Shown here: piece by piece, positions 1-64,000 of the stretch | Layout of the letters: each line of letters opens with the position of its first letter | How positions within the stretch are numbered: the first letter of the stretch is position 1 | Source of the DNA: Kosmotoga olearia TBF 19.5.1 | GTDB taxonomy: Bacteria; Thermotogota; Thermotogae; Petrotogales; Kosmotogaceae | Reading direction: 5' to 3' | Assembly (NCBI RefSeq): GCF_000023325.1 | Contig: NC_012785.1 | Coordinates: 1,426,001 to 1,490,000 of the forward strand | Length of the DNA: 64,000 nucleotides | Notes under the pieces: generated by a model | Told to the model about the DNA's origin: nothing | Seen by the model: the letters and a program-made list of their open reading frames with translations, nothing else | Databases searched by the model: none | Made by a program: the position numbers and the translations under genes

Positions 1-113
1 GATGTAAATGCAACATGAGTTTCAGAACGTGCAGAAGGATCCTTTAGAAAATACTCTTTGAGATCAGCCCGCACAGCTCTGAGCATTTCAAGAAAATCAT
101 ATAATAATTTCAT
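1..113 (-). CDS. cysE: N-terminal fragment of probable serine O-acetyltransferase
   Basis: Only the first 37 codons lie in the window; the gene runs off the left edge. The start ATG (113-111) has a strong AGGTGAG-type ribosome binding site, read as CTCACCTCC on the plus strand just to its right. The peptide contains RADLKEYFLKDPSARSETHV, which resembles the conserved N-terminus of serine acetyltransferases (DPAARS followed by a YPG motif). That enzyme makes O-acetylserine for cysteine synthesis. The catalytic hexapeptide-repeat domain is not visible, so the call rests on one short motif. Confidence 0.5.
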   Translation of the reverse strand, partial: MKLLYDFLEMLRAVRADLKEYFLKDPSARSETHVAFT

Positions 114-210
114 GGTCTCACCTCCAAAGAGGTTTGTGATAATTTTACCAGCTAAGTACAAATTTAATTATAAACTTTTAATGCAATTCCGATTAAATTT
201 CTCGGAATGA

Positions 211-297
211 TCCTGCTTCGCAGGGGGAATAACGTGAAACGAACCGCAAGCGGTTGTTGCGAACCACTTCGTGGTTGTTATGAACTGCTTTGCAGTT
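211..297. repeat. 21-base mini-hairpin array (island 1)
   Basis: Four consecutive units, each an inverted repeat with a short spacer: TCCTGC-TTC-GCAGG, AACCGC-AA-GCGGTT (242), AACCAC-TTC-GTGGTT (262) and AACTGC-TTT-GCAGTT (283). Unit starts are 20-21 bases apart. The arms differ between units but remain self-complementary. This is the first of at least eight islands of the family. An extra 7-bp inverted repeat (ATTCCGA / TCGGAAT) lies just upstream at about 185-208. Confidence 0.8.
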
Positions 298-320
298 GAA
301 AAAATTGATACTTAAAACGA

Positions 321-714
321 TTGAATAATTTTCAAAATGCCGTATCTGATTATTCACCAAAAAATGATGGTCTGATACGTTGCTTCAACATTCCGGCATT
401 CGGTACCGGTGAAATACGCGTTAATTCACAATATGTGAGCGCTACCTTGAGAATAGATATGAAGCAAGATTTCTCAGCGTTCATGATGGGTAGAGGTTGG
501 AGCAATTTACCAATGCAGCTCTATAATTTCACACCATTCACGGATGCCAATTTTCCTCAAATAGCTCTTGCACAGTACTACAAAGGACCTCTTTTGTTTT
601 CTGTCAGCACAGGGTGAAGTGACGCTCAACACGCCTTATTTGAACATGGATGAACCAAGCGATGATCCGACGACTTTACCGATCTCGAAGACTGGAAAGG
701 ACCTGTTGGGGAGG
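321..714 (+). pseudogene. Decayed or frameshifted coding remnant, unknown family
   Basis: A 98-codon frame opens with TTG at 321 and ends at a TGA at 615-617. Coding-like sequence then continues in another frame through GEVTLNTPYLNMDEPSDDP to a TAA near 714, which suggests a frameshift within one older gene. The first part reads like a beta-rich extracellular protein (TGEIRVNSQYVSATLRID). There is no clear ribosome binding site. I do not recognise the family. A further open stretch (IYPYYFGDYFGRFIYE) around 785-850 may belong to the same or another remnant. It could instead be non-coding DNA with a chance frame. Confidence 0.35.
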
Positions 715-852
715 TAAGAACCGTAAATATCCTGAAACTGGAGGCTAAATTATCCATACAAGAGCTGGATCTTTAGCGATTTATCCTTATTATTTCGGAG
801 ACTATTTTGGAAGGTTTATCTATGAAATACGCCTATATTTAATAAGATACTT

Positions 853-1008
853 TTAAATTACGCCGATTAAAAACAGCAAAAGAAGAGCTGTCGCAAATCC
901 TGTTATAAAACCAAAGATAAAGGATCTAGAACTCCCTTTAGGAATTTTTCTGGGGAGTTCTAGCTTTTTTTGTTCTTCCTTATACCAGTCTCTATCGTAG
1001 ATCCCCAT
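853..1008 (-). CDS. Small single-pass membrane protein (51 aa), hypothetical
   Basis: The frame reads MGIYDRDWYKEEQKK at the N-terminus, then a basic stretch (PRKIPKGSSRS), then one hydrophobic segment (about residues 30-51) ending in FLIGVI. A GGGAGGTAAG ribosome binding site lies 4-5 bases upstream of the ATG at 1008. The N-terminal YDRDWY motif is typical of small bacterial membrane proteins of unknown function, which supports a real gene. The C-terminal helix would sit in the cytoplasmic membrane with the N-terminus probably inside. No partner is evident. A terminator-like inverted repeat (926-963) lies inside the coding sequence. Confidence 0.6.
   Translation of the reverse strand: MGIYDRDWYKEEQKKLELPRKIPKGSSRSFIFGFITGFATALLLLFLIGVI
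926..971 (+). terminator. Terminator-like hairpin inside the 51-aa ORF
   Basis: CTAGAACTCCC (926-936) pairs perfectly with GGGAGTTCTAG (953-963) across a 16-base loop and is followed by C and seven T residues on the plus strand. It could end plus-strand transcripts from the decayed gene upstream. It overlaps the coding sequence of the minus-strand small membrane protein, so one of the two roles may be accidental. Confidence 0.45.
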
Positions 1009-1043
1009 GTTCTTACCTCCCGGGTTTTAATCGGTGTTCGAGA

Positions 1044-1345
1044 ATAGAGATTCGAGATCCGCTGTGCGCTGCGAAGCAGCGGCAGTGCTGGGCTTTGCCC
1101 AGGCCATGCGTGACTTCGTTACGGCTTTGCGCAACTACGTTGCGGCTAAGTGCTCTAGAAACGTTGTCGGTTGTGGGTTGTACGTCTCTTTTTTTAAACT
1201 CTAGACACGATTTCTCTGTTGTCAGTTGATAGTTGTTAGTTTTTGAACTTTCTATATCCTAGATCCCAGACACTATACCCGATCTTTATCTAAACTCCAG
1301 TCTCCTACATCTATCCTCGCTTTTAATTTCTAATCCCAGATCTCG
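1044..1345. repeat. Repeat island 2: 21-base array plus shared ~120-bp module
   Basis: Units start at 1067, 1088, 1109 and 1130, an exact 21-base period: CGCTGC-GAA-GCAGCG, CTGGGC-TTT-GCCCAG, CGTGAC-TTC-GTTACG and CGCAAC-TAC-GTTGCG. To the right (about 1160-1345) is a module whose reverse complement reappears on the plus strand at about 23,628-23,735. Shared segments include GGGATTAGAAATTAAA, GGAGACTGGA, TTTAGATAAAGATC and AGAGACGTACAAC. No credible gene is seen between 1009 and 1364. Confidence 0.75.
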
Positions 1346-1364
1346 GTCACCGGTTCTCGGTTTT

Positions 1365-2354
1365 CTAGTCTTTCAAAACAAACATATTCCAGAATCTTCT
1401 TATGAAAACAATAGTGGGTACGGTAAGTATAATTCCAAAAGCTCCAAACAGTTCGCTGAATGCAAGAAGCGCTATGAGAACAACGAACCAGTTAAACTTT
1501 AATTGATTCGAGACGATCTTTGGCGATAGGAACCACATTTCCATCTGGTTTGCCGCTACAAGTATGATCAAAGCAATACCAACCCCCAGCAACCCTCTGC
1601 TGGTATAACCAAATACCATCATTGGAATAGCTGTTATTATGACTCCCAAAAAAGGTATAAGGTTGGTGATACCAGCAAGCAGACCGAGAAAATAAGAACC
1701 TTGAATTCCAAAAATCGCTGTAGAGATACCTATAAACACGCCGATACACAAAGCCACAATCAACTGTCCACCAATATATGTCTCAAGATCATCTAAGAAT
1801 CCCTTCCAGAATTCCATTATTTTCTTGGTATTACACTTCGGAAACAGCTTTGGGATAATCCTATCAACATTCTTTCCTCTGGAAAGAATGTAAATGGCAG
1901 CGACTATAAGAAGCACGACAAAGGTTATCCAGTTTGCTATGTGAGTGCTTATATAGGTAACTATACTGACCAACACATTCGACATCAAACTCCCAAAATT
2001 CCCAAAGAAATCGTTTATAGATCCCTGTATAAAATCGGGTAAATCTGCCATGATAGATTCCAACGGGTTATCGATGATGAGTTTGTTGAAACTTTCCTTA
2101 AACTGATCAACACTCATAGAAATCATTGAAGGGAAGGTGTAAAACAGGTACGCAAACAATACAACTAATCCAAGGCTTACCATTACAACGGTTAGCCTTT
2201 TCAAAGTCTTCTTTTGGAAAAATCTTGAAGGATAATTTAGCAAAAGAGCTATTAAAAAAGCCATGCTTAGAACCCTTGATGTGTTCGGAAAAATAAAAAG
2301 ACTCAAAAAATAGATTCCAGCATAGGAAAGTATCCATATCGCATTTCTGTCCAT
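1365..2354 (-). CDS. AI-2E family transporter (PerM/YdiK-type permease)
   Basis: A 329-residue polytopic membrane protein of the UPF0118/AI-2E exporter family. It has two N-terminal hydrophobic hairpins, a polar segment (about residues 80-125, SMSVDQFKESFNKL) and a C-terminal bundle with the family-typical stretch GLLAGITNLIPFLGVIITAIP followed by more helices. Length is normal. Members export small molecules or ions; AI-2 export is proven for only a few, so the substrate is unknown. The ATG at 2354 follows an AAAGGAT ribosome binding site. Transcribed in the same direction as the TetR gene upstream, with about 180 bases between them. Confidence 0.85.
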   Translation of the reverse strand: MDRNAIWILSYAGIYFLSLFIFPNTSRVLSMAFLIALLLNYPSRFFQKKTLKRLTVVMVSLGLVVLFAYLFYTFPSMISMSVDQFKESFNKLIIDNPLESIMADLPDFIQGSINDFFGNFGSLMSNVLVSIVTYISTHIANWITFVVLLIVAAIYILSRGKNVDRIIPKLFPKCNTKKIMEFWKGFLDDLETYIGGQLIVALCIGVFIGISTAIFGIQGSYFLGLLAGITNLIPFLGVIITAIPMMVFGYTSRGLLGVGIALIILVAANQMEMWFLSPKIVSNQLKFNWFVVLIALLAFSELFGAFGIILTVPTIVFIRRFWNMFVLKD

Positions 2355-2417
2355 TGTCTTCTATCCTTTCTGATTTATATCAGGAGTTATATGATAATGC
2401 TTCTACCTGTGACCTTG

Positions 2418-2528
2418 TTAGACTTTTTCGCTTTCTTCAGTGCGCTTCATCAACCCTATAAACCGCTTTCTTAACATCGTGGGAGTACCAGAATCCGGGA
2501 AAGCTGTTTGAATAGGCTCGTTTTTCAT
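2418..2528 (-). CDS. Possible 36-aa ORF downstream of the TetR gene
   Basis: An ATG seven bases after the TetR stop opens a 36-codon frame (MKNEPIQTAFPDSG...LMKRTEESEKV). The ribosome binding site is weak (TTTGGA). The peptide is basic and polar, with no motif I recognise. It could be the stump of a deleted gene once co-transcribed with the regulator, or a chance frame. Confidence 0.25.
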   Translation of the reverse strand: MKNEPIQTAFPDSGTPTMLRKRFIGLMKRTEESEKV

Positions 2529-2535
2529 TCCAAAA

Positions 2536-3087
2536 TTATGACAAACGACCGGCTAATTCGTTCAATTCTTTTTGAGGAGGTCTCTCATTGGTAATCAGGG
2601 CATCCATTAACATCCCAATTAATATACTCAAAGTGCGCGAAATAACCTTCTTAGCCCTCTTTGTGGACATATTTTCCTCAAGGACATCTATACATTTTTC
2701 CATAAATTCCTGTTTTCCCGTTACCAGAATATCCTTTATCCTTCTGTTCTTTGTGCCGTGCAACCATAAATAAACGAGTGTTCTAACAACATCCGGGCGT
2801 TTTTCAAATAACTGAAACGCTTTCTCAAAGAGGTTCATCACAAATTCTTTGGGTTCTCTAGGATTTTTGTAGAGATCTTCGAATGTTGGAAATACGTATT
2901 TGATGATTATATATCTCGACAGATCGATTAACATTCCTTCCTTTGATCGATGGTGATAATGAATAGCGGCGAGGTTTACCTTCGCTTCTGATGAAACTTT
3001 CCTCGTGCTCAACCCCTCGATTGTTTCATTCGATATAACTTTTATAGCTGCTTCCATGATCTTTTCACGGGTTTTTTGGCCTCGCAT
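2536..3087 (-). CDS. TetR/AcrR family transcriptional regulator
   Basis: An N-terminal TetR helix-turn-helix is seen in the first 50 residues: KTREKIMEAAIKVISNETIEG, then LSTRKVSSEAKVNLAAIHYHHRSKEGM, matching the family pattern (I..AA...F...G...T...IA..AGV....Y.HF..KE.L). The helical C-terminal half is the presumed ligand and dimer domain. I choose the ATG at 3087 because GGAG lies seven bases upstream; the frame could extend ten codons further but without such a site. TetR proteins usually repress neighbouring transporter genes, so the AI-2E-type permease is a possible target. The ligand is unknown. Confidence 0.85.
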   Translation of the reverse strand: MRGQKTREKIMEAAIKVISNETIEGLSTRKVSSEAKVNLAAIHYHHRSKEGMLIDLSRYIIIKYVFPTFEDLYKNPREPKEFVMNLFEKAFQLFEKRPDVVRTLVYLWLHGTKNRRIKDILVTGKQEFMEKCIDVLEENMSTKRAKKVISRTLSILIGMLMDALITNERPPQKELNELAGRLS

Positions 3088-3171
3088 AATATCACTCCTT
3101 TCAGTCGTTTGTATCATTTGCGATTATATCATAACCAATGATATATCAAAGAAGAAGGGAGAGTTACAACG

Positions 3172-3600
3172 TGCTGAGAGCTAAGAAAGCTGCTACGCGC
3201 TGCGGGGCAGCGGATTCGAATCCCTTCGGGATTGTCACGAACTGCTTCGCAGTTGAAAAAACATTGGGCGCTTGCGAGGCTGTCAGCTGATGAAGCAACG
3301 CTTGCGAGGTTGAGGCTTGCGGACGCTGATAAAAGCCGAGAATCCGAGAATCCGAGAATTCGAGAGTCCGAGAAAAAACATGACGCTTGCGATAAAAAAC
3401 ACGAGAGTCAGAGAGGGCCGCTACGCGGCGGAAGTACTGAGCAGCGCTCAGGAGGCTCACGACGTTGACGCTCACGAGGTTGAGGCTTGCGGACGCTGAT
3501 GAAAGCCGAGAAACCGAGAGTCCAAGACGCTTGCGGGGCTATGCGCTGCTTCGCAGCGGCTATGCGCAACTTCGTTGCGGCTAAGTATCTTTTAGAGAGC
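3172..3600. repeat. Repeat island 3: 21-base units and CCGAGAAT tandem motifs
   Basis: Mini-hairpins AATCCC-TTC-GGGATT (3219) and AACTGC-TTC-GCAGTT (3240) are 21 bases apart. GGCCGC-TAC-GCGGCG (3416) and CTGAGC-AGC-GCTCAG (3437) are also 21 apart. Between them are degenerate units (GAGGCTTGCGGACGCTGAT) and short tandem CCGAGAATC motifs. It includes an unoccupied copy of the IS110 insertion site, GAGAGTCC-GA-GAA at 3362-3374. Frames on both strands stay open because 21 is a multiple of three, but they have no ribosome binding sites and are low-complexity, so I call no gene in 3088-3756. Confidence 0.8.
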
Positions 3601-3609
3601 AATGACGAG

Positions 3610-3630
3610 ATCCTGAATCGAGTTCAGAAT
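3610..3630. repeat. 21-base inverted repeat ATCCTGAA-N5-TTCAGAAT
   Basis: An 8-5-8 inverted repeat (one mismatch). A perfect copy, ATCCTGAA-TCAAG-TTCAGGAT, lies at 35,095-35,115. In both places the flanking bases GAG and GATGA/GATAA are shared, so this is a dispersed repeat rather than chance. Confidence 0.6.
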
Positions 3631-3637
3631 GATAATC

Positions 3638-3673
3638 AAAAAACAGGGCACAGCATGCTGTGCCCTGTTTTTT
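3638..3673 (-). terminator. 36-base perfect palindrome, likely intrinsic terminator
   Basis: AAAAAACAGGGCACAGCA (3638-3655) is followed immediately by its exact reverse complement (3656-3673). As RNA it forms a GC-rich stem flanked by an A-run and a U-run, so it can end transcription in either direction. The natural client is the minus-strand beta-helix gene ending at 3757. Confidence 0.75.
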
Positions 3674-3687
3674 ATGTCAGCGACGTT

Positions 3688-3727
3688 GAAAATGGGGACT
3701 GTCCCATTGTGGACTGTCCCCATTTTC
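3688..3727. repeat. 40-base hairpin GAAAATGGGGAC...GTCCCCATTTTC
   Basis: Outer arms of 12 bases (3688-3699 and 3716-3727) pair perfectly. Inside them, after a T-T mismatch, GTCC (3701-3704) pairs with GGAC (3711-3714) around the loop CATTGT. The layout resembles REP/BIME-type extragenic palindromes. I see no associated transposase in the window. Confidence 0.65.
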
Positions 3728-3756
3728 ACCTTTTCTTCTGTTGTTGAAAAGTATAG

Positions 3757-6700
3757 TTATTTGACTTTGATTACACCTCGATATTGGTATCTTAGTCCGT
3801 CGAACCAGTATGGTTGAATCCTTCCATCAAGGTATTTGAGTTTTTCAAGTGGGATATCATGTATTACTACGTCGTAAGTGCCGTCAATGTAAACATCATA
3901 GCCATCTGGCGGGAGTTCGTTGTCGAATTTCACGTTGACGATTTCAACAGGTGCCCATTCGGGTTTTTCTTTGTCCTCGAGTTGCTCGTATTGTTCCTGT
4001 AATGGTTGGGGTAGGTCTACGTTTTGAATGTATATTCCATCCTGCCTGCAATTTTTTATCTCAGAGTCTGCGATAAGAGCACCGCTGTTAGAAATCAAAA
4101 TCCCTATGTAGGGTTCTCCGTTCTCTACGTCTCCGGAAACAACAATATTTTTTAAGAGGATGAAGACAGATTTTCCGATGACTATGGCAAAGTTCCTGGC
4201 ATTTAGTTTTCCATTGTTGATTACCGCGCTGCTTACTTTTTCCAATTCTAATGCGATGTCACCTGTAGAGATTTCGATATTTTCTAAGCTACATGGTATG
4301 TCTAATGCGTTCTTAAGCTTTATGGCGGTACCCCTTATTCTGTCTGTGGCTTTAAAGTTAACGATTTCGAGACTTTCGGTGGGTTGGTTTATGATGACAC
4401 CGTTTTCGGCGTTTATGATTTCTATATCGCGTAGTGCGACTTTACGAGGTTTTTCAAGATATATGGCGGTTCTCAGGTCTTTGAATTTGACGTTCTTCAA
4501 CGTTAAATCGCTTCCAGCCGCCATGGAAATTGGTACGACGCCATGCTCAAAAGCGGCATTTTCAATGGTTACATTGCTGCCAAGTCCGTATAGCCTAACG
4601 GTTTCCCCATTGAAGTATATGTTACTGGCTTTGAACGTACTTCCGGGGAGAAGCAGCACTTCGCCTGTTGAAAGGTTTTCGAATTTAAGTCCGTCTGTTG
4701 TTCCTGCAATTTCCAGAGAACCCCTTACTTCAATCGAAGCTCCGTCTTGAATCAGGATTTCCCCGTTTCCTCGGATTTTAATTGAACCGGTTGGTAGGAT
4801 CTGAACGAAGCCTGTGAAAAGAATTGGCATGGCATTGGAATCATAAACGAATTCTTTGTCGAATTTACCTGTAACAATCGTTGCACCCTTAAAGAGAGGG
4901 ATATCCTTTTTGGTGAATTTAGTTTCGAAGTCTTTTCCGGTAACTATGACCTCAACGTTTATCAAGAGAGTGGAGTCGTCTGTATATTCGAATGGGGAAT
5001 CAAAATCAACTTTCAATGTTGGTAAGGGTTCCCCTTCTTTAAGTGGTATGGGTTCCACAGTTCTTATATCTTGATAGTATCTTGTATTTGTAATCTTTCT
5101 CTTTATAACATAACGGATCTCAGGATCAGGGAGCTGGACAAATTCGACACGGAAGTTGCCATCTTCGGTTGTTTGGAAAGCTCTGAAATTCTTTAATTCC
5201 TTCAGCGTGACTTCTGTCTCGGTTGCAAGAATGGTTGGAGATTTGACGCCAGCAACGTTCAACTGGTAACTCAGTTGCATTTTTCCAAAGTAGACACCTT
5301 CGACCTTTTCCTCAACCCTCAGTTCTTCTGCAAGAGGATATTCAAAGATGAAAGATCCTTTTGGACTGTCGAGGTAAACGGTTAAGGTGGCATTGGGTGA
5401 AACAAAGTGAGTTTTGATCTGTACGTTAACAGGTTCGTAGTCTTTCTGATTTATGGAGAATTCAATCTTTTTAAACAGTTCTTCGAAATCGACGATACTC
5501 ACTTTCTGTACGTTCACCTGAGAAACATTGCCAGCGAAGTCCTCGGCTAGCAGGGAAACTTCGAGAATTCCATCGAATCCTTCTATATTTTCGGGAACAG
5601 GTATCGTAATAACAGATGGTGTTTCAGTAAAAACCTCCAATTCAACCTCATGAATGAGTTCATCGGTTACTTTTACATAACCTGTGATTTTGGAAACGTC
5701 TGAGGAAAGGGGACCAAGAATAAGCGTGATCACACCTTTTCCCAGCTTAACATCCACTACTTCGGGTTCATTAGGTGGAATCGTATCAACGATAAAACTG
5801 GTTGTGGCTATGAGGCTTTCTCCATAAATACCAACAGCTTTTAATTCAACTTCATGTAGGCCTTCATCGAGACCAACAAATTTTACGAATCCACTGGTAG
5901 GTTCTAGTTGGGTTTTTTCACTGTTGTCCAGTTTCATACTCAGGGTCTCAACATTCTTAGCTATGTAAGGGATAGTTACTTCGGTGGCTGTGGAGTATTT
6001 TGAAATTGTTTTAATTTCCAACCTGGGCTTACCACGAACCGTGATTTCCTGTGTTTTTCCGAAGACAACTCCAAAGTAGCACGGTGAGATACTCAAAATA
6101 GAATCTTCTGCCGGTATTTCAATGACCATTTCCGTGGTGGTTGTTACTTCGGTGATATCAGCTATTTTAACTTTGTAAGAAATGTTGGCAGCATCAAAAT
6201 CTTCGAAGGTGCTGCTCCACGATACTTTTAGTTTTTCCCCTTTAAGTTTTTCCACGATAGGTTTGGTTATTGAAATTACAGGCAAGGAATAGTTCATGAG
6301 ATAAGGGAGTCCGTTATTCCAATCAAATACGGCTTCCTGTTTCAAAAGTTCGACTTTCCCGTAGCTCAAAGTGATGGAATGTTTTCCTTGAGAGACGCTC
6401 TTGAAAACAACTGTATTGTCTTCTCCAGGAGAGAGTTCCATATCATCCAGACTAACCTTTACCATATCCCTGGAGAGTCCCTGTGGAATTTTCAGCATAA
6501 TTCTTACTTCAACCGGGTATTTTGGTACATCAATGGTGACAACTTTGGAAACGTCTATGCTGACTGGACCGTATTCAAACTCTGCGATCAGCTGGTATGA
6601 GACGTTCTTTCCTTGAAAATCGGCTACCTTATCTACAAATGGGCGATTTTCACGGGAAATCGTTATGCCATTTCTTTCAAGGGAAATCCCTCTGATGTTG

Positions 6701-7092
6701 TACGGTCCTTTATCAAGGCTCCAGTGCAGGGTTACCTCAGGAGCTTCTTCAGATAATTTGTATGTAAATTCGGATATCTTTGGTTCAGGGAAGGTGTATG
6801 TTAATTCTTTCATCCCTTTCTCAAAGTCTTTTCTTTGAAGAACTACTCCCTCAAGAGTGGAAAATTTTATTGTATCCTTTCCCTTTACACGTATGGATGC
6901 GCTGGGTGAGTTCTTGCTGAGTTGAATCTCTTCTATCGAAGAGCTAACTTTAATAGTTGGGTTTCCCTTAGCGGCATTGGGAAAAATGACGCTGACGTTT
7001 ATAGTGATGGGTTTAATTGCTAAGAAGTAAATAAGGACTATAACTACCGCAATGAGTCCGATAAATAGCATGATCTTAGAACTTCGTTTCAT
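3757..7092 (-). CDS. Large membrane-anchored envelope protein with beta-helix C-terminus
   Basis: A 1111-residue protein starting at the ATG at 7092, which has an AAGGAGGTG ribosome binding site; upstream codons in frame lie in the terminator and are rejected. Residues about 8-30 form one hydrophobic anchor (IMLFIGLIAVVIVLIYFLAI). The middle is a series of beta-rich, Ig/FnIII-like segments (for example LEEGLHEVELKAVGIYG-like stretches and FIVDTIPPNEPEVVD). From about residue 790 the sequence becomes repetitive in parallel beta-helix style: ILIQDGASIEVRGSLEI, LTLKNVKFKDLRTAIYLE, IEIINAENGVIINQ. Such folds occur in surface adhesins and polysaccharide-binding proteins. Last gene of a minus-strand envelope cluster; function unknown. 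Confidence 0.7.
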   Translation of the reverse strand: MKRSSKIMLFIGLIAVVIVLIYFLAIKPITINVSVIFPNAAKGNPTIKVSSSIEEIQLSKNSPSASIRVKGKDTIKFSTLEGVVLQRKDFEKGMKELTYTFPEPKISEFTYKLSEEAPEVTLHWSLDKGPYNIRGISLERNGITISRENRPFVDKVADFQGKNVSYQLIAEFEYGPVSIDVSKVVTIDVPKYPVEVRIMLKIPQGLSRDMVKVSLDDMELSPGEDNTVVFKSVSQGKHSITLSYGKVELLKQEAVFDWNNGLPYLMNYSLPVISITKPIVEKLKGEKLKVSWSSTFEDFDAANISYKVKIADITEVTTTTEMVIEIPAEDSILSISPCYFGVVFGKTQEITVRGKPRLEIKTISKYSTATEVTIPYIAKNVETLSMKLDNSEKTQLEPTSGFVKFVGLDEGLHEVELKAVGIYGESLIATTSFIVDTIPPNEPEVVDVKLGKGVITLILGPLSSDVSKITGYVKVTDELIHEVELEVFTETPSVITIPVPENIEGFDGILEVSLLAEDFAGNVSQVNVQKVSIVDFEELFKKIEFSINQKDYEPVNVQIKTHFVSPNATLTVYLDSPKGSFIFEYPLAEELRVEEKVEGVYFGKMQLSYQLNVAGVKSPTILATETEVTLKELKNFRAFQTTEDGNFRVEFVQLPDPEIRYVIKRKITNTRYYQDIRTVEPIPLKEGEPLPTLKVDFDSPFEYTDDSTLLINVEVIVTGKDFETKFTKKDIPLFKGATIVTGKFDKEFVYDSNAMPILFTGFVQILPTGSIKIRGNGEILIQDGASIEVRGSLEIAGTTDGLKFENLSTGEVLLLPGSTFKASNIYFNGETVRLYGLGSNVTIENAAFEHGVVPISMAAGSDLTLKNVKFKDLRTAIYLEKPRKVALRDIEIINAENGVIINQPTESLEIVNFKATDRIRGTAIKLKNALDIPCSLENIEISTGDIALELEKVSSAVINNGKLNARNFAIVIGKSVFILLKNIVVSGDVENGEPYIGILISNSGALIADSEIKNCRQDGIYIQNVDLPQPLQEQYEQLEDKEKPEWAPVEIVNVKFDNELPPDGYDVYIDGTYDVVIHDIPLEKLKYLDGRIQPYWFDGLRYQYRGVIKVK

Positions 7093-7110
7093 TTTTTCAC
7101 CTCCTTTAAG

Positions 7111-7140
7111 AAAAGTAGCCCGCCTTTGTGGGCGGGCCAC
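7111..7140 (-). terminator. Intrinsic terminator after the SLH-like gene
   Basis: Read on the minus strand, GTGGCCCGCC (7140-7131) pairs with GGCGGGCTAC (7124-7115) around the loop CACAAA and is followed by TTTT. It sits between the stop of the SLH-like gene and the ribosome binding site of the beta-helix gene, so the latter may be read by attenuated readthrough or a local promoter. Confidence 0.8.
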
Positions 7141-7157
7141 TTTGGAGACGAATCACA

Positions 7158-9185
7158 TTATTCGGCGTATATTCTTATAAAGTGGTCAGGTATGTTTTCG
7201 TCATCTTCGTGTTTTTCGAGGAGAACAATGTAATTCCCTGAAAGCTTGGAATAAGGAATTTCAATTCCATTGACTGTAACGCTGGTAAGGATAAGCTCTT
7301 TCAAACCTTTATTGATAACGGTACCTGTATCAGAACCAACTATTGTGGCGTAGATGTTGCCCTTCACCATTTCTTTTTCTGGAATGATCTCGGTCAGGAA
7401 TTCGAAGAAGAATACTTTGTCTTTTTCATAGAATTTAGCTGATACGAGTCTTCCAAGCATTTTGTAGCTTATCTCAGCATTTTCAATGGAGATAACTGGA
7501 ACGGGGACTTCAGGATTGTTCGTGAATTCGGCTTTTGCTGCGAAGACAGCATCTTCGGGAACACCCGCTTCGTCGAATACTTCGAGGAATCCTTTGAGCA
7601 TGTTTATTACTTCAACTATTTTGACATCTGGTGACATGAGCTGTTCGCCAAAGGTTCCGACAAATTCTCTGAGTTTGCCAAGAGTCATTGGTTCCTGGGA
7701 GTAAAGAATTCTCGCAGCGACTGGATAGAAAACACTCTTAGCGCCTACAAAAGTGGCTTTGTCCATAGCTACCTTTGTAACCATCTTGATTTCTTCAACG
7801 TAAGTAAATCTGACGAGTTCTTTCGGGTATACCTTATTGACTTTGTTTTCTATTACATCGCCATTTACGGTGTAAATCTTCATGGTGAACTCTGGAATCT
7901 TGGATATGTCTATGTCTTTGTCAAGTTTGTCTGAGTAAACGGTGTAATCATCTTTGACACGGTTAACAACATCAGCTACAACTCTCTTTGTGATCTCTTC
8001 GCTTCTTGATTCATCCGGGAGTGCGAGATAGTGTTCGGCAAATTCATTTCCTTCGGCTACAAAAGCGGGTTTGGGGTCGTTTTTGAAATCATAACTGAAA
8101 ATCGATTCATTGAGAAGGATGTAAACCTTTCCGCTTTCAGTCTTAACAAGAGTGAAGGATTTGAGTTCAGCGAGTTTCTTCTCGAACTCTTCTTTCATTG
8201 TTTCGAAGTTCTCGATGTTCTTGTGTTTTTCTTCCCACATTTTAAGGAGATCGTCAGCTGTATAGGCCTTTACTTCAACTACGACGTCTTTTGGAAGTTT
8301 AAGATCGCAGAATACCAGCTGACCATCGTATTTTGCTTTGTAATTGACAACGTTCTGGAATTCCCTGACAGGAACGAGAAGGCCAAGGTCCTCAGCTTTC
8401 TTCACATCGGCAAGAGCGATTCTGGCAAAGAGTGCGAAGGCTTCGTCTCTTGCAACATAGTCTTCGTAAGTTCTGCCGAAGAAATCAGCGGATTTGTAGA
8501 GTTCTTTATCTGCAAGTAAAGGAATAGCTTTACCCTTGTTGTTTTTATCTTCAACGAGGAAATAATTCTCAAATACGTAAATGTAAGCAGCATCCTCGGC
8601 GCTTGTTGTGAGGCTTCTGCTGTAAAGGGTCTTGAGTTTGTTGATTTTATCCTTGAGGTATTTGTATTCTGGATGCTTGATAACAAAAGCATCAACGAGA
8701 TATTTAATGAGTTCTACTCTTTTAACATTTTTATCGAGATCTGTTATTGAAATACCTGCTTTCTTGAGCTCTTCCAGATAACCCCAGATTCTGGTTGTAT
8801 CGAAAGTACCATTTTTGTAGCCAGCAGCTTCATATTTTGTCTTAATGCTGGGGTCATATGGAGCATTGATCGGGTAGTCGATAGCATCCAATTCAAGACC
8901 AAGATATTTAACAAGGATAGCAGCGATTTCGCCCTTGGTAACAGGATCAGTGAATTTGATAGTATTGAACGCTTGACTATTTGTCCAGATTTCATACTCT
9001 GTAAAATTGATTACAGGGTCCAGGTTGTGGTAAATGAGAAGTCTTATCAGATCAGCCCTACCAACTGGTTCTACGTTGGCTAATTGATCTTCAATGTTAT
9101 ACCAGAGCACGGGCTGAATGGGAACATTAACTGCAGCAACAATAACAGCTAACATAAGTAAGAGAGCTAACATAAGTTTCTTCAT
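7158..9185 (-). CDS. Secreted protein with SLH-like N-terminal repeats
   Basis: A 675-residue protein with a clear signal peptide (MKKLMLALLLMLAVIVAAVN). The N-terminal third contains degenerate S-layer-homology-like segments: FTDPVTKGEIAAILVKYLGL (about residues 78-97), KRVELIKYLVDAF (about 160) and VARDEAFALFARIAL (about 245). SLH repeats bind cell-wall polymers; in Thermotogae they anchor outer-sheath proteins. The remainder is charged and mixed alpha/beta with no family I recognise. The ATG at 9185 follows a GGGGGG ribosome binding site. It lies between a beta-propeller gene and a beta-helix gene, suggesting a shared role in the periplasm or toga, but this is inferred. Confidence 0.6.
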   Translation of the reverse strand: MKKLMLALLLMLAVIVAAVNVPIQPVLWYNIEDQLANVEPVGRADLIRLLIYHNLDPVINFTEYEIWTNSQAFNTIKFTDPVTKGEIAAILVKYLGLELDAIDYPINAPYDPSIKTKYEAAGYKNGTFDTTRIWGYLEELKKAGISITDLDKNVKRVELIKYLVDAFVIKHPEYKYLKDKINKLKTLYSRSLTTSAEDAAYIYVFENYFLVEDKNNKGKAIPLLADKELYKSADFFGRTYEDYVARDEAFALFARIALADVKKAEDLGLLVPVREFQNVVNYKAKYDGQLVFCDLKLPKDVVVEVKAYTADDLLKMWEEKHKNIENFETMKEEFEKKLAELKSFTLVKTESGKVYILLNESIFSYDFKNDPKPAFVAEGNEFAEHYLALPDESRSEEITKRVVADVVNRVKDDYTVYSDKLDKDIDISKIPEFTMKIYTVNGDVIENKVNKVYPKELVRFTYVEEIKMVTKVAMDKATFVGAKSVFYPVAARILYSQEPMTLGKLREFVGTFGEQLMSPDVKIVEVINMLKGFLEVFDEAGVPEDAVFAAKAEFTNNPEVPVPVISIENAEISYKMLGRLVSAKFYEKDKVFFFEFLTEIIPEKEMVKGNIYATIVGSDTGTVINKGLKELILTSVTVNGIEIPYSKLSGNYIVLLEKHEDDENIPDHFIRIYAE

Positions 9186-9303
9186 ACATTTTCCCCCCTC
9201 TTTTGGATTTATGGATTATTTTGTGAGTAAACTTCTGATATTCACATTTCAGGCCAATTATACACCAAAAAACTATTCAAATGCAATGACGAAATACACA
9301 AAA

Positions 9304-10395
9304 TCAAAAATTTATTACCACCAAGGAACCGTTGGTTGAATTGAATTTGAAATCTTCAAACAATAAAATCGCGACCTGTGAATCGTTGAAAATTAAGTCT
9401 ATCGGGTATCCTTTTAAGTCTAAAGACTGAATCGTACTACCGTTAAGGTTTTTTAATTCTAATTCTCCGCTGATAGCGTTTAATACGAAAAGATTATCAT
9501 TTATTCTGACACATTTTATTGGTCCCCGTCCTTCCACCGGATAGGATTCCATCGTGAGTTTTTTAATATTAAGCTGGTAAATTCGATCTTCGCCCGTTGA
9601 GGATATCCATACAATGTCACCTGAGATTACCGGGAAATTAGGGTATTTTCCAACGTTGAAGGTTTTAATCTTTCTGAATGTTTTTGTTGATATGATGTCT
9701 ACGGTGGAGCTGAGATAATTCACCACACCAAGGTAATCATTTACGATGAACATATAAGACGGCCTTTTTCCGAGCTTCAATGTTTTTACGAGTTGTCCTT
9801 TTTTGTCGATGACGTAGAGACCGTGTTCGGTGTCATATTCGTTGGTGAGGAGGTTGTAATTGTAAAAGAGTGATACGAAGAAGTATTTGTCTTTAGCTAC
9901 CATAGACAGAGCTGTTACGGGTAATTTCAGCGTTTTTACGGTTTTTCCTTTTTTTATGTCAACCATGAGAAATTTGTTATCGTAAGAAAGCACACCCAGT
10001 GTGTTTTCTAAAAATACACCTGTGATTAGCCGTTCGCCTGTAGATATGCGCTGCTTTATTTTCCATTCTCCGGGTTTTCCAGAGATGTCGATTATGATAA
10101 TGCGGCCGCTATGAAAACCAAAGCAATACAGAGATTTGTTGTGATATATGATATCCTGGATTTTGTCTCTTTTTAGGTCGTCTATGTAGCGTATTGGTTC
10201 GAATTTTTCGTTCAGGACAAGAATTTCAGAGTCTCCCTTTACAAGAACAAGAAAATATTTTCCCGTTCTGTTTTCTACCTCCAATAATTTCATGGGAGCT
10301 GTTCCGATCGGGTAACGTTGAGTAACCTTTAATCCCAGAATAATGGGAGAGAGCATCAATAAAAAGGCAAAGAGAACAAAGATCGATTTTCTCAT
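9304..10395 (-). CDS. Secreted beta-propeller (YVTN-like) protein
   Basis: A 363-residue protein with a signal peptide (MRKSIFVLFAFLLMLSPIILG). It has repeated four-strand units typical of seven-bladed propellers: SEILVLNEKFEPIRYI, GRIIIIDISGKPGEW, GLYVIDKKGQLVKTLKLGK, STVDIISTKTFRKIKTFNVGKYP, ELELKNLNGSTIQSLDLKG. Each ends in the x-V-D/I-x-G-x-x pattern seen in YVTN/NHL propellers. It overlaps the upstream lipoprotein gene by four bases (ATGA), so the two are translationally coupled. Such propellers usually mediate protein contacts; no catalytic motif is visible. Confidence 0.7.
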   Translation of the reverse strand: MRKSIFVLFAFLLMLSPIILGLKVTQRYPIGTAPMKLLEVENRTGKYFLVLVKGDSEILVLNEKFEPIRYIDDLKRDKIQDIIYHNKSLYCFGFHSGRIIIIDISGKPGEWKIKQRISTGERLITGVFLENTLGVLSYDNKFLMVDIKKGKTVKTLKLPVTALSMVAKDKYFFVSLFYNYNLLTNEYDTEHGLYVIDKKGQLVKTLKLGKRPSYMFIVNDYLGVVNYLSSTVDIISTKTFRKIKTFNVGKYPNFPVISGDIVWISSTGEDRIYQLNIKKLTMESYPVEGRGPIKCVRINDNLFVLNAISGELELKNLNGSTIQSLDLKGYPIDLIFNDSQVAILLFEDFKFNSTNGSLVVINF

Positions 10396-11879
10396 GGTTT
10401 TTTCACCAGGTATACCAGTAGTTTTTCTTTGAAAGTACCTGCCAATTTTAGGTCGGGTGTGTAAATGTCCAACCTTCTTCCGATCACCGAGCTTCCGGTG
10501 TCCTCAACAATGAAAAAGCCTTTGTTTGGTGCGTTGGCGAAGAACGGTATGTATATTATGGAACCGAGCGGAAGAATGTTTGGATCAGCGGCAACTGTAC
10601 GATAAGCTTTTGCAAAGCTTCCGGTAGCTGTCATTTTGAAAGCCGGCGACGTTGGATTTCTGCCGTCATCCCATTCGGAATACATTGTGGCATCGAATTC
10701 ACCAAGGTTTTTGAATATTAACTCAATGGGATTTATCGGGATGTCTTCTCTCCAGAATTCAAAGTGGAAGTTTCCGGGGCCTTCGGAGACAATTCCTATC
10801 TCCTGGCCTATCTTCACATGATCTCCCTTTGAAACATTTCTTTTTTTCAGGCGTGCGTAAACCGACTTTAATCCGTTGCCATGTTCTATAATCACCGTTT
10901 CACCGTAGAGTTCGTTAATTTTTCCAGCCATAAGGACTCGCCCCGGCAGAATAGCAGTAACCACGGTGTTTTCCGGAATGGTCAGATCTATTCCTGGATT
11001 GGCGTATCCCTTTTTATAACTGCCGAAAGGTGATTCAATTGCGTCCACAAGAATGGTGAAATCTCCCTCGAGGCCAAAGTGTGAGAGGAGTTTTTCACCT
11101 TCAAGAAGATTTTCCAGAGAAAGCGGAATCTTTATTTCATCTCCTACATGAATGATATTATTCTCTTTTATTTCCGGATTTGCGGCTTTGAGTTCCTCAA
11201 CAGATAAATTATATGTCCTCGCAATATCCCAGAGCGTGTCCCCGGGCTTTACTATATAAACAATCTCCTTTGAAGGTTCACTATCTATATATTGCTGCTG
11301 GCCGATTCTGCTTCTTATGTCTGCCATTTCGGCCATGAAAAGTTCTAAGCTGACAACAGAGGTGGCTGTATTACTTTCTTGCTGTGAAAGCTGCTGAATT
11401 CTTTCCATGATATCTTTGTAAACAGTATTTTGTGTCTCTTCGAGGTTGGAAAGTCTATCTTTGATCTCCTTAATCTCTCTCTCATAAAACAAAGCTTGAA
11501 TGGAACGATTTATAATCGAATCGAATTTTTTGTAGATATCTTTAATAACCATGGTTGTTTGCGTAGAATCACTTCCGGTGTTTTCTATCAGAAAACGTAG
11601 TTCTGCGAGTTCTTTTTGAATTTCTTGCAACTCGGTTGTACTGCCTATGCTTCCCAGACCTGACATGTACTGAAGCTGTTCGTTCAAGTTCTGAAGTTCT
11701 TTTTCAATGTTTGCGAGGCGTTTTTGCTCGTTTTCGATATTGTCCAGTTTCTTTTCAATGTAGGTCATTTCATCTACAAAATCACTTCTGGTGACCCACC
11801 AGAAGGAACAACCTGAAAGAAGGAAACTGATTATCAATAGAGCAAAGGGAAAAATAAGCATTCTTCGTATTTTCTTCAT
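10392..11879 (-). CDS. Lipoprotein with coiled coil, LysM, degenerate M23 and 3D domains
   Basis: A cell-wall-associated lipoprotein of 495 residues. The signal peptide ends in LLSGC, a lipobox. Residues about 30-215 are coiled-coil. A LysM peptidoglycan-binding module follows (VKPGDTLWDIARTYNLSVEE). Next is an M23-like fold in which the first zinc ligand is replaced (ANPGID instead of HxGID) and the HxH motif reads NFHFE, so it is probably not an active endopeptidase. A C-terminal 3D domain (DPNILPLGSIIYI, then VEDTGSSVIGRRLDIY) carries the three conserved aspartates of MltA-like lytic transglycosylases. The ATG at 11,879 has a GGGGGTGTGAT site and lies one base after the upstream stop. Confidence 0.85.
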   Translation of the reverse strand: MKKIRRMLIFPFALLIISFLLSGCSFWWVTRSDFVDEMTYIEKKLDNIENEQKRLANIEKELQNLNEQLQYMSGLGSIGSTTELQEIQKELAELRFLIENTGSDSTQTTMVIKDIYKKFDSIINRSIQALFYEREIKEIKDRLSNLEETQNTVYKDIMERIQQLSQQESNTATSVVSLELFMAEMADIRSRIGQQQYIDSEPSKEIVYIVKPGDTLWDIARTYNLSVEELKAANPEIKENNIIHVGDEIKIPLSLENLLEGEKLLSHFGLEGDFTILVDAIESPFGSYKKGYANPGIDLTIPENTVVTAILPGRVLMAGKINELYGETVIIEHGNGLKSVYARLKKRNVSKGDHVKIGQEIGIVSEGPGNFHFEFWREDIPINPIELIFKNLGEFDATMYSEWDDGRNPTSPAFKMTATGSFAKAYRTVAADPNILPLGSIIYIPFFANAPNKGFFIVEDTGSSVIGRRLDIYTPDLKLAGTFKEKLLVYLVKKP

Positions 11880-11880
11880 A

Positions 11881-12369
11881 TCACACCCCCGGAATTTCAA
11901 CTTCTTCGAGGGAGAGGATTTCAAAGATAATTCCTCTCTTTTCGAAATAATCCTGGAGTAAGGAAAGCCCTGAAGAGATATACTCATAATCACCGATTAC
12001 TTCAATCACGAGTGGTGATATTCTGGTCGGTTTACCGTTGATAATCAACGAGGGCCCCACACATCGAATATAGCTAAAAGGAGTAATCCTCATCCCGTTG
12101 ATAGCAATCTCGGTCAGGTTTAGAGCGTAAAGTTCATTGAGAACAGAAAGTATATCTTTATCGTGGAGTATTTCGCTTCCTCTTATTCCTGATTCGATTC
12201 TTATTCGTACACCCCTACCACTAGTTTTCTCGAAACGATTGTTTATACCAGGAGTATTTATTTTATTATAAATTTCTGTCATCTGATTATGCAGGAGCAC
12301 CATCCCGATTAATATCAGAAGTTCTAAAATTACAAGAAGATAAAGAAAAATATTCCTCGGACTTTTCAC
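11881..12369 (-). CDS. DUF881 family protein (YlxW/YlxX-type)
   Basis: A 162-residue protein with one N-terminal membrane helix (FLYLLVILELLILIGMVLL) and an extracytoplasmic domain typical of DUF881: SVLNELYALNLTEIAINGMRI, then RCVGPSLIINGKP, then PLVIEVIGD. In Firmicutes these sit next to division genes. Here it is the first gene of the envelope cluster. It starts at a GTG (12,369) with only a modest upstream purine stretch. Function is not established for the family; a link to division or envelope assembly is inferred from genome context in other bacteria. Confidence 0.75.
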   Translation of the reverse strand: MKSPRNIFLYLLVILELLILIGMVLLHNQMTEIYNKINTPGINNRFEKTSGRGVRIRIESGIRGSEILHDKDILSVLNELYALNLTEIAINGMRITPFSYIRCVGPSLIINGKPTRISPLVIEVIGDYEYISSGLSLLQDYFEKRGIIFEILSLEEVEIPGV

Positions 12370-12386
12370 AATTCAGCACCCAAATA

Positions 12387-12414
12387 GAAAAATAACGGCG
12401 GCAAAACGCCGCCG
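12387..12414 (-). terminator. Intrinsic terminator of hup
   Basis: Minus strand: CGGCGGC (12,414-12,408) pairs with GCCGCCG (12,402-12,396) around GTTTT, followed by TTATTTTTC. It lies immediately after the hup stop codon and before the envelope cluster. Confidence 0.85.
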
Positions 12415-12418
12415 CGTT

Positions 12419-12691
12419 TCATTTAACCTTATCTTTCAGTTCTTTTCCAGGAATGAACTTTGGAACTTTGCCTCCGGGAATTTTAATCGGTTCCTTGGTT
12501 CTTGGATTTACTCCCTTCCTTGGTTTTCTTTTGACAACAGAGAACGTACCAAACCCGACGAGTCTCACAACTTCTCCACCTGCGAGTTTTTCCTCAATTA
12601 TGTCTATGATTGCGTCGAGGATTTTGCCGGCGTCTTTCTTGGTCATATGGGTTCTCTCTGCAATGGCAGCAACAAGTTCCTTTTTGTTCAT
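12419..12691 (-). CDS. hup: HU family DNA-binding protein
   Basis: 90 residues, standard HU length. The start is MNKKELVAAIAERTHMTKKDAGKIL, and the family signature GFGTFSVVKRKPRKGVNPRT marks the DNA-binding arms. HU is a dimeric nucleoid protein that bends and compacts DNA. The ATG at 12,691 follows a strong GGGGGGG site, as expected for an abundant protein, and the gene has its own strong terminator. Confidence 0.95.
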   Translation of the reverse strand: MNKKELVAAIAERTHMTKKDAGKILDAIIDIIEEKLAGGEVVRLVGFGTFSVVKRKPRKGVNPRTKEPIKIPGGKVPKFIPGKELKDKVK

Positions 12692-12776
12692 ATAACCCCC
12701 CCTTAATCAGGATTCGCTCATATTCTATCACTTAGAGATTAAAATTCAAAATTAAATAGAGACACGGTTTTGATAC

Positions 12777-12922
12777 GAGAGTCCGAGAATTCGAGAGGGC
12801 CGCTACGCGGTGGAAGTGCTGAGCTGCGCTCAGGAGGCTCACGACGTTGACGCTCACGAGGTTGAGGCTTGCAGACGCTGATAAAAGCCGAGAATCCGAG
12901 ATCCGAGAATCCGAGAGTCCGA
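12777..12922. repeat. Repeat island 4, left part (interrupted by IS110)
   Basis: Contains GGCCGC-TAC-GCGGTG (12,798) and CTGAGC-TGC-GCTCAG (12,819), 21 bases apart, then CACGACGTTGACGCT / CACGAGGTTGAGGCT tandem copies and CCGAGAATCCGAG motifs. It ends at ...GAGAGTCCGA, where the IS110 element is inserted; the same repeat resumes at 14,433. A second GAGAGTCC-GA-GAA site lies at 12,777-12,789. No gene is present between the hup start and the transposase start. Confidence 0.8.
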
Positions 12923-12930
12923 TGTAGGAG

Positions 12931-12936
12931 TAAAAT
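12931..12936 (+). promoter_or_regulatory. -10 half of a junction promoter for the bridge RNA
   Basis: TAAAAT lies eight bases inside the left end. If the element is excised as a circle (right end - GA - left end), the TTGACA at 14,419-14,424 comes to lie exactly 18 bases upstream of it, giving a near-consensus sigma-70/A promoter directed into the left-end RNA. Published IS110 work (IS621) describes such a junction promoter. Here it is inferred from sequence. Confidence 0.7.
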
Positions 12937-12943
12937 AAAGGAG

Positions 12944-13095
12944 GCAGTCAGGAGGAAGAGAGGAACAGAGAGTCCATTCGCCATGAGAGCGACTGCTTCT
13001 CACACTCCCTCTTCCATCCTGGGAGTACTAGAGGATCAATAGTAGGATATCCGGGGAAACCCAGGAACGCTACATCGATTAACCTGTACTCATTG
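12944..13095 (+). ncRNA. Predicted bridge RNA of the IS110 element
   Basis: Two guide-bearing stem-loops lie between the left end and the transposase. Target loop: outer stem GGAAGAG (12,954-12,960) / CTCTTCC (13,009-13,015), apical stem TCGC / GCGA (12,978-12,992), left guide GAGAGTCC (12,968-12,975) identical to host DNA left of the GA core, right guide TTCTC (12,997-13,001) complementary to core plus right flank GAGAA. Donor loop: outer stem AGTAC-AGG-ATC (13,024-13,037, TAG bulge) / GAT-CCT-GTACT (13,077-13,090, TAA bulge), apical TCCGGG / CCC-A-GGA, left guide ATAGTAGG (13,039-13,046) identical to the right end at 14,424-14,431, right guide CTACATC (13,070-13,076) complementary to GATGTAG at 12,921-12,927. 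RNA ends are approximate. Confidence 0.85.
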
Positions 13096-13124
13096 ACTGC
13101 ACAATGTTTTTTGGAGGAATCAGT

Positions 13125-14417
13125 ATGGATGTTGTGGGAATTGACTGGTCGTGGAATTTTCACACCTGCTATTCTATCGAACAGGATAAGGTTTTTAAGA
13201 TCAAAGATGGTATAGCGGGGTATGAGAAGCTTCTGAAAACGGTATCAAAAGACGCTGTTTTCGTTATTGAGGAGAGTTTCAATCGTCTGGGAGATTTCTT
13301 GTTGTCCAGAGGGAAAGAGGTTTATCTCCTGCCACCGAAAAGGTCAAAGGAAGCCAGAGGCTATCATTCGAACGGCGTGAAGACAGATTCAACAGATGCC
13401 AGGTGTATCGCCCTTACCTACAAAGAACACCCGGAATATTGTATTAAGGCGACACATGACGAACTGGGTATGCTTTTCAGGGAATTGTTGAGGCATTACA
13501 GGTACTATACCGACATGGTTGCAAGACTTAAGAACAAACTTCAAAACGAACTTCATAATTATTTTCCTGAATATGCTAGGGTGATGGGTAGTTCTTGGAC
13601 AGATTGTGACGGGAAGATATTCCTGCTCACCATATGCCCGGATATAACCATGCTCAGGAAGATATCTGACAAGGAGATAAATAGACATTTCCAAGCGAAT
13701 CATCTACGCTACACATCCTCATTGAAAAGAAAGGTCAAAGAACTCAGGGAAAAAGCCGTTGATTGGGGCATGTCAAAATACACCAGGGACATGATCGCGA
13801 ATGTTGCCACACAACTTCTGGAAGCAAAAAGAGAGAAAAAGAAAATAACAAAAGAGATGGAGAAAGAACTACGTAAATCGAAATACAACATAATACTGAC
13901 GCTCCCGGGTGTTGGAGTAGCTACAGGAGTAGCATTAGTAACAGCATTTCTTACACACGAATTCAAAAATTACAGGGATTTCCAGAAGTATTGTGGAACT
14001 ATGCCAATAGTATCCCAGAGTGGTAATTTTAGCGTGTGCAGGATGAGGAAAAACTGTGACAAGAAACTCAGAGGCATTCTCCATATGATGGCGATAAACG
14101 CGAAGAAATGCGGAGCATGGATGAAAGGCTACTATGACAAGAAGATAAATAAAGAGGGCAAGAAACCATCTCTTGCCCTCAGAGCATTGGCAAACATCCT
14201 CGTCAAGATAGCCTTCGCCATGCTAAGAAACCTAAAAGCCTACGATGAGGAACTCTTCCTTTCCTCGCGTGGGAATAGGAGTCCTCGGTTAAATTATACA
14301 ACAAGAAATAGCATACCGGGGACTAAAAAAATGAAGAAAGAAAAGTTATCCCTGCCTGTCTCTGTTGCTCAAACCAACTGCCATTTGGGAGCAGTTTCAG
14401 GTAGTCTGTCTCCTTGA
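13125..14417 (+). CDS. IS110-family transposase (bridge-RNA-type recombinase)
   Basis: A 430-residue recombinase. The N-terminal RuvC-like DEDD domain shows GIDWSWNFH (first Asp), VFVIEES (Glu) and KTDSTDARCIA (last two Asp). A charged coiled region follows (about residues 110-260). The C-terminal Transposase_20 domain starts at ILTLPGVGVATGVALVTAF and contains CGTMPIVSQSGN, where IS110 proteins carry the nucleophilic serine. Length is normal and there is no frameshift. The ATG at 13,125 has GGAGG eight bases upstream and is preferred to an ATG seven codons earlier. The stop overlaps the base pairs of the right-end TTGACA. Predicted to work with the RNA encoded directly upstream. Confidence 0.95.
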   Translation: MDVVGIDWSWNFHTCYSIEQDKVFKIKDGIAGYEKLLKTVSKDAVFVIEESFNRLGDFLLSRGKEVYLLPPKRSKEARGYHSNGVKTDSTDARCIALTYKEHPEYCIKATHDELGMLFRELLRHYRYYTDMVARLKNKLQNELHNYFPEYARVMGSSWTDCDGKIFLLTICPDITMLRKISDKEINRHFQANHLRYTSSLKRKVKELREKAVDWGMSKYTRDMIANVATQLLEAKREKKKITKEMEKELRKSKYNIILTLPGVGVATGVALVTAFLTHEFKNYRDFQKYCGTMPIVSQSGNFSVCRMRKNCDKKLRGILHMMAINAKKCGAWMKGYYDKKINKEGKKPSLALRALANILVKIAFAMLRNLKAYDEELFLSSRGNRSPRLNYTTRNSIPGTKKMKKEKLSLPVSVAQTNCHLGAVSGSLSP

Positions 14418-14418
14418 C

Positions 14419-14432
14419 TTGACATAGTAGGT
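14419..14432 (+). promoter_or_regulatory. Right end of IS110 with -35 half of the junction promoter
   Basis: TTGACA (14,419-14,424) is a consensus -35 box just after the transposase stop; it has no -10 box downstream in the integrated state. The adjoining ATAGTAGG (14,424-14,431) is the left donor segment repeated in the donor loop of the predicted RNA. One base (T, 14,432) separates it from the GA core. Confidence 0.7.
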
Positions 14433-14898
14433 GAGAAAAAACATGACGCTTGCGACAAAAAAACACGAGAATCCGAGATCTGAGAACCGAGAGAGCTGCC
14501 TTTGCAGCGGGTAAGCACGCTTCGCGTGGCTACACTACGAAAGCAGGGATTCTCGAATTCTAGGGTCTCGGTTATTGATCGCGTCAGGAATAACGGTCTT
14601 TTGTCTGTGGGCTCTTATTTTAAGCAATGTCAACTGCGAAGCAGTTCGAAACAACTCCGAAGGAGTTCGTATCACCGGTGAAGCCGGTCGTAACAATCCC
14701 GAAGGGATTCGTATCCGCTGCAAAGCAGCCCTTTCGCTTTTTGATTTTTACGTACAACGCACAACGTACAACCAACAACGGGTTTTATCGCCGCGCAGCG
14801 GTTCGCGTCGCTCCATCAGCTGACAGCGTTGCAAGCCTCAGTTGTGCATTGGTTACCGGTTCTCGGATCTCGAACACCGGATCTCGGATTCTCGGTTT
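14433..14898. repeat. Repeat island 4/5: IS110 right flank and five-unit 21-base array
   Basis: After the resumed host repeat, the clearest array starts at 14,632 and continues at 14,653, 14,674, 14,695 and 14,716, an exact 21-base period: AACTGC-GAA-GCAGTT, AACTCC-GAA-GGAGTT, ACCGGT-GAA-GCCGGT, AATCCC-GAA-GGGATT, CGCTGC-AAA-GCAGCC. Linkers are CGAAAC, CGTATC or CGTAAC. Further right are GTACAAC direct repeats, a segment shared with island 7 (CAGCTGACAGCGTTGCAAGCC reads in the opposite sense there) and TCTCGGATCTCG motifs. Open frames here encode heptapeptide-like repeats (NSEGVRI, NPEGIRI) without ribosome binding sites, so I call no gene. Confidence 0.85.
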
Positions 14899-15729
14899 TT
14901 AAATCATCAATGAAAGAATTATCACCACTATACCGATGAGTTTGAAAGCGCCGATTTCTTCAGACAGGAATATGAAAGCGAGAAGAGTTGCAACCACCGG
15001 TTTGAGGTAAAACACTCTGCTTGCTGTTGAGGCTCCAATACGCTTGGCGGCGGCAAAAAATGTAAAGTATGCGATGCCGGTAACACCGATTCCAAGATAC
15101 AGAAGAATCAGCCAGCTCGAAAGATTTAGGGATGTAATTTTGAACTGGCCGAATAACATAAGGGTCGCTGAATACACAACACCGGAAAAAAAGGAAGAAT
15201 AGGCGGTTGCTGTCAGCGCCCCGTGTTTTAACACATGAGGTTTAAGCAATAGGGTGTAAAGTGCGAAAGATATGGCGGAACCTATTCCGAAGAGAAAACC
15301 AGTAATTGTGTCTCCTTCAAGCATGCCGCTGATAAAAATCAGTATTCCTACAAATCCAAGAAATGTCCCGATGAATTTCCTTTTTGAAGGTTTTTCAGAG
15401 CCAAAAAAGGGAGCAAAAATGGTTACAAACAAAGGGTTAGTGGCTATTAATGTAGCCGCGGTAGAGGCGTTTCCAAATTTAACAGATAACTGAAGAAAGG
15501 TCATAGATACAATTGTGTTCAATGAACCTATCATTGTGAGTAAAATGATTTCTCTTGGCGGGAGTTTTTTTTCAATGAGGGGCATTAAAAATAATCCTCC
15601 AATGAAGAAACGAAAAGCTGTCATAAAGAACGGATCGATTTGTCCCATAAGCGGTTTTGAGACGATTTCCATGCTGGAGAAGAAAAGGAGTGTTATAGCA
15701 AGATATAGGGTTGACAAAATAGACACCAT
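14899..15729 (-). CDS. EamA/DMT family permease
   Basis: 276 residues with about ten hydrophobic helices in two EamA halves. Half one includes DPFFMTAFRFFIGGLFLMPL and NPLFVTIFAPFFGSEKPSKRK, and half two includes GALTATAYSSFFSGVVYS and VFYLKPVVATLLAFIFLSEE, the usual second-half signature. Drug/metabolite transporters of this type export amino acids or other small metabolites; the substrate cannot be read from sequence. It lies alone between a repeat island and a divergent phosphatase gene. ATG at 15,729. Confidence 0.85.
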   Translation of the reverse strand: MVSILSTLYLAITLLFFSSMEIVSKPLMGQIDPFFMTAFRFFIGGLFLMPLIEKKLPPREIILLTMIGSLNTIVSMTFLQLSVKFGNASTAATLIATNPLFVTIFAPFFGSEKPSKRKFIGTFLGFVGILIFISGMLEGDTITGFLFGIGSAISFALYTLLLKPHVLKHGALTATAYSSFFSGVVYSATLMLFGQFKITSLNLSSWLILLYLGIGVTGIAYFTFFAAAKRIGASTASRVFYLKPVVATLLAFIFLSEEIGAFKLIGIVVIILSLMI

Positions 15730-16030
15730 CCTGTCTTTTGTAGTCTGCTCTTTAAGTCAAATTATACCTGAATTTTATTGGAGTGTTTTTTTACCTGGTG
15801 AACTATTTTTTCTCAAAAGGAAATAAAAATTAGCTAATTTTTGTATAAAAATAGAAGTGTACGAATTTAGTGATATCAAGAAGAATTGCCAGCTGATATT
15901 CTGCAGAAAATTGGTAATCTGTATTACTAATAGCCCATAAATACCGGTAGTTGTTATGAGATATTCTGTAATAAAACTATGCGATAGTGGTATACTTTTA
16001 ATGCCACATTCATTAAAAGGGGGTTTGTTT
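15730..16030 (+). promoter_or_regulatory. Intergenic region with possible phosphatase promoter
   Basis: This AT-rich 300-base gap separates divergent genes. The best plus-strand promoter candidate is TGTAAT (15,967-15,972), 18 bases, TATACT (15,991-15,996), ending about 30 bases before the phosphatase ribosome binding site. No operator, RNA gene or credible ORF is seen. No Pho box could be defined. Confidence 0.35.
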
Positions 16031-17359
16031 ATGCGAAGGTTTTTGCTTGTCTTTGTTCTTTTGCTTATAGTTTCATTGCTCGTTGCTTCTGGTGTTAAGA
16101 ACGTTATCTACATGATTGGTGACGGTATGGGAATTAACCATGTCCTTTTGACAAGTTATCTTGAGGGTAGGGAACTTTACATGCTTCAGGCTCCCTACAC
16201 AGGGTTTGTCCTGACTTTTTCAGCAAACAGCAATGTTCCAGATTCAGCGTCTGCTGGAACAGCGCTAGCATCTGGCTACAAAACCAACAACGGAATGATC
16301 GGCATGCTTCCAGACGGAACAGTAATCACCAACATCGCTGAGATCGCGGCTCAGTATGGTATCAAGACAGGAATTGTTGCCACCTGCCGTATAACTCACG
16401 CAACTCCAGCTGCTTTCTACGGTCACGTAAGTTCAAGAAGAGATGAAAATACGCTAGCTGAGCAGCTCGTAGACAGTTCTTTGACCGTTGCTTTTGGTGG
16501 CGGTTGGAGACATTTTGTCCCAACGGGTGGCAAAAGGAAAGACGGGAAAGATCTTATAGCAATAGCTAAAGCCAATGGTTTCGACTACATCACGACAAAA
16601 ACAGAGTTGTTGAATTACGATGGTGACAGAGTCCTCGGACTCTTCAGCTACAGTCATCTCAAAGCCGCTTCCGAAAGAACTGGAGAAGAACCAATGCTTC
16701 CGGAAATGGTTGAGAAAGCTCTCGAGATACTTTCAAAAGACGATTCTCCATTCTTCCTGATGGTCGAAGGTTCTCAGATTGACTGGGAAGCCCACGGAAA
16801 CGATGTTTACGGTCTATGGAAAGAAATCGTCGAATTCGACAATGCTGTGAAAGTCGCTCTTGATTTTGCAAAGGAACACCCGAATACACTCATCGTTATT
16901 ACTGCAGACCATGAAACAGGCGGTCTCGGACTCTCCACAGGCGGATACACAATGAATCTCGAAAAGATAAGGAAGGATTACACAAAAACCGCTGATTGGA
17001 TAGTTTCTAATTTCGGTGATTCCGATGAGGAACTCAAGGAAGCTGTCAAGACATACTTCAATGTTGAGCTCACCGATGAAGACCTTGCATATTACCATGA
17101 AGAAAAAGCCAAATCTTTCAACGGTGCAGGAAATGCTATCGGGAGAATCCTCAGCAACAAAGCCCAGATAGGCTGGACAACACATGACCACACAGGAGGA
17201 GCTGTCCCGATATTTGCCTTCGGTCCAGGTGCTGAACTCTTTAGTGGCGTTCATGACAACACCGAGATTCCAAATTTGATTGCTTATCTCCTTGGAATCG
17301 GTAAGGTCAGTGATGTTGAGTATGGTATTGAAGATGTCCCGTTGGTTGGTGGACATTGA
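16031..17359 (+). CDS. Secreted alkaline phosphatase
   Basis: A 442-residue PhoA-superfamily phosphomonoesterase. It has a signal peptide (MRRFLLVFVLLLIVSLLVAS), then NVIYMIGDGMG (metal-binding Asp), the nucleophile region PDSASAGTALASG with the active-site Ser, ITADHETGGL (Asp-His metal ligands) and TTHDHTGG with the last His ligand. It releases phosphate from phosphomonoesters outside the cytoplasmic membrane. The ATG at 16,031 follows GGGGG; an in-frame ATG 25 codons earlier would mask the signal peptide. The gene stands alone with its own terminator. Substrate preference is unknown. Confidence 0.93.
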   Translation: MRRFLLVFVLLLIVSLLVASGVKNVIYMIGDGMGINHVLLTSYLEGRELYMLQAPYTGFVLTFSANSNVPDSASAGTALASGYKTNNGMIGMLPDGTVITNIAEIAAQYGIKTGIVATCRITHATPAAFYGHVSSRRDENTLAEQLVDSSLTVAFGGGWRHFVPTGGKRKDGKDLIAIAKANGFDYITTKTELLNYDGDRVLGLFSYSHLKAASERTGEEPMLPEMVEKALEILSKDDSPFFLMVEGSQIDWEAHGNDVYGLWKEIVEFDNAVKVALDFAKEHPNTLIVITADHETGGLGLSTGGYTMNLEKIRKDYTKTADWIVSNFGDSDEELKEAVKTYFNVELTDEDLAYYHEEKAKSFNGAGNAIGRILSNKAQIGWTTHDHTGGAVPIFAFGPGAELFSGVHDNTEIPNLIAYLLGIGKVSDVEYGIEDVPLVGGH

Positions 17360-17385
17360 AAATAATTGAAAGATTTTAGGGATTT

Positions 17386-17414
17386 AGCGCCCCGAGAAGG
17401 GGCGCTTTGTTTTG
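17386..17414 (+). terminator. Intrinsic terminator of the phosphatase gene
   Basis: AGCGCCCC (17,386-17,393) pairs with GGGGCGCT (17,399-17,406) around GAGAA, followed by TTTGTTTTG. A canonical strong terminator 26 bases after the stop. Confidence 0.92.
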
Positions 17415-17502
17415 TATGTAATATATAATTGTTTTTAGGAATCATTCTCAGCTTTTCTAACAAAATGCAGAAAATTTTGGTGGTTTCCAAGGGGGATTTA
17501 AA

Positions 17503-20157
17503 ATGAAAAAAACGCTTTCTCTATTTTTTTGTCTGTTTGTGTTTTCGCAGTTGTTCGGTGTTTTCTATGATATCGATGCTGTTTTTGAGCCCGAGGCACT
17601 TAGTATTTCGGGGACAGTAACGGTAGATACTGATGGAATAGAAACAAGGTTTTTGCTGCTTCCAAATCTTTCTTCAGAAGACAATCCTTTTATACACAGT
17701 TTGTTCGAGCAGGGAAAAAATAAGATGGAGATCCTTGGAGTTTATAACCCGGCTGGAGAACCTCTGAATTACAAACTGGAAACCTATCCGGCCACTCTTG
17801 TGGGAGCGGAGGAATTGAGGCGGAATTCGTTGCTAAAGGTTTTTACAAAGGAAAAAAGGATAATTATTTCGTTTAAAACGGTCTTTACTGAGAGTTTTCA
17901 GCCGGAAGAAGCAATGCTTGATGGTTTCTTTTTATGGCGGTTTGGCTGGTATCCGCTGCTTGTTGAAGATGTGACAGGATTTGCATTGCTGCCCCACTCA
18001 TGGGATTTGAAGCTATCCCTCCCAAAAGGGTGGACGGCTGTTACCGGTGGAGAATACATAGAAGAGGGTCGTTGGAAGTCAAATGGGGATTATTTCTCCT
18101 GTCCTATTGCATTCGTTAATTCGGAAGATTACACTTCCATGACTGTTGATGGAAATGGTTTTACTGTGGAGGTTTATTATCGGAAAGGGCAGTTGGGAAC
18201 GGCATCAACAATCGCGTTGAATGCCATAAGGGTTTTGCAACATCACATACCTCTTCTCGGGGATTTGAAGTACTCGACGATTCGTATTCTTCAGGATCCA
18301 TACCCTGGGCTCTATGGAATCACCGCCGATGGGCTCGTTGTACTGGGGGATGGTTTTTTCACTACAGCTAATTTATGGGCCGATGGTTTGCTGGATCCAG
18401 TAGCTTTTTATGTTGTTGCACACGAGTTGACCCATCTCTGGTTTGGAATAGGTGCTGGCGTGGATTTTTTGAAGAGCAACTTTTTGAGCGAAGGTATGAC
18501 GGATTACGTTGCCCATAGAACAATGTTTGATTTGTGTGAGAGGGACGATTATTTGAATTGGGATGCTCCAGATTTTATGTTGATTTTACTTTCTGAACTT
18601 GGAGTTCCCGATACTTTTTCGGAAGCTGACCAACTTTCGTTCCTGGATATGAAAAGAGCAGGGGTTAAGGCAAAAATAGCTGCAGCGGTTGACGAGATTC
18701 CGCTGAATTACCAGAGCTATGTTTATTATCAGAAGGCTAAAAGAGCCTTTTTTATGCTTGAGGATTATCTGGGAAAAGAAAAGCTTCTTGAGATTCTCAA
18801 AGATTATTACGAAAAATTCTCTGGAAAAACGGTTTATTCGGAACAATTTCTTAGTTATTTTTCTAACTATGTAGATCGGGAAATTCTTGAGGATCTCTTC
18901 TTAAATCCAGAAAATTTCGATCCGAAGGTTTATCCTGTCAGCGACGGGATACGGGTAGATCTTCAGGATAGGAAAGTTCCTGTAGAAATCCTTGTGGAAA
19001 CTAATAATGGAAGCGAAAGTTTTATCACCACAGAATCAACTACTATAAAAGTTGGAAATCTGAAAGCCGTACACGTCGATCCCCATATGCACACTTTCGA
19101 TATTGAAAGACACAACAATCACTGGCCACCTATTTTGAAGATGCCTGGTGAAAAAGAACCGAGTAACCTCGATGCTTATGAATTCAAAACAGATTCGAGT
19201 ATAATGTTTCAATCAGATGGGCTCGAGGTGAGTTCAAACTTCATTTTTACCATGTTCCCTTATGTGAAAGTCGGACTGACTGCTGATTCAATTTACCTGT
19301 ACGACGGTTCTATAGATAATCGTTACGGTGCTTTTCTGCAGTTCTCACCGAATAATTATGTTGCATTAGCTCTCTCCTATGACGAGTTAAATGGCTTTGG
19401 TGGCGAGTTGAGATTGGCTCTTCCTGAAAAACTCAATATAGGTGCTTCTGCACCCCTTTTGTCCCCGCGGCATAATCTGGTCGTTCAAGGGGGCTATGTT
19501 GATTCTGACAGTCATTATATAGATGTGTTGTATGATTTCAACAATGTTATAAAAAATGGCTTTGAAGTATCGTCTGAGTATTTTGCAGCTGTTCTATCAG
19601 GCGACTTCATCGATATACTGGGGATTTATGGTGGGTACGTTCCTGAGGTTGATTGGACTTTCACCCCGATCTTGTCTGTGATTTATCTTAAGGAACTTAA
19701 CGAGAATGATTTCATAGATCCTTTTTATGATTTAGTTACGATGGAAGCAACATCAAACGAGGAGGATCCGTTATTTTCCCTGGTAGGTGGTACGGATGAG
19801 TTTTTAGAACTTTCGTTGGGGGTGTCGGTGGATCTTTTCAGTACGAGGAGAATGAATTTTTTAAACTTGTTCTCCATTGGTGGTGTGGGGATTTCGCTGG
19901 AAGCAGATTACAGGCGCTTTGAAGAGTATAGAACTATTGGTTTGCATGCGAGTTTTGTCCCGCTTTTGTACATTGTAGCTGATACACCTGTGAGGATACC
20001 GATAACTTTTTCGATACTTTATGAACCAAGTGAGGACATTTCTACTTTAGCTTTTAAAATAGGGATTTCTCCTGGAAACTCAATTTTCTATGGTCAGGTG
20101 ATTGGCTGGTTGGCTTCTCCATTAATGATACAATATGACAAAATGATGAAATATTGA
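17503..20157 (+). CDS. Secreted M1-type metallopeptidase with beta-rich C-terminus
   Basis: 884 residues with a signal peptide (residues 1-19). Residues about 20-250 form a beta-sandwich like the N-terminal domain of M1 aminopeptidases. The catalytic domain has zinc motif HELTH at 307-311 and a third ligand Glu at 330 in NFLSEGMTDYVAHR, giving the M1 spacing HExxH-x18-E. No GAMEN exopeptidase motif is evident; YGITADGLVVLG lies at the equivalent place, so aminopeptidase activity is uncertain. Residues about 570-884 alternate hydrophobic and polar residues in short strands (VEVSSEYFAAVL-like, GGVGISLEADYRRFEEYRTIGLHASF), suggesting an outer-membrane beta-barrel or beta-sandwich. GGGGG precedes the ATG. 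The fusion is unusual. Confidence 0.75.
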   Translation: MKKTLSLFFCLFVFSQLFGVFYDIDAVFEPEALSISGTVTVDTDGIETRFLLLPNLSSEDNPFIHSLFEQGKNKMEILGVYNPAGEPLNYKLETYPATLVGAEELRRNSLLKVFTKEKRIIISFKTVFTESFQPEEAMLDGFFLWRFGWYPLLVEDVTGFALLPHSWDLKLSLPKGWTAVTGGEYIEEGRWKSNGDYFSCPIAFVNSEDYTSMTVDGNGFTVEVYYRKGQLGTASTIALNAIRVLQHHIPLLGDLKYSTIRILQDPYPGLYGITADGLVVLGDGFFTTANLWADGLLDPVAFYVVAHELTHLWFGIGAGVDFLKSNFLSEGMTDYVAHRTMFDLCERDDYLNWDAPDFMLILLSELGVPDTFSEADQLSFLDMKRAGVKAKIAAAVDEIPLNYQSYVYYQKAKRAFFMLEDYLGKEKLLEILKDYYEKFSGKTVYSEQFLSYFSNYVDREILEDLFLNPENFDPKVYPVSDGIRVDLQDRKVPVEILVETNNGSESFITTESTTIKVGNLKAVHVDPHMHTFDIERHNNHWPPILKMPGEKEPSNLDAYEFKTDSSIMFQSDGLEVSSNFIFTMFPYVKVGLTADSIYLYDGSIDNRYGAFLQFSPNNYVALALSYDELNGFGGELRLALPEKLNIGASAPLLSPRHNLVVQGGYVDSDSHYIDVLYDFNNVIKNGFEVSSEYFAAVLSGDFIDILGIYGGYVPEVDWTFTPILSVIYLKELNENDFIDPFYDLVTMEATSNEEDPLFSLVGGTDEFLELSLGVSVDLFSTRRMNFLNLFSIGGVGISLEADYRRFEEYRTIGLHASFVPLLYIVADTPVRIPITFSILYEPSEDISTLAFKIGISPGNSIFYGQVIGWLASPLMIQYDKMMKY

Positions 20158-20176
20158 GCTCTAGGGGGGAACTCGG

Positions 20177-21289
20177 TTGAAAAAAATAGCGCTGGTTTTT
20201 GGTACGCGGCCTGAGGCGATAAAAATGGCACCGGTTTATCTTGCTTTGAATGGTTCTCCATTGCAACCTGTAGTTATCGCCACGGCCCAGCACAGAGAAA
20301 TGCTCGATCAGGTGCTCGAATTGTTTGGTATAACACCGGATTACGATCTGAATATCATGAAAGAAAGGCAGAGCCTTTCAGATTTGACATCGAGACTTAC
20401 TAAAGCTCTGGAAGATATATATAAGAATGAGAAATTTGCTGCCACGCTCGTTCAGGGAGACACAACCACTACCTTTGTGGGTGCTCTGGTATCCTTTTAT
20501 CACAAAGTCCCTGTGGGGCATGTGGAAGCCGGATTAAGAACCAATGATATTTACAATCCTTTCCCTGAAGAGGTAAACAGAAGACTTGTTAGCGTTATAG
20601 CCACCTATCATTATCCTCCCACCGAACAAGCGAGGAAGAATCTTCTAGCAGCCGGGATTTCGGAGAAAAACATGCTGGTCACTGGTAACACAGTGATAGA
20701 TGCCCTTTTATGGACTACAAAAAATAAGAGCCTTGAAGCCAGGAGAATTCGTGAATCTCTTGGTTTGGAAGATGAGAGTTATATACTCATGACCATGCAC
20801 AGGCGTGAAAATTGGGGAGAACCTATGAGGGAGGTTATGAAAGCCATCAAAAAGATTCTTTCTGAGAAGAAGGACCTGAAGCTCGTTTTTCCAGTCCATT
20901 TGAACCCGGTTGTTAGAGAAGTAGTTTATGAAGAATTGGGAGAGTATCCCCGGGTTTTACTTACAGAACCACTTGATTATTTGCCTTTTGTTTCCTTGAT
21001 GGAAAAAGCTAAGCTTATTCTTACCGATTCTGGAGGGATACAGGAAGAGGCTCCTGCTCTTGGAAAACCCACATTGGTTTTGAGAAGCGAAACGGAAAGA
21101 CCGGAAGCTTTAGAAGCCGGAACAGCAAAACTTGTGGGTACATCAGCGGAGAAAATAGTCGAAGAAACGCTCAAGCTTCTGAATTCGACTGAAGAATACG
21201 AGAAAATGGCGAAATCTGTGAATCCTTTTGGCGATGGGAAGGCTTCCGAGAGAATAGTTACACACCTTATCGAGGCTTTCGGAGCGTGA
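20177..21289 (+). CDS. wecB: UDP-N-acetylglucosamine 2-epimerase (non-hydrolysing)
   Basis: 370 residues, normal family length. It starts KKIALVFGTRPEAIKMAP, the hallmark of the family, then QGDTTT, VGHVEAGLRTND and PEEVNRR, and in the C-terminal half TMHRRENWG and LTDSGGIQEEAPALGKP. It interconverts UDP-GlcNAc and UDP-ManNAc for surface polysaccharides. The start is a TTG at 20,177 with GGGGGGA seven bases upstream. The next gene begins about 20 bases after the stop, so it probably shares a transcript with the histidine kinase. Confidence 0.93.
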   Translation: MKKIALVFGTRPEAIKMAPVYLALNGSPLQPVVIATAQHREMLDQVLELFGITPDYDLNIMKERQSLSDLTSRLTKALEDIYKNEKFAATLVQGDTTTTFVGALVSFYHKVPVGHVEAGLRTNDIYNPFPEEVNRRLVSVIATYHYPPTEQARKNLLAAGISEKNMLVTGNTVIDALLWTTKNKSLEARRIRESLGLEDESYILMTMHRRENWGEPMREVMKAIKKILSEKKDLKLVFPVHLNPVVREVVYEELGEYPRVLLTEPLDYLPFVSLMEKAKLILTDSGGIQEEAPALGKPTLVLRSETERPEALEAGTAKLVGTSAEKIVEETLKLLNSTEEYEKMAKSVNPFGDGKASERIVTHLIEAFGA

Positions 21290-21308
21290 TATAGTGTCAG
21301 GTGAAATA

Positions 21309-23036
21309 ATGGTGGAAACAATTGTTTTGATCATTCTTATTGTACAAGCAGTGCTGATGATTCCTATCAGTATCCTTTTTGTCGTGTTCAACAGACGCTC
21401 TAAAGATATAATACCAGCCTGGGATTTCTTCTGGATTTCTTACGCTGCGAATCGTATTATCGCCATCTATAAGTATTTGAAAGGCTACAATATAATAATA
21501 GCGCTGTCGGAGAGTATTTCGTATAGCCTTCAAATTTGGGCTTTACTCGTGGTTATAAAATTTTACTCAGATGATACGAAGAAATATAATACTTTCTTCT
21601 ATCTACCGATTCCAGCAATGGTTATTCTGAAATTTCTTGGTGTTTACAATTGGTATTATCAGGCTTTGGGGTTTGTATTGCTGGGAATTGTTATGGCCTG
21701 GGTTGGATTGGTTCTAATAAAATCGAAAAAAATGCAAACAAAATTTGGTCGAATCTTAAGCTGGGTTGTTTTCTTTTCAGGGATTCAAACTGCTCTGTAC
21801 ATTTTCTCAAGAAATACAGTATTTGCCCTGATAAGATACCCAATAAACATTCTATTGGCGTTCTTGATCTTTATTTACTATCTTCTATACAGAATCGATG
21901 ATGAAGTAAATAAACGTGTTAGTACCGAGCAGATGCTGAACAACATGGCTGAAAATATCTCAGACCACCTTGCATTGAGAATAAACGAACGCGGAGAAAT
22001 TCTTTACTCTACCCCCTCTATGAATAACTTTGTGAGTTCAACGAAGGAACTTTCCAGGTTTCTAAGGGGCTTTGATGAGGATGACAGGAAAAAGTTTCTT
22101 ACAACCTTTGAAGATTCCTTGTTTTTTGGAAGACAAGGTGAATTAGATCTTTCCATAAAACCGGAAGGGAGCTCTTTTGAGAAGAGATTCCTGGTTAAGT
22201 TTTATCCTACAAAGTATCTCGGAACAAAGGTTGTAGATGTATTTTTTCTGGATATAACAGAACAGTTAAGACGAGAGAATTTTTTGAAGAAGCAAAAGGA
22301 AGAAGCTGAATTACTCAATAAATCACAAGCGGCTTTCTTTTCCAATATATCTCACGAACTTCGAACGCCGCTTACGATTATTCTTGGTTATTCAGAAATG
22401 CTCTATGAGATAGTTGGACCTGCGGAAAGAAGAATGGTTTCTATGATCGCTGATTCGGCGAATTACCTTCTCAAACTGGTAAACGATATACTGGATATCT
22501 CAAAAATCACTTCCCGCGCTGTAAAGGTTGAACCTGAAAGTGTGAACATAAAGCTTCTCGTAAACAATATTCTCGAACAATTTAATAGTCTGGTGGAGAA
22601 AAAGGGTATCAAATTAGAATCTAAATTGATGATTTGCAGGGAAAACTTTGTAACAGACAAAACAAAGTTGCAGAGGATTCTCACAAATCTTATAGGTAAC
22701 GCTATAAAATTCACTAATGAAGGAGTCGTCAGGGTCCTGGTCAAAGAAGAGGGAAGTAATGTGTTCCTTTTTGCCGTAGAGGATACTGGAATAGGTATAA
22801 AGAAAGAATATCAGGATAAGGTATTCGAACGCTTTGTCCAAATTAAAGATGATAGGTCCCGTGTAAAGTTCAAAAAAGGTACCGGGCTCGGATTACCTCT
22901 AACCAAGGAGTTAGTGCAGTTGCTCGGCGGGAGGATCTGGCTGCAATCTGAATATGGGAAAGGAACCACAGTATATTTTACTCTTAAAGAGTTGAACCAC
23001 TCCGAAGAGAAGCAAAAAGGTGATAAAAATGGATGA
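21309..23036 (+). CDS. Membrane sensor histidine kinase, orphan
   Basis: About 575 residues. Six or seven N-terminal membrane helices (residues 1-200) form a 7TM-like sensor. A PAS-like segment follows (ISDHLALRINERGEILYSTP ... DITEQLRRENF), then HisKA with the phospho-acceptor His in AAFFSNISHELRTPLTIILG. HATPase_c shows the N box NLIGNAIKFTNEG, G1 DTGIGI and G2 GTGLGLPL. It autophosphorylates on ATP and passes phosphate to a response regulator, but none is encoded here. The ATG at 21,309 with AGGTG is preferred; a GTG at 21,294 is an alternative. It overlaps the next gene by eight bases. Confidence 0.9.
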   Translation: MVETIVLIILIVQAVLMIPISILFVVFNRRSKDIIPAWDFFWISYAANRIIAIYKYLKGYNIIIALSESISYSLQIWALLVVIKFYSDDTKKYNTFFYLPIPAMVILKFLGVYNWYYQALGFVLLGIVMAWVGLVLIKSKKMQTKFGRILSWVVFFSGIQTALYIFSRNTVFALIRYPINILLAFLIFIYYLLYRIDDEVNKRVSTEQMLNNMAENISDHLALRINERGEILYSTPSMNNFVSSTKELSRFLRGFDEDDRKKFLTTFEDSLFFGRQGELDLSIKPEGSSFEKRFLVKFYPTKYLGTKVVDVFFLDITEQLRRENFLKKQKEEAELLNKSQAAFFSNISHELRTPLTIILGYSEMLYEIVGPAERRMVSMIADSANYLLKLVNDILDISKITSRAVKVEPESVNIKLLVNNILEQFNSLVEKKGIKLESKLMICRENFVTDKTKLQRILTNLIGNAIKFTNEGVVRVLVKEEGSNVFLFAVEDTGIGIKKEYQDKVFERFVQIKDDRSRVKFKKGTGLGLPLTKELVQLLGGRIWLQSEYGKGTTVYFTLKELNHSEEKQKGDKNG

Positions 23037-23319
23037 TGAATTTGAGGCGCTTTTTCAGGAACTGCAGAATGAGAGGGCATGTCCTGAATGTGTTAAGTGT
23101 GGATATTGCTGTAAAAACACTCCCTGTTATTGTGGAGAGTGGGATGGGAGTAACAGTCAATGTAAATACCTTACGGAAGATAATCTGTGTTCTAAATATC
23201 AAGAAATAGTGGAATACGAAGAAAGCTTGAATCTGAGGGTGAGATTGTTCGGGTCAGGATGTTGCCTGAATTTCCTGAATCCTGACAGGTTGAGAATACT
23301 GAATGGTTCGAAGCATTGA
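23029..23319 (+). CDS. Small CxxCxxCC-type cysteine-cluster protein (YkgJ-like)
   Basis: 96 residues. The core CPECVKCGYCCKNTPCYCG holds the cysteine cluster of zinc/iron-chelating YkgJ-family proteins, with later Cys residues (SQCKYL, NLCSKY, SGCCLNF). It probably binds a metal or Fe-S cluster; no enzymatic role is established. The ATG at 23,029 with AGGTGAT overlaps the end of the kinase gene, so the two are translationally coupled and may act together. The protein is shorter than most YkgJ proteins. Confidence 0.75.
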   Translation: MDDEFEALFQELQNERACPECVKCGYCCKNTPCYCGEWDGSNSQCKYLTEDNLCSKYQEIVEYEESLNLRVRLFGSGCCLNFLNPDRLRILNGSKH

Positions 23320-23344
23320 ATTGGTCTTAGAATAATATCGAAAA

Positions 23345-23740
23345 ACAATAGATACTCGCGAGGCGGAAGTGCTGGACTACGTCCAGGAGGCTCACGACGT
23401 TGACGCTCACGAGGTTGAGGCTTGCGGACGCTGATAAAAGCCGAGAATCCGAGATCCGAGAATCCGAGAATTCGAGAGTCCGAGAAAAAACATGACGCTT
23501 GCGATAAAAAACACGAGAATCCGAGAGGGCCGCTACGCGGCGGAAGTGCTGAGCTGCGCTCAGGAGGCTCACGACGTTGACGCTTGCAGACGCTGATAAA
23601 AAGCCGAGAACCGAGAACCGGGATTCGAGATCCGGGATTAGAAATTAAATGCGAGATTGGATGTTGGAGACTGGATTTTAGATAAAGATCTGGTCTAGGG
23701 TTTAGAAAAAGAGACGTACAACGTACAACCAAAACGAGAA
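23345..23740. repeat. Repeat island 6 with empty IS110 site and ~120-bp module
   Basis: Two tandem copies of the GGCCGC-TAC-GCGGCG / CTGAGC-TGC-GCTCAG / CACGACGTTGACGCT module (partial at 23,355, full at about 23,526). Between them is CCGAGAATCCGAGATCC sequence and an unoccupied IS110 target, GAGAGTCC-GA-GAA at 23,474-23,486, followed by AAAAACATGACGCTTGCG exactly as right of the IS. The segment 23,628-23,735 is the reverse-complement partner of the module at 1190-1345. The remaining 23,741-23,885 shows no convincing gene. Confidence 0.82.
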
Positions 23741-23885
23741 TAGGTGTTTGAGATCCAAGAAAGCTTCAAAGATGGAACGTATGCCAAATAAGCCGGAGAA
23801 GAGTACGAAAAAGGACTTGAAAAGTCCACTATAAAGGCAGAGTAGAACTAATTGTTGAAAAAGACAAGAAAGCAGGGGAAATCTT

Positions 23886-25286
23886 ATGATAAAGTTTGGT
23901 ACAGGCGGTTGGAGAGGGATTATAGCCGAAGATTTTACCTTCGATAATGTCAGAAAAGTGGCGAAAGCCCTGAGCATCTATTACAAAAAGAATTTTAAGA
24001 GTCTAAAACCTGTGATTGTTGGGCACGATTTGAGATTTTTATCCGGGAGGTTTTCCCGAGCTTTTTCAGAAATTCTTGCAGAAGAAGGTATAAAAGTATA
24101 TTTTGTTGAGGATGCCTCTCCAACTCCGATGATAATGTATGGAGTTGAAAAATTATCTCTGGATTTTGGTGTGATGATCACCGCTTCGCACAATCCGCAC
24201 GAATACAATGGAATCAAAATCATCGTGGAAAAGGGGAAGGATGCCCCAGTGACTGTTACTGATGAACTTGAAAGAATCGCCAATAGCATAGATGGTAAAT
24301 TGGCGCGTAGAAACTTCTTCGAATATATAAATGAAGAAAAAATCGTTTACTATGAAAATAAAAATGAGTATATAGATTCTTTGTTAGCTTTTATCGATAC
24401 GGGATGTATAAAAAACAGGTCTTTCAAAATACTTTTTAACCCGATGTACGGTGTTTCCAAAGATATAATGCTTATGTGCTTAGCTTCGTTAAGATGTTAT
24501 GTTGATCTGATGAACGCTTATAGAGACACCATGTTTGGTCTCAAATTACCATCTCCTGAAAGAAAAAGCCTTCTGGATATGGAATACAAAATGAAGGAAA
24601 AAAAGTATGATATGGGTATAGCGACAGACGGTGATTCTGACAGGATAGGAATTTACGATGAGAACGGTAATTATATAGACGCGAACAAGATACTGGTATT
24701 GCTGTACTATTATCTGTTGAAGTACAAAGGAATGAAGGGAGGAGTTGTTAGAAATCTCACCACGACACACACTCTCGACAAGATTGCAGAAAAATTCGGT
24801 GAGAGAGCCTTTGAAGTACCCGTTGGGTTCAAGTATATATCCGAGAAGATGGAAGAATACGATCTCTTGCTTGGTGGGGAGAGCAGTGGTGGCTTAAAGA
24901 TAAGAGGTCATGTGAACGGAAAAGATGGAATACTTGCAGCTCTTTTGATGGTAGAAATGGTGTGCAAAACCGGGAAAACAATAGGAGCGCTATTGAAAGA
25001 GATCGAGGATGAGTTCGGAAAGAAATACTTTAAGATGGAAAATATAAAGATAACTAACAAGGAACTACTGAAAAAGCGGTTTTTCGAAGATAAATATGTA
25101 CCTGAAATAGGAAAGAAAGTAAAGAGGATCTCCTATATGGATGGGTTGAAGATATACTATGATGACGATACATGGCTCTCAATAAGATTTTCAGGAACTG
25201 AACCTGTGCTTAGAATAACCTGTGAAATGAATTCGGAAGATGAAGCAGCGAATGTGATAGAACGTATTATTTCTGTCATGAGGTGA
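23886..25286 (+). CDS. Phosphoglucomutase/phosphomannomutase
   Basis: 466 residues with the four alpha-D-phosphohexomutase landmarks: N-terminal KFGTGGWRGIIAEDF, catalytic serine loop TASHNPHEYNGIK, metal loop ATDGDSDRIGIYD, sugar-binding loop GGESSGGLKIRGH, and the phosphate-binding C-terminus RFSGTEPVLRI. It moves phosphate between C1 and C6 of hexoses. Which sugar is used cannot be told from sequence. The ATG follows AGGGG. It is followed after four bases by a sugar-1-phosphate nucleotidyltransferase, so the pair probably makes a nucleotide sugar. Confidence 0.93.
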   Translation: MIKFGTGGWRGIIAEDFTFDNVRKVAKALSIYYKKNFKSLKPVIVGHDLRFLSGRFSRAFSEILAEEGIKVYFVEDASPTPMIMYGVEKLSLDFGVMITASHNPHEYNGIKIIVEKGKDAPVTVTDELERIANSIDGKLARRNFFEYINEEKIVYYENKNEYIDSLLAFIDTGCIKNRSFKILFNPMYGVSKDIMLMCLASLRCYVDLMNAYRDTMFGLKLPSPERKSLLDMEYKMKEKKYDMGIATDGDSDRIGIYDENGNYIDANKILVLLYYYLLKYKGMKGGVVRNLTTTHTLDKIAEKFGERAFEVPVGFKYISEKMEEYDLLLGGESSGGLKIRGHVNGKDGILAALLMVEMVCKTGKTIGALLKEIEDEFGKKYFKMENIKITNKELLKKRFFEDKYVPEIGKKVKRISYMDGLKIYYDDDTWLSIRFSGTEPVLRITCEMNSEDEAANVIERIISVMR

Positions 25287-25290
25287 TTTG

Positions 25291-26013
25291 ATGATCGAGT
25301 ATCTCGTAATTCTCGCCGCCGGGAAAGGGACCCGCTTAAAGGCATCGACTTCAAAACCCCTTGTGAAAATCAACGATAAGAGTTTGATTGAATATGTTAT
25401 TGGTAACGCAAAGGAGTTCGTGGACAGGATTTATATAGTTGCCGGTAACCACAATAAAGATGAATTAAGAGAGCACCTGGGAGATGGGTATGAATACTGT
25501 CTTCAGAAGGAACAGCTTGGAACTGCCCATGCCTTTAAGTGCGCGCTTAACAGCATAAAGAGCGATTCTGGAAATGTCATGCTTTTGTATGCTGATACGC
25601 CTTTAATAAATAAAGAAACGATAAAGAACATCGCCGATGTTCACCTGGTTCAAAAAAATGACATTACCTTTCTCACTGCTGAAACGAATACCTGGTTCCC
25701 GTACGCGAGTGTGTTGAGAGACGAGAGAGGGAACTTAATAAAAATAGACGAGACTTATGATTCGTCAAAATTGAAAACAAAAGAATATGCGATAGGCGCA
25801 TACGTTTTCGGTTTGAGGTATGCGAAGAAGTATTCAGAAAATTTGCACCTTTATGGCAGGAAGGAATTTTATATAGATCAGGTAATAAATGAAGCCATAA
25901 AAAATGGTGACAAAGTGGGTGCCTATAAGATTAAAGACGATACCCAGATAAGAGGAATAAACACCCCTGAAGATCTTGAATTTGCTAGAAGGCTGTTGGG
26001 CAAAGCAGACTGA
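25291..26013 (+). CDS. Sugar-1-phosphate nucleotidyltransferase (GlmU-N-like)
   Basis: 240 residues. The Rossmann-like nucleotidyltransferase core has LAAGKGTRLKASTSKPLVKI (glycine-rich NTP loop and Lys), then QKEQLGTAHAFKCA and YADTPLI, which match the uridyltransferase half of GlmU (EQLGTAHA, GDTPL). The GlmU left-handed beta-helix acetyltransferase domain is absent. It likely forms UDP-GlcNAc or a related NDP-sugar. The ATG at 25,291 is chosen over a TTG one codon upstream because AGGTGATT lies at the right distance. It shares an operon with the mutase. Confidence 0.85.
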   Translation: MIEYLVILAAGKGTRLKASTSKPLVKINDKSLIEYVIGNAKEFVDRIYIVAGNHNKDELREHLGDGYEYCLQKEQLGTAHAFKCALNSIKSDSGNVMLLYADTPLINKETIKNIADVHLVQKNDITFLTAETNTWFPYASVLRDERGNLIKIDETYDSSKLKTKEYAIGAYVFGLRYAKKYSENLHLYGRKEFYIDQVINEAIKNGDKVGAYKIKDDTQIRGINTPEDLEFARRLLGKAD

Positions 26014-26032
26014 TAGTCATTGATCCTTGAAT

Positions 26033-26080
26033 AAAAAAGGGAGCTATCGTGAATGACAGATAACTCCCTTTCTTATTTTT
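26033..26080. terminator. Bidirectional terminator between convergent genes
   Basis: AAAGGGAGCTATC (26,036-26,048) pairs with GATAACTCCCTTT (26,059-26,071), with one offset base, and is flanked by an A-run on the left and TCTTATTTTT on the right. It serves both the nucleotidyltransferase gene (plus) and the methylmalonyl-CoA operon (minus). Confidence 0.85.
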
Positions 26081-26088
26081 GAGGGAAA

Positions 26089-26499
26089 TTATTCGAGTAC
26101 TACCATCACCTGTCCCGCTTCTACGTTGTCACCTTTGTTTACTTTTACCTCTTTAACGACGCCATCGAATTCAGACAGGATGTTATTCTCCATTTTCATA
26201 GCTTCCATTACGACCACAGTGTCTCCAGCTTTAACATGGGTTCCCGGTGATACGAGTATTTCGAGTATTACTCCGGACATTGGGGCGATTATGCTATGGC
26301 CTTCGGATTGAGCCGGTTGTGGTTTGGTTTCTTTTTGAGGTTTGGGCTTAGTTTCTTCTTTTCTGAGAGGCTGAGATACAACCTTAGATGGTGCTGGTGA
26401 CGGCGCAGAAGTTTGAACCTTTGTGGCTTCTGAAGACAGTTCTTCGACTTCAACGATGTATTCTTTCCCGTTAACTTTTACCCTGAATTTTCTCAGCAT
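26089..26499 (-). CDS. Biotin carboxyl carrier protein (1.3S-like subunit)
   Basis: 136 residues. The N-terminal part (KFRVKVNGKEYIVEVEEL) is followed by a Pro/Ala/Lys-rich linker and a C-terminal biotinyl domain with EAMKMEN, whose Lys is biotinylated. It carries CO2 between active sites of a biotin-dependent decarboxylase or carboxylase. The ATG at 26,499 has AAGGAGG. It overlaps the oadG-like gene by seven bases and is the last gene of the operon, before the terminator. Confidence 0.93.
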   Translation of the reverse strand: MLRKFRVKVNGKEYIVEVEELSSEATKVQTSAPSPAPSKVVSQPLRKEETKPKPQKETKPQPAQSEGHSIIAPMSGVILEILVSPGTHVKAGDTVVVMEAMKMENNILSEFDGVVKEVKVNKGDNVEAGQVMVVLE

Positions 26500-26855
26500 T
26501 TCTTGCTCCTCCTTGGTTTCCATTGTGTCATTGGTTTTCTGCTTTTCCAGCTGGACCGGAGTTTCCTTGATGGTTTAATGGATCTAATAATGAATCTGTC
26601 GCTTTCGATGATAGTAGTGATTGCAGCTGTGATGGCAGCAACAAGCTCTTCTGGCTGTTCTGATTTCATGATTCTTTCTCTTTCATACTTCATTTCTTCT
26701 GGACTAACCTTGTAGCTTTCCCTGAGCATAGGCCTGGATTTTTTTGCCGGGGAAAGAATCTTGCCCATGCTAACAAAAAAGACGTACAGTATTACAAAGG
26801 TTAGGAAAACTACCGAGAGGCCTATCAGGGTAACCTGACCTACTGTCAAATCCAC
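26493..26855 (-). CDS. OadG-family decarboxylase gamma subunit
   Basis: 120 residues with one N-terminal membrane helix (TLIGLSVVFLTFVILYVFFV) followed by a charged cytoplasmic tail. This is the architecture of the gamma/delta subunit of Na+-pumping oxaloacetate and methylmalonyl-CoA decarboxylases, which organises the complex at the membrane. It starts at a GTG (26,855) with GAGGAGTG upstream. It lies between the carboxyltransferase and biotin-carrier genes. The integral-membrane beta subunit (Na+ pump proper) is not in this window. Confidence 0.8.
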   Translation of the reverse strand: MDLTVGQVTLIGLSVVFLTFVILYVFFVSMGKILSPAKKSRPMLRESYKVSPEEMKYERERIMKSEQPEELVAAITAAITTIIESDRFIIRSIKPSRKLRSSWKSRKPMTQWKPRRSKKC

Positions 26856-26868
26856 AAAATGTCACTCC

Positions 26869-28422
26869 TCACAGGGGAATGTTTCCATGCTTTTTCGTTG
26901 GCCTTCCTTCAACCTTGCTATCTAAAATCTCCAGTGCTCTGGCAATTTTTAGTCTTGTATCCGCTGGATCTATTACTTCTTCTATGTATCCCCTCGCAGC
27001 AGCCGTATAGGGATTTGCAAACATTTCTTTGTATTCTTCTATCCTTTCTTTACGTACTTTTTCGGAATCTTCGGCTGCCTGGATCTCTTTTCTGAATATG
27101 ATGTTTGCCGCACCCTCCGGTCCCATGACCGCTATCTCAGCTCCGGGCCAGGCAAAGACCATATCGGCTCCAAGATGCTGACTTCCCATTGCTATATAAG
27201 CGCCGCCATAAGCCTTTCTGATGATGGTTGTAATTTTCGGGACGGTTGCTTCACTGTAAGCGTAAAGAAGCTTGGCACCGTGTCTGATGATGCCGCCGTG
27301 TTCCTGGGAAATGCCGGGAAGGAATCCTGGAGTGTCAACGAATGTGATTATTGGGATGTTGAAAGCATCGAGGAATCGTATAAATCTTGCTGCTTTATCG
27401 GAAGAGTCGATGTCCAGCACGCCAGCATAAACAGAAGGTTGATTGGCGATAATTCCGACAGAACGGCCAGCGATCCTGGCAAATCCTATCACTATATTTT
27501 TTGCGTAGTGTTTGTGGACTTCAAGGAATTCGCCGTTATCTACAACGAGTTCTATTACTTTTTTTACATCGTAAGCTTGTTTTGGATTCTCTGGCACGAT
27601 TTCTCTTAGTTCCGGTACTTGCGAGACTGACATTGGTTCGGTAATTTCAGGTTCTTCTGAATTGTTCTGCGGAATGTAGGAAATAAGTTTCCTGACGAGC
27701 TGCATGGCGTCGCTATCGGTCTCAGTTATGAAGTGAGCAACACCGCTTTTGCTGTTGTGGATCATGGCACCACCGAGTCCATTTTTGTCTATATCTTCGC
27801 CGGTAACCGCTTTGATAACCTGTGGACCGGTGATAAACATCTGGGATATCTGATTAACCATTATTATGAAATCTGTGATTGCAGGAGAGTAAACCGCTCC
27901 ACCGGCGCAGGGACCGGCAATTACGGTTATCTGTGGTATGACACCAGAAGCAAGGGTGTTTCGATAGAATATACCGCCGTAACCATACAGGGAATCGACG
28001 CCTTCCTGAATACGGGCACCACCAGAATCGTTTATCCCGATTATCGGGATTCCCAGCTTAATGGCGAGATCCTGGATCTTCATGATTTTTTTCGCATGCA
28101 TTTCACCAAGAGAACCACCTTGAACTGTGAAATCCTGTGAAAAAACAGCGACTTTTCTGCCGTTTATTTCACCAATTCCGGTAACAACACCATCTGCCGG
28201 GAAATCTTTTTTATCAAGTCCAAAGAAGGTTGAACGGTGTTTGACGAATTTATCGATTTCTTCAAAGCTTCCAGGATCGCACAGCAATTCTATTCGTTCC
28301 CTGGCGGTAAGTTTTCCCTGAGCATGCTGTTTCTCTATTCTCTCTTTTCCACCGCCAAGGGTTATTTTTTCATCTAGCTTTTTGAACTTCTCGAGTTTTT
28401 CGTTCAACTCATCACCCCCCAT
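26869..28422 (-). CDS. mmdA: Methylmalonyl-CoA/propionyl-CoA carboxyltransferase subunit
   Basis: 517 residues, typical of the 12S transcarboxylase / MmdA / PccB family. Key parts: GKLTARERIELLCDPGSF, VFSQDFTVQGGSLGE, INDSGGARIQEGVDSL, IAGPCAGGAVYSPA, and FVDTPGFLPGISQEHGGI in the second crotonase-like half. It transfers carboxyl between methylmalonyl-CoA (or propionyl-CoA) and biotin. The ATG overlaps the epimerase stop (TAATG); a TTG 15 bases later has the stronger GGGGGG site and may be the true start. No biotin carboxylase subunit is adjacent, favouring decarboxylase or transcarboxylase use. Confidence 0.93.
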   Translation of the reverse strand: MGGDELNEKLEKFKKLDEKITLGGGKERIEKQHAQGKLTARERIELLCDPGSFEEIDKFVKHRSTFFGLDKKDFPADGVVTGIGEINGRKVAVFSQDFTVQGGSLGEMHAKKIMKIQDLAIKLGIPIIGINDSGGARIQEGVDSLYGYGGIFYRNTLASGVIPQITVIAGPCAGGAVYSPAITDFIIMVNQISQMFITGPQVIKAVTGEDIDKNGLGGAMIHNSKSGVAHFITETDSDAMQLVRKLISYIPQNNSEEPEITEPMSVSQVPELREIVPENPKQAYDVKKVIELVVDNGEFLEVHKHYAKNIVIGFARIAGRSVGIIANQPSVYAGVLDIDSSDKAARFIRFLDAFNIPIITFVDTPGFLPGISQEHGGIIRHGAKLLYAYSEATVPKITTIIRKAYGGAYIAMGSQHLGADMVFAWPGAEIAVMGPEGAANIIFRKEIQAAEDSEKVRKERIEEYKEMFANPYTAAARGYIEEVIDPADTRLKIARALEILDSKVEGRPTKKHGNIPL

Positions 28423-28829
28423 TAGTGTTGACCTTCTACCATTTCTATGAGAACACCGCCGGTGGTTTTTGGGTGCAGGAAGATCACTTTTGTTCCACCG
28501 GCACCCGGCTGAGGTTCATCGCTGAGAGGTTTAAAACCACCGTTTTTAGCCTTTTCGAGTGCTTCATTGATGTTATCGACGTGATAAGCTATATGATGGA
28601 TGCCTTCACCCTTTTTTTCAAGGAATTTCGATATTTGACTTTTCTCATTCAAAGGTTCTAGTAATTCTATTCTCGTGGTTCCAACTTTTAAGAATGCAAC
28701 CTTTAGCCCCCTTTCCGGTAGTTCTTCTATTCCTCCAAATTCCAATCCGAGGAAGTCCCTGTAAAGCGGAAGTTTTTCGTCTATTGAGCGAACAACGATA
28801 CCGATATGGTCGATACGATCGATTTTCAA
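28422..28829 (-). CDS. mce: Methylmalonyl-CoA epimerase
   Basis: 135 residues, a vicinal-oxygen-chelate fold with the metal ligands visible: His in DHIGIVVRS, Glu in TRIELLEP, His in GIHHIAYHV, Glu in LIEMVEG. It interconverts (R)- and (S)-methylmalonyl-CoA, linking the mutase to the carboxyltransferase. It starts at a TTG (28,829) that overlaps the meaB stop (TTGA) and has GGGGGGAAG upstream, so it is translationally coupled. Confidence 0.95.
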   Translation of the reverse strand: MKIDRIDHIGIVVRSIDEKLPLYRDFLGLEFGGIEELPERGLKVAFLKVGTTRIELLEPLNEKSQISKFLEKKGEGIHHIAYHVDNINEALEKAKNGGFKPLSDEPQPGAGGTKVIFLHPKTTGGVLIEMVEGQH

Positions 28830-29695
28830 GCTTCTTCCCCCCTATCGAAGTTTTTGATGAATTCCAACAAAGTGTCCAGTTTTTCATCTTCCAGGAATCT
28901 TTCCTGTATGATTTCACAGATACTGTTGAGTTTATGAAAAAGCTCTCTGTGTGCACGTTTTTTGTGTATCAAACCGGTTTCAATGAGTTTGGACAGTTCC
29001 TTTTCCACCAGTGCACACAATTTGTCAACATTCTTGCCGCTAACCGCGTTTGTGAGGATGACCTCTTTTTTTCTGTCGGAAAATGCTAGCATCGCCTTTA
29101 TTTTGTTTACAAGACTCGCGGCGCCGTCAACGTCCATTTTGTTGACGACGTAGATGTCACCGATTTCCATTATACCTGCTTTTAGCATTTGTATCTCGTC
29201 GCCGATTCCGGGTGCGAGTATCAACAAAACTATATCGGCTAGGTTGACAATATCGGTTTCTGATTGGCCGGCTCCAACGGTCTCAACGATTATCTTTTCA
29301 AAGCCGCATTTTCCCAGCAATTTTACAGCATCGTATATGGCAGGGCTCAACCCTCCGACTTTTCCTCTACTCGCCATGGAGCGCACAAAGATTTTATCAT
29401 TTTCCAGGGCATGCCTCATTCGTATCCGGTCGCCCAGAATGGCACCCCCGGTGAACGGGCTGGAAGGGTCGATGGCTATTATGGCCACCGAATGATCGCT
29501 GGAAAGTTCTGTGGCTAATCTATCTACCAGAGTGGATTTCCCTGCACCTGGACTGCCAGTAACCCCTATAACATGATATTCTCTTTCAGGAAGAGAATCT
29601 ATCAGTTCCTTTCCAGCTATTGGATCCCTTTCGACGGTGGTAAGTGCTTTAGAGATCCAGAGTGGGTCTTTCGACAGCAATTTCTCTATCTTCAT
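28826..29695 (-). CDS. meaB: Methylmalonyl-CoA mutase-associated GTPase MeaB
   Basis: 289 residues. Walker A loop [18 protein letters not shown], Mg/switch region [31 protein letters not shown] and the guanine-specificity motif NKMD define the MeaB/ArgK G3E GTPase family. It gates cobalamin loading and protects the mutase from inactivation. Its gene starts inside the last codons of the B12-binding subunit (ATGA overlap), as expected for partners. Confidence 0.95.
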
Positions 29696-30087
29696 TTTTT
29701 CACCGCAGCCTTAATTCTTTCTATGATATTTGCTAATGGGGTACCGGGACCAAAGACCTCGTATATGCCCATTTTTTTGAGTTCTTTTGCATCATCTTCC
29801 GGTATTATTCCACCGACGAAGATTGGTTTGGATTCTATCCCGGCTTCTTTCATCAATTTCAGGACTTTTTCGCAAAGCCGCATATGGGCTCCTGAAAGTA
29901 TAGATAATCCTATGATATCAACATCCTCCTGCAACGCGTCTTTGACGATTTTCTCTGGTGATTGCCTGAGGCCTGTATAAATAACCTCCATTCCGGCATC
30001 TCTCAAAGCCATAGCAACAACTTTCGCACCTCTATCATGTCCATCGAGTCCCGGTTTTGCTATTAACACTTTTATCTTCTTATCCAT
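29692..30087 (-). CDS. Methylmalonyl-CoA mutase, B12-binding subunit
   Basis: 131 residues, a free-standing cobalamin-binding Rossmann domain. The DxHxxG motif is seen in [16 protein letters not shown] (His is the lower cobalt ligand), followed by GLSILSGAH and [10 protein letters not shown]. It corresponds to the C-terminal domain of single-chain mutases and pairs with the catalytic subunit encoded upstream. The ATG at 30,087 follows GAGGTGG; the frame is open 22 codons further but that would run into the upstream gene without a ribosome site. Confidence 0.95.
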
Positions 30088-30115
30088 TTCTACCACCTCG
30101 CAATTTGAATAAGTT

Positions 30116-31798
30116 TCAGAGGATAACAGCTTCCGTGTATTCGCCGAAGACATCTCTCAAAACATTCGAAATTTCACCGATGGTCGCGTAGGCTTTTACG
30201 GCATTAAGAATATAAGGCATCAGGTTTTCGTTACCCATGGCCGCGTTTTTCAATTCTTTCAGGGTTTTCTCCACCTTTATGTTATCACGCTTTTCCCTGA
30301 GAGCACGTACTCTTGCTTTCTGTTTTTCTTCAAGTTCTTCATCGACTTTGAGAATCTTCTTTGGTGTGGTTTCTTCTCCGGTAAATTTGTTGACTCCAAC
30401 GATCACTTTCGATCCTTCTTCAATTTCTAGCTGATATTTGTACGCTGTATTCAATATTTCTTTTTGGATGTAACCTTCTTCGATCGCTCTAACCATTCCA
30501 CCGAGTTCATCTATCCTTTTTATGTATTCGGTAGCTCTCTTTTCAATTTCGCTCGTCAAATGCTCTATGTAATATGAACCGCCAAGCGGGTCGACAACAT
30601 CAGCGACACCTGTTTCATGGGCTATTATCTGCTGTGTTCTAAGAGCTATCGTAACAGATTCTTCAGTTGGAAGCCCCAGAGCTTCGTCGTAAGAATTCGT
30701 ATGGAGTGACTGGGTGCCTCCGAGAACCGCGGCAAGTGCCTGGAAAGCGACCCTGACAATATTGTTCATCGGCTGTTGAGCGGTTAACGTTGACCCTCCC
30801 GTTTGAGTATGGAACCTCAACATGAGGGCCTTTTTATCGGTTACACCAAAGCGTTCCCGCATGATCTTACTCCAGAGTTTTCGCGCGGCTCTGAACTTCG
30901 CTATTTCTTCCAGGAAGTTGTTGTGAGCGTTGAAGAAGAAGGACAATCTCTTACCGAAGACATTGGGATCAAGGCCGGCTTTCACGGCAGCTTCAACGTA
31001 GGCTATACCATCTGCTAGTGTGAAAGCAACCTCCTGGACGGCATCTGCGCCGGCTTCACGTATGTGGTAACCGCTGATACTGATTGTGTTGAATTTGGGT
31101 AGGTGTTTCGAACAGTATTCGAAGATGTTTGTGATTATTCTCATCGAAGGTTCTGGCGGGAAAATGTACGTCCCTCTGGCGATGTATTCTTTTAGGATGT
31201 CGTTTTGTATCGTTCCTCGCAGTTTATCGGAGGAGACGCCCTGTTTTTCGGCAACTGCTATGTACATTGCGAGTAAAATGGCAGCCGTTGAGTTTATCGT
31301 CATGGAGGTACTTACCTGATCCAGAGGAATTCCGTCAAAAAGGACCTCCATGTCTTCCAGTGAATCTATTGCAACTCCGACTTTTCCTATTTCGCCCTCT
31401 GCCATGGGATCATCTGAGTCGTATCCTATCTGAGTTGGGAGATCGAAGGCAACTGAAAGCCCCGTTTGTCCCTGTGATAGAAGGTATTTGTAACGTTTGT
31501 TGGATTCTTCGGCAGTTCCAAAACCGGCGTACTGTCTCATCGTCCAGAAACGACCGCGGTACATGGTTGGTTGTACTCCTCTTGTGAAGGGGTATTCGCC
31601 GGGGAATCCAAGATCATGTTCGTAATCCAGTTCAGCGATATCTAACGGCGTATAAAGCCTTTCAATCTCTTCACCAAAGGAGGTTTCGAATCGTTCTTTT
31701 CTCTCCGGGTATTTCTGAATAACTTTTTCAACGGTTGTCTTTTCCCAGTTTTCTTTCAAGGTTTCAAGGTGCTTTTTCTCTTCAGGATTCAAGGACAT
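30116..31798 (-). CDS. Methylmalonyl-CoA mutase, large catalytic subunit
   Basis: 560 residues, the TIM-barrel catalytic half without the B12 domain, as in archaeal and Thermotogae-type split mutases. Landmarks: [93 protein letters not shown]. It isomerises succinyl-CoA and methylmalonyl-CoA by a radical mechanism. Three ATG codons follow one another; the third (31,798) has GGGGGG at six bases and is preferred. First gene of the seven-gene operon. Confidence 0.95.
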
Positions 31799-31917
31799 CA
31801 TCATCCCCCCAATTTTTTTCGGAGTTTCTCACTTCAAAACTAAATCAAAAAAGCTATTTAGTCAACAGCTATTGGGAAAAGATAGGAACGGATAGATGAT
31901 TTTAGAGTGTTTTTCTT

Positions 31918-32135
31918 TCGAGAACGGAGAATCCGAGAACTGAGAGGGCCGCTACGCGGCGGAAGTGCTGGACTACGTCCAGGAGGCTCACGACGTTGAC
32001 GCTCACGAGGTTGAGGCTTGCAGACGCTGATTAGAAGCCGAGAATCGAGATAGCCGCTGCGCGGCGCTCCGAATCCCTTCGGGATTGTTACGACCGGCTG
32101 CGCCGGTGTTACGAACTCCTGTGGAGTTGCCTCCG
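31918..32135. repeat. Repeat island 7, left of the IS3 element
   Basis: GGCCGC-TAC-GCGGCG and CTGGAC-TAC-GTCCAG units, then CACGACGTTGACGCT copies. A three-unit array follows at exact 21-base spacing: AATCCC-TTC-GGGATT (32,072), ACCGGC-TGC-GCCGGT (32,093) and AACTCC-TGT-GGAGTT (32,114). The IS3 element starts directly after the last unit. No gene is seen between the mutase start and the IS. Confidence 0.82.
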
Positions 32136-32204
32136 TAATCACCCCCTAAAGAAATAGGACAAGAGATAACGAAGTGATAGTATGAAAGAAAAGGGGGCGA
32201 AGGG

Positions 32205-32582
32205 ATGAGAGGCAGAGCACAATATTCAATGGAATTGAAGCTAAAAGTGGTAAAGGAATACGAAGAGGGTCACAAAAACACAAGAGAAATCAGGGAAGAA
32301 TACGGGATACCGGATTCTACATTATGGGGTTGGATAAACAAATACAGAGCGGAGGGAGAAAGTGCTTTTGAACCGAAACTCAGAGCTGGAGATTTCATTG
32401 TTGATCCAACGAAGATACCACCTGTTCTGTACAAAGAGATAGGGCTCGGCAAGATAAAGAAAGACCCAAAAGAGCTAAAAGGGGTTCTCAACGAAATCGA
32501 GAAATACAAACTCATAATAGCAGAGAAAGAATTGGAAATAAGGTTGCTAAAAGAAGCTCTAAAAAAAACTGGAAAAGGCTAG
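32205..32582 (+). CDS. IS3-family transposase OrfA
   Basis: 125 residues with an N-terminal helix-turn-helix (YSMELKLKVVKEYEEG...IREEYGIPDSTLWGWINKY) that binds the element ends and a C-terminal leucine-rich coiled coil (EIEKYKLIIAEKELEIRLLKEALKK) for multimerisation. Normal for IS3 OrfA. ATG with GGGGG upstream. Its end overlaps a run of eight A residues used for shifting into orfB. Confidence 0.93.
   Translation: MRGRAQYSMELKLKVVKEYEEGHKNTREIREEYGIPDSTLWGWINKYRAEGESAFEPKLRAGDFIVDPTKIPPVLYKEIGLGKIKKDPKELKGVLNEIEKYKLIIAEKELEIRLLKEALKKTGKG
32561..32568 (+). promoter_or_regulatory. Slippery A8 for programmed -1 frameshift (OrfAB)
   Basis: Eight A residues (heptamer A-AAA-AAC type context, TAAAAAAAAC) lie four codons before the orfA stop, and orfB is in the -1 frame. 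After slippage the reading continues KKNWKRLAVELFAETYMGYG into the integrase part. IS3 elements are known to make OrfAB this way. The fusion product would be truncated here by the IS256 insertion. Confidence 0.75.
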
Positions 32583-32608
32583 CAGTTGAACTTTTCGCTG
32601 AAACATAT

Positions 32609-33227
32609 ATGGGTTATGGTTTTTCAACCTCTTATCTTTTGAGAATCTTTGGAATAACCAGAAGCAGTTACTATCGCAGGAAGAAACCCTTGTTCTTTCT
32701 CAAAAAGGCGAAGACAGGTAGAAGGCGCAATTACTGTCTAAAGACAAACGGTGAAAAGTTCGAAGATAAAGAGCTTGAAAAACTACTCAAAGGCATATAC
32801 AGCAGAGTGAATCCATATGAACCTGAGTATTATCTGAAAGTGCTAGGAAGCAAGAAGCTCAGCAAGTATTTTCTGAATGAATTTGGGATAATAGTGAACC
32901 ACAAGAAAGTACACAGAATGAGAAAGAAGCTGGGATATGTCAGGAAATACTGGCCGAAACAGCACCATCCTGTTAGGCGCTCAACCCAGCATGAGATAGA
33001 CAGGACAGGAATACTGTGGGAAGCAGATATTAAGTACATAACCACAATACAGGAAGGGAATATAGCCTTATTGGACATAATAGATGTATATTCAAGGGAA
33101 ATAGTGGGTTCATATCTTGGGAAGAGTTGCAAGTGCAAAGATTTTACTCGAACACTGGGAAGGGCAATGCTTTACCAGGAAACGGTACCTCAGTTGGTCC
33201 GTACGGATAATGGAAGCCTGTTTACAG
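32609..33227 (+). pseudogene. IS3 transposase OrfB, 5' part (disrupted)
   Basis: It begins MGYGFSTSYLLRIFGITRSSYYRRK and carries the rve integrase domain: first catalytic Asp in ILWEADIKYIT and second Asp in LVRTDNGSLFT. The frame is broken by the IS256 element right after TDNGSLFTG. Removing that element with one copy of its duplication joins LFT directly to ANYTREYFEKN, giving an intact ~300-residue OrfB. So the disruption is recent. Confidence 0.9.
33220..33227. repeat. 8-bp target-site duplication, left copy
   Basis: GTTTACAG here and at 34,560-34,567 flank the IS256 element exactly. IS256-family elements make 8-9 bp duplications. Confidence 0.9.
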
Positions 33228-34559
33228 GGGTCTGTTAGCAATTTTGTGTAAACTCCCTCCGAAATATGAGAAAATAACAAAAAGCTAAGGAGGGAGAACA
33301 GTGGGAAACTTTGACAAAGAAGCAATGAAGAGATTGGTACGAGAGAGGAAATTAAAGACAACAGAAGACGCGGAAAATCTTGTAAAAGAATTATTTGGAG
33401 ACATCATTAAAGAGATGCTGGAAACGGAACTTGAAGAAGAACTGGGCTATTCCAAGCATGACTATAGGAACAAAGAAACGGATAACTCCCGAAACGGTTA
33501 TTCGAAAAAAACAGTGAATACCTCATATGGCAAAATAGAGCTTTCAATTCCCAGGGATCGAAAAGGTGAATTCGAACCAATAGTGGTTAAAAAGCACCAG
33601 CGAAGCATAGCTTCCATAGAGGACCAGATATTGTCTATGTATGCCCGGGGAATGACATACAGGGACATACAGGCACATCTTAAGGACATATACGGCTCTG
33701 AATTGTCAACTGAAAGCATAAGCAGGATAACAGACAAGATAATACCCATCGTTTCCGAATGGAGAAACAGACCCCTTGAAGAGGTATATACCATAATCTA
33801 CATGGATGCTATCTTTTTCAAAGTCTCTGAGAACAACCAGATAAGAAATAAGGCTTTGTATATAGCCTTTGGGATAAATCTGGAAGGAATGAAAGATGTC
33901 CTAGGAATGTGGATAGCTCAGAGTGAAGGTTCAAAATACTGGCTTGGTGTGCTAAATGAGCTGAAAAACCGAGGTGTCAAAGGAGTGATGTTCTTTTCAA
34001 TAGACGGATTAAAGGGAATGGAAGAGGCAATAGAAGCGGTATATCCCCAGGCTAAAATCCAGAGATGCGTAGTACACCAGATAAGATATTCCATGAAATT
34101 TGTATCCTGGAAAGACAAAAAGAAATTCGCTGCTGACCTGAAATCGGTATACACAGCAGACACAAGAGAAGCAGCATGGAACGCCCTTATGGCTTTTGAA
34201 GAGAAATGGGGAGAAAAGTATCCTTTCAGCATTAAAAGCTGGAAAGACAACTGGGAATCCCTCACGACCTATTTCGAATATCCCAAAGAGATTAGAAAAT
34301 TGATTTACACAACCAATCCAATAGAATCCCTGAACAGCCAACTCAGGAAGGTAACAAAGAACAGAGGTGTTTTTCCCAATGACATGGCTCTCATGAAACT
34401 GGCATATCTCGCCATTAACAATATAACTAGAAAATGGACCGTGAGAATAAATGAATGGGATAAAATCCTTGCCACTTTGATGATAGAATTTGATTGGGTG
34501 AAATCCTATGTCTGATCTTTTCCGGAGTTTGGGGTTTACACAAAATATGTGACACGCCC
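33228..34559 (+). mobile_element. Complete IS256-family element (1332 bp)
   Basis: Terminal inverted repeats of 26 bp match at 20 positions; the inner 13 bases ATTTTGTGTAAAC are identical (left about 33,241-33,253; right is its complement), and both tips begin GGG. The element is bounded by the 8-bp direct repeat GTTTACAG. It holds one intact transposase gene. The element interrupts orfB of the surrounding IS3. Confidence 0.93.
33301..34515 (+). CDS. IS256-family (mutator-type) transposase
   Basis: 404 residues, Transposase_mut family, full length. Landmarks: an N-terminal DNA-binding region, ELEEELGYSKHDYRNKETDNSRNGY, IELSIPRDRKGEFEP, then the DDE core with Asp in IIYMDAIFFKV, Asp in FFSIDGLKGMEEA and Glu in TTNPIESLNSQLRK, plus the conserved C/H segment QRCVVHQIRYS. 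It starts at a GTG (33,301) with GGAGGGAG upstream. No inactivating change is seen. Confidence 0.95.
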   Translation: MGNFDKEAMKRLVRERKLKTTEDAENLVKELFGDIIKEMLETELEEELGYSKHDYRNKETDNSRNGYSKKTVNTSYGKIELSIPRDRKGEFEPIVVKKHQRSIASIEDQILSMYARGMTYRDIQAHLKDIYGSELSTESISRITDKIIPIVSEWRNRPLEEVYTIIYMDAIFFKVSENNQIRNKALYIAFGINLEGMKDVLGMWIAQSEGSKYWLGVLNELKNRGVKGVMFFSIDGLKGMEEAIEAVYPQAKIQRCVVHQIRYSMKFVSWKDKKKFAADLKSVYTADTREAAWNALMAFEEKWGEKYPFSIKSWKDNWESLTTYFEYPKEIRKLIYTTNPIESLNSQLRKVTKNRGVFPNDMALMKLAYLAINNITRKWTVRINEWDKILATLMIEFDWVKSYV

Positions 34560-34567
34560 GTTTACAG

Positions 34568-34851
34568 CTAATTACACCCGGGAATATTTTGAAAAGAACG
34601 AGATAATCCAGGAATTTGGGATAAAGCACCACCCTGATTCCCAGGCCTTTATTGAATCACAGCATTCGAATGTGCAAAGGGAATTTGTGGCTATGAATGT
34701 GTTTGAGAGAGCGGAAGACGTTCACCGAAAATACCAGGTGTACATGGATTTCTATCATAATCTCAGACCACATGGTTCTTTGAAATACATGACACCACAA
34801 GCCTTTAAGAAACACTGTAGCATTTCCATGATTCAGTCTGTTAAAGCTTGA
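34568..34851 (+). pseudogene. IS3 transposase OrfB, 3' part
   Basis: Resumes at ANYTREYFEKNEIIQEF and includes the catalytic Glu region SQAFIESQHSNVQREF and the usual C-terminus YHNLRPHGSLKYMTPQAF. The direct repeat GTTTACAG (34,560-34,567) precedes it. It is separated from its start by the IS256 element and is unlikely to be translated usefully. Confidence 0.9.
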
Positions 34852-34889
34852 TCTCGTTAACCCGTGTCTCATTATTGGGGGTCAGACCG

Positions 34890-35385
34890 CGTTGTAGGTT
34901 GTACGTAAAAATCGAGAACCGAGAGCCGATAGCTGCTGCGCAGCCGAGGCTTGCAACGCTGTCAGCTGGTAGAGCGACGCTTGCGAGGCTGAGGCTTGCT
35001 ACGCTGTCAAATAAAGTAACGCGAACCGCTGCACGATTCAAAAAACCGTCATTATGGAAATGTTTTATCGAGAATCTGGTCTTCTTAAGTACGAGATCCT
35101 GAATCAAGTTCAGGATGACAGTCCCTGTTTTCAAGGTGTGCTTACCGGTTCTCGGACTCTTGGTTTGGACTCTCGACTTTTTTCGAGTAACTTACAACTC
35201 ACAACCGACAACGTCCCTTACATCTGCCGCAGGCACGTATCACCAACGTAGTTGGTCGAGCAACTGCGCAGCAGTTCGCAGCAACCACGAAGTGGTTCGC
35301 AACAACTCCGCAGGAGTTCGCAACACTGGCGAATCCAGTCGTACCTGTTCTCGCCTTCTCGAATCTCGGATCTCGATTGGGGTTG
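34890..35385. repeat. Repeat island 8 with five-unit 21-base array
   Basis: The right part is an array at 35,242, 35,262, 35,283, 35,304 and 35,325: ACCAAC-GTA-GTTGGT, AACTGC-GCA-GCAGTT, AACCAC-GAA-GTGGTT, AACTCC-GCA-GGAGTT, ACTGGC-GAA-TCCAGT. The left part holds GAGGCTTGCAACGCTGTCAG-type modules shared with island 5 in reverse. The perfect inverted repeat ATCCTGAA-TCAAG-TTCAGGAT lies at 35,095-35,115. No gene is evident in 34,885-35,472. Confidence 0.85.
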
Positions 35386-35472
35386 TGCCATGCATAATTG
35401 AGAGATGTAAGATAAAATAGGAGAAGTAATCAGGAAAAAGAAAGGAATGGAGAGGTGAAATGGAGGTAAAAG

Positions 35473-37245
35473 ATGGATATTTATAGATGGCTTGTTAGTT
35501 CTGGCGTTCTTTCAACTGTCAAAAAGCCTTCCAGATACATAGGAAAAGAATTGAATATAGTAAAAAAAGACCCAAGAAATAAGCTGCGATTTCTTTTAGC
35601 ATTTCCGGATGCCTATGAGATCGGTATGTCGCATTTAGGTCTGAAATTGCTCTATAAATATCTTAATGAAGATCCGGAGATATACGCTGAGAGAACTTAT
35701 CTTCCATGGAAAGATATGATGGCAAAGATGAAAGAGAATAACGTCCCTCTTTATTCTCTGGAAACCTATACTCCGGCCAAGGAGTTTCATATCTTTGGAA
35801 TAACCTTGCAGTACGAATTGAGCTTCACCAACGTGATAGCACTTTTGGATCTGGCTGAGATCTCGATCTGGCAGAAAGACAGAACCACAGAGCCGCTCGT
35901 CATTGGCGGGGGACCGTGTACGGCAAATCCTGAACCAATAGCGGATTTCTTTGATGCTTTTGTAATCGGCGATGGAGAATCCATTACTCTCCAGCTGGCA
36001 AGGATTGTTAAAGAAAATCTAGACTTGCTGAAAAAAGGCAAGAGACGCGAGCTTTTGGAAATGCTTAAAGAACTACCAGGAATGTACGTTCCCTCTCTAA
36101 ATGATGGTAAAGTCGTCAAAGCTGTAATTTCCGACATAAATGATTACAGAATAGATACCAAGCCTGTCGTTCCTTTCATGGGGGTCGTTCATGACAGAGC
36201 AGTAGTAGAGGTTATGCGAGGTTGCGATCGCGGTTGTAGATTTTGTCAGGCAGGAATGTTTTACAGACCTGTGAGGGAGAGAAACCATAAGGCCATTCTG
36301 GAAGATATAAAGGAGCTAATTGATAACACAGGATATGAAGAGCTTTCGTTCCTTTCTCTAAGCACCATGGACTATACGGCAATTCAGGAACTTACGAACA
36401 GCATATTACCGTACCTTGGTGAGAGAAAAGTTGCGTTATCTTTGCCTTCAACGAGAGTGGACAGCTTTGGAATTGAGATTGCTTCAAAGATTGCTTCTGT
36501 ACGAAAAACAGGCCTTACTTTCGCTCCCGAAGCGGGTACACAGCGATTGAGGGACGTAATAAATAAAAACATATCAGAAGAGGATCTTATGAATTCCGTT
36601 AATTCCGCAATCAAGCATGGTTGGAGAAGATTGAAATTGTACTTCATGATAGGTCTTCCAACGGAAACTGAGGAAGATATAAATGGAATTGTTGAACTTG
36701 CACGTAAAGCCAAGAAAGCCGGTTTGAAAGATGTGACGGTTTCTGTGTCGATCTTTGTTCCAAAACCTCACACTCCTTTTCAATTTGCAAAGCAGATTGA
36801 CCCGACTGAAGCAAGGAAGAAAATGAAAATACTCAGGGCGATAAAGAAGTTCGGAAAACTACAGGTTCACGATCCGGGAAAGAGTTATGTTGAGGGCGTG
36901 TTGAGTCGAGGAGATAGAAAGGTAGCTAAAGCGATATATAGAGCTTACACCCTTGGTGCCCTGTTTGATGAATGGGGTGAAGAGTTTTCTTTTTCAAGAT
37001 GGTTGAAGGCTTTTGAAGAAAGCGGGATCAAACCCGAAGAATATACGAGAGAACGTTCAATATCAGAACCACTACCGTGGGACCATGTCTCCCTTGGAAT
37101 AAGAAAAGAATTCCTGATTCAGGAATATAAAAAAGCACTTAGGGGGGAAACAACCCCTGATTGCAGATGGGATATTTGCAGTCTTTGTGGAGTATGCCCG
37201 GATTTGAAGGTCGCTAACAGACTTATCCGAATTTTAAAGCACTGA
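35473..37245 (+). CDS. TIGR03960-type B12-binding-domain radical SAM protein
   Basis: 590 residues. The N-terminal part resembles a cobalamin-binding Rossmann domain (LAFPDAYEIGMSHLGLKLLY, VIGGGPCTANPEPIADFFDAFVIGDGE). The radical SAM cluster motif CxxxCxxC is at Cys251, 255 and 258 (RGCDRGCRFCQAG). A C-terminal CRWDICSLCGVC adds another cysteine group. Family members have no proven function; in some genomes they are fused to or adjacent to a DUF2344 protein near ribosome or RNA-modification genes. The ATG is at 35,473. The 3' end overlaps convergent murC by 23 bases. Confidence 0.85.
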   Translation: MDIYRWLVSSGVLSTVKKPSRYIGKELNIVKKDPRNKLRFLLAFPDAYEIGMSHLGLKLLYKYLNEDPEIYAERTYLPWKDMMAKMKENNVPLYSLETYTPAKEFHIFGITLQYELSFTNVIALLDLAEISIWQKDRTTEPLVIGGGPCTANPEPIADFFDAFVIGDGESITLQLARIVKENLDLLKKGKRRELLEMLKELPGMYVPSLNDGKVVKAVISDINDYRIDTKPVVPFMGVVHDRAVVEVMRGCDRGCRFCQAGMFYRPVRERNHKAILEDIKELIDNTGYEELSFLSLSTMDYTAIQELTNSILPYLGERKVALSLPSTRVDSFGIEIASKIASVRKTGLTFAPEAGTQRLRDVINKNISEEDLMNSVNSAIKHGWRRLKLYFMIGLPTETEEDINGIVELARKAKKAGLKDVTVSVSIFVPKPHTPFQFAKQIDPTEARKKMKILRAIKKFGKLQVHDPGKSYVEGVLSRGDRKVAKAIYRAYTLGALFDEWGEEFSFSRWLKAFEESGIKPEEYTRERSISEPLPWDHVSLGIRKEFLIQEYKKALRGETTPDCRWDICSLCGVCPDLKVANRLIRILKH

Positions 37246-38560
37246 GTTTTGAAGCTTCTGTTATATCGCCGGCTCCAAGAAAGAGAACCACAGCGTCACG
37301 TTTGCTGTCCAGCCAGTTGAGGATGTCGTTGTAGTCGTCGGCGTGGTAGGATTCTACGCCGTAATTCTTCAGGCCTTCCAAAACTTCAACTTCGCTGACA
37401 GCGTATCTTCCTTTTTCGTAGGCGTCATAAAGCTTGTAAACGCACACAGCGTCGGCGCTTTTTAAGGATGCTGCAAACCGTCCATTTTCCCTGGCAAGCC
37501 TCGAGTATCTGTGGGGTTGAAATACAACAATGATCTTTCTATCTGGATAACTTTCTTTTGCTCCCCTTATTGTGTTTCTTATTTCGTCAGGTGTGTGGGC
37601 ATAATCGTCTATGAAGTAAAGATTTTTCTCTTCACTAAAGCCTCTAAAAGTGAAGCGCCTGTCTACGCTCTTGAACGTTGCCAATGAGTTTTTTACAATG
37701 TCCATTGGAATTCCAAGTTCGGCAGCCATAGCGATTACGGCTGTTGCATTATAAACGTTGTGTATTCCGGGAAGGTTCAGCGTGAAACGCCCGAGGGAAT
37801 GTTTACCATGATAAACTTCGAAACTCTGTTTTGTCCTATCACAGGTTCTTTTGGTAAATCTGTAATCACCATCATTTTCACCAAAGGTGATTCCCATCCC
37901 GCCAAAGAGCCTTTTTGAAGCCTCATCATCGGCGTTGTATATGAAGATGCCGGTTATTCTTTTGGCGAAGTAGTGAAAATGAGCTTGTAGGTTTTTTAGA
38001 GAATTGTTGTAGTGTTCTAAATGATCTCCGCGAACGTTAGTCACTATAGCGTGAAGTGAAGAAAATGAAGCAAAGAAACCATCGCTTTCATCAACCTCGG
38101 CGACAATAGGTCCTTCACCATTTCTGTAATTTCCATGTTCCAGATGTGGAGATTTTCCTCCAAGAAAGACAACAGGGTCTTTTCCTGCGTCTATCATTAC
38201 TTTGGAAAGCATAGCGGTTGTCGTTGTTTTGCCATCCGTACCGGTAACGCTGAGTGAGTTTCGGGAAGCTATTACTTTTCTGAGAAGTTCCATACGATAA
38301 AGAAGGGGAACACCTTCGGAAATACTGCGTTCAAGCTCGGGATTTCCTCTACTGACAGCGGTTGTATGGACAACCACATCGGGGTTTTCCCAGTTCTCGC
38401 GGGCATGTCCAATATAAATGCGCATACCAACGCGCCTCAGGTATTCAACCCGCTCATTTTCTTCGAAATTTGAGCCATAAACCTCATTACCCTCAGCCGC
38501 TAAATGAAGAGCGAGACCACTCATTCCGATCCCGCCAATACCAATAAAATGATATTTCAA
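37223..38560 (-). CDS. murC: UDP-N-acetylmuramate-L-alanine ligase
   Basis: 445 residues. N-terminal FIGIGGIGMSGLALHLAAEG (UDP-binding), Mur-ligase ATP loop SVTGTDGKTTTTAMLSKV, VAEVDESDG, and the C-terminal DDYAHTPDEI. It adds L-Ala to UDP-MurNAc in the cytoplasm, the first peptide step of peptidoglycan synthesis. Last gene of the mur cluster, three bases after murG. The usual ATP-loop GTHGKT reads GTDGKT here, a small departure. Confidence 0.95.
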   Translation of the reverse strand: MKYHFIGIGGIGMSGLALHLAAEGNEVYGSNFEENERVEYLRRVGMRIYIGHARENWENPDVVVHTTAVSRGNPELERSISEGVPLLYRMELLRKVIASRNSLSVTGTDGKTTTTAMLSKVMIDAGKDPVVFLGGKSPHLEHGNYRNGEGPIVAEVDESDGFFASFSSLHAIVTNVRGDHLEHYNNSLKNLQAHFHYFAKRITGIFIYNADDEASKRLFGGMGITFGENDGDYRFTKRTCDRTKQSFEVYHGKHSLGRFTLNLPGIHNVYNATAVIAMAAELGIPMDIVKNSLATFKSVDRRFTFRGFSEEKNLYFIDDYAHTPDEIRNTIRGAKESYPDRKIIVVFQPHRYSRLARENGRFAASLKSADAVCVYKLYDAYEKGRYAVSEVEVLEGLKNYGVESYHADDYNDILNWLDSKRDAVVLFLGAGDITEASKLSALKFG

Positions 38561-38563
38561 CTT

Positions 38564-39637
38564 CTATTCCTCCCGAACTACATGTTCTACTATAACCCTT
38601 GCGGGATTTCTGAAAACCTCATTGTTTTTGAAGCTCATCCTTTTTAGGGTTGTAACGAGTGTGGAATAAATTTTTTCTGGAGTTGCTGCGCTTTCAAGTA
38701 TAACACAACCCTGCCCCTGTTTTTCCAGTGAAACAGCGTTGTAATATTGATGATTTTCTGCGGCGCCTTCCCACGGTATTATTATACCAAAGCTCTTGTA
38801 ATTAAGGATTTCGGCTATCGTTGTTGCGCCACCACGCGCTATAACTGCATCAGCTATATTTATGTATTCGTGAAGTTCTGGTTCATAAGCTTTCTCAATA
38901 ACAAAGGGGAATTCATTCAGTTTAGCAGAGATATTTTCATTTCCAGTAATGTGAAGGAAATTTATGTTAGGGCCGTGTTCAAGTATCTTTGAGTAAAGCG
39001 AAAGTGCCAATTTATTCAGCAAATCCGATCCAAGGCTTCCCCCGGTTATGACCACAAAGGGAGTTTTTGGGTCGAACCCTAGTTGATTGAGAAGTTCTTC
39101 GCGATTTTTAACGGGTTTTCTGACAGGGTTTCCGCTTACGATTATTTTATCTTTTGGTACAGGGAAATAATCCGCACTTTCTGAAAAGGAAACGAATACT
39201 TTTCGTGCGAAGACAGAAAGTTTTTTGTTGGCAATCCCTGGAATGGAATTTTGTTCGTGAATGTAGATGGGGATTCCAAGCGTGTGTGCAGCTTTAACAA
39301 CGGGATATGAAATGTACCCTCCCGTCGAAAAAACGAGATCAGGATTGAAATCTTTCAGGATTTTTTTTACTTTTGAAGAGGTGCGAAGATGTGACAAAAC
39401 CCGGAAAAAATTCTCAGGATGGGCCAGGGGCCTTCGCAATCCCTTCACTTTGAGAGGAATTCTTTTTACTCGTGGTATGTCCTGTTCTACGTTTTTATCA
39501 TCAAGCCTCCCGGCTATGGTGAAATACAACGCTTCGATGTCGAACCTTTTTGAGAGTTCCTGGTACACGGCGATGGCAGGATAGTAGTGGCCGCCCGTTC
39601 CGCCACCGCAGAATGCTACTTTAAGGTTTTTACGCAT
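38564..39637 (-). CDS. murG: Lipid II synthase, UDP-GlcNAc transferase
   Basis: 357 residues, GT28 fold. It begins KVAFCGGGTGGHYYPAIAV, then FSTGGYISYPVVKAA, HEQNSIPGIANKKLS, VITGGSLGSDLLN and ADAVIARGGATTIAEIL, all hallmarks of MurG. It converts lipid I to lipid II at the inner face of the membrane. It overlaps ftsW by eight bases. Confidence 0.96.
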   Translation of the reverse strand: MRKNLKVAFCGGGTGGHYYPAIAVYQELSKRFDIEALYFTIAGRLDDKNVEQDIPRVKRIPLKVKGLRRPLAHPENFFRVLSHLRTSSKVKKILKDFNPDLVFSTGGYISYPVVKAAHTLGIPIYIHEQNSIPGIANKKLSVFARKVFVSFSESADYFPVPKDKIIVSGNPVRKPVKNREELLNQLGFDPKTPFVVITGGSLGSDLLNKLALSLYSKILEHGPNINFLHITGNENISAKLNEFPFVIEKAYEPELHEYINIADAVIARGGATTIAEILNYKSFGIIIPWEGAAENHQYYNAVSLEKQGQGCVILESAATPEKIYSTLVTTLKRMSFKNNEVFRNPARVIVEHVVREE

Positions 39638-40727
39638 GATCTTCTTCCTTTTCTAAAATGATGCTGAAAACGAAAGCAAAGCCTATAAGCAGGGATATCA
39701 AAGATGAACCCCCGTAACTGACAAAAGGCAATGTTACACCCGTCGGTGGAAATAGGCCGAGATTAACCGCGATGTTTATCGTAGCCTGTATCATCACATA
39801 AAAGGCAAAACCAATGATGTACAATTTTCCTTCCTTTTTCTTTGGGACTTTCAAACCTATCAGCACCAGCTTTTGGACAAATCCTATATAAGAAATCATC
39901 AGCAGGAAAATCCCTACAAGTCCGAGTTCTTCGCCTATTGTGGCAAAGATAAAGTCAGAGTAACTTACCGGAAGGTAATACTTCACTGTTCCCATTCCGA
40001 GCCCTGTTCCAAATAAACCGCCAGCTGAAATAGCTTTGAGACTGTACGAAATCTGCTCATGTTCCTGTCCTCTGAAGGATGAGATAAAGGTTATGAACCT
40101 TTCTATCTGGTAAGATTTCAATAATTCTAATCGGTATGCGGCGAAGATCAGAACAATGGTGAGTGCTACTGCAAGGAGAATATGCCTTATTTTTATTCCA
40201 CCGAGGAACATCATCACCAGGGTTATCAAAATGAGGAGACCGGTAGTGGACAGGTCTGGTTCAATGAACACCAGGAAAATGAATGGAGCGGCAATCAGCA
40301 ATGGTATTATAAAGGTTCTCAAAAAATTCAGGTTTTTTTCTTCTATCCATCCGAAATATTTTGCTAAAGCCATTATCAAAACGACTTTTGCAAATTCTGA
40401 AACCTGAAGTGAGAAACCTCCGAGTTCTATCCACCTGTGAGAACCACCCCTGCTTGGAAAGAGGAGGACTGTGACAAGAAGAAAGATTATCGCTGGATAA
40501 TATACGTAAAAGACGTTTTTGAAATGGGTGGAACTTTTTATGTGCACGGTTATCACTGCGGCGATCAGACCTATAACGAAAGCAATGAGCTGCTTGGTGA
40601 GAAAATCGCGAGCAGAAAGATAGGGAAGTCTTGCTTCCATGCTGATCCCTGCGCTGTATATAAACACAAAGCCAAGAACCAAAAGAACACTGGTAAAAAG
40701 GGTTAGGAGAAGATAAGACCGTTTCAT
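39630..40727 (-). CDS. ftsW: SEDS-family glycosyltransferase, FtsW-like
   Basis: 365 residues with about ten membrane helices and the SEDS signatures LQVSEFAKVVLIMALAKYF, FIEPDLSTTGLLI, YSLKAISAGGLFGTGLG, IFATIGEELGLVG and LPFVSYGGSSLI. It polymerises glycan strands with a partner class B PBP. It is named FtsW rather than RodA by its position between murD and murG. No ftsI is in the window. Its start overlaps the murD stop (TGATG). Confidence 0.92.
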   Translation of the reverse strand: MKRSYLLLTLFTSVLLVLGFVFIYSAGISMEARLPYLSARDFLTKQLIAFVIGLIAAVITVHIKSSTHFKNVFYVYYPAIIFLLVTVLLFPSRGGSHRWIELGGFSLQVSEFAKVVLIMALAKYFGWIEEKNLNFLRTFIIPLLIAAPFIFLVFIEPDLSTTGLLILITLVMMFLGGIKIRHILLAVALTIVLIFAAYRLELLKSYQIERFITFISSFRGQEHEQISYSLKAISAGGLFGTGLGMGTVKYYLPVSYSDFIFATIGEELGLVGIFLLMISYIGFVQKLVLIGLKVPKKKEGKLYIIGFAFYVMIQATINIAVNLGLFPPTGVTLPFVSYGGSSLISLLIGFAFVFSIILEKEEDHA

Positions 40728-42076
40728 CAGATCACTTCTTCCCTTTTTATCAGGTTGTTAAAGGCTTTGACGAAATCTTTTCCGCGTTCTTTGTAATTCT
40801 TATACAGATCGAAACTCGATCCACCGGGACTGAACAAGACAATGTCACCTGCTTTTGATAGCTCCACGGCTTTTTTGAGAGCCTCATCTATTGTGTGAAC
40901 CACATCATAGGTGATTCCTTTCTTTTTCAATCTTTCTATAAGGCTTTTTAAGGAATCACCAAGAAAAATTATATGCTTTACTCTGGATATTTTTTTGATC
41001 AACGGGGTGTAATCTTCACGTTTTTCTTTTCCTGATAGGATGATTATAACTTTTTCAAGGTCGAAATTTTCCAAAGCATTGATAACGGCGTGGGCATTAG
41101 TCGCTTTTGAGTCGTTGATAAATGTTACGCCGTTTATTTGCCCGCATTTTTGCATTCTGTGGTCGAGAAATGCGTAATCCTGGAGTTTTTCCAGAGCGTC
41201 GTGGACATGGATCCCCAGAAATTGTGCGAGTCCGAGGGTTATCGCGGCGTTTTCTTGATTATGAATTCCTGGAAAGTTCAGACTATCCAGAGATATGGAT
41301 AATTTGTGAAGTCTCATTATACCGTCTTTCAGGCAGAAGAAGCTATCTTTTCTGGTTGAAAAAGGAATAATTTGTTTTTTGGTTTTATCTACCAGTAGGT
41401 CTCCAAAATTTTCGAGTATTTCGGAGTTTATTATGGAAGACCCGGAGGTCAGCTCTATTATTTTGAGTTTGGCGAGAGCATACTCCCGCATGTCCCTATG
41501 GTAGTCGAGGTGGTCCTGGGCGATGTTCAGTATTGAAGATAGATGGAAGTATTTTTCTTTTTTGCCGAACCACGTGAGTTGGAAGGAACTCACTTCAACT
41601 ACGTAAACATCAAAACGTTCATTGATAGAGCTTATTAGTGGAGTTCCCAGGTTTCCTCCGATAAAGGTTTTCAACCCACTTTTTTTTGCGATATGTCCAA
41701 CCATGGTGGTAACTGTTGATTTTCCATTGGTACCGGTTATTCCAACGATTACACCGTGCTCGAGTTTTTTGAGTTTATCGAGGGCGAATTCCAGTTCTGT
41801 TGTAAAGGGTTTTCCCGAAGAGAGAATTCTCTCGCCGACTTCTGAGTGTGGAGAAATTCCCGGGCTCAGGATGAACCAATCACAATCGTAGAGTTTCTCA
41901 GTATGACCGCTTTCTTCAAACTCTATATTATTTGTCTTTAGAAATTCTTTTTTTTCGAGATCAAGTTTCCCTTTTTCTGAAACAAAGATTTCTGAGTGTG
42001 AATTTTGTAGAAGATACTCCACAAGTCGATAATTCGACTCGCCAAGGCCGATTATCCCTGCTTTTCCGGAGTACAT
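40727..42076 (-). CDS. murD: UDP-N-acetylmuramoyl-L-alanine-D-glutamate ligase
   Basis: 449 residues. ATP loop GVIVGITGTNGKSTVTTMVGHI, VVEVSSFQL, SILNIAQDHLDYHRDM, and C-terminal FINDSKATNAHAVINAL and VLFSPGGSSFDLYKNYKERG, typical of MurD. It adds D-Glu to the stem peptide. The ATG overlaps the mraY stop (TAATG), showing translational coupling. Confidence 0.95.
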   Translation of the reverse strand: MYSGKAGIIGLGESNYRLVEYLLQNSHSEIFVSEKGKLDLEKKEFLKTNNIEFEESGHTEKLYDCDWFILSPGISPHSEVGERILSSGKPFTTELEFALDKLKKLEHGVIVGITGTNGKSTVTTMVGHIAKKSGLKTFIGGNLGTPLISSINERFDVYVVEVSSFQLTWFGKKEKYFHLSSILNIAQDHLDYHRDMREYALAKLKIIELTSGSSIINSEILENFGDLLVDKTKKQIIPFSTRKDSFFCLKDGIMRLHKLSISLDSLNFPGIHNQENAAITLGLAQFLGIHVHDALEKLQDYAFLDHRMQKCGQINGVTFINDSKATNAHAVINALENFDLEKVIIILSGKEKREDYTPLIKKISRVKHIIFLGDSLKSLIERLKKKGITYDVVHTIDEALKKAVELSKAGDIVLFSPGGSSFDLYKNYKERGKDFVKAFNNLIKREEVI

Positions 42077-43011
42077 TATAATTCCCTCCAGCCGATTATT
42101 CCGAGTAAAGAAACTAATAAAGCGAGTGTTGAGAAACGGAACGCAATTTTTTCTTCTTTCCAGCCAAGAAGTTCGAAATGATGATGAATAGGGGACATCC
42201 TGAAAACCCGTTTTCCCCTGAACTTGAATGAGGTAACCTGTATAATAACACTCAGGGTCTCCAGTAGAAAGATAAAACCAAAGAATATCAAGAAAAGCTC
42301 CAGACCGTTCAGAGCGAAAGAGGTTGCAAGAATCCCTCCGAGTGCCAGTGAACCGGCATCCCCCATGAAGATACTTGCTGGATGCCAGTTATGCCATAAA
42401 AATCCCATCAGCAGGCCAATCAGGGAAAGATATACAACGGATTGGTATCCTACAATGAGCAAAGGTACAATTGAACCGATAAAAACGAATCCCGCAAGGC
42501 CGTCAACACCGTCTGTAAGATTCACAGCGTTGCTGACCCCAACGATAACCACTGATGAAAGGAGATAATAGAACCATCCCAAATCCAGTTTATAACCGCT
42601 GAAAGGAACGATCAGATACGTATGGGGGTTTATTTGCTGAATGAAATAAACGATAATGAAAGCTGCCGTAAATTGCATGAACAATTTTTGAACGGCTGTT
42701 ATCCCCGAGGCGTTTTTTCGCTTTATTTTCATGAAGTCATCGATGGCTCCGATTAACCCATAGGAAAGAGCAGAGAATGCGATAAGAAAACTTTCCGGGC
42801 CTCTGTTGAAATTCAGAAGTACCGCAATGAAAATCGGGATGAAAACGAGACCCGCTGCTGTAGGGGTTCCGGTTTTGTAGTTATGAAGATCGGGGCCTTC
42901 TTCGCGAATGTATTGTCCGATTCGAAGTTTTTTCTGGAAACGTTTGAATCCCTCAATAAATACGACACTACTTAAAAAGGAAAGAAAAAAAACAATTACG
43001 TTATTCTCCAC
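42076..43011 (-). CDS. mraY: Phospho-MurNAc-pentapeptide transferase
   Basis: 311 residues with about ten membrane helices. Signatures: GTPTAAGLVFIP, GAIDDFMKIKRKNASG (catalytic Asp pair), VSNAVNLTDGVDGLAG, FMGDAGSLALGG and MSPIHHHFELLGWKEEKI. It links phospho-MurNAc-pentapeptide to undecaprenyl phosphate, making lipid I. It starts at a GTG (43,011) with GGAGGT upstream and overlaps murF by 11 bases. Confidence 0.96.
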   Translation of the reverse strand: MENNVIVFFLSFLSSVVFIEGFKRFQKKLRIGQYIREEGPDLHNYKTGTPTAAGLVFIPIFIAVLLNFNRGPESFLIAFSALSYGLIGAIDDFMKIKRKNASGITAVQKLFMQFTAAFIIVYFIQQINPHTYLIVPFSGYKLDLGWFYYLLSSVVIVGVSNAVNLTDGVDGLAGFVFIGSIVPLLIVGYQSVVYLSLIGLLMGFLWHNWHPASIFMGDAGSLALGGILATSFALNGLELFLIFFGFIFLLETLSVIIQVTSFKFRGKRVFRMSPIHHHFELLGWKEEKIAFRFSTLALLVSLLGIIGWREL

Positions 43012-44341
43012 TCTGCAACCTCCTACGAAAACTCAGGATAGCTTCTTCGAGTGCAACACCTCTTGATGCTTTGAAATAAACCAGATCGCCATAGCGGCAG
43101 TTTTTTTTCAGCCATTCGGCGACTTCTTCCGGATTCGAACTTTTGAAATCAATGTTTGCGGTATTTTGTACTGCCTCAACCTGGGTGTCCTTTGTGTAAA
43201 GAACTATGTGGTCAAAAAAGTTCAATAGTCTTCCGAGTTCTTCATGGGTTTTTTTTGAATATTTTCCCTGTTCAAGTATAGAGCCTACAACAGCAAAAGT
43301 TCTCTCTTTTTTTAGCTTGGCTATACTTTTTATGGCAGACTCTACAGATTCTAAACTGCTGTTGTAACAGTCATTTATCAGGATTATTCCCGCAATGTTC
43401 TCCACTGAGAAGCGATTGTTGAAAGGTAAGATAATTCTGTTGATATTGAGGAGCGGTTCTTCAATTTTTAAAGAAAGAGCTGTTAGATAAGCGGCACCAA
43501 AGTCCAGTAATTGACCGGAATTCCAGATCCCTTTGAGCTTTGCCATCTTCATTTCTCCGAAAGCTTTGAAAGCGACAAAGGTATTGTTTTTGGAATAGTC
43601 AAATTTCATTATCTTCAAATCTCCGTTGCGCTGTCCAAAAAACAACTTTTTGCAACTGAGCTCCGAAATCATTGACCTGATTCTTTTATCATCACCGTTT
43701 GTGATTGCTGTTGAATCTTTCTGAAGAGTTTCGAATATCGAGCACTTTTCCTGAAGTAATTCGGTTTCGTCATTGAAGTTCCCCCGGTGAGCCGTGCCCA
43801 CGTTCAAGAGAACGGCAATATCTGGATTTACAAGGTCTGTCAAAAAAGAGATATCCCCTTTTTTGCTCGTTCCGAATTCAAAGATGGCATAATCGCATTC
43901 TGCCAGCTGTGAACGGTTTTCGAGAATAGCTATGGGAATACCTATTTCAGTGTTGAGGTTACCTGGTGTTTTGAACACCTTACCATAGTCAGAAAGTATG
44001 GAAGCAAGAATTTCTTTGGTCGTTGTTTTTCCGTTAGATCCGGTTATCGCGATTTTGTGCTTGATTTTTGAGTGCTTCAGAATAAAAGCAGCTGCTTCAA
44101 TGAGCAGTTTCTTCGGGTCTGGATGAAAGAAAACAGCAGGATTGTCTGAACTTCGGTTTGAGACGCCAAAAATTGCTCCACGTTTGAGAGCGTCGTCTAT
44201 GAAATCATTTCCGTCAACCCTCGTGCCCTTCAAGGCTATGAATACGTCCCCGATTTTAACCACTCGCGAGTCGATTCTGATTTTTCTTCCGTCAGTAAGT
44301 TTCAGAAAACGTTTCACGTCAAGTTGTTTAGATGAGCTCAC
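43001..44341 (-). CDS. murF: UDP-MurNAc-tripeptide-D-Ala-D-Ala ligase
   Basis: 446 residues. N-terminal DSRVVKIGDVFIALKGTRVDGNDFI, ATP loop IAITGSNGKTTTKEILASIL, FEFGTSKKGDISFLT, LLNVGTAHRGNF and NDCYNSSLESVESAI, typical of MurF. It adds D-Ala-D-Ala to the stem tripeptide. It starts at a GTG overlapping the murE stop by four bases (GTGA). Confidence 0.95.
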   Translation of the reverse strand: MSSSKQLDVKRFLKLTDGRKIRIDSRVVKIGDVFIALKGTRVDGNDFIDDALKRGAIFGVSNRSSDNPAVFFHPDPKKLLIEAAAFILKHSKIKHKIAITGSNGKTTTKEILASILSDYGKVFKTPGNLNTEIGIPIAILENRSQLAECDYAIFEFGTSKKGDISFLTDLVNPDIAVLLNVGTAHRGNFNDETELLQEKCSIFETLQKDSTAITNGDDKRIRSMISELSCKKLFFGQRNGDLKIMKFDYSKNNTFVAFKAFGEMKMAKLKGIWNSGQLLDFGAAYLTALSLKIEEPLLNINRIILPFNNRFSVENIAGIILINDCYNSSLESVESAIKSIAKLKKERTFAVVGSILEQGKYSKKTHEELGRLLNFFDHIVLYTKDTQVEAVQNTANIDFKSSNPEEVAEWLKKNCRYGDLVYFKASRGVALEEAILSFRRRLQSGE

Positions 44342-45831
44342 CTTTTAGCATGCCTCCGAAATTTTGTATCCAGAATCTCTTTAACGACTCTTTTATCATT
44401 AAAAGCTACAACATAATCCGCAAAGGCCTGATAATCTTCATGTCCTCTTCCCGCTATTAAAACGGTGTCCTGTCGATTTGCCAGCGTAAGAGCTACAGAT
44501 ATAGCCTCTCTTCTATCCGGAATGACAAGGTACGGCTTTGTTTTGCTTATTCCTGCTTCTATGTCATTCAGGATTTCTTCGGGATCTTCTTTTTTGGGAT
44601 CATCAGACGTTAAGATAACAACATCAGCGAATCTGGAGGCGATTTCTCCCATTAACGGTCTTTTACCTTTATCGGCGTCTCCACCGGCGCCAAAGACAAT
44701 AATGATTCTTCCCTCTGAGAGTTTTTTTGCAGTTTTCAGAAGTTTTTCCAGAGCGTCTGGAGTATGAGCAAAATCTACAAGGACATCGAAGCCGTATTTT
44801 GTAGCTTCCTCAACGAATTCGAATCTTCCCGGGACACCACTGAAAGTGGAAATTGCTTCCAGGATGTGTTCGGTGTCGTAATTCAAAGATTCCATTGTAG
44901 CGATTGTGGCGGTTACGTTATAAGCATTGTGTTCGCCAACGAGGCGCGTGTAAACTTTATGTTTGGAACCAAACGGTGTCTCAACGGTGAAATACATACC
45001 TGTTCTGGAGATCTCCAGGTTTTCCATGCGAAAGTCAGATTCGTTTCCAAAGCCATAGGTTATTATTTTATCCCTCGGGAGCTTTATATCTCCAATATTT
45101 ACGTTATCCGAATTCACCACAGCTTTTCCGACAGGTTTGAGTAAATTAAAGATCCGCAACTTAGTCCTGTAATAATCTTCAAAAGAAGCGTGAAAATCGA
45201 GGTGATCACGTGTTACGTTTGTAAGCACAGCAACATCAAAGCGCATTCCATCGACTCTGTGCATTGCAAGACCGTGAGAAGAAACTTCCATAACGAAGTA
45301 TTCTAGATTTTTCTCTACAGCCATCTTCATGTATTTCGCCAGAGTAGCTGGTCCGGGAGTGGTGTTTTTGGGATTTGTCGAGACATAGTCACCGATCACG
45401 TTCTTTACGGTTCCCACGAGAGCAGATTTTCTTTGAAAGGTTTCGAGAATGTGGTTTATCAGAGTGGTTACCGTGGTCTTTCCGTTCGTTCCAGTAACTC
45501 CGATTGTCGTGAGTTTTTTGTAGGGATGGTCGTTGATTTCCATGTACAAATGTGCTTCTGCAAGCCTGCTGCTTTTAACGTATATAATAGGAATATCAAG
45601 ATCAACATCGATTTTTTTCTCAGCAATTAAAGCAGCTGCACCTCTTTCTTGAAGTTCAGGAGCGAGCAAATGGGAGTCAAAAGAAGTACCTTGAAGACAG
45701 ATAAAGAGGTTTCCGGGCTTGAGAAGGCGGGAGTTACTCACCACATCATTGACCTCGGGGTCTTTCCCGTTGAGGTTGGTAACCTCAACGAGGTTATTAC
45801 CGAGAAGCTCGATGAGATGGGAAAGTTTCAC
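44338..45831 (-). CDS. murE: UDP-MurNAc-dipeptide ligase MurE
   Basis: 497 residues. Landmarks: DSRLLKPGNLFICLQGTSFDSH-like N-terminus, GVTGTNGKTTVTTLINHIL, VMEVSSHGLAMHRVDG, TNVTRDHLDFH and VLVDFAHTPDALEKLL. It adds the third stem-peptide residue. The substrate-selecting loop reads SDDPKKEDPEEI; the DNPR motif of diaminopimelate enzymes is not present in that form, so Lys or another amino acid is possible, as reported for Thermotoga MurE. It starts at a GTG with GGGGGGGAGG. First gene of the seven-gene cluster. Confidence 0.93.
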   Translation of the reverse strand: MKLSHLIELLGNNLVEVTNLNGKDPEVNDVVSNSRLLKPGNLFICLQGTSFDSHLLAPELQERGAAALIAEKKIDVDLDIPIIYVKSSRLAEAHLYMEINDHPYKKLTTIGVTGTNGKTTVTTLINHILETFQRKSALVGTVKNVIGDYVSTNPKNTTPGPATLAKYMKMAVEKNLEYFVMEVSSHGLAMHRVDGMRFDVAVLTNVTRDHLDFHASFEDYYRTKLRIFNLLKPVGKAVVNSDNVNIGDIKLPRDKIITYGFGNESDFRMENLEISRTGMYFTVETPFGSKHKVYTRLVGEHNAYNVTATIATMESLNYDTEHILEAISTFSGVPGRFEFVEEATKYGFDVLVDFAHTPDALEKLLKTAKKLSEGRIIIVFGAGGDADKGKRPLMGEIASRFADVVILTSDDPKKEDPEEILNDIEAGISKTKPYLVIPDRREAISVALTLANRQDTVLIAGRGHEDYQAFADYVVAFNDKRVVKEILDTKFRRHAKR

Positions 45832-45857
45832 ATGCCTCCCCCCCTTTCGCTGAAACT

Positions 45858-45886
45858 ATTGTATCATCGCAATTTCGACTTGACAA
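45858..45886 (-). promoter_or_regulatory. murE operon promoter
   Basis: Minus strand: TTGTCA (45,886-45,881), 17 bases, TACAAT (45,863-45,858), ending about 27 bases before the murE start codon. Near-consensus sigma-A promoter. Its -35 box overlaps that of the divergent hrcA promoter by five bases. Confidence 0.8.
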
Positions 45887-45908
45887 CAGGTATACTACAT
45901 GCTAATAT
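45880..45908 (+). promoter_or_regulatory. hrcA operon promoter
   Basis: TTGACA (45,880-45,885), 17 bases, TAATAT (45,903-45,908). The consensus -35 box and ideal spacing lie just upstream of the CIRCE operator and the hrcA start. Confidence 0.88.
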
Positions 45909-45912
45909 TAAA

Positions 45913-45939
45913 TTAGCAGTCTCCAGGGAGGAGTGCTAA
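45913..45939 (+). promoter_or_regulatory. CIRCE operator for HrcA
   Basis: TTAGCAGTC (45,913-45,921), nine bases, GAGTGCTAA (45,931-45,939). This is the CIRCE inverted repeat TTAGCACTC-N9-GAGTGCTAA with one mismatch. It overlaps the transcription start region and the GGGAGGAG ribosome binding site of hrcA, ending one base before the ATG. HrcA bound here would repress its own operon until heat shock. Confidence 0.93.
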
Positions 45940-45940
45940 T

Positions 45941-46987
45941 ATGCCGGCGAGAAGAAAAACTGATGGTCCAAAACTCAACGATAGACAGGTAAGGGTCTTA
46001 TATTGTATAACAAGGGAATATATAACTCACGGGAAACCTGTAAGTTCAAAGCAGGTATTGGAACGTTCTGACCTGATGTATAGTTCGGCAACTATTAGAA
46101 ATGATATGAGAAAGCTGGAGTTCCTCGGTTATATCTATCAACCTCATACATCAGCGGGGCGGATCCCCACTGACAAGGGGCTCCGTTTCTATCTCGAATC
46201 TATAAAGGAGTTGAATGATGAGCTCAAAGAAAGCTCCGCGGCGATATCGCTACGGCAGGTTTCGGTAATAGGTGATATAGAACATCTCTTGATGGGGATG
46301 GCCAGAATCATAGCAAAGGTTTCTTCGGCTTTTGTTATGGTAGAGCGTCCTGACATAGATAAGCTTGTAGTCAAGCATGTAGCTATATCACCGGTAACGG
46401 AAGGCTATTTGAATGTGACAGTCGTTACAGATCTTGGAGTTACAGTCAATTCAACGGTTTTTGCCGGTTATGAATATCACAATTATCTGGACCTTCAAAA
46501 ACGCGTAAACAGCGTCGTAGCGGGAAAAACTATCGGTGAGATCAGAGAAGGGCTAAGGAATTTTAAGCTTGTTCAGGAACAGTGGTATAGCAAAGAAATC
46601 GAAGAGCTGTTCTATTTTCTCGGAGGTGTTTTTGAAAACGATGGTGGTGAAAGGTATTATAAATATGGTCTGGAATATCTCGTTACTAATAAGAATCTCG
46701 GCTGGCAGGATATCTCCGGGCTGGTAAAGTACATTGAAAATCCCAGAAAGCTTGAGATACTTATGAGCAAATTTTCGGAAGTATCGACAGAGAAGGTTCT
46801 TATTGGTAATGAGATAGAAATTCCAGAATTGAAGAACTTTGCTCTGTTTGTTGCACCTTATAAACGATTCAGTGAGAAACTGGGGATGATAGTGATTATG
46901 GCGTCGAAAATAAACCTTTATGAAACAACGTACGCGTATTTGCGATTCGCTTCGAATAGGCTTTCGGAAGCGTTTAGCAAGAGGTAG
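45941..46987 (+). CDS. hrcA: Heat-inducible transcription repressor HrcA
   Basis: 348 residues. A winged helix lies at the N-terminus (LNDRQVRVLYCITREYITHGKPVSSKQVLERSD...SSATIRNDMRKLEFLGYIYQPHTSAGRIPTDKG), the family hallmark, followed by the GAF-like regulatory domain. It binds CIRCE and responds to protein folding status, usually via GroEL. It sits right behind a CIRCE element and heads hrcA-grpE-dnaJ. Confidence 0.97.
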   Translation: MPARRKTDGPKLNDRQVRVLYCITREYITHGKPVSSKQVLERSDLMYSSATIRNDMRKLEFLGYIYQPHTSAGRIPTDKGLRFYLESIKELNDELKESSAAISLRQVSVIGDIEHLLMGMARIIAKVSSAFVMVERPDIDKLVVKHVAISPVTEGYLNVTVVTDLGVTVNSTVFAGYEYHNYLDLQKRVNSVVAGKTIGEIREGLRNFKLVQEQWYSKEIEELFYFLGGVFENDGGERYYKYGLEYLVTNKNLGWQDISGLVKYIENPRKLEILMSKFSEVSTEKVLIGNEIEIPELKNFALFVAPYKRFSEKLGMIVIMASKINLYETTYAYLRFASNRLSEAFSKR

Positions 46988-47006
46988 TGAGTCAGGAGGT
47001 GATAAT

Positions 47007-47627
47007 ATGTCAGAAGAAGCCAGAAAGAATTTGAAAAAGAGTGTTGAGAATAAAGGAGAGTTTGAAAAAAAGATAAAGAAGGAAGCCTCGGAAAAGGAAG
47101 TTGAAAGGCTTAGGAAAACGCTTGAGGAAAAAGAGAAAGAGATAAAAACATTGAAAGATGATATATCCCGTTTGCGTTCAGAGTTTCACAATTTTAAACT
47201 CGCTCTGGAGAGGGAAACCAATCGACTCGTTTTGAAGCAAAAGGAAAATATGATTTTCAAGTTGTTGGATCTGAAGGAAGATTTTGAGAGGGCTATGAAT
47301 CATTTTAGTGAAGAAGCCAGCCCATTGATTAAGGGTGTTAGGATGATTTACAAGAAGTTGGAAAGTATCCTCAAAGAGGAGGGAGTAGAAGAAATCGTTC
47401 CAACGGTTGGCGAGCTTTTCGATCCGTTCAGGGATGAGGTTGCCGAAACCGTTGAATCTGATGTTGTTGAAGATATGTCTATTCTGGAAGTAGCTGAGAA
47501 AGGCTATAAATTTTCCGGTAAGATTATAAAACCCCCGCGTGTTATTGTTGCTATGAAGCCCAAAAAAGCTGATAGTAAAAAGGAAAACCCTGAAGACGAG
47601 GGAGGAAAAGAGTCGAAGAAACGGTAG
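47007..47627 (+). CDS. grpE: Nucleotide exchange factor GrpE
   Basis: 206 residues from the ATG at 47,007, which has AGGAGGTGAT. The long N-terminal coiled coil (KEVERLRKTLEEKEKEIKTLKDDI) is followed by the GrpE core FHNFKLALERET and the C-terminal beta domain VGELFDPFRDEVAETVESD...ILEVAEKGYKFSGKIIKPPRVIV. It releases ADP from DnaK. The frame is open back into hrcA, but that start lacks a ribosome site. Confidence 0.95.
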   Translation: MSEEARKNLKKSVENKGEFEKKIKKEASEKEVERLRKTLEEKEKEIKTLKDDISRLRSEFHNFKLALERETNRLVLKQKENMIFKLLDLKEDFERAMNHFSEEASPLIKGVRMIYKKLESILKEEGVEEIVPTVGELFDPFRDEVAETVESDVVEDMSILEVAEKGYKFSGKIIKPPRVIVAMKPKKADSKKENPEDEGGKESKKR

Positions 47628-47636
47628 GTGATGTAA

Positions 47637-48746
47637 ATGGCTGCTGCGAAAAAGGATTATTATGAGGTTCTGGGTGTGTCCCGTGGGGCATCCCAGGAAG
47701 AAATAAAAAAGGCATACAGAAAATTGGTAAAACAATGGCATCCTGATACATACAAAGGTTCCGATAAGAAGTATGCTGAAGAAAAGTTCAAAGAAATTCA
47801 GGAGGCTTACGAGGTTCTCATTGATCCACAAAAAAGAGGTATGTACGATCGGTTTGGATATGTTGGAGAACCTTCATACACCGGTTCTGGCCAAACTGCT
47901 GGACCGGGTGGAGGCTTTTTTGATGATATTTTCAGTGATTTTCAGGATGTTTTTGATGTTTTCTTCGGAGGTAGCCGTACAAGAAGCAGGAAAGAAAGAA
48001 CCGCAAGGCCCGTGAAAGGTGACGATATATACGCTAATGTTTCAGTTGATTTGAAGGATGCGATTACCGGTAAGTCTGTCTTTCTGGAGTACGATAGAAA
48101 GGTAACGTGTAATGCCTGTAATGGTACCGGAGCCGAAGGCGGAACGAGTTTCCGCACGTGTCCGCGCTGCGGTGGTAGCGGTATGATTACGGAAGAACAT
48201 CGTTCACTCTTTGGAATATTCAGTAATACTCATACCTGTGAGGTATGTAATGGTACTGGAAGGATAGTAGACCAACGTTGTAGCACCTGTGGTGGTTCAG
48301 GATACACTCGAGAAAAGCACAGAGTGAAGATAAACATACCACCCGGGGTTGAAGATAGAGCCACAATAAGAATCAGCGGCCATGGTCATGCAGGAAAGAA
48401 TGGAGGACCGAACGGTGACCTTTACGTGACCGTTCGTGTTAAGATGCCTCCGGAGTTCAAGCGAAGCGGGAATGATCTTTTGTACAGCGTTGAGATAGAT
48501 TACACTCAGGCGGCACTCGGTACAACAGTTCAAATACCCCTTCCAGAGGGTGGAACAGAGAATCTAAGAATACCTGCCGGTACAAATCCCGGAACGATTT
48601 TCCGCCTCAAGGGTTTTGGAGCCCCCTCCGTTACAAGCGGAAAAAGAGGAGATATAATAGTGACCGTTAAGGTTTCTATTCCCAAACCATCTCGAAAAGA
48701 GAAAAAGCTGCTTGAAGAAATAGCAAAACTGAAAGGGCTCGGGTGA
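47637..48746 (+). CDS. dnaJ: Chaperone DnaJ
   Basis: 369 residues. J domain with KQWHPDTY (HPD motif), a short Gly/Phe-rich linker, then four zinc-finger repeats [28 protein letters not shown] and CSTCGGSG, and C-terminal substrate domains. A class A (type I) DnaJ. It stimulates DnaK ATPase and delivers clients. It lies nine bases after grpE; dnaK itself is not in this window. Confidence 0.97.
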
Positions 48747-48750
48747 AAAG

Positions 48751-49611
48751 ATGAACAGTAGAAAGGTAATTCTCGATTATACACTTGTAACGCTCGGTTC
48801 TCTTTTAACGGCGATTGCGCTGGTTTCTTTCATGATACCCAACAATATTATAGCGGGCGGGGTTAGCGGCCTCGCCATAATTTTTTACCGCCTTTTTGGT
48901 TGGTGGGTTGGGGTACAGATGTTTGTATACAACGCTGTGTTGTTTGTTCTCGCTTTTGCTTTGCTCGGTATAGGTTTTGGAATAAAATCCATATACTCGG
49001 CAATAATGCTTTCTTTTCTCGTAGACTTTCTGCAACAGCTCAATTTTCCGGTATTTCAGGCTTCTACCGTTCAGGATGGTGGTCTCCTTGTTGCGATATA
49101 TGGTGGTGTCATTGCGGGTGTTGGAATGGGATTGGTTCTCTGGCGTGGTGCGTCAACTGGTGGTACGGATATAATCGCTATGATCTTGAACAAGTATTTT
49201 CATATAAGTACGGGTTCAGGATTGCTTATTGCCGATACGTTGATAACCATATTTGCCATAATTGTGTTTGGCCCTATTGTGGCTATGTACGGAATTATAA
49301 CGATTTTCACCACCAGTAAAACCATTGACGGTTTGATAGAAGGTGTTGGGAACACGAGGACGGCTTTCATAATAAGCGAGCGTCATGAAGATATAAAGAA
49401 GAAAATCCTGAGGGACATGGAGCGTGGGGTAACGCTTATCCATGCCGAGGGTGGTTTTACAGGTGTTAAGAGACCGGTTATCATGGTATCCATCAGGCGT
49501 CGTGAAATCGGGCAGCTCAGAAGGATTATAAGAGAGATCGATCCGAAGTCCTTTACGATAATAGTGAATAACGCGGAGGTTTTTGGAGAAGGATTTAAGA
49601 ACATCAATTAA
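48751..49611 (+). CDS. YitT family membrane protein (DUF161/DUF2179)
   Basis: 286 residues. The N-terminal 200 residues have five or six helices with the family pattern SFMIPNNIIAGGVSGLAIIFY, GGVIAGVGMGLVLWRGASTGGTDIIA, and the C-terminal DUF2179 domain has ISERHEDIKKKILRDMERGVTLIHAEGGFTG. Function is unproven. It begins four bases after dnaJ and may be read from the same heat-shock transcript. Confidence 0.9.
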   Translation: MNSRKVILDYTLVTLGSLLTAIALVSFMIPNNIIAGGVSGLAIIFYRLFGWWVGVQMFVYNAVLFVLAFALLGIGFGIKSIYSAIMLSFLVDFLQQLNFPVFQASTVQDGGLLVAIYGGVIAGVGMGLVLWRGASTGGTDIIAMILNKYFHISTGSGLLIADTLITIFAIIVFGPIVAMYGIITIFTTSKTIDGLIEGVGNTRTAFIISERHEDIKKKILRDMERGVTLIHAEGGFTGVKRPVIMVSIRRREIGQLRRIIREIDPKSFTIIVNNAEVFGEGFKNIN

Positions 49612-49628
49612 AACATTGAGGTGAGGCG

Positions 49629-50300
49629 ATGAAGTATCTTTCCATAGACAGTTCGTCGAGACGATTGTTGTTGCTTGGAGTTAATGAAGATAAAACCATG
49701 GGGGTTACGCTTCATAATGTTGGAAGACATGGCACTTATCTCGCTCCGGCCGTAAAGGATCTGCTTGAATATCTTCAGATGTCGGTAAAGGAGCTGGATT
49801 TTATCGGTTGCGGTATAGGACCGGGTTCTTTAACAGGCCTGAGAGTGGGGATTTCCACCGTTAAAGGTCTTGCGTATCCCTTCGATATTCCCGTGATTTC
49901 CTTCTGTTCTTTGGATCTTCTTGCATACAATAACTATTTGAGCAGTGCTGTGGTTATGAGGCGGGGAAGAGAAGGGTATTATTACTGGCGAAAATATAGG
50001 TTTGAAGGTTATAAACCTGTTCCGGTGGAAGAGCCCGGATTCGATAGTGTAGATAAGCTGAAAAGCGGGATTCTTACGAAAAACGAAGTGTTGATATTCG
50101 AAAACGAACAGGAGAAAGAACAGTTCGAGGGGTATGACTCATTGATTGCCCTTCCACCTTCTCCCGAGATAATGAAGCAAATCATTGTGAAAGCCTTCGA
50201 AGCAGGAGAAACCATTGATGTGAGAGAACTAAAACCATATTACCTTCAAAAATCTGTTGCTGAATTGAACTGGGAGAGAAAGCATGGGAAATCGACTTGA
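49629..50300 (+). CDS. tsaB: tRNA threonylcarbamoyladenosine biosynthesis protein TsaB
   Basis: 223 residues with an ASKHA-type N-terminus (YLSIDSSSRRLLLLGV) and the diagnostic FIGCGIGPGSLTGLRVGISTVKGLAY. The protein scaffolds TsaD for t6A synthesis at position 37 of ANN-decoding tRNAs. The C-terminal part is short and divergent, as common in TsaB. ATG with GAGGTGAGG. The 3' end overlaps the next gene by 17 bases. Confidence 0.92.
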   Translation: MKYLSIDSSSRRLLLLGVNEDKTMGVTLHNVGRHGTYLAPAVKDLLEYLQMSVKELDFIGCGIGPGSLTGLRVGISTVKGLAYPFDIPVISFCSLDLLAYNNYLSSAVVMRRGREGYYYWRKYRFEGYKPVPVEEPGFDSVDKLKSGILTKNEVLIFENEQEKEQFEGYDSLIALPPSPEIMKQIIVKAFEAGETIDVRELKPYYLQKSVAELNWERKHGKST

Positions 50301-50922
50301 GGAGATTTACTGCCTCCTTTATGATGTTTATGGCCCGCAGGGTTGGTGGCCTGCGGATACTCAGTTTGAAGTGATAGTGGGAGCAGTGCTGACGCAGAAT
50401 GTAGCGTGGAAGAATGTGGAACGTGCAATTGAAAATTTGAAGAACGCTGATGCTTTAGAGCCTGAGAAATTAATCGGGTTAGAAAAGGAGAAACTTGCCC
50501 TTTTGATAAAACCAACCGGTTTTTATAATGCCAAAAGCGAAACGCTTTTGAGAGTAACAAAGGCGTATCTTTCTGAGCGTTGGGAAGATCTATCCACGAA
50601 AGAACTGCGAAAGAGGCTTCTCAAGATAAAGGGAATCGGTAAGGAAACTGCCGACTCGATTATTCTTTATGCTTTCGATAGGGCGATATTCGTTGTGGAC
50701 AAATACACCGTACGTTTCGTCACTCGACTGGGTATAACCACTCATGAGACGTATGATGAAGTTCAAAGAATCTTTCATGAACAGCTTAAACCCGATGTTG
50801 AGCTTTATAAGGAATATCACGCTCTTATAGTGGAACATGCAAAAAAATACTGTAAAAAACAGCCGGACTGTGCCGGCTGCTTTATAGGTGACTGTAAATT
50901 CAGAAAGGAATCTCAGATATGA
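50284..50922 (+). CDS. Endonuclease III-like HhH-GPD DNA glycosylase
   Basis: 212 residues with a helix-hairpin-helix LLKIKGIGKETADSIILYA, the catalytic Asp in DRAIFVVDKYTVR, and a C-terminal 4Fe-4S cluster spaced C-x6-C-x2-C-x5-C (CKKQPDCAGCFIGDC). The position of the EndoIII catalytic Lys (RKTA) is occupied by Glu (KETA), which fits monofunctional MagIII-type 3-methyladenine glycosylases better than a bifunctional Nth. It removes damaged bases. It overlaps tsaB at its start and convergent lpd at its end. Confidence 0.85.
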   Translation: MGNRLEEIYCLLYDVYGPQGWWPADTQFEVIVGAVLTQNVAWKNVERAIENLKNADALEPEKLIGLEKEKLALLIKPTGFYNAKSETLLRVTKAYLSERWEDLSTKELRKRLLKIKGIGKETADSIILYAFDRAIFVVDKYTVRFVTRLGITTHETYDEVQRIFHEQLKPDVELYKEYHALIVEHAKKYCKKQPDCAGCFIGDCKFRKESQI

Positions 50923-52265
50923 ATGGGATTTCCCTCAAGACCCTCCGCTGCATCACGAATAATTTCTGACAGGGTTGGATGGGGGTGAATGGATTTCAGT
51001 AATTCTTCTACCGTGAGCTGTTCGTTTATTACCACAACACCTTCCATAAGAAGTTCAACGGCATTAGGACCGACAATAGTTATTCCGACGATTTTGTGAT
51101 CACTCTTGTTTGCTATCAATTTTACGAAACCGTCGCGTTCTGCCAGTATGTTAGCTCTGGGGTTGGCGCTCATGGGAAAGAGGAATTTGTCGTAGTCATC
51201 ACTCAAACCATCTTCTGTTTCTTTGATACCAGTGGAACCAATTTCCGGTTCACAGAATATTACTGCAGGAACAGTTTCACTATAATAGTCGTAGTCTTTT
51301 CCTGAAAGTTTTTCTGCGAGAGCGATGCCTTCAGCACTGGCAACGTGGGCGAGCATGATGGCCCCTCTTACGTCTCCTATCGCGTAAACGTTTGGCCATT
51401 TTGTTTCAAAATCTTTATTTGTAGTGATTTTGCCGTTTTCCACCAGTTCAGTGTCTTCCAATCCCTCCGGATAGACTGGTGCCCTGCCTATGGCAACGAG
51501 AACCTTTTCGGTTTCGAGCTGTTCGCCGTCAGAAAGGGCTGTCAGGAATCCATTATCGAGCTTTTCTATTTTTTCTACCGCTACACCCGTTTTTACTTTC
51601 ACACCGCGTTTTTTAAGGGATTTTTCAAGTACTATGGAAGCGTCAATGTCTTCGAAAGGGATTATGCGTGGCTGCAGTTCAACAAGAATGACCTTTGTTC
51701 CAAAAGCATTGAATATAGTGGCCATTTCTACTCCGATGTAACCAGCTCCTATTATGAGAATACTTTCCGGAAATTCGGACATGGAAAAGACCTCATTGGA
51801 GGTCCAGATGCCTTCAACGGCAAGGGTTTTGGGGATTTTTGGCTTCGATCCTGTTGCGAGGACGATCTTTTCTGTATCGAGTATTTCATTTGCGTTTTCA
51901 AGGTAAAAGCTGCCGTTTTTGTAGACCACGTTGTCTTTTATTATTTCCACGCCGTATTTTTTCAGGAGGGTTTCTGTTCCCTTCCTTGACATGAGGATAG
52001 AACGGTTCATATGTTTCATAACGGTCTTTAAGTCTATGTCAACCTGTGCTAACACACCGAGTCTTTTTCCTTTTTCCTTGATATCTGAATAGAGCTTTGC
52101 GACAGTAAGAAGGGCTTTCGTTGGAATGCAGCCAACATTCGTACACGTACCTCCGAATTCTTTTCTTTCAACTATCGCAACTTTCTTTCCTCTCTGTGAC
52201 AGCCTTATCGCACAGTCACTGCCGCCAGGGCCTCCACCAACAACAATAACATCATACTTTGGCAA
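50913..52265 (-). CDS. lpdA: Dihydrolipoyl dehydrogenase
   Basis: 450 residues. FAD loop VIVVGGGPGGSDCAIRLSQRG, redox-active disulfide GGTCTNVGCIPTKALL, NAD loop LIIGAGYIGVEMATIF, and the C-terminal HPHPTLSEIIRDA with the active-site His. It reoxidises dihydrolipoyl groups using NAD+. It starts at a TTG (52,265) with GGAGGGAT upstream. No 2-oxoacid dehydrogenase or glycine-cleavage genes are adjacent, so its partner complex is unknown. Confidence 0.92.
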   Translation of the reverse strand: MPKYDVIVVGGGPGGSDCAIRLSQRGKKVAIVERKEFGGTCTNVGCIPTKALLTVAKLYSDIKEKGKRLGVLAQVDIDLKTVMKHMNRSILMSRKGTETLLKKYGVEIIKDNVVYKNGSFYLENANEILDTEKIVLATGSKPKIPKTLAVEGIWTSNEVFSMSEFPESILIIGAGYIGVEMATIFNAFGTKVILVELQPRIIPFEDIDASIVLEKSLKKRGVKVKTGVAVEKIEKLDNGFLTALSDGEQLETEKVLVAIGRAPVYPEGLEDTELVENGKITTNKDFETKWPNVYAIGDVRGAIMLAHVASAEGIALAEKLSGKDYDYYSETVPAVIFCEPEIGSTGIKETEDGLSDDYDKFLFPMSANPRANILAERDGFVKLIANKSDHKIVGITIVGPNAVELLMEGVVVINEQLTVEELLKSIHPHPTLSEIIRDAAEGLEGNPIHI

Positions 52266-52284
52266 CGTTTATCCCTCCCATCAA

Positions 52285-53478
52285 TCACTTTCGCAAAAAA
52301 ATCAAAGGAACGAACATCTCGTCATCCGTTAATCCACCATGTCTGCCCTTCATGGAATGTTCCTGACCGGTGTATTTAAAACAAAAGGCATAATCATCAC
52401 GAGGAATTACGATAAGTTCCCCTACTCTTGATTTTAGGTCTTTTTTAAGATGGCCGCCGAATAGATTCAGTTCTTCGGCATCTTCGAGGTTCAACACCAT
52501 GAGTTGTTCGTTCCAATTATTGAGTATAACCGATTTCAGCTCTTCAGGGTAGTGGGTGTATAGGTACATGGCTCTGTGTTCACCCCCTGGAAGGGCGTAA
52601 AGGTAGTCGTAGATCTTTTCTCTTTTCGTCCACCATATCTCTTTTTCCCATGGTGTTTCTATCTGTCCGTGATCTGCAACAATGAAAAAAGCGGTTTTTT
52701 TGCTGCGTAGTTTTCCGAAAAAATCATCCAGTGCACGTAAGAGCCAATAGGATTCTTCCATATAAGCTTCAGACTTTGGACCATAACGGTGTCCGTAGGA
52801 ATCTATCAGTCCCCAATAAACGTATGTGAGGCTTTTCTTTGGCCCTGAGGAGATGATGTGATGTACTTCCTCGATCATATCCCCAAGACCGTAGACACCT
52901 TTTATGTGGGCATCAATGCTGTGCATTCTCGATAGTCCCGTGTTTACAAAGCTTTTGGATGTTATATGGTAACCGGTTATGCCTGCTTCATGGAGTTGTT
53001 GGAAAATTGTTGGCAACGGCAGGAATTTCATGGGGTCAAACCCCACCTTTGTCAGTCCATCGCGTTCCTGGGCCATTGGTGTGAGTTCTATCATGTTAGA
53101 AAGCCCACCGAATTCTTTGAGATATAGAGTGTATCCAAGCATTCCGTGCTGTGCAGGGGGAACGCCTGTGAAAAAGCTTGTGAGTGCCGCTGTTGTAGTG
53201 GAAGGGAAAACCGATGTCATTTTCTTCAAGGTATCCGGCTTTATATGTTCAAAGCCGCCTTTTCCAAGCAGTTTTAGGACAGCATTATAGCTGAGAGCGT
53301 CGATGATGAAGATGATGATTTTGTCTATGCCCTTGAGATTAATATCTTCAAGTGCGAGTGGAAAAGGCTCAAAAGGAGGTTCGACGCCGAAATGCTGCAG
53401 TATGGCTGAAGAAAAGTTTGGAATGGTTTTTTTGTTGCTGTAATCTGGCAGTACCAGTTTTTTCTCTAACAAGCTCAT
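52285..53478 (-). CDS. Type I phosphodiesterase/nucleotide pyrophosphatase family protein
   Basis: About 397 residues of the alkaline-phosphatase superfamily. Metal Asp in IIIFIIDALSYN, nucleophile Thr in VFPSTTTAALTSFFTG, YVYWGLIDSYGHRYGP (Asp and His ligands), FIVADHGQI (Asp-His) and GRHGGLTDDEMFVPL (last His). No signal peptide, so it is probably cytoplasmic. The substrate is unknown (phosphodiester or nucleotide). I start it at the ATG at 53,478; a TTG two codons later has better spacing from GAGGTGATG. The longer frame upstream runs through the malG terminator and is rejected. Confidence 0.85.
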   Translation of the reverse strand: MSLLEKKLVLPDYSNKKTIPNFSSAILQHFGVEPPFEPFPLALEDINLKGIDKIIIFIIDALSYNAVLKLLGKGGFEHIKPDTLKKMTSVFPSTTTAALTSFFTGVPPAQHGMLGYTLYLKEFGGLSNMIELTPMAQERDGLTKVGFDPMKFLPLPTIFQQLHEAGITGYHITSKSFVNTGLSRMHSIDAHIKGVYGLGDMIEEVHHIISSGPKKSLTYVYWGLIDSYGHRYGPKSEAYMEESYWLLRALDDFFGKLRSKKTAFFIVADHGQIETPWEKEIWWTKREKIYDYLYALPGGEHRAMYLYTHYPEELKSVILNNWNEQLMVLNLEDAEELNLFGGHLKKDLKSRVGELIVIPRDDYAFCFKYTGQEHSMKGRHGGLTDDEMFVPLIFLRK

Positions 53479-53485
53479 CACCTCA

Positions 53486-53515
53486 AGAAAAAGGAGCATG
53501 GATTTCCCATGCTCC
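53486..53515 (-). terminator. Terminator of the malEFG operon
   Basis: Minus strand: GGAGCATGG (53,515-53,507) pairs with CCATGCTCC (53,501-53,493) around GAAAT and is followed by TTTTTCTT. It lies 12 bases after the malG stop. Confidence 0.9.
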
Positions 53516-53526
53516 ATATTGCTTGC

Positions 53527-56298
53527 TTAACCTTTCACGGCACCTTTTGTTAGGCCACCAACGATGTAGTCCTGAAGGATAAGGAAAAAGGTTACCATCG
53601 GAATTGCACCTATGAGAGCAGCGGCAGTGAATGGACCCCAGCTTGTTTCAAAACGTCCAGAGAATTGTTGCAATCCGACAGCGTACGTCCATTTGTTTAT
53701 ATCCTGCAGGAGAATTCTGGCCATTATGAACTCGTTGAATATTCCCATGAACGTCAATATGGCTATAACAGCGAGTATGGGTCGTGCCAAAGGAATTACT
53801 ATCTTCCAGAAGGTCTGGAGTCTTGTTGCGCCATCAATCATAGCTGACTCCTCAAGAGAGTCTGGAATGGTATCGAAGTAACCTTTGATCAACCACGTGT
53901 TGAAAGCGATCCCTCCAGAATATACGAATATCAAACCACCAAGGCTATCCAGGCCAAGCCATGATACATAATTGCCCATGAATTGCAACAGGGCATAGAC
54001 GGCGACCATGAACATTATTGATGGGAACATCTGTATCAAGAGCAAAAACAGAAGCCCCTGGGATCTACCCGGGAACCGCATCCTGCTGAAAGGATAGGCG
54101 GCGAGGGCCGCAACCGTGACACTTATCAAGGATACCATGAGTGCTACAAGAACAGAATTCCCTATCCAGCGAACGAAATAGAAGTAGGTAGTCTCTTTTT
54201 GCGCCCATATCTGATTGACCCTGAAGAGAGCTTTGTCAAGAGCTTTCAGCTTGTGGCTGTACTGTGCTGCATAGTTTGCCGGATAATCCAGAAGATCCGA
54301 AACAAGGCGAGAAGCCCTCTGGTATCTGGCGTTGAATATCTGGAAGCTTTTATTGTAGGAATCGACCATGTTTGTGAAGGTTTCCAGGGTTATCTGGGTA
54401 CCAAGGAAGCGTAGGTGGATATAATCGTAAATCTTGCTTTCAAGATTTTCTTTCATCTTCGAAAGTGTTGTTATGGCGGAAGATAGTACCCTGGACCCTT
54501 CAAGAGCTTCCTGATAAGCCCGCTGGAAATCTTCATACCAGGTATAAGCACGGTATCTCAGGTTCTTTTTCTTGTCAAAATAGGTTTCGATGATATCGGC
54601 AGCATTCTCAAAGTATGTGGCTGCGTCATCTATGCTGTTTATAGGTTTGTTTGCTAGTTTTTTGACAAAACCAAGCTCTATTCCTTGTTTGCAGTTTTCA
54701 AGTTTTTGAAGTGCAGTCAAGTAGCCTTCCTGAAGTTCTGAGATCTTCTGCTGCAATACGCCGCTTTCTTTGGAGAGAGTTATCAAATTATTCTTCATTG
54801 CCATTACTTTTTCGTTTATTTCTTTGGCTTCATTCAGTGTAAATATGAGATCTGGAAGAGCACGCTCAATATTTGCTCTGCTCACTTCGAATATATCGAT
54901 AGCTCTCTTGACATCCGGATCGTCCGAAAATGCGGAGATTTTGGTTTCGTTGCTTAAGAACCAGTTCAATTCTGTGTACAGGTCAGCTACACCAGCGTAA
55001 AGAGTAGAATCTTTAAGGTTTAATTTTTCTATACTATCTTTCACTGTTTCGACCCGGGAGTAAAGCTCCCGGAGTTTCTCGAAAAAGTCGGAGAGAGTTG
55101 AACTGGGGGATTCCGGTGCGGTTTCTTTAAGTGACTTTTCAATGGTGGTTCTGAGTATTTTTAATCTTTCCGCTTCAGGGACGATTATGGGTGTAACGGT
55201 TTCTAATGCATCTTCGATTTCTTTTATTGCCAATTCGTCTTTTTCCAGTGTTTTTTCTATTGCACTTTTTTTTGCAGCAATTTCATCGAGTCTTTGAGTG
55301 GTTTCTTCATACTCGACAAATCTTGGCCCGAGTGCCTTTTCTTTTAAGTCAAGGAGTCCATTTACCAGAGCATTGTGGGCTTCAGCAAAGTCATCCCACA
55401 GAGAATTCGCAGCTTTGAAGCTGTTGTACATGGCTTTTCTTGTTGCGTTTATTATGTTTGCTCTTTCTTCAGGTATTTCTTTTTCCAGGGTTCGCAGATA
55501 TTTGTTGATAACCTTGAACCATTCTGTTTTTCTCCAGCTCGAATATTCAACACCCTTTTCACTCAGATATTTTTCTGTTCTTTTCAAACTTTCGATGACA
55601 AGAGGCTTTTCATCAAAGTTTTCTGTCTCGAGAAGGGTTAAAAGTTCGTCTCTTTTGTTGAGAATTTCGCCGTAGGTTTTCTTTAGTTCTTCAGCGAGTG
55701 TTAGAACTTCCTTACCGTATTCGCCGGAATTGCTCACATAGAACAGGTATTTGTCTTTGATCGATGGTTTCGTTTTGTTTAGGATGTTTCCCAGGGCGTA
55801 GAGATAAAGTTCGGAATTCTTGTCGAGCTTCAACTCGAGTAATCTTTGCTCTACCAATTCGAGATCATCTTTTCTTATTGCGTTTATTGTGGAAATAGCT
55901 TCTGACAGGCCGGAGTTATTGAGTTCTTCGCTCAGAGAGGAGAAGCTATCATCTATTGTGGAGACCAATCCTTCTGATTCAGCCATCAATTTATCGAATT
56001 TGTTCATATATCTTTCGACGGTACTTATAATTTTTTCCTCGGATTTATCACGAAATCTTCCAAGGAGATATGTTGCTTCCTGGACATCCAGGATGAGTCT
56101 GGGAATGCTTCTTTCAGGAAAGAGCAGGTTTCTGTAATGTTGCAAAGTGATACGGGATGAAAATAGTTTTGGAGAAAACGCGGCCTGGTCTCTTCGAATG
56201 GAGGTGCTTATCAGCCATACCATGGGGAACAGCACGATTGCAACAATAATCACCAGAATTATATGTCTCAACCAGTAATTTTTCTTTTCTACGGCCAT
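53527..56298 (-). CDS. malG: Maltose-type ABC permease MalG with giant periplasmic insertion
   Basis: 923 residues, about three times the usual MalG. The first helix (IILVIIVAIVLFPMVWLIS) and SSRITLQHYRNLL are normal. Then comes an insertion of about 640 residues (roughly 60-705), helical and rich in Glu/Lys/Leu heptads, predicted to form long coiled coils outside the membrane. The permease core resumes at VRWIGNSVLVALMVSL and includes the EAA loop EESAMIDGATRLQTFWKIVIP. It moves maltose or maltodextrins with MalF and an ATPase. Large MalG insertions are known in Thermotoga. It overlaps malF by one base (TAATG). Confidence 0.9.
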   Translation of the reverse strand: MAVEKKNYWLRHIILVIIVAIVLFPMVWLISTSIRRDQAAFSPKLFSSRITLQHYRNLLFPERSIPRLILDVQEATYLLGRFRDKSEEKIISTVERYMNKFDKLMAESEGLVSTIDDSFSSLSEELNNSGLSEAISTINAIRKDDLELVEQRLLELKLDKNSELYLYALGNILNKTKPSIKDKYLFYVSNSGEYGKEVLTLAEELKKTYGEILNKRDELLTLLETENFDEKPLVIESLKRTEKYLSEKGVEYSSWRKTEWFKVINKYLRTLEKEIPEERANIINATRKAMYNSFKAANSLWDDFAEAHNALVNGLLDLKEKALGPRFVEYEETTQRLDEIAAKKSAIEKTLEKDELAIKEIEDALETVTPIIVPEAERLKILRTTIEKSLKETAPESPSSTLSDFFEKLRELYSRVETVKDSIEKLNLKDSTLYAGVADLYTELNWFLSNETKISAFSDDPDVKRAIDIFEVSRANIERALPDLIFTLNEAKEINEKVMAMKNNLITLSKESGVLQQKISELQEGYLTALQKLENCKQGIELGFVKKLANKPINSIDDAATYFENAADIIETYFDKKKNLRYRAYTWYEDFQRAYQEALEGSRVLSSAITTLSKMKENLESKIYDYIHLRFLGTQITLETFTNMVDSYNKSFQIFNARYQRASRLVSDLLDYPANYAAQYSHKLKALDKALFRVNQIWAQKETTYFYFVRWIGNSVLVALMVSLISVTVAALAAYPFSRMRFPGRSQGLLFLLLIQMFPSIMFMVAVYALLQFMGNYVSWLGLDSLGGLIFVYSGGIAFNTWLIKGYFDTIPDSLEESAMIDGATRLQTFWKIVIPLARPILAVIAILTFMGIFNEFIMARILLQDINKWTYAVGLQQFSGRFETSWGPFTAAALIGAIPMVTFFLILQDYIVGGLTKGAVKG

Positions 56299-58043
56299 TA
56301 TCTGCTCACCTCTTCGAATGCGCCTGAAAGTTTGAAATTCAACCAGCTGAAACTACCTACTATGATGAATATCAGGATAGAGATAGCGCTGGCGAAACCA
56401 AAGTCCTGGCCCCTACCTTCGAAAGCGAGTTTGTAGGTATAGGATATCAGGATGTCGGTAGCACCGGCTGGGGTAGAGCTTCCTGGAATCGCGGGACCGC
56501 CACCGGTCAATAGGTATATACCAACGAAGTTATTGAAGTTAAAGGAAAAACTTCCAACGAGCAAGGGGGCAACAGATACCATCAACAATGGAAAGGTTAT
56601 TTTCCAGAAGCGTTGTCTTCCATTTGCTCCGTCGATAGCGGCAGCTTCGTAAAGCTCGCCGGGAATGCTCTGTAAGGCGCCGAGAGATACGGTCATCATG
56701 TAAGGGAATCCAAGCCATGTGTTGACGATTAGAACGGCGGCCTTCGCCCAGAGAGGATCACTAAGCCATTTGATAGGTTTTTCAGCGCCAAACAATCCCT
56801 GAACTATGAAACGGTTTATTATTCCGTAGGTTTCGTTAAACATGCCGTTTTTCCACACAAGAACGGATATAAAAGCTGGAATCGCCCACGGAATTATGAG
56901 AAGTGTTCTGTATATCTTTTTCCCTTTCATGCCTGGATCGTTCAGTACCAAAGCAAGTGCCAATCCTATTGTAAATGTGAACAGAACGCTCAAAGCAGCC
57001 CATGTGAATGTCCAGGTGAATACTTGAAGGAAGGGTTTGTTTATCCTTGGATCCTTTATCATCTTTATAAAGTTGGAGAACCCAACATTAGATACGTATC
57101 CATCGACGATGTATTGTTGCCCGTTTTCATCTATATCGTAAAAATAACCGTCCTTTTCTACGAGTGTCTTCCCTGTTTGTTTGTTGTAAACGACATCTTT
57201 CTGCACAGCTCTTCCATTCTCAAGGATGGTGATGGTTTTCAGCCCGTATTTTCTTTCAGTTGTTGCGAAGTTCCTGTAGAGCGTCATTGGATTTAGCCTG
57301 ACCTGTAAACCTTCAGGGTTGGAAAACTCTGCGCCCTTCAGCCAGACACCACGGATATCCCTTAGATAGAAGGGGGCGTTTGGTTTGGTCGTTTCATCTT
57401 TAGGAGAGTAGAAATACAGATATTTCTTTCCGGAATCAGTTGTTATCGAAATGATCTGGTCTGTGGCAGAGCGTACAAGCCTATATAAAGTACCGTCAAT
57501 GGAGGCCAGATTCCTTTCGACAATAAACATTTTCCCTCTTGCTTGAAGAATATTTCCTTCGCTGTCTTTCTGGATTGAAACGGGTCGAGGGGCAATGTAT
57601 TGTTTACCGGTTTCGGTATCGGTAAAAAGAATCACAAAGTCGTCTGTAGGGCGGTAGTCTTTTAGGTTCACGAAGATGGAAAAATCATATTCTTTTGGAT
57701 TTTCAGGAGTATAAAAATACTCGGTTAGAAGCTTTTGTACCACCTGTTGACGGGTAAACAAATGACCTGTTCCGAAATTTGTGAAGGCCGTTCTCAGCGT
57801 GTAGTACATTGGATAGATGGTTAGAATGAATAACAGTATCATCGCAGGGATCATGTATCGATAGGGATAAGCTTTGGGATTTAAGACAACAAAATCAATT
57901 GCCACCGTTAAAATGGCCATTATGATACCAAGACCGTAATTTCCACTCGATAGGAGAACCATTATGCTCCAGACCGCGAAAGAATTAAAAACAGCTAAGA
58001 TCAACAGGATAAGAACAAACCCAACGAGTTTTTTTCCGCTCAC
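56298..58043 (-). CDS. malF: Maltose-type ABC permease MalF
   Basis: 581 residues. The N-terminal helices are followed by a periplasmic P2-like domain (about residues 100-335) and then the permease core FLQVFTWTFTWAALSVLFTF ... LIIPWAIPAFISVLVWK ... EAA loop ELYEAAAIDGANGRQRFWKITFP. It pairs with MalG. It starts at a GTG (58,043) with GGAGGTAAT. A stem-loop separates it from malE. Confidence 0.93.
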   Translation of the reverse strand: MSGKKLVGFVLILLILAVFNSFAVWSIMVLLSSGNYGLGIIMAILTVAIDFVVLNPKAYPYRYMIPAMILLFILTIYPMYYTLRTAFTNFGTGHLFTRQQVVQKLLTEYFYTPENPKEYDFSIFVNLKDYRPTDDFVILFTDTETGKQYIAPRPVSIQKDSEGNILQARGKMFIVERNLASIDGTLYRLVRSATDQIISITTDSGKKYLYFYSPKDETTKPNAPFYLRDIRGVWLKGAEFSNPEGLQVRLNPMTLYRNFATTERKYGLKTITILENGRAVQKDVVYNKQTGKTLVEKDGYFYDIDENGQQYIVDGYVSNVGFSNFIKMIKDPRINKPFLQVFTWTFTWAALSVLFTFTIGLALALVLNDPGMKGKKIYRTLLIIPWAIPAFISVLVWKNGMFNETYGIINRFIVQGLFGAEKPIKWLSDPLWAKAAVLIVNTWLGFPYMMTVSLGALQSIPGELYEAAAIDGANGRQRFWKITFPLLMVSVAPLLVGSFSFNFNNFVGIYLLTGGGPAIPGSSTPAGATDILISYTYKLAFEGRGQDFGFASAISILIFIIVGSFSWLNFKLSGAFEEVSR

Positions 58044-58083
58044 CGCGATTACCTCCAGAGTTAAGTCAACTTTTTAGACAAAC

Positions 58084-58106
58084 GCGGGGTGTATAGAACA
58101 CCCCGC
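58084..58106 (-). promoter_or_regulatory. Stem-loop between malE and malF
   Basis: GCGGGGTGT (58,084-58,092) pairs perfectly with ACACCCCGC (58,098-58,106) around a 5-base loop. On the minus strand only GTTTGTC follows, so it is a weak terminator or an mRNA-stabilising 3' structure. Such elements raise MalE over MalF/MalG levels in other bacteria. Confidence 0.75.
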
Positions 58107-58133
58107 TAGTCAATAAGCAAATACAGAAGATAA

Positions 58134-59324
58134 TTATTCCTCAATGGCAGTTTTTATCTTTTCAACCGCTGAATTAAGAGCGTTTTCTATGGTATACTGA
58201 CCGTTGATGATTATGCTGAGGGCATCTCCCATGGCTCCCCAGACGGATGCCATCTCAGGAACGTTGGGCATCGGTGTTCCAACAGAAGCGCTCTTGGAGA
58301 ACTGAAGAACGTCGTAGAGTTCAGGGCCAGCGTCTTTGGCTACATAGTCAAAAACATCGGATCTTGCCGTTCCTCTTCTTTCGCCGAGGAACATGCCAAG
58401 CTGTCCCTGGAAGCTGCCGATGTAGTTAACGGCAAATTCAATAGCCTCAAGTTTATTCCTGGACTTGGCGTTGATCATGAAACCCTGAACACCGACGAAT
58501 GGTTTCGGAGTAACACCGGGTTCGAGTTCGATATCGCTGAACGGAATGATGCCATAATCGATACCGGCATCTCTGTACCACGGAGTTGCCCATGGACCAT
58601 TGATAATGAAAGCGGCAAGGCCATCTTTAAAGAGGGAATCCATAAGGTTGTAGTTAGCACCCTGTGGAATGAGCCCTTCATCGAACCATTTCTTGATAAG
58701 AGATGCACCCTTTATGGCGCCTTCATTGTTGAGTCCGATGTCGTTAACATCGAGACCATTTTCTGTTTCCTTGAAGATGTACCCACCGTAACCAGCGATG
58801 AATGGGAAGGAGAAGTAGAAGTTTCCGGCGTCGTAAACAAAGCCAACGATTTCGTCGTCGGAAATTTCCTTGGCCATTTCTTCGAGTTCAGCGATGGTTG
58901 TTGGTACTTCTTCAACAAGGTCCTTGTTGTAAATTATACCGATGGATTCGATTGTGTAAGGAACGCCGTAGAGTTTTCCGCCGTAGCTGAAAGCGCTGAG
59001 AGCAACGGGATAGTATTTATCGGCATCTGGTAAATATGGAATGGGTTCGAGAAGCCCATTCTTTGCGAGTTCCCCTACCCAGTCATGAGCACCAACGATA
59101 ATATCTGGACCTTCACCAGCAGGAGCAGCTGTGAGGAATTTGGATTTGATGTCACCAAAGTTAACCTGCTGGATCTCAACTTTAATACCATAGTCTTTTT
59201 CGAAATCTGCAGCTAATTTCTGAAGTGCAGGGATCTGATTTTCGGAGGACCAAATCACGATCTTAGCACTGAGCACTGTAACCAGAACAAGTACAATAAA
59301 AAGAACAAGAGAGAGCTTTCTCAT
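58134..59324 (-). CDS. malE: Maltose/maltodextrin-binding protein
   Basis: 396 residues with a signal peptide (RKLSLVLFIVLVLVTVLSA) and a type I solute-binding fold: KIVIWSSENQIPALQKLAADFEKDYGIKVEI, GPDIIVGAHDWVGELAKNGLLEPI, YGVPYTIESIGIIYNKDLV, INGPWATPWYRDAGIDYGIIPF, all close to MalE. The ATG follows GGGGG. First gene of malE-malF-malG. No malK ATPase gene is in the window. The 190 bases upstream are AT-rich with no promoter I can assign firmly. Confidence 0.93.
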   Translation of the reverse strand: MRKLSLVLFIVLVLVTVLSAKIVIWSSENQIPALQKLAADFEKDYGIKVEIQQVNFGDIKSKFLTAAPAGEGPDIIVGAHDWVGELAKNGLLEPIPYLPDADKYYPVALSAFSYGGKLYGVPYTIESIGIIYNKDLVEEVPTTIAELEEMAKEISDDEIVGFVYDAGNFYFSFPFIAGYGGYIFKETENGLDVNDIGLNNEGAIKGASLIKKWFDEGLIPQGANYNLMDSLFKDGLAAFIINGPWATPWYRDAGIDYGIIPFSDIELEPGVTPKPFVGVQGFMINAKSRNKLEAIEFAVNYIGSFQGQLGMFLGERRGTARSDVFDYVAKDAGPELYDVLQFSKSASVGTPMPNVPEMASVWGAMGDALSIIINGQYTIENALNSAVEKIKTAIEE

Positions 59325-59515
59325 TCTCTTTGACCCCCTTTACTCATAGTTTGGGCATATCGCCACAAACCAATTCTATCAGTTTTACTCAAAACAGATT
59401 AGGTTGAGAGTACATAGCTATTTCCAATTATCTGGCGTTAACGACGTTCAGAATTGATTAACGGTTGTTTTTTGTCATTTCCTATTTATAAGACTCTCTA
59501 ACGTCTTCAGATAAC

Positions 59516-60913
59516 TTAAATTGGGTAAACTGCAGTGGTATCTGAGTACTCATCGGCTGTACTGAAATCCACTGCGAGTTCTTTTTCATATTTTTTCAAT
59601 AGGTATTTCTTTCCTACTTCTCCAAGGAGAATATACGTGAGCAGATCTTCATCAGTTTTAGCGAGAATTCCTATTTTTTCCCGGGCTTTATCCAGCTCTG
59701 GTTCCAGCAGATCAGCAGGACGGCAAGTTATCGCTTTTTCATCCTTTAGAATTCTTTCTTTGAGTTCGGGTGAGATTTCTGCTGGTGGTTTTCCATAATA
59801 TCCTCTGACATACCTTTCCACTTCTTTGGTTATCAGCTTATACCTCTCTCCTGAGAGGACGTTCAGCACCGCCTGAACACCAACAATCTGGGATGTGGGT
59901 GTCACCAGCGGTGGATAACCAAGGTCTTTTCTGACTCTTGGAACTTCTTCGAGAACGTCGTTTAAGAGATGTAGCGCGTTTTGTCCTTTAAGCTGATTGA
60001 TCAGGTTGGAATACATTCCACCCGGGATCTGGTTCACGAGAATCGCTGGTTTTGTTGTGGTGAGTTTCACATCCGTATCCGAATGCCGTTTTCTCACTTC
60101 TTCAAAATAGTTTGCTATTCTTTCAAGAAGCTTTAGATCAGGTTCGTACGCATTTCCCAGGTCGTGCAGAGCAATCCAGAGGCTTTCAACCGCTGGCTGT
60201 GAAGTGCCGTAAGCCAGGGGACTTATGGCTGTATCCAGGATATCCGCCCCGGCTTCGACCGCTTTGATATACGACATATCCGCAACCCCCGTGGTGAAGT
60301 GTGCATGAATTTCCAGTGGAAGGTCGAATCTTTCTTTGATTGCTTTAACAAGTTCATAGGCTTTGCCGGGTGTTAAAAGGCCTGCCATATCTTTTATGCA
60401 AAGGGAATCTGCGTTGAGATTAACAGCTTTTTCGGCTAAAGAAACAAAATATTCCACGTTATGAACGGGACTGATGGTGTAAGCTAACGCCACCTGCAGG
60501 TGCATTCCATTTTTCTTTACTTCTTTACAGGTCTTCTCGATATTTCTAAAGTCGTTTAATGCGTCGAAGATTCTGACTATGTCCATGCCGTGATCTGCCA
60601 TCTTTTTTACGAACAACTCAACGACATCATCTGCATAATGTTTATATCCCAGAAGATTTTGACCTCTAAGAAGCATCTGTATTTTCGTTTTTTTGAAGCG
60701 TTTACGAAGTTCATCAAGTCTTTCCCAGGGATCTTCGAAAAGGTACCTAACGCACGCGTCATAGGTGGCACCGCCCCAGATTTCAACAGCGTGGTAACCT
60801 ACCTCATCAACCAAGGGGGCAATTTCTTTTAGTTCGTTTGTTGAAACTCTTGTAGCAAGCAACGATTGATGGGCATCTCGAAAAGTTGTATCTGTGAAAG
60901 TAACTTTTTCCAC
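59516..60913 (-). CDS. Pyruvate/oxaloacetate carboxyltransferase (OadA/PycB/5S-like)
   Basis: 465 residues. The TIM-barrel domain shows VTFTDTTFRDAHQSLLATRV, RGQNLLGYKHYADD, RIFDALND, LCIKDMAGLLTP (metal-binding and carbamylated-Lys region) and EIHAHFTTGVADMSYIKAVEAG. The conserved C-terminal PYC/OADA region follows, but the biotinyl domain is missing. It therefore needs a separate carrier, such as the one at 26.1 kb. It interconverts pyruvate and oxaloacetate. It starts at a GTG (60,913) with GGGGAGGAG; the 36 codons upstream reach into the divergent promoter region and are rejected. Confidence 0.9.
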   Translation of the reverse strand: MEKVTFTDTTFRDAHQSLLATRVSTNELKEIAPLVDEVGYHAVEIWGGATYDACVRYLFEDPWERLDELRKRFKKTKIQMLLRGQNLLGYKHYADDVVELFVKKMADHGMDIVRIFDALNDFRNIEKTCKEVKKNGMHLQVALAYTISPVHNVEYFVSLAEKAVNLNADSLCIKDMAGLLTPGKAYELVKAIKERFDLPLEIHAHFTTGVADMSYIKAVEAGADILDTAISPLAYGTSQPAVESLWIALHDLGNAYEPDLKLLERIANYFEEVRKRHSDTDVKLTTTKPAILVNQIPGGMYSNLINQLKGQNALHLLNDVLEEVPRVRKDLGYPPLVTPTSQIVGVQAVLNVLSGERYKLITKEVERYVRGYYGKPPAEISPELKERILKDEKAITCRPADLLEPELDKAREKIGILAKTDEDLLTYILLGEVGKKYLLKKYEKELAVDFSTADEYSDTTAVYPI

Positions 60914-60964
60914 GCTAACTCCTCCCCTCTGTTGTACAATTAATAAGAATAAAGGAGGGATGTT

Positions 60965-62869
60965 ATGTCCAAAACAATTAATGATTACAACTTTGATATA
61001 GTGGTTATTGGTGCGGGGCATGCCGGCATTGAAGCTGGACTCGCCGCTGCAAAGATGGGGTTGAAAACACTTGTTTTAGCAATAAATCTCGATACTGTTG
61101 GCTGGGCTCCTTGCAACCCAGCTGTTGGTGGGCCAGCCAAAGGGATTGTAGCTAGAGAGGTGGACGCTCTCGGGGGACAGATCGCAAAAACCACTGACGC
61201 CACGATGATAAACGTTAGAATGCTGAATACAAGCAAAGGACCAGCTGTTAGAGCTCTGAGAGCTCAGATCGATAAACATGAATACAGCATGGAAATGAAG
61301 AGAATACTGGAATCTCAAGAAAATCTTTTCATAAGGAGTGGAATAGCTTCAGAAATTCTCGTGGAAAATGGGAAGGTTACAGGTGTTGTCACACATTTCG
61401 GTGTCGTGTACCGTTGCAGGGCGGCTGTTGTTACCTCCGGGACCTTTCTCAGGGGAAAGATATTTGTAGGTCAAAAGGTTTTTGAGGCTGGAAGGCTCGG
61501 TGAATTTCCAGCGAAAGCATTGAGTCAATCCCTTGAGACTCTTGGGTTTACGCTTTCGAGGTTCAAGACAGGAACTCCCGCAAGAATACAAGGGAAGAGC
61601 ATAGATTTTTCAAAAATGGAGAGACAGGACACTTCTGATGAACCGCTGGCTTTTTCATATTTTGATGAACCCAGGGTTCTTCCCAAAGATTACCCCTGCT
61701 GGTTGACCCACACAAATCCTTCTACTCATGCTGTCATAAGGCGTGATTTGAAATTTTCTCCCCTTTACGGTGATGTGAAGCTGATCCAATCGATTGGGCC
61801 GCGTTATTGTCCTTCAATAGAAGACAAGGTTGTTAAATTCTCTTCAAAAGAGAGCCATCAAGTCTTTGTTGAACCTGAAGGAAAGAATACAGATGAGTAC
61901 TATTTGAACGGTCTTTCAACGAGTCTTCCCTTTGAAACACAGGTGGAGATGATCCGTACTGTTCCCGGATTGGAGAATGCGGTTATTGTGAGGCCGGCTT
62001 ACGCTGTTGAATACGATTATGTCACTCCCGACCAGCTTTATCCGACTTTAGAATCAAAATTGGTGGAGAATCTGTATTTTGCCGGTCAGGTTATCGGCAC
62101 CAGCGGGTATGAAGAGGCCGCAGGCCTCGGGATCGTTGCGGGTATCAATGCGGCGGCAAAGCTTCTTGGTATGGAGCAGTTTGTTCCAAAACGTTCGGAG
62201 TCGTACATAGGTGTGATGATAGATGATCTGGTTACAAAGGGAGTCGATGAGCCTTATCGTTTGTTAACCTCCAGGGCGGAGTATAGGCTGTTGATAAGGC
62301 ACGACAATGCTCACATCAGACTCAGCAAGTATGGATACAAATACGGGTTGATTCCAAAATGGTTCTACGAAAAGGTTCTCGATTTAGAAAGACAGATAGA
62401 GGGAGAGATAGAGAGATTAAACAATGTAGTCGTAAAGCCTTTGAGTACGCTCAATAATAAACTTGTGGCAGCTGGAACATCGCCGATATACCAATCGACG
62501 CGTTTGTCTCAGTTGCTCAAAAGGCCCCAGGTGAGCTATGAAATACTCAAAGAGTTCGATCCTGAACCGATAGAGGATCTTTTACTGAGGGAGCAAGTAG
62601 AAATACAGCTAAAATATGAAGGATATATATTAAGAATGGAGCAGGAACTTAAACGCTTCGAAAGGTTGGAAATGGAGATAATTCCGCCAAAGGTCAATTA
62701 TGATGAGGTGCCGAATCTCTCCACTGAGAGCCGTGAAAAGCTGAAAAAATTGAGGCCACGGTCCATTGGACAGGCCATGAGAATTCCGGGGATTACACCG
62801 GCAGACATAATGAACCTGTCAGTTTATCTAAAATCTTTGAGGAATATTGGCGAGGGGCAAAAAGATTGA
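60965..62869 (+). CDS. mnmG: tRNA uridine-5-carboxymethylaminomethyl synthesis enzyme MnmG
   Basis: 634 residues. FAD loop VVIGAGHAGIEAGLAAAKMG, PCNPAVGGPAKGIVAREVDALGG, and C-terminal GYEEAAGLGIVAGINAA, DDLVTKGVDEPYRLLTSRAEYRLLIRHDNA, all diagnostic of MnmG/GidA. With MnmE it modifies the wobble uridine of several tRNAs. ATG with AAGGAGGGA. Diverges from the carboxyltransferase gene. Confidence 0.97.
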   Translation: MSKTINDYNFDIVVIGAGHAGIEAGLAAAKMGLKTLVLAINLDTVGWAPCNPAVGGPAKGIVAREVDALGGQIAKTTDATMINVRMLNTSKGPAVRALRAQIDKHEYSMEMKRILESQENLFIRSGIASEILVENGKVTGVVTHFGVVYRCRAAVVTSGTFLRGKIFVGQKVFEAGRLGEFPAKALSQSLETLGFTLSRFKTGTPARIQGKSIDFSKMERQDTSDEPLAFSYFDEPRVLPKDYPCWLTHTNPSTHAVIRRDLKFSPLYGDVKLIQSIGPRYCPSIEDKVVKFSSKESHQVFVEPEGKNTDEYYLNGLSTSLPFETQVEMIRTVPGLENAVIVRPAYAVEYDYVTPDQLYPTLESKLVENLYFAGQVIGTSGYEEAAGLGIVAGINAAAKLLGMEQFVPKRSESYIGVMIDDLVTKGVDEPYRLLTSRAEYRLLIRHDNAHIRLSKYGYKYGLIPKWFYEKVLDLERQIEGEIERLNNVVVKPLSTLNNKLVAAGTSPIYQSTRLSQLLKRPQVSYEILKEFDPEPIEDLLLREQVEIQLKYEGYILRMEQELKRFERLEMEIIPPKVNYDEVPNLSTESREKLKKLRPRSIGQAMRIPGITPADIMNLSVYLKSLRNIGEGQKD

Positions 62870-62899
62870 GGAACGGTTTTCACCGTTCCTCAATTCTTT
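62868..62899. terminator. Terminator of mnmG
   Basis: GAGGAACGGT (62,868-62,877) pairs perfectly with ACCGTTCCTC (62,882-62,891) around TTTC, followed by AATTCTTT. The 5' arm begins within the mnmG stop codon and the 3' arm overlaps the stop of the small minus-strand gene. Confidence 0.8.
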
Positions 62900-63060
62900 A
62901 GAAGCTTTTCCAAAAAGATTTCCAATTCTTTCAGGCTTAAGCGCTTCCCGTCTTTGAGCATTCTGAATGCGGCTTTCAGCACAAGAACTCTTGGGTAACG
63001 ACAGGTTAGACTTTTGATCGGGTCAGGCTTTGCCCTCTTTGCTAATCGTTTGGCAGGCAA
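62890..63060 (-). CDS. Small basic protein (56-59 aa), hypothetical
   Basis: The frame encodes a basic peptide, PAKRLAKRAKPDPIKSLTC then RYPRVLVLKAAFRMLKDGKR and LSLKELEIFLEKLLKN, with regular amphipathic helices. This composition looks like a genuine small protein rather than a chance frame. I place the start at the TTG (63,060) because AGGAG lies eight bases upstream; an in-frame ATG at 63,069 abuts AGGAG too closely. It lies alone between mnmG and the divergent tRNA-Met promoter. I do not recognise the family. Confidence 0.5.
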   Translation of the reverse strand: MPAKRLAKRAKPDPIKSLTCRYPRVLVLKAAFRMLKDGKRLSLKELEIFLEKLLKN

Positions 63061-63081
63061 ATCTACCATCTCCTAAACCTC

Positions 63082-63110
63082 TTGACAGAAGCTTATAAGC
63101 ATATTATAAT
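63082..63110 (+). promoter_or_regulatory. Consensus promoter of tRNA-Met
   Basis: TTGACA (63,082-63,087), 17 bases, TATAAT (63,105-63,110): a perfect sigma-A consensus promoter, 12 bases before the tRNA 5' end. Confidence 0.95.
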
Positions 63111-63122
63111 CTCTCTGACTGA

Positions 63123-63200
63123 GGGCTCGTAGCTCAGTTTGGTTAGAGCTTCCGGCTCATAACCGGGCGGTCGGTGGTTCGAATCCACCCGAGCCCACCA
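63123..63200 (+). tRNA. tRNA-Met (CAU anticodon), probably elongator
   Basis: A full cloverleaf: acceptor GGGCTCG pairs with CGAGCCC, D arm AGCTC...GAGC, anticodon stem TCCGG / CCGGG with loop CTCATAA (anticodon CAT), T arm GGTGGTTCGAATCCACC, and an encoded CCA end. The G1-C72 pair and a stem lacking three G-C pairs argue against initiator tRNA. A lysidine-modified tRNA-Ile2 also carries CAT in its gene and cannot be fully excluded. Confidence 0.93.
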
Positions 63201-63224
63201 GAGCGGCAAAGGCCGCTCTTTTGT
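63200..63224 (+). terminator. Terminator of tRNA-Met
   Basis: AGAGCGGC (63,200-63,207) pairs with GCCGCTCT (63,212-63,219) around AAAG, followed by TTTGTTGT. It starts at the last base of the tRNA. Confidence 0.85.
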
Positions 63225-63295
63225 TGTACTAATTTAATTTTAACATATTTCACGGTTTTTAGCAATTTGTAATGGTATCGATTGAGGTGATCGTC

Positions 63296-64000
63296 TTGTT
63301 TGCTTTTTTTAGTTCCCTTCCGAATGAACTACTATGGTTTATCTTCATGATGGTGGATTTATCCGTTGCAGTTGTGCTTTTTAAGTTTTTCAAGCGGGAC
63401 GGCCTTTATATGCTAATTGTGGGCAATATCATTCTGGCAAATATACAGGTTGTAAAACTTGTCGAACTTTTTGGTTTCACCGCGACTCTTGGAAATATTT
63501 TGTATGGTTCAATTTTCTTTGCCACTGACATTCTCAGTGAAATCTATGGCAAGAAGGAAGCGAGAAGGGGTGTAATCCTTGGATTCGCATCACTTCTCAT
63601 GATGACGCTGTACATGCAATTTGCACTTTACATAAAGCCAATTGAGGAGGCTAATGCGGTTCAAAATGCTCTCCAGACGATCTTCGGCATCATGCCGAGA
63701 ATTGCTCTGGGAAGTCTCACAGCTTACCTTATATCTCAGTTTCATGATGTCTGGGCCTTTCATTTCTGGAAAAAGATTACTTCCGGGAAGCATTTGTGGT
63801 TGAGAAACAACCTTTCGACAATGGTCAGTCAGTTTATCGATTCTTTTGTGTTCGTTTTCATAGCTTTCTGGGGCGTTTTCGATTTCTCGATCTGGTGGCA
63901 GGTGCTATGGACAACATATATCTTCAAATGGATCGTTGCTGCTATCGATACGCCTTTCATATACCTTGCGAAATGGCTCTGGGAGAAAGAAGTTAAGGCT
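63296..64000 (+). CDS. Queuosine precursor transporter (VUT/YhhQ family), 3'-truncated
   Basis: 235 codons are visible before the window ends. About six membrane helices. Family motifs: LANIQVVKLVELFG, FFATDILSEIYGKKEARRGV, SLTAYLISQFHDVWAFHFWKK and LRNNLSTMVSQFIDSFVFVFIAF. YhhQ proteins import queuosine precursors such as preQ0/preQ1 for tRNA modification. I use the TTG at 63,296, which has GAGGTG six bases upstream; an in-frame ATG at 63,272 has no ribosome site. The end of the gene lies outside the window. Confidence 0.9.
   Translation, partial: MFAFFSSLPNELLWFIFMMVDLSVAVVLFKFFKRDGLYMLIVGNIILANIQVVKLVELFGFTATLGNILYGSIFFATDILSEIYGKKEARRGVILGFASLLMMTLYMQFALYIKPIEEANAVQNALQTIFGIMPRIALGSLTAYLISQFHDVWAFHFWKKITSGKHLWLRNNLSTMVSQFIDSFVFVFIAFWGVFDFSIWWQVLWTTYIFKWIVAAIDTPFIYLAKWLWEKEVKA

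What the first reader, a model, noticed from the sequence alone, without database searches (positions are those of the whole stretch)
12911..12936. Empty-site comparison: the IS110 target is a multicopy host repeat
The site GAGAGTCC-GA-GAA also occurs unoccupied at 3362-3374, 12,777-12,789 and 23,474-23,486; two of these continue as AAAAACATGACGCTTGCG, exactly like the right flank. This fixes the element's ends to the base and shows a 2-base GA core. An RNA-guided element aimed at an intergenic repeat would have many harmless landing sites and rarely damage genes.
Basis: seen in the sequence. Interest (0 to 1): 0.7.

Follow-up and report, generated by a model that had tools for sequence, protein, structure and literature searches.

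The report
Jumping gene aimed at host repeats
A bacterial jumping gene of the IS110 (bridge-RNA) type sits in a short spacer repeat that its host carries about a hundred times, and near-identical copies elsewhere carry guides altered at the target-reading letters; most of these match their own landing sites, so the element is a clear but largely expected example of a known RNA-guided mechanism.

Summary
The 1,510-bp element (12923-14432) lies between two GA dinucleotides inside GAGAGTCC-GA-GAA. Empty paralogous sites exist at 3362, 12777 and 23474. GAGAGTCCGA occurs 92 times in the 2.30-Mb genome (reversed control 4). It is an IS110-family element: both IS110 domains, a 437-aa recombinase, and a two-domain upstream RNA with target and donor guides. 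Its circle junction would form a near-consensus promoter. Four copies exist in the genome, all in the repeat. Three carry guide GAGAACCGA and sit at GAGAACC-GA (9/9 match). The window copy's guide is GAGAGTCCA. It matches its own left flank over 8 bases, but one base out of register. In a related genome, guides vary again while the rest of the RNA is nearly constant. One retargeted copy there interrupts a MerR-type regulator gene, and another no longer matches its own site. So "aimed at a multicopy repeat" is right for this genome but is not a family trait. REP targeting by IS621 and natural redirection (ISEc11/ISXne4) are published, so this is a new member of a known kind. Its added value is a natural series of guide changes among near-identical copies.

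The parts
12913..12920 (+). left target half-site GAGAGTCC (host repeat)
   Evidence: direct reading; same 8-mer in the guide at 12968-12975
12921..12922 (+). left copy of the GA core
   Evidence: 2-bp direct repeat shared with 14433-14434; same in copies B, C, D
12923..14432 (+). IS110-family element, 1,510 bp
   Evidence: four copies with identical ends
12931..12936 (+). TAAAAT, -10 half of a promoter that would form at the circle junction
   Evidence: TTGACA-18-TAAAAT, 11/12 to consensus
12944..13100 (+). predicted bridge RNA, two hairpin domains closed by a common helix
   Evidence: MFE -62 kcal/mol, z -3.6; consensus fold of 7 leaders
12949..13021 (+). first domain, target-binding loop
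   Evidence: fold; nearly all variation between copies lies here
12968..12976 (+). left target guide, GAGAGTCCA (GAGAACCGA in copies B, C, D)
12995..13001 (+). right target guide GCTTCTC, reverse complement GA-GAAGC; right flank GA-GAAAA matches 5
13023..13091 (+). second domain, donor-binding loop
   Evidence: fold
13039..13046 (+). donor guide ATAGTAGG, same as right-end ATAGTAGG
   Evidence: direct reading; invariant in all copies
13069..13076 (+). donor guide GCTACATC, reverse complement of core plus left end GATGTAG
   Evidence: direct reading; invariant in all copies
13104..14417 (+). recombinase (TnpA), 437 aa
   Evidence: PF01548 and PF02371; relatives of IS621 and ISCro4 by profile
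14419..14424 (+). TTGACA, -35 half of the circle-junction promoter
14433..14434 (+). right copy of the GA core
14435..14454 (+). right target side GAAAAAACATGACGCTTGCG, host repeat
   Evidence: repeat family D7, 97-100% to 3370 and 23482
3362..3374 (+). unoccupied site GAGAGTCCGAGAA
12777..12789 (+). unoccupied site GAGAGTCCGAGAA in the same repeat block as the insertion
23474..23486 (+). unoccupied site GAGAGTCCGAGAA

Best explanation
A bridge-RNA-guided IS110-family insertion sequence in what is probably Kosmotoga olearia. The recombinase, loaded with an RNA made from the element's left end, reads half a target (about 7-8 bases) plus a GA core with one guide and the core plus a few bases on the other side with a second guide. 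It then inserts the circular element at the core. The left guide happens to read the short tandem unit (GAGAACC, or GAGANTCC) of a mosaic intergenic host repeat, which gives it about a hundred near-equivalent landing sites. The target guide evolves much faster than the rest of the element, so near-identical copies can be retargeted to other repeat variants or to genes. Shown here: ends, core, copies, guide variation, guide-flank matches, repeat counts. Inferred: that the RNA is made, that it guides insertion, that retargeting causes the new insertions, and that the repeat is a safe site.
For: Both IS110 Pfam domains; profile match to IS621 and ISCro4 structures, E 1e-10 to 1e-11. Four copies of identical length with GA at both ends. 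B, C and D guide GAGAACCGA equals left flank GAGAACC-GA 9/9, always at leader position 46. A guide and left flank share GAGAGTCC. All five fixed leader differences between A and B/C/D fall within 14 of 181 bases (P about 2e-4 over all placements). In G002, 6 of 8 variable leader columns lie in the 15 guide columns (P 4e-6), and L050 matches its flank 8/9. Donor guides are invariant and match the ends. RNA folds into two domains, z -3.6. Circle-junction promoter 11/12. Host repeat counts 92 and 106 against 4 and 7.
Against: The window copy's guide is one base out of register with its own site, and its core position reads CA instead of GA. The sequence the guide specifies in register, GAGAGTCCA, is not a repeat (9 sites against a control of 23). 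Copy D's right flank matches the right guide only at the core. L032 in G002 does not match its own guide well. No expression or transposition data exist. The sample of independent copies is small.
Confidence: 0.85

Rival explanations
1. The guide-flank match of the window copy is a coincidence of purine-rich GAGA sequence. The copy was placed by an ancestral guide such as GAGAGTC-GA or GAGAACC-GA, and its present guide is a drifted, perhaps non-working one.
For: Match is one base out of register, 2/9 in register. About 2.4% of GA-ending window sites match the leader over 8 or more bases. GAGAGTC is also the first seven guide letters of the G002 copy L032, so it may be ancestral.
Against: The eight letters matched are exactly those next to the core, and the A-specific changes cluster in the target-reading hairpin. 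B, C and D match 9/9.
Confidence: 0.25
2. An ordinary transposase with a 2-bp target duplication and a DNA preference for GA-rich repeats; the leader RNA is irrelevant to target choice.
For: All known left flanks share C-GA next to the element, a possible protein or handshake preference.
Against: Left targets differ between copies as the guides do. Donor guides match both ends and are invariant. The protein family is experimentally RNA-guided (PMC11208160, PMC11187229).
Confidence: 0.04
3. Repeat targeting is only survivorship: insertions elsewhere were lost because they broke genes, and the guide has little specificity.
For: A G002 copy does sit in a gene, so the family can hit genes.
Against: 9/9 match in three independent copies at one guide position. 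106 sites in 2.3 Mb make three random hits very unlikely.
Confidence: 0.05

Closest known systems
IS621 and its bridge RNA (IS110 family, E. coli; PMC11208160, PMC11208158)
   Same: Left-end RNA with target-binding then donor-binding loop; left target guide of 7 bases plus core on the 5' side; promoter formed at the circle junction; targets a multicopy intergenic repeat (REP).
   Different: Core is GA, not CT; recombinase is longer (437 aa against 328 aa in the solved IS621 chain) and only distantly related; target is an 8-bp tandem-unit mosaic repeat, not a REP palindrome.
ISEc11/ISXne4 natural redirection (IS1111 family; PMC11187229)
   Same: Related elements whose target-matching RNA letters differ together with their target.
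   Different: Those recombinases are 72% identical to each other; here copies 96-97% identical in one genome differ in the guide.
ISPpu9 and other IS110-type elements in REP sequences (PMC8450116, PMC1525189)
   Same: Multicopy intergenic repeat as landing site.
   Different: Different repeat and host lineage.

Membership tests
IS110 family (IS110 branch) | DEDD RuvC-like N-terminal domain PF01548 plus C-terminal PF02371 | tested here: met
   57.9 and 60.4 bits, above cut-offs
IS110 family (IS110 branch) | catalytic D, E, D, D and S residues | tested here: met
   D14, E57, D95, D98 and S306 present in the window copy; positions assigned by alignment only
IS110 family (IS110 branch) | long non-coding region upstream of tnp (left end) | tested here: met
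   181-nt leader, strong two-domain fold
IS110 family (IS110 branch) | insertion at a 2-bp core with no long terminal inverted repeats | tested here: met
   GA at both ends in four copies; ends TGTAGGAG and ATAGTAGGT are not inverted repeats
IS110 family (IS110 branch) | guides matching target and donor | tested here: met
   B, C, D 9/9; donor guides match ends; window copy 8/8 only with a slip
IS110 family (IS110 branch) | RNA bound by recombinase and required for insertion | not testable with these tools
   needs an experiment
IS1111 family | subterminal inverted repeats and downstream non-coding region | tested here: not met
   the long non-coding region is upstream; only about 15 bases follow the ORF

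The most novel reading that the evidence does not exclude
The guide is rewritten by templated copying of host repeat sequence (for example short-tract gene conversion between the flanking repeat and the guide). The window guide GAGAGTCC copies the flank letter for letter when anchored at the shared GAGA, and so is out of register with the pairing geometry, which selection for pairing alone would not favour.
Probability: 0.06. Interest if true: 0.8.

Novelty: new member of a known kind. Interest (0 to 1): 0.42.

Why it matters
It gives a natural series of near-identical bridge-RNA elements, within one genome and its relative, in which the target guide has changed while nearly all the rest has not. 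That allows a direct test of how such elements acquire new targets, whether a one-base register slip is tolerated, and whether a guide for a multicopy spacer repeat protects host genes.

Tried and rejected
IMG/VR held no relative. The GTDB scan gave only one Thermotogales MAG, and the Thermotogota search only Kosmotogaceae, so the sample could not be widened much. Rfam has no model for the RNA (chance hits only). Mesotoga-like families in G007 are too distant to assign core and guide safely, so they were not used as evidence. GAGTTGCGAGTAA, the full predicted target of the L044 guide, has no site in G002. Reading 'harmless landing sites' as a family strategy was rejected because G002 guides do not match an enriched repeat.

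Full report
The window is positions 1426001-1490000 of a single-contig genome of 2,302,126 bp. That length equals, from memory, the Kosmotoga olearia TBF 19.5.1 chromosome; the name is not confirmed by a tool.

Observation. GAGAGTCCGAGAA is present exactly at the three places named, with six more one-mismatch sites against 0.16 expected. The sites belong to mosaic intergenic repeats built of an 8-bp tandem unit CCGAGAAT and further blocks. The element's flanks match these repeats: the left 43 bases (about 95-98%) and right 28 bases (96-100%) align to unoccupied copies at window 3328-3397 and 23433-23509 and outside the window. Direct reading gives LT 12913-12920, GA 12921-12922, element 12923-14432, GA 14433-14434. 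The whole genome holds 92 GAGAGTCCGA and 106 GAGAACCGA, against 4 and 7 for the reversed patterns.

Element. The ORF 13104-14417 carries PF01548 and PF02371, and an alignment-based profile finds ISCro4 and IS621 structures. The 183-nt stretch 12921-13103 (the GA core plus the 181-nt leader) folds at -62 kcal/mol (z -3.6) into two hairpin domains inside one helix, resembling the two-loop IS621 bridge RNA (PMC11208158). The second domain carries ATAGTAGG (the right end) and GCTACATC (reverse complement of core plus left end). The first carries the target guides. Joining right and left ends, as in the circle, creates TTGACA-18-TAAAAT (11/12), the arrangement described for IS621 (PMC11208158).

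Copies in the genome. These four are the only PF02371 genes. A is the window copy. B (155.6 kb), C (1957.7 kb) and D (532.7 kb) are 96-97% identical to it and have the same length. Left flanks are A GAGAGTCC-GA and B, C, D CGAGAACC-GA. Guides are A GAGAGTCCA and B, C, D GAGAACCGA. All five leader positions at which A differs from B, C and D (50, 51, 53, 56, 63) lie in the target-reading hairpin (P about 2e-4); three of the five lie strictly in the guide letters. B, C and D match 9/9 in a register of seven bases plus core. A matches 8/8 only when the guide is slid by one base, and 2/9 in register. A plausible reason is that the host repeat exists as 7-base units (GAGAACC) and 8-base units (GAGANTCC), and A sits in an 8-base one. 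This is inference. Because the G002 copy L032 also begins GAGAGTC, it is not settled which of A or B/C/D carries the changed guide.

Relatives. G002 (same family, other genus, about 40 contigs) has copies about 74% identical. Three leaders differ almost only in the guides: GAGAGTC, GAGTTGC and GTGTTTC on the left, and GTCTC or TACTC on the right (6 of 8 variable columns in guides, P 4e-6). L050 matches its left flank 8/9. L054, probably the other side of the same insertion, matches GAGTAA on the right. Its flanks read through as one open frame, with MerR domains on one side and GyrI-like on the other, so this copy interrupts a gene. L032 matches its own guide 6/9 but the L050 guide 8/9: the guide changed after insertion, or contigs were chimerised in assembly. 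Predicted sites of two G002 guides are not clearly enriched (12 against 20; 21 against 10). Hence repeat targeting is a trait of the K. olearia copies, not of the family.

Left and right guides are complementary to each other over four bases in the free RNA (GAGA/TCTC, GAGT/ACTC), with the last pair changed on both sides in L044 and L050. This fits targets in which the left half and the core-plus-right half both begin with GAG, that is, tandem units. It may be cause or effect of preferring tandem repeats.

Known context. REP targeting by IS621 and programmability are published (PMC11208160), as is natural redirection between related elements (PMC11187229) and a survey of IS elements in REPs (PMC1525189). 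I found no paper on this element or on the Kosmotoga repeats, within the held library only. The finding is therefore a well-supported new member of a known kind. What is less ordinary is guide change between copies 96-97% identical, and the out-of-register match of the window copy.

Noticed in passing
window 262-298, 3198-3255, 3544-3580, 14632-14710, 32072-32129, 35242-35320: Intergenic 21-bp-spaced small hairpins (6-bp stem, 3-nt loop such as AACCAC-TTC-GTGGTT, AATCCC-TTC-GGGATT, AACTGC-TTC-GCAGTT) whose stems differ but stay perfectly paired; 57 perfect 6-3-6 hairpins in the window against about 18 in shuffles. Looks like a hairpin repeat with compensatory stems.
   Followed up: partly
G000:C1:2138614-2138643 (L058) and 2100923-2100950 (L062): Remnants of the same element in the genome: a lone right end with right flank GAGAGCCG, and a lone 28-nt left end.
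   Followed up: partly
L078 (G002:C20): This copy has QGG where all others have QSG at the presumed catalytic serine, so it is probably inactive as a recombinase.
   Followed up: no
L095-L098 (Mesotoga-like genome G007): A second IS110 family: in copy L098 one C-to-G change occurs both in the leader (GTCCTTGGTT) and next to the left end (CCTTGGTT), while L096 and L097 have C in both (L095 has C in the leader but TCCG at the end). The core is uncertain, so it was not used as evidence.
   Followed up: partly
all left flanks of intact left ends: The base before the GA core is always C although the rest of the left target varies; this fits a handshake or protein constraint at target position 7.
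   Followed up: no

Follow-up and report, generated by a model that had tools for sequence, protein, structure and literature searches.

An IS110-group insertion sequence of Kosmotoga olearia with a predicted bridge RNA and target guides that vary among its copies

An IS110-group element among abundant host repeats

The stretch of Kosmotoga olearia DNA analysed here (the window, 64,000 nucleotides) contains a segment that the initial annotation described as an IS110 element, a description borne out by its ends, its four copies, both Pfam IS110 domains in its protein and a fold match (Table 1). The four copies, the one in the window included, all have intact genes and lie in a single-contig genome of 2,302,126 bases (G000); each is bounded by GA-TGTAGGAG...ATAGTAGGT-GA (that is, GA-TGTAGG...AGTAGGT-GA), and outside these limits the sequences are divergent apart from the host repeats. 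The non-coding ends comprise 202 nt at the left, upstream of the gene, and about 15 nt at the right, which is the IS110-type layout and not the IS1111-type (downstream) one. GA is found at both junctions in all four copies and the host units read unit-GA-GA, consistent with insertion without target duplication. A TG core (the junctions read GATG and GTGA) was ruled out: 18 of the 19 host units in the window continue GAGA, which fixes the core as GA; the right target guide, the right donor guide and the left target guides of the sister copies, described below, end on GA; and the right-end length agrees with that of relatives.

The element had also been thought to be undescribed, and no paper naming it was found in a search limited to open-access journal articles. 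A plasmid collection searched with the element gave no match, and a scan of genome contigs for relatives yielded one relative only.

Intergenic units of the GAGA type (GAGAACC, GAGAGTCC, GAGAATCC and GAGATCC, each followed by GAG) are very abundant, as can be seen in the window at 12,780-12,922 and 14,460-14,900. Repeat counts were obtained by pattern searches of the genome, which find GAGAN{1,3}CCGA in 575 places as against 142 for a reversed control; 92 of these places (about 16%) carry GAGAGTCCGA and 106 carry GAGAACCGA, the latter including three that are guides and three that are their targets. A left-end relic of 24 nt, L067 (G000:C1:2100927-2100950), lies at GAGATCC-GA in this genome, and is thus a hit in a third type of host unit. 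We also note small hairpins arrayed in tandem, one about every 21 bases, at 14,629-14,730, 35,220-35,340 and 1,060-1,140 of the window and at L067; the stem differs in each unit, and the loop and spacer are similar (AACTGCGAAGCAGTTCG, AACTCCGAAGGAGTTCG, AATCCCGAAGGGATTCG).

Table 1. Features of the element copy in the window and of its insertion site
Feature	Position in window	Strand	Basis
Host repeat array, GAGAATCC-GAGATCC-GAGAATCC-GAGAGTCC-GA, target	12890..12922	+	Sequence; abundant in genome
Left core dinucleotide GA	12921..12922	+	Common to 4/4 copies; window host units read unit-GA-GA in 18/19
IS110-group element, 1,510 bp	12923..14432	+	Four genome copies, identical ends, flanks diverge at once
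-10 box TAAAAT	12931..12936	+	Completes a predicted promoter only in circular form
Predicted bridge RNA body (158 nt): target loop, donor loop, closing stem GCAGUC/GACUGC	12943..13100	+	z -4.6; relatives share layout
Left target guide (LTG), GAGAGTCC+A	12968..12976 (GAGAGTCC, 12,968-12,975)	+	Sisters GAGAACC+GA; varies with flank between copies
Target-loop inner hairpin (CGC...GCG)	12979..12991	+	Folding; both bases of alignment pair 37-60 change
Right target guide (RTG), TTCTC	12997..13001	+	Complements GAGAA at right junction; variable in relatives
Left donor guide (LDG), ATAGTAGG	13039..13046	+	Equals right end, 14,424-14,431
Right donor guide (RDG), CTACATC	13070..13076	+	Complements core plus left end, GATGTAG
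IS110 recombinase, 430 aa	13125..14417	+	Pfam PF01548, PF02371; NF033542; IS621/ISCro4 matches; catalytic residues
-35 box TTGACA	14419..14424	+	Right end; 18 bp from -10 box across circle junction
Right core dinucleotide GA	14433..14434	+	4/4 copies; right-end length equals that of 39%-identical relatives

The recombinase

The predicted protein matches PF01548 (DEDD RuvC-like N-terminal domain, E 1.4e-15) and PF02371 (Transposase_20 C-terminal domain, E 2.2e-16), and scores 171.6 bits against NF033542, the NCBI model for IS110 RNA-guided transposases, for which the cut-off is 140. By sequence, IS621 is the one relative with a solved structure (E 1.5e-8), and the predicted fold of the protein (pLDDT 80) has the ISCro4 and IS621 complexes as top matches (E 2e-13), followed by the RNA-guided TasR and by Nop5-type proteins. 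Residues D7, E49, D88, D91 and S299 correspond to the catalytic residues of IS621, so that the DEDD set and the serine are kept at all five positions, with D102, D105 and S241 of IS621 aligned after a two-residue numbering offset and D7 and E49 placed by motif, outside that alignment. In one relative that is otherwise intact (L012, G019:C20:203-1471) the presumed catalytic serine has become a glycine (QSGN to QGGN), and to judge from this change its recombinase is probably dead, and mobile only with help.

Predicted bridge RNA and circle-junction promoter

As the initial annotation proposed, the left end folds into two stem-loops (z about -4.6); segment 12,943-13,103 folds at -62 kcal/mol with a z-score of -4.57, and no shuffled sequence was equally stable. 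The putative guides occupy these two loops in the order LTG, RTG, LDG, RDG that is characteristic of a bridge RNA. Of the agreement with IS621 claimed earlier, the guide order and the two loops stand, whereas the outer architecture does not necessarily correspond, an extra stem here closing both loops. The fold is shared by three subfamilies, and covariation in RNAalifold is thin, with 2 of 34 pairs changing on both sides; support for the stems therefore comes from the unlike sequences of the three subfamilies that adopt similar folds. For example, the stem AGGAGGAAGAG/CUCUUCC.UCCU of the window copy and the stem GGAUGCAAGAU/AUCUUGCAUCC of L020 differ in sequence and fold alike. A search of Rfam returned nothing relevant, with one sub-threshold miRNA match on the opposite strand.

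When the ends are joined they give TTGACA-18-TAAAAT, which has 11 of the 12 consensus letters and is the one such site in the 64-kb window; in the integrated element one box lies at each end. The joined ends of a 39%-identical relative give TTGACA-17-TAGAAT. Both arrangements form a predicted promoter across the circle junction, as reported for IS621 (PMC11208160) and ISEc21 (PMC11187229).

Guides of the window copy

The coordinates and letters of the guides as first annotated were all correct on re-checking, and all four guide matches lie where they had been placed. The RTG pairs with GAGAA of the right junction, the LDG is identical to the right end of the element, and the RDG complements GATGTAG. 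When the letters of the RNA were shuffled 100,000 times, the LDG 8-mer arose 243 times and the RDG 7-mer 847 times, and the two in order not once. The LDGs of homologues match their own, differing right ends, and in three subfamilies the donor guides change along with the ends.

The LTG had been said to equal the DNA left of the core, and this holds as an identity of eight bases, but one that is a base out of register and without the core G. The guide reads GAGAGTCC followed by A, and the flank GAGAGTCC+GA, leaving the first core base unpaired with the LTG; in the strict IS621 register (seven bases plus two of the core) 2 of 9 positions agree, and a shift of one base gives eight consecutive matches. 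Two imperfections are therefore present where a single one had been claimed, namely the LDG mismatch one base before the core and the A that stands in the LTG instead of the core GA. Because about 16% of host repeat units fit the window LTG by chance, the eight-base match alone is weak evidence, and by its sequence the window copy is the weakest of the four for guide-flank agreement.

The window copy therefore stands apart from its sisters, with a guide that either slipped and still works or has drifted. We lean towards a GAGAGTC-type guide, slipped by one base, having directed its insertion. L006, a copy in the related genome G019 (G019:C22), also has GAGAGTC in its guide, so this part of the window guide may be ancestral, and the C in place of the core G may be the window copy's own change. 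A counterpoint is that core pairing is strongly preferred in IS621 (PMC11208160), and the same register shift and missing core G, together with a sequence carried by so many host units that a chance match is not rare, also fit a different history, in which the element is as described but this copy was placed by a sister's RNA or some other guide, the GAGAGTCC match being a by-product of GAGA-richness in both the guide and the host repeat, or of subsequent drift. A precedent is provided by L006, whose left flank (GTGGTTCGA) is fitted at 8 of 9 positions, by eye, by the guide of its sister L062 (GTGTTTCGA) and at 6 of 9 by its own; action in trans, or guide drift after insertion, is possible there. 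On the window flank, however, sampled sister guides fit at most 4 of 9 positions in register (by eye) and eight consecutive matches come from the copy's own guide only, and we regard placement by another guide as conceivable but somewhat doubtful.

Covariation of guides and insertion sites

In the three sister copies GAGAACCGA is present in both guide and flank (GAGAACC+GA in each), matching at 9 of 9 positions in the IS621 register, seven plus two of the core, and the chance of three independent insertions all falling at GAGAACC units is about 0.6%. There are six variable sites in the left ends of the four copies, three of them within the LTG. The window copy differs from L002 and L003 at only five positions of the 202-nt left end, every one of them within the target loop (50, 51, 53, 56 and 63), and at 36-51 positions in the remainder of the element; between L002 and L003 themselves, the left ends show no difference and the rest of the element shows 32.

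The suggestion that the loop segments of homologues should change with their insertion sites was also upheld: the guides track each copy's own flank, and variation within genomes is concentrated in them. For example, G019, whose protein is 65% identical, has three copies with three different left guides. In G024, with a 39%-identical relative, L023 has the guide GTCCTTG rather than GTCCTTC and the same change in its flank. Over four within-genome copy sets, 13 of 25 variable sites fall in target guides, which make up 7% of the length (p 2.9e-9 with sites, and likewise related copies, taken as independent). Among the 17 copies from five genomes with a readable guide and flank, the LTG fits its own flank better than under permutation within subfamilies (p 0.0014, or p 0.0023 without the window copy, related copies being counted as independent), and no significant covariation was seen within subfamilies between the RTG and the flank (p 0.26), although G024 copy L009 has GTCCCAT in both guide and flank, with two sisters having the guide GTCCCTA and flanks reading GTCCCTA or GTCCCTT. 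The table of guides and flanks behind the LTG and RTG tests was compiled from the sequences by hand, and two relics, L071 and L072, were excluded from the final permutation, as the guide ends in them may belong to the host.

Target recognition by protein alone, with the structured leader incidental to a site-specific insertion sequence, would explain why all four copies lie within one host repeat family, but it leaves unexplained the concentration of within-genome variation in the guides, the fit of guides to their own flanks, and nearest folds that belong to RNA-guided recombinases; we find it hardly credible. We consider it very probable that 12,923-14,432 is an autonomous IS110-group insertion sequence with a bridge RNA, and the guide sequences suggest that copies sharing a genome have started to target different variants of the host repeat.

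Left-end relics and guide diversification

Solitary left-end relics of 45-50 nt are present among relatives of the family (L072, L075, L076, L081, L082 and L083) and in G019 (L065); they stop at the LTG, where host repeat takes over, and in two others (L078 and L019) the sequence begins at the guides. RNA-guided mis-excision is disfavored as their origin, as the guide is followed by host repeat of the GAAAGAGC type and not by GCC(C), the start of the right flank of intact copies. In the intact elements L021-L023 the word at the relic breaks, GTCCTTCG, recurs about 20-30 bp past the right end, a pattern consistent with deletion across short direct repeats. To judge from these sequences, the guide seems to serve as one such repeat, through which the element is lost.

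Relic left ends in relatives are broken off at the LTG, so recombination between guide DNA and the repeats does seem to occur, and it could be argued that the likeness of left ends to flanks reflects nothing but sequence exchange between the two, by slippage or conversion, with no guiding role. Against this, the donor guides agree with the ends of the element itself, the RTG complements the flank and is no copy of it, and the same layout has been proven experimentally in IS621 and ISEc21 (PMC11208160, PMC11187229), and we judge exchange without guiding to be very unlikely. An RNA-guided element could also diversify its guides within one genome through exchange with the host repeats it targets, overwriting its own guide with neighbouring variants; the difference between the GAGAACCG and GAGAGTCC guides is of eight letters for eight, with the core base spoiled. 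This seems to us improbable, and if true it would be a natural route of self-reprogramming.

Discussion

Taking transcription, RNA binding and strand exchange by analogy with IS621 and ISEc21, we envisage that excision would join the ends of the element and form a sigma-70-like promoter, from which a bridge RNA of about 160 nt would be transcribed from the left end. Its donor loop would hold the joined ends and its target loop the host repeat, the LTG reading one unit plus the core GA and the RTG the start of the next unit, GAGAA; the recombinase would then recombine joined ends and host repeat at GA.

The element resembles IS621 of the IS110 group in E. coli (PMC11208160, PMC11208158) in its DEDD plus serine recombinase, its predicted upstream bridge RNA with a target loop followed by a donor loop, its 9-nt LTG that includes the dinucleotide core, its predicted circle-junction promoter and its use of abundant host repeats as targets (REP in IS621). 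It differs in having GA and not CT as the core, in the stem GCAGUC/GACUGC that closes both loops, and in its recombinase, which exceeds that of IS621 by about 100 residues, has a low-confidence tail and shows about 18-19% identity over the structural alignment. The best fold match is ISCro4 (solved synaptic complex 9t56), with a TM-score of 0.71 by target length and 18% sequence identity. ISEc21 and its redirected relative ISMch6 (PMC11187229) share the upstream RNA, the circle-junction promoter and natural redirection through changed guide bases; they are, however, separate insertion sequences with 72% identical proteins, ISMch6 being known from one copy (PMC11187229), whereas here guide variants coexist among copies that are 96-97% identical in one genome.

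Bridge RNA elements and guide-target covariation across orthologues have already been published (PMC11208160), as has one natural redirection, that of ISMch6 (PMC11187229). The kind of system is thus already known, and natural retargeting within single genomes is the mildly surprising part. We know of no description of guides turning over between near-identical copies within a genome, or of relics that break at the guide.

The element extends bridge RNA elements to a bacterium of the Thermotogota and to a family of host repeats whose units come in several variants. If the host is a thermophile, as is likely, the recombinase could also be of interest to genome engineers. With different guides in nearly identical copies of one genome, this family offers a natural case for how IS110 elements gain new targets.

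What the first reader, a model, noticed from the sequence alone, without database searches (positions are those of the whole stretch)
14419..14432. Circle junction would create a promoter for the bridge RNA
TTGACA at 14,419-14,424 (right end) and TAAAAT at 12,931-12,936 (left end) are separate in the integrated element. Joined through the GA core they sit exactly 18 bases apart and face the bridge RNA, predicting a start near 12,943. Expression would then peak only in the excised circle, as reported for IS621.
Basis: partly seen in the sequence, partly recalled or inferred. Interest (0 to 1): 0.75.

Follow-up and report, generated by a model that had tools for sequence, protein, structure and literature searches.

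The report
Promoter assembled when jumping gene circularises
This bacterial jumping gene carries one half of a promoter at each end, so joining the ends in its excised circle would build a strong switch for its guide RNA; relatives share the design, which is already known for this family.

Summary
The window holds a complete IS110-family element (12921-14434, core GA at both ends), one of four genomic copies. TTGACA (14419-14424) and TAAAAT (12931-12936) lie at opposite ends. Joined through GA they form TTGACA-N18-TAAAAT, 11 of 12 consensus bases; 1 of 20,000 shuffled end pairs does as well. In the four integrated copies nothing upstream of that -10 matches a -35 beyond 2 of 6 bases, and 12700-14600 has no forward-strand promoter match. 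Of 12 end-mapped Thermotogota IS110 lineages, 10 form a junction promoter of at least 10/12. The join falls anywhere from inside the -35 to 2 bp before the -10, yet the spacing stays 17-18. Two lineages lack it. The predicted start (about 12943) abuts the outer stem of a bridge RNA whose guide loops match the element's target and ends; the window copy's target guide differs from the other copies', as does its target. Junction promoters are already published for IS621, ISEc21 and ISEc11, so this is a new member of a known kind. Transcription and circles were not observed, and 'only in the circle' is untested.

The parts
12921..14434 (+). complete IS110-family element, both copies of the core GA included
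   Evidence: copy boundaries in four genomic copies, 96-97% identical to the window copy; empty-site relatives
12921..12922 (.). left core dinucleotide GA
14433..14434 (.). right core dinucleotide GA
14419..14424 (+). -35 hexamer TTGACA in the right end, one base after the transposase stop codon
12931..12936 (+). -10 hexamer TAAAAT in the left end
   Evidence: same position relative to the RNA's outer stem in three other lineages (read)
12943..13100 (+). predicted bridge RNA; outer stem GCAGTC (12944-12949) with GACTGC (13095-13100)
   Evidence: fold z = -3.02; four outer-stem pairs kept in 51 of 52 cells over 13 sequences
12968..12975 (+). left target guide GAGAGTCC, identical to the 8 bases left of the insertion point
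12997..13001 (+). possible right target guide TTCTC, complementary to GAGAA at the right of the insertion (weak: only 5 nt)
   Evidence: read; inference
13039..13046 (+). left donor guide ATAGTAGG, identical to the right end of the element just before the core
13070..13076 (+). right donor guide CTACATC, reverse complement of GATGTAG at the left end (core included)
13125..14417 (+). transposase/recombinase, 430 aa, DEDD_Tnp_IS110 and Transposase_20 domains

Best explanation
The element excises as a circle with its ends abutted through the GA core. The join brings the right-end TTGACA 18 bp upstream of the left-end TAAAAT. The resulting sigma-70-type promoter starts transcription at about 12943, producing the bridge RNA and probably, by read-through, the recombinase mRNA. 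Integration splits the promoter again and silences it. Shown here: the element, its ends, the two half-promoters, their exact spacing, their recurrence in relatives, the guide RNA fold, and the match of guides to target and ends. Inferred: that the circle forms in this host, that the promoter is used, and that integrated copies are largely silent except for read-through from outside.
For: Hexamers and spacing, about 1 in 20,000 by shuffle. No forward-strand promoter-like site in 12700-14600 of the integrated copy; the two found are on the minus strand. In 10 of 12 end-mapped lineages a junction promoter scores at least 10/12 with spacer 17-18, while the distance from -35 to core varies from -2 to 13 bp and from core to -10 from 17 to 2 bp. 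When the best -35 in the right end and the best -10 in the left end were chosen independently, with no limit on spacing, the spacer came out uniquely 17 or 18 in 6 of the 11 lineages so tested, and 17 among ties in 3 more (in G052 unique in one of its two copies). In G006 (65% aa identity) a one-base deletion between core and -10 changes the spacer to 17 and leaves both hexamers intact. The predicted start abuts the outer stem of the RNA fold. Published precedent: IS621 RNA starts at a predicted sigma-70-like promoter in joined RE-LE (PMC11208160), and joined-end promoters are described for ISEc21 and ISEc11 (PMC11187229).
Against: The joined sequence is in no assembly searched: 103 phylum genomes with up to 2 mismatches gave one hit, the right end of copy L004 beside a look-alike flank; an exact search of genome contigs gave none. 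Two of 12 lineages lack the junction promoter, and one of the ten positive lineages, G012c, fails the unconstrained test. The swap control is weak: 39 of 72 mismatched RE+LE pairs also reach 10/12, against 9 of 9 native, partly because related lineages share offsets and the ends are AT-rich. Shuffle values of AT-rich lineages are only 0.02-0.05. The lineages are not independent; they represent about five distinct end architectures.
Confidence: 0.8

Rival explanations
1. The end sequences are conserved because the recombinase and bridge RNA must recognise them; the promoter resemblance is incidental.
For: The spacer contains the donor bases that pair with the donor guides, so part of the conservation has another cause.
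Against: Both hexamers lie outside the bases matched by the donor guides (ATAGTAGG overlaps only the final A of TTGACA; GATGTAG ends before TAAAAT). Lineages with unrelated ends and cores (GA, TC, CT) still give 17-18 bp. About 1 in 20,000 by shuffle in the window element.
Confidence: 0.1
2. The bridge RNA and transposase are made mainly in the integrated state by read-through from flanking host promoters; the junction promoter only adds to this.
For: Excision needs RNA and protein before any circle exists (inference). One integrated copy of another lineage, in G066, has a chance promoter-like match that uses flank sequence (10/12).
Against: No promoter-like forward match in 12700-14600; integrated copies of the window lineage score at most 2/6 for a -35.
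Confidence: 0.25
3. TTGACA at the right end is an outward-facing half promoter meant to activate host genes next to insertions.
For: It points out of the element and is intact in all four copies.
Against: In the window copy the bases 17-18 bp downstream of it read CATGAC or ATGACG, not a -10; the right flanks of the four copies have no shared -10.
Confidence: 0.05

Closest known systems
IS621 (IS110 family, Escherichia coli; Durrant et al. 2024, PMC11208160, passages and section 7 read)
   Same: IS110-type recombinase, left-end bridge RNA with target and donor loops, 2-bp core, promoter rebuilt across the core of RE-LE.
   Different: Core GA here instead of CT; the fold closes both loops with one outer stem, whereas the published consensus starts with a separate 5' stem-loop; different host phylum; activity untested.
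ISEc21 (IS110 family; Siddiquee et al. 2024, PMC11187229, passages read)
   Same: Upstream non-coding region gives the guide RNA; the minicircle junction creates a -35/-10 promoter, sequenced from PCR product.
   Different: Circle demonstrated there, only predicted here; different target and ends.
ISEc11 (IS1111 family; PMC11187229, passages read)
   Same: Active promoter generated at the circle junction.
   Different: IS1111 group carries its guide RNA downstream of the transposase and has subterminal inverted repeats; here the RNA is upstream.

Membership tests
IS110 family (IS110 group) | DEDD (RuvC-like) N-terminal domain plus C-terminal Transposase_20 domain | tested here: met
   PF01548 57.9 bits over a cut-off of 29; PF02371 60.5 bits over 21.3
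IS110 family (IS110 group) | Acidic DEDD residues and C-terminal serine conserved | tested here: met
   D7, E49, D88, D91 and S299 are invariant columns in an alignment of 8; their catalytic role is recalled from the family, not from a call
IS110 family (IS110 group) | Guide RNA in a long non-coding left end, upstream of the transposase | tested here: met
   about 200 bp between core and ATG; fold and guide matches. RNA itself not observed
IS110 family (IS110 group) | Insertion at a short core shared by ends and target, without further duplication | tested here: met
   core GA on both sides; empty-site relatives join exactly there
IS110 family (IS110 group) | Absence of terminal inverted repeats | not tested
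   no repeat search was run on the ends
IS110 family (IS110 group) | Circular intermediate with abutted ends | not testable with these tools
   needs PCR or reads; joined sequence absent from assemblies searched
Circle-junction promoters of IS110/IS1111 elements | -35 in one end and -10 in the other, functional spacing only when the ends are joined | tested here: met
   TTGACA-N18-TAAAAT joined; at most 2/6 -35 match when integrated
Circle-junction promoters of IS110/IS1111 elements | Promoter active in vivo | not testable with these tools
   no expression data

The most novel reading that the evidence does not exclude
Across Thermotogota IS110 elements selection keeps a circle-only promoter whose halves slide relative to the join: the crossover point moves from inside the -35 to 2 bp before the -10 while total spacing stays at 17-18 bp. 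Circle-gated guide expression would then be a selected trait of the family, not a by-product. Two lineages (the G003/G012/G016 group and G064c) have escaped by moving a promoter inside the left end, so both modes could be compared within one clade.
Probability: 0.4. Interest if true: 0.5.

Novelty: new member of a known kind. Interest (0 to 1): 0.36.

Why it matters
Bridge RNA systems are programmable recombinases. A naturally circle-gated guide promoter explains how such an element could limit its own activity to the excised form. Finding the same spacing kept by different end layouts in one phylum gives comparative support to what had been shown for a few elements, and the two exceptions give a natural contrast. 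The window lineage also shows natural retargeting: the guide differs between copies in step with the insertion site.

Tried and rejected
Looking for a natural tandem (joined ends) in assemblies gave only the right end of copy L004 with one mismatch and no exact match elsewhere. An alternative -35 (TTGACT at 14414-14419) was considered: at 17-18 bp it faces no -10. The outward-promoter idea was rejected. The LE-internal promoter of the G003/G012/G016 lineage (TTGAAT-18-TACAAT) is weak evidence: a 4/6 -35 at 16-19 bp upstream of the anchored -10 arises in 21% of shuffles. For G064c the internal match is TTGAAA-17-TAATAT, 9/12; no chance value was computed. The right donor guide of G012b was not identified; the match printed lies outside the expected loop. 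A paper search for Thermotoga promoters listed one paper on another genus, which I did not read, so the use of the TTGACA/TATAAT consensus in this phylum rests on recall.

Rows left out: of the loci fetched, L118, L119 and L120 (single copies, ends unknown) were not tested, and L085 was not printed because of a small length difference. For G012b, L052 was left out of the junction because its left end is replaced by other sequence. Truncated copies L040, L042, L046 and L050 were not used. Most loci fetched (L060-L078) were not examined further. One copy stands for each lineage. G064c was at first left out and tested afterwards. The core of G012b differs between ends (GT left, GC right), and the cores of G091 and G050a are ambiguous within CTCC; the joined sequence of the latter two is the same for any choice.

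Full report
The element. The window holds a transposase of 430 aa at 13125-14417 with the two IS110-family domains above their cut-offs. The genome, 2,302,126 bases in one contig, has four copies. From its size I take the host to be Kosmotoga olearia; this is recalled and comes from no call, as is the name Thermotogota for the phylum. Aligning the four copies shows identity beginning at GATGTAGGAG and ending at AGTAGGTGA, with unrelated flanks outside. The core is therefore GA, at 12921-12922 and 14433-14434. Joining the window's flanks recovers uninterrupted relatives of the site at 3298-3414 and 23403-23526 of the window and elsewhere in the genome, aligned without a break across the core.

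The observation. TTGACA (14419-14424) lies one base after the transposase stop codon; TAAAAT (12931-12936) lies 8 bases inside the left core. Joined through GA they give TTGACA-N18-TAAAAT. Among 20,000 pairs of shuffled ends one reached 11/12 across the core, and the 64-kb window has two such sites on both strands together. In the four integrated copies the hexamers 15-19 bp upstream of TAAAAT match TTGACA in at most 2 of 6 places. A consensus scan of 12700-14600 found two promoter-like sites, both on the minus strand, no more than shuffles give.

Relatives. A protein search of 101 genomes found relatives in 8, the window's own genome included, and a profile search of 103 genomes of the phylum in 26. 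I mapped ends by comparing copies for 12 lineages. Junction results as -35, spacer, -10 are: window lineage TTGACA-18-TAAAAT; G006 TTGACA-17-TAAAAT; G012b TTGACA-17-TAGAAT; G012c TTGACA-17-TATTGT; G091 and G050a TTGACT-17-TATAAA; G022 TTGACT-17-TACAAT; G066 TTGACT-18-TATAAT; G050b TTGACT-17-TATAAT (all); G052 TTGACT-17-TAAAAT. The G003/G012/G016 lineage scores 9/12, reached by 26% of shuffles, and G064c at most 8/12 over a range of possible cores. That is 10 of 12 with at least 10/12.

Sliding join. In the ten positive lineages, in that order, the distance from -35 to core is 8, 8, 8, 11, -2, -2, -2, 12, 13 and 10, and from core to -10 it is 8, 7, 7, 4, 17, 17, 17, 4, 2 and 5. The sum with the core is always 17 or 18. 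Because the search allowed only 16-19, I repeated it by choosing the best -35 in the last 40 bases of the right end and the best -10 in the first 40 of the left end independently. Of 11 lineages so tested, six gave 17 or 18 uniquely (G052 in one of its two copies), three gave 17 among ties, and two did not (G012c with 39, and the G003/G012/G016 lineage, whose best -35 is only 4/6). Cautions: these lineages fall into about five end architectures, individual shuffle values of the positive lineages run from 0 of 3000 to 0.045, and swapped ends also reach 10/12 in 39 of 72 pairings.

The RNA. The left end folds with z = -3.02. An outer stem closes the whole and begins one base after the start predicted by the -10. 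In the alignment of 13 sequences from four lineages this stem is kept, and 5 of 18 predicted pairs show changes on both sides. In these four lineages the -10 lies 7 bases upstream of the outer-stem GCAG (read). ATAGTAGG of the RNA equals the right end before the core, and CTACATC is the reverse complement of the left end with the core. The left target guide of three copies, GAGAACCGA, equals their target with core. The window copy has GAGAGTCC and sits at GAGAGTCC-GA. Five differences between the window copy and each of the others fall in 24 bases of this loop, against 0 to 1 in the other 132 bases of the RNA that were compared. The genome offers 106 GAGAACCGA and 92 GAGAGTCCGA sites, against at most 7 for reversed patterns, many at the repeat places listed.

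An unexplained detail. In the window copy the guide-target match is shifted by one base against the other copies: the loop reads AACA, 7 nt, core GA, T in five sequences of the window and G006 lineages, while the window copy reads CA where the core should pair. Either the guide changed after insertion, or the loop tolerates a one-base slip.

Mechanism and status. The best reading is a circle-gated promoter: excision joins the ends, builds the promoter, makes the bridge RNA and probably the recombinase mRNA, and integration switches it off. Sequence, spacing and recurrence are shown; circle, transcription and gating are inferred. Because the donor guides match bases of the promoter spacer, the recombinase-RNA complex might also repress its own promoter (inference).

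Literature. Durrant et al. (PMC11208160; passages and section 7 read) state that the excised circle of IS110 elements rebuilds a promoter across the core, and mapped IS621 RNA from a predicted sigma-70-like promoter in joined RE-LE. Siddiquee et al. (PMC11187229; passages read) report the same layout for ISEc21 and ISEc11 and say such promoters were active in a few cases. Six paper searches listed, by title and start of abstract, no paper on this element or on the constant spacing sum; only open-licence papers are held, so this is a weak negative. The principle is therefore known, and the element is a new member.

Noticed in passing
12964-12987: The target-guide loop of the window copy differs from the other three genomic copies at 5 of 24 bases, in step with its different insertion site: natural retargeting, with a one-base shift in register that is unexplained.
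   Followed up: partly
12776-12922, 14435-14840, 3298-3414, 23403-23526: The element sits in an interspersed repeat family (GAGAATCCGAGAGTCCGA strings with GC-rich hairpins) that matched at roughly 100 places in the genome; its guides match the repeat.
   Followed up: partly
L004, right flank of the element: The flank right of the core reads GATGTTGGAG, nearly the element's own left end (GATGTAGGAG); possibly a relic of an older copy, or chance.
   Followed up: no
L045 1215-1280 and the same place in L037, L038, L039, L049: In this lineage the left end is about 40 bp longer between core and -10 and has a possible internal promoter TTGAAT-18-TACAAT, so guide RNA could be made without a circle.
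   Followed up: partly
L053-L056, target loop: In the G012b lineage the guide and target change together: GTCCTTG in both for L056, GTCCTTC in the guides of L053-L055, with targets GTCCTTC in L054 and L055 and GTCCTCC in L053 (read).
   Followed up: partly
13091-13112: A small hairpin CATTG-ACTGCA-CAATG followed by six T lies between bridge RNA and transposase start; it did not pass the terminator scan but could limit read-through into the transposase.
   Followed up: no
L106 left flank and L112 left end: A G050b-type element lies in opposite orientation against sequence of a G064c-type left end in the same genome (read), suggesting that one IS110 element targets another.
   Followed up: no

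Follow-up and report, generated by a model that had tools for sequence, protein, structure and literature searches.

Why should a tandem repeat change its sequence from one unit to the next and yet keep its base pairing? The question is raised by a short array in a 64,000-nucleotide stretch of the Kosmotoga olearia TBF 19.5.1 chromosome (positions 1,426,001–1,490,000; the window, whose coordinates are used below unless the K. olearia genome is named), where successive units have different arms, each followed after a three-base loop by its own complement or nearly so. A preliminary description of this DNA had offered two answers, selection for structure or a copying mechanism that rewrites palindromes, and had proposed as checks a structural search of the whole genome, a comparison of the covariation with that of shuffled arms and an examination of orthologous loci.

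The array itself ( Table 1 ) keeps the 21-bp period first described for it, with all five units at the positions then given. Complementarity of the arms, which had been claimed for every unit, extends to all six pairs in three of the five, but unit 3 has a T.G and unit 5 a C.C opposition. Similarly, the GAA spacer is present in units 1 to 4 but is replaced by AAA in the fifth (CGCTGC-aaa-GCAGCC), whose outer mismatch reduces it to a 5-bp stem. The same design was said to recur at seven other places in the window. At 1067, 3219, 32072 and 35242 this is exactly so, but at 211, 3416 and 12798 there are hairpins of 4–5 bp that lie at most a few bases off. The spacers reported (GAA, TTC, TAC, GTA, GCA and TGC) do occur, but they are all one motif, GNA, read from either strand. 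Perfect 6-3-6 hairpins number 57 in the window versus 18 expected, with most other loop lengths nearer to expectation, and a pattern of loop and linker bases that ignores the arms has eight matches there versus 0.12 in shuffled sequences.

Table 1. Hairpin arrays and cassettes of the window (loops in lower case; letters a to h denote recurring arms).
Feature	Position	Strand	Basis or remark
Unit 1 hairpin AACTGC-gaa-GCAGTT (letter a), 6/6 pairs	14632..14646	+	sequence
Unit 2 hairpin AACTCC-gaa-GGAGTT (letter c), 6/6 pairs	14653..14667	+	sequence
Unit 3 hairpin ACCGGT-gaa-GCCGGT (letter f), T.G mismatch at closing pair	14674..14688	+	sequence
Unit 4 hairpin AATCCC-gaa-GGGATT (letter h), 6/6 pairs	14695..14709	+	sequence
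Terminal hairpin GCTGC-aaa-GCAGC, 5-bp stem	14716..14730	+	sequence
Four-unit array	14632..14715	+	covariance model, 104.7 bits
Array ACCAAC, AACTGC, AACCAC, AACTCC, ACTGGC(gaa)TCCAGT	35242..35345	+	covariance model, sequence
Array AACTCC, ACCGGC, AATCCC, CGCCGC	32052..32134	-	covariance model, sequence
Array AACTGC, AATCCC, CGCTGC	3173..3254	-	covariance model, sequence
Array AACTGC-aaa, AACCAC-gaa, plus one more hairpin, degenerate	226..297	-	covariance model, sequence
Related 21-bp array, linker CATAGC: CGCAAC-gaa, CGCTGC-gaa	3524..3579	-	covariance model, sequence
Related array CGCAAC-gta, CGTAAC-gaa, CTGGGC-aaa, then CGCTGC (GNA loop on + strand)	1067..1144	-	sequence
Two-hairpin cassette GCCGC-gta-GCGGC; CTGAGC/GCTCAG with non-GNA loop	3416..3452	-	similar cassette at 12798-12834
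Two-hairpin cassette CTGAGC-gca-GCTCAG and CGCCGC-gta-GCGGCC	23528..23563	-	sequence
Two-hairpin cassette CTGGAC-gta-GTCCAG and CGCCGC-gta-GCGGCC	31947..31982	-	sequence

Other repeats and mobile genes share the window with these hairpins. Tandem degenerate 7- to 8-mers (CCGAGAAT/CCGAGAT; 3336–3374, 12888–12922, 23441–23486 and 14860–14898) often flank the arrays, while a second type of 7-mer, ACGTACAACGCACA, is found at 14750–14780 and has matches in relatives too. The cassette GCTCACGACGTTGACGCTCACGAGGTTGAGGCTTGC is present in four copies (3455, 12837, 23390 and 31986), each beside a two-hairpin cassette, and a gene for an IS110-family (RNA-guided) transposase lies between two repeat blocks (13104–14417). 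Both from 32131 onwards and at K. olearia 573863, a hairpin array is apparently followed at once by the same IS3-type element, so that the arrays, or the edges of arrays, may serve as sites of insertion.

The array described in the note belongs to a non-coding repeat of the Kosmotogaceae that is dispersed in many copies between genes. In the genome-wide search, blastn with the window array detected 57 places in K. olearia, and matched relatives only within the same family; a covariance model built from 28 arrays detected at least 111. A search for the loop and linker bases with the arms left free gave 121 matches in the genome versus a single control match. Copies are scattered along most of the chromosome, and sister genera have them too; they are short palindromes in many intergenic places, the next open reading frame being at a median distance of about 215 bp on each side. 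Among the matches listed, 32 of 110 fall between 1.28 and 1.46 Mb, where 8.7 would be expected. This zone (K. olearia 1.280–1.462 Mb, with 3.7 times the average density of arrays) also contains both of the RAYT genes considered below.

Arrays extracted by their loop and linker bases from about 249 kb of stretches around the matches have a common 21-bp unit: a 6-base arm, a loop of the form RNA (R, purine), the second 6-base arm and the 6-base linker CGNRNC. The units are repeated head to tail on one strand, and the loop is mostly GNA and sometimes ANA (GAA 169, GCA 66, GTA 30, AAA 18, ACA 7 and GGA 4 among the extracted units). The arms come from an alphabet of about eight recurring letters which, with very few exceptions, appear in the order AACTGC, AACCAC, AACTCC, AACTCT or AACTCA, ACCGGC or ACTGGC, AATCCC. 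Such a nearly fixed order implies that a single ordered composite underlies the arrays, which are copies of it lacking some of its units. A GNA loop is again present in related arrays with the linkers CATAGC and CTTACC.

The pairing of the arms is strongly conserved across these copies. In an alignment of 28 four-unit arrays, 98.5% of the cells are paired, a figure biased upwards by the choice of units with at least five pairs, and 19 of the 24 pairs have undergone two-sided changes; the cleaner, arm-blind set of units has all six pairs in 132 of 155 cases. The covariation score of the alignment is 0.460, versus 0.137 with shuffled arms and at most 0.088 with slid ones, and none of 500 shuffles did as well. 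Within a single letter, the non-consensus share is about 2% in the arms (a value limited to about 17% by the assignment rule of at most two arm mismatches), but 36% at the loop N and 37–40% at the linker N. Since the free sites have changed and the arms have not, the copies must be old enough to have drifted and the arms must be constrained. Selection for structure, the first of the two original answers, is thus supported by the covariation, by the fully paired units and by the contrast between arms and free sites.

With respect to the relatives of K. olearia, the covariance model found arrays of the Kosmotoga type in seven genomes of the same family (G006 has 19, G002 16, G008 six, G004 four, and G003, G007 and G009 one each) and in none of 24 genomes outside it. 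An arm-blind three-unit pattern has at least 120 matching stretches in GTDB genomes; among the 123 matches in 80 loci listed, none has more than 13 of 18 pairs, which gives these the look of coding or tandem repeats with a high GC content. The relatives of genus g4, which we infer to be Mesotoga, have an analogue of their own with the linker ACTGGC, hairpins of which lie around RAYT genes. The pattern CGAAG-N(3-5)-ACTGGC gave 43–113 matches in six of the eight g4 genomes searched (versus 2–7 control matches) and was not enriched in G009, G013 or Kosmotoga. The arrays are found in G012 (L280–L296) and G011 (L297–L299), and also in G003, G007, G010 and G016. Segments between two ACTGGC linkers, picked by the linker alone from stretches found with this pattern, are mostly perfect hairpins with GNA loops, periods of 17–23 bp and very different arms of 4–7 bp. 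It is therefore the architecture that has been kept between the genera, while sequence and linker differ. In a further type of Mesotoga array (L292, L285 and L286) the loops are larger (CGCCGA-tgatct-TCGGCG) and the linkers resemble CATCACTTC or CATTGCGTC.

This sharing of architecture raises the possibility, which we regard as tenable though not as the better bet, that the repeats of the Kosmotogaceae are selected simply as strings of ultra-stable GNA mini-hairpins in DNA, with at least two lineage-specific families (CGNRNC and ACTGGC) having nothing but their architecture in common and with DNA hairpin formation as either a function or a transposition signal.

Is the folded strand DNA or RNA? 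Covariation is compatible with any folded strand, and the arrays could act as strings of hairpins in untranslated regions or small RNAs, as protein-binding sites, stabilisers of mRNA or transcription terminators, with selection on the RNA fold. Two arrays do fold better than shuffled versions as RNA (z −2.2 to −3.0); for the window array, however, the DNA fold stands out more (z = −4.2 versus −3.0). Near the arrays, 221 of 293 three-base loops read GNA on one strand, where about 49 would do so by chance, and four-base GNNA loops are weakly enriched (17 versus 9). A GNA loop with a free middle base is the signature of the DNA mini-hairpins of the exceptionally stable GNA/GNNA class, in which d(GCGAAGC) has a Tm of 78 °C (PMC4686876). 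Because C-GNA-G is such an exceptionally stable structure in DNA, we consider DNA the likelier target. Nor do the surroundings suggest an mRNA element: relative to flanking tandem genes, 23 arrays have the same orientation and 16 the opposite one, which is no clear bias, and 19 lie between divergent genes. At the gathering thresholds of Rfam 15 the window yielded only a tRNA, and the array did not reach any threshold. One-sided mismatches on the GNA strand are G.T in 20 cases versus A.C in 11, but these represent few independent events and the difference is not clear. Altogether, an RNA function seems to us unlikely.

That a small fixed set of palindromes was spread by ordinary duplication, with no selection on the pairing at present, would account for the small alphabet, for its fixed order and for near-identical copies such as those at K. 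olearia 1320167 and 1334506. The preliminary description had itself named a small fixed set of arms copied between loci, lacking independent paired changes, as the finding that would tell against it. The arms have indeed turned out to be mostly such a set, but paired changes exist both between letters and within slots, and the doubly changed pairs of the alignment show how far letters differ in this way. Moreover, neutral ageing should affect all positions alike, but the arms are more than ten times better conserved than the N of linker or loop. We therefore think plain duplication improbable.

The second of the original answers, that one arm is rewritten from the other by template switching within the hairpin, would keep the pairing without selection. 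Quasi-palindrome correction of this kind is generally known among bacteria, and most copies are perfectly paired. However, rewriting alone should leave the two arms to change in step as fast as the free sites, whereas they are at about 2% and the free sites at about 37%. In 53 nearest-neighbour pairs of arrays, the free linker sites differ by 18.5% and the 1014 pair cells contain 33 one-sided but only 14 two-sided arm changes; the latter (1.4%) correspond to the neutral-squared expectation if pairing is required (about 1.1%, 0.185 squared over three). A stepwise path is also visible, from AACTGC/GCAGTT by way of the T.G intermediate AACTGC/GCGGTT, present at several loci, to AACCGC/GCGGTT. Finally, the comparison of orthologues, made on a single array in three Mesotoga genomes, found decay of the pairs: of 72 pair cells, 11 differ on one side and four on both, and some stems are broken. 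Persistent one-sided intermediates, double changes at the neutral-squared level and the Mesotoga decay together favour an active pool in which the fold is under selection, with decay of stranded copies, and leave very little to be said for rewriting. A coding role for the arrays, as 7-residue protein repeats, has a period of seven codons, one frame open in 82 of 90 arrays and ORFs of at least 80 aa overlapping 55 of the 90 on its side, but it can be rejected as scarcely credible, since ORFs overlap the arrays on both strands, several other frames are almost equally open, changes at the loop N would be non-synonymous in the frame that is most open, and the terminal hairpins are displaced by 1–2 bases.

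If the fold is selected in an active pool, what keeps the pool active? In K. olearia there are two genes for Y1 transposases of the size of a RAYT, near genome positions 1,341,980 and 1,355,579, whose products match Y1_Tnp (PF01797) and score 67–68 bits with the RAYT family NF047646 (within an overall range of 67–72 bits), below its curated cut-off of 80. By length and C-terminal extension they seem to resemble RAYT subclasses 2.1/2.3, which have been reported without identifiable REP flanks (PMC6006769). The 3' flanks of both genes match an array-flank repeat known from dozens of places, and repeats are dense there. An array starts about 115 bp downstream of one gene, which could be chance, the arrays being so common. 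In the Mesotoga genomes G003 and G007, the only array of the Kosmotoga type adjoins a 33-aa remnant of a RAYT C-terminus, 82% identical to the K. pacifica RAYT. Across 17 genomes of the family, Y1_Tnp and arrays co-occur (7/9 versus 1/8; Fisher p = 0.015, ignoring relatedness); for the RAYT-like subset alone, p = 0.057 (again ignoring relatedness). Arrays but not this RAYT are present in G004 and G008, and the RAYT but no Kosmotoga-type arrays in G010 and G016. RAYT-type (Y1/HUH) transposases may thus mobilise the Kosmotoga repeats, a link of moderate strength drawn from genomic context, which does not extend to the Mesotoga analogue. For that analogue a RAYT as sole cause is ruled out: G011 and G012 have ACTGGC arrays but no Y1_Tnp at all, so that these arrays can exist at present without that transposase.

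Our preferred reading, to which we would give a probability of about 0.5, is a dispersed REP-like repeat of the Kosmotogaceae with a folded single strand, likely DNA, under constraint, and with spread of whole units, probably by way of a RAYT acting in trans. The constrained form would most likely be a hairpin in transiently single-stranded DNA, or a cruciform. K. olearia is a thermophile with a growth range of 20–79 °C and an optimum at 65 °C (PMC5674127); C-GNA-G hairpins could remain folded close to the temperatures at which it grows. Arrays would spread as whole units, perhaps mobilised by the RAYT-type Y1 (HUH) transposase, and copies that no longer fold might cease to give new ones; pairing would then be kept in the active pool and lost in stranded copies. 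If this is true, the C-GNA-G mini-hairpin has an abundant natural use in organisms that grow near its melting point, a RAYT subclass that has been described as lacking a substrate gains a candidate one, and a bacterial dispersed repeat offers a clean case of covariation in which selection can be told from palindrome rewriting.

How do these arrays compare with known systems? The earlier statement that no named family has this design was too strong, since they are REP-like repeats, although we have not found their architecture described: a literature search turned up the CGTC-3 REPs of K. olearia but nothing on these arrays. With the REP, BIME and REPIN elements and their RAYTs (TnpA-REP) they share more than 100 short intergenic palindromes, a folded strand that matters, stem variants that keep their complementarity and, less surely, a RAYT-type gene alongside. 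They differ in having GNA triloops and short 6-bp stems, in forming head-to-tail strings of different mini-hairpins at 21-bp steps rather than the single or inverted palindromes of REPs and BIMEs/REPINs, and in a RAYT that apparently belongs to a type described as lacking REPs. The GTAG tag is absent; neither this tetranucleotide nor CGTC is found at the foot of the stem among the linkers listed (consensus CGNRNC). The CGTC-3 REPs of K. olearia and M. prima have 9-bp stems, loops of about five bases and a CGTC tag, and K. olearia also has tyrosine transposases without flanking CGTC (PMC3733652); the CGTC-3 REPs are palindromic repeats of the same genomes, yet an element separate from the arrays. 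The RepRanger candidates of Mesotoga prima are single palindromes, and in the available text of PMC12306157 neither array architecture nor GNA loop nor covariation is mentioned; some single array hairpins may be among them. In CRISPR arrays identical repeats alternate with unique spacers, whereas here the arms vary and the linkers are of 6 bp. Given the lack of either tag, the arrays are best filed as REP-like repeats of a new architecture, outside the GTAG and CGTC families. With the GNA/GNNA DNA mini-hairpins such as d(GCGAAGC) they have both loop and closing pair in common, and GCGAAGC itself stands within AACTGCGAAGCAGTT; those mini-hairpins are known mainly from in vitro chemistry, whereas the Kosmotoga arrays are a genomic repeat class built from them.
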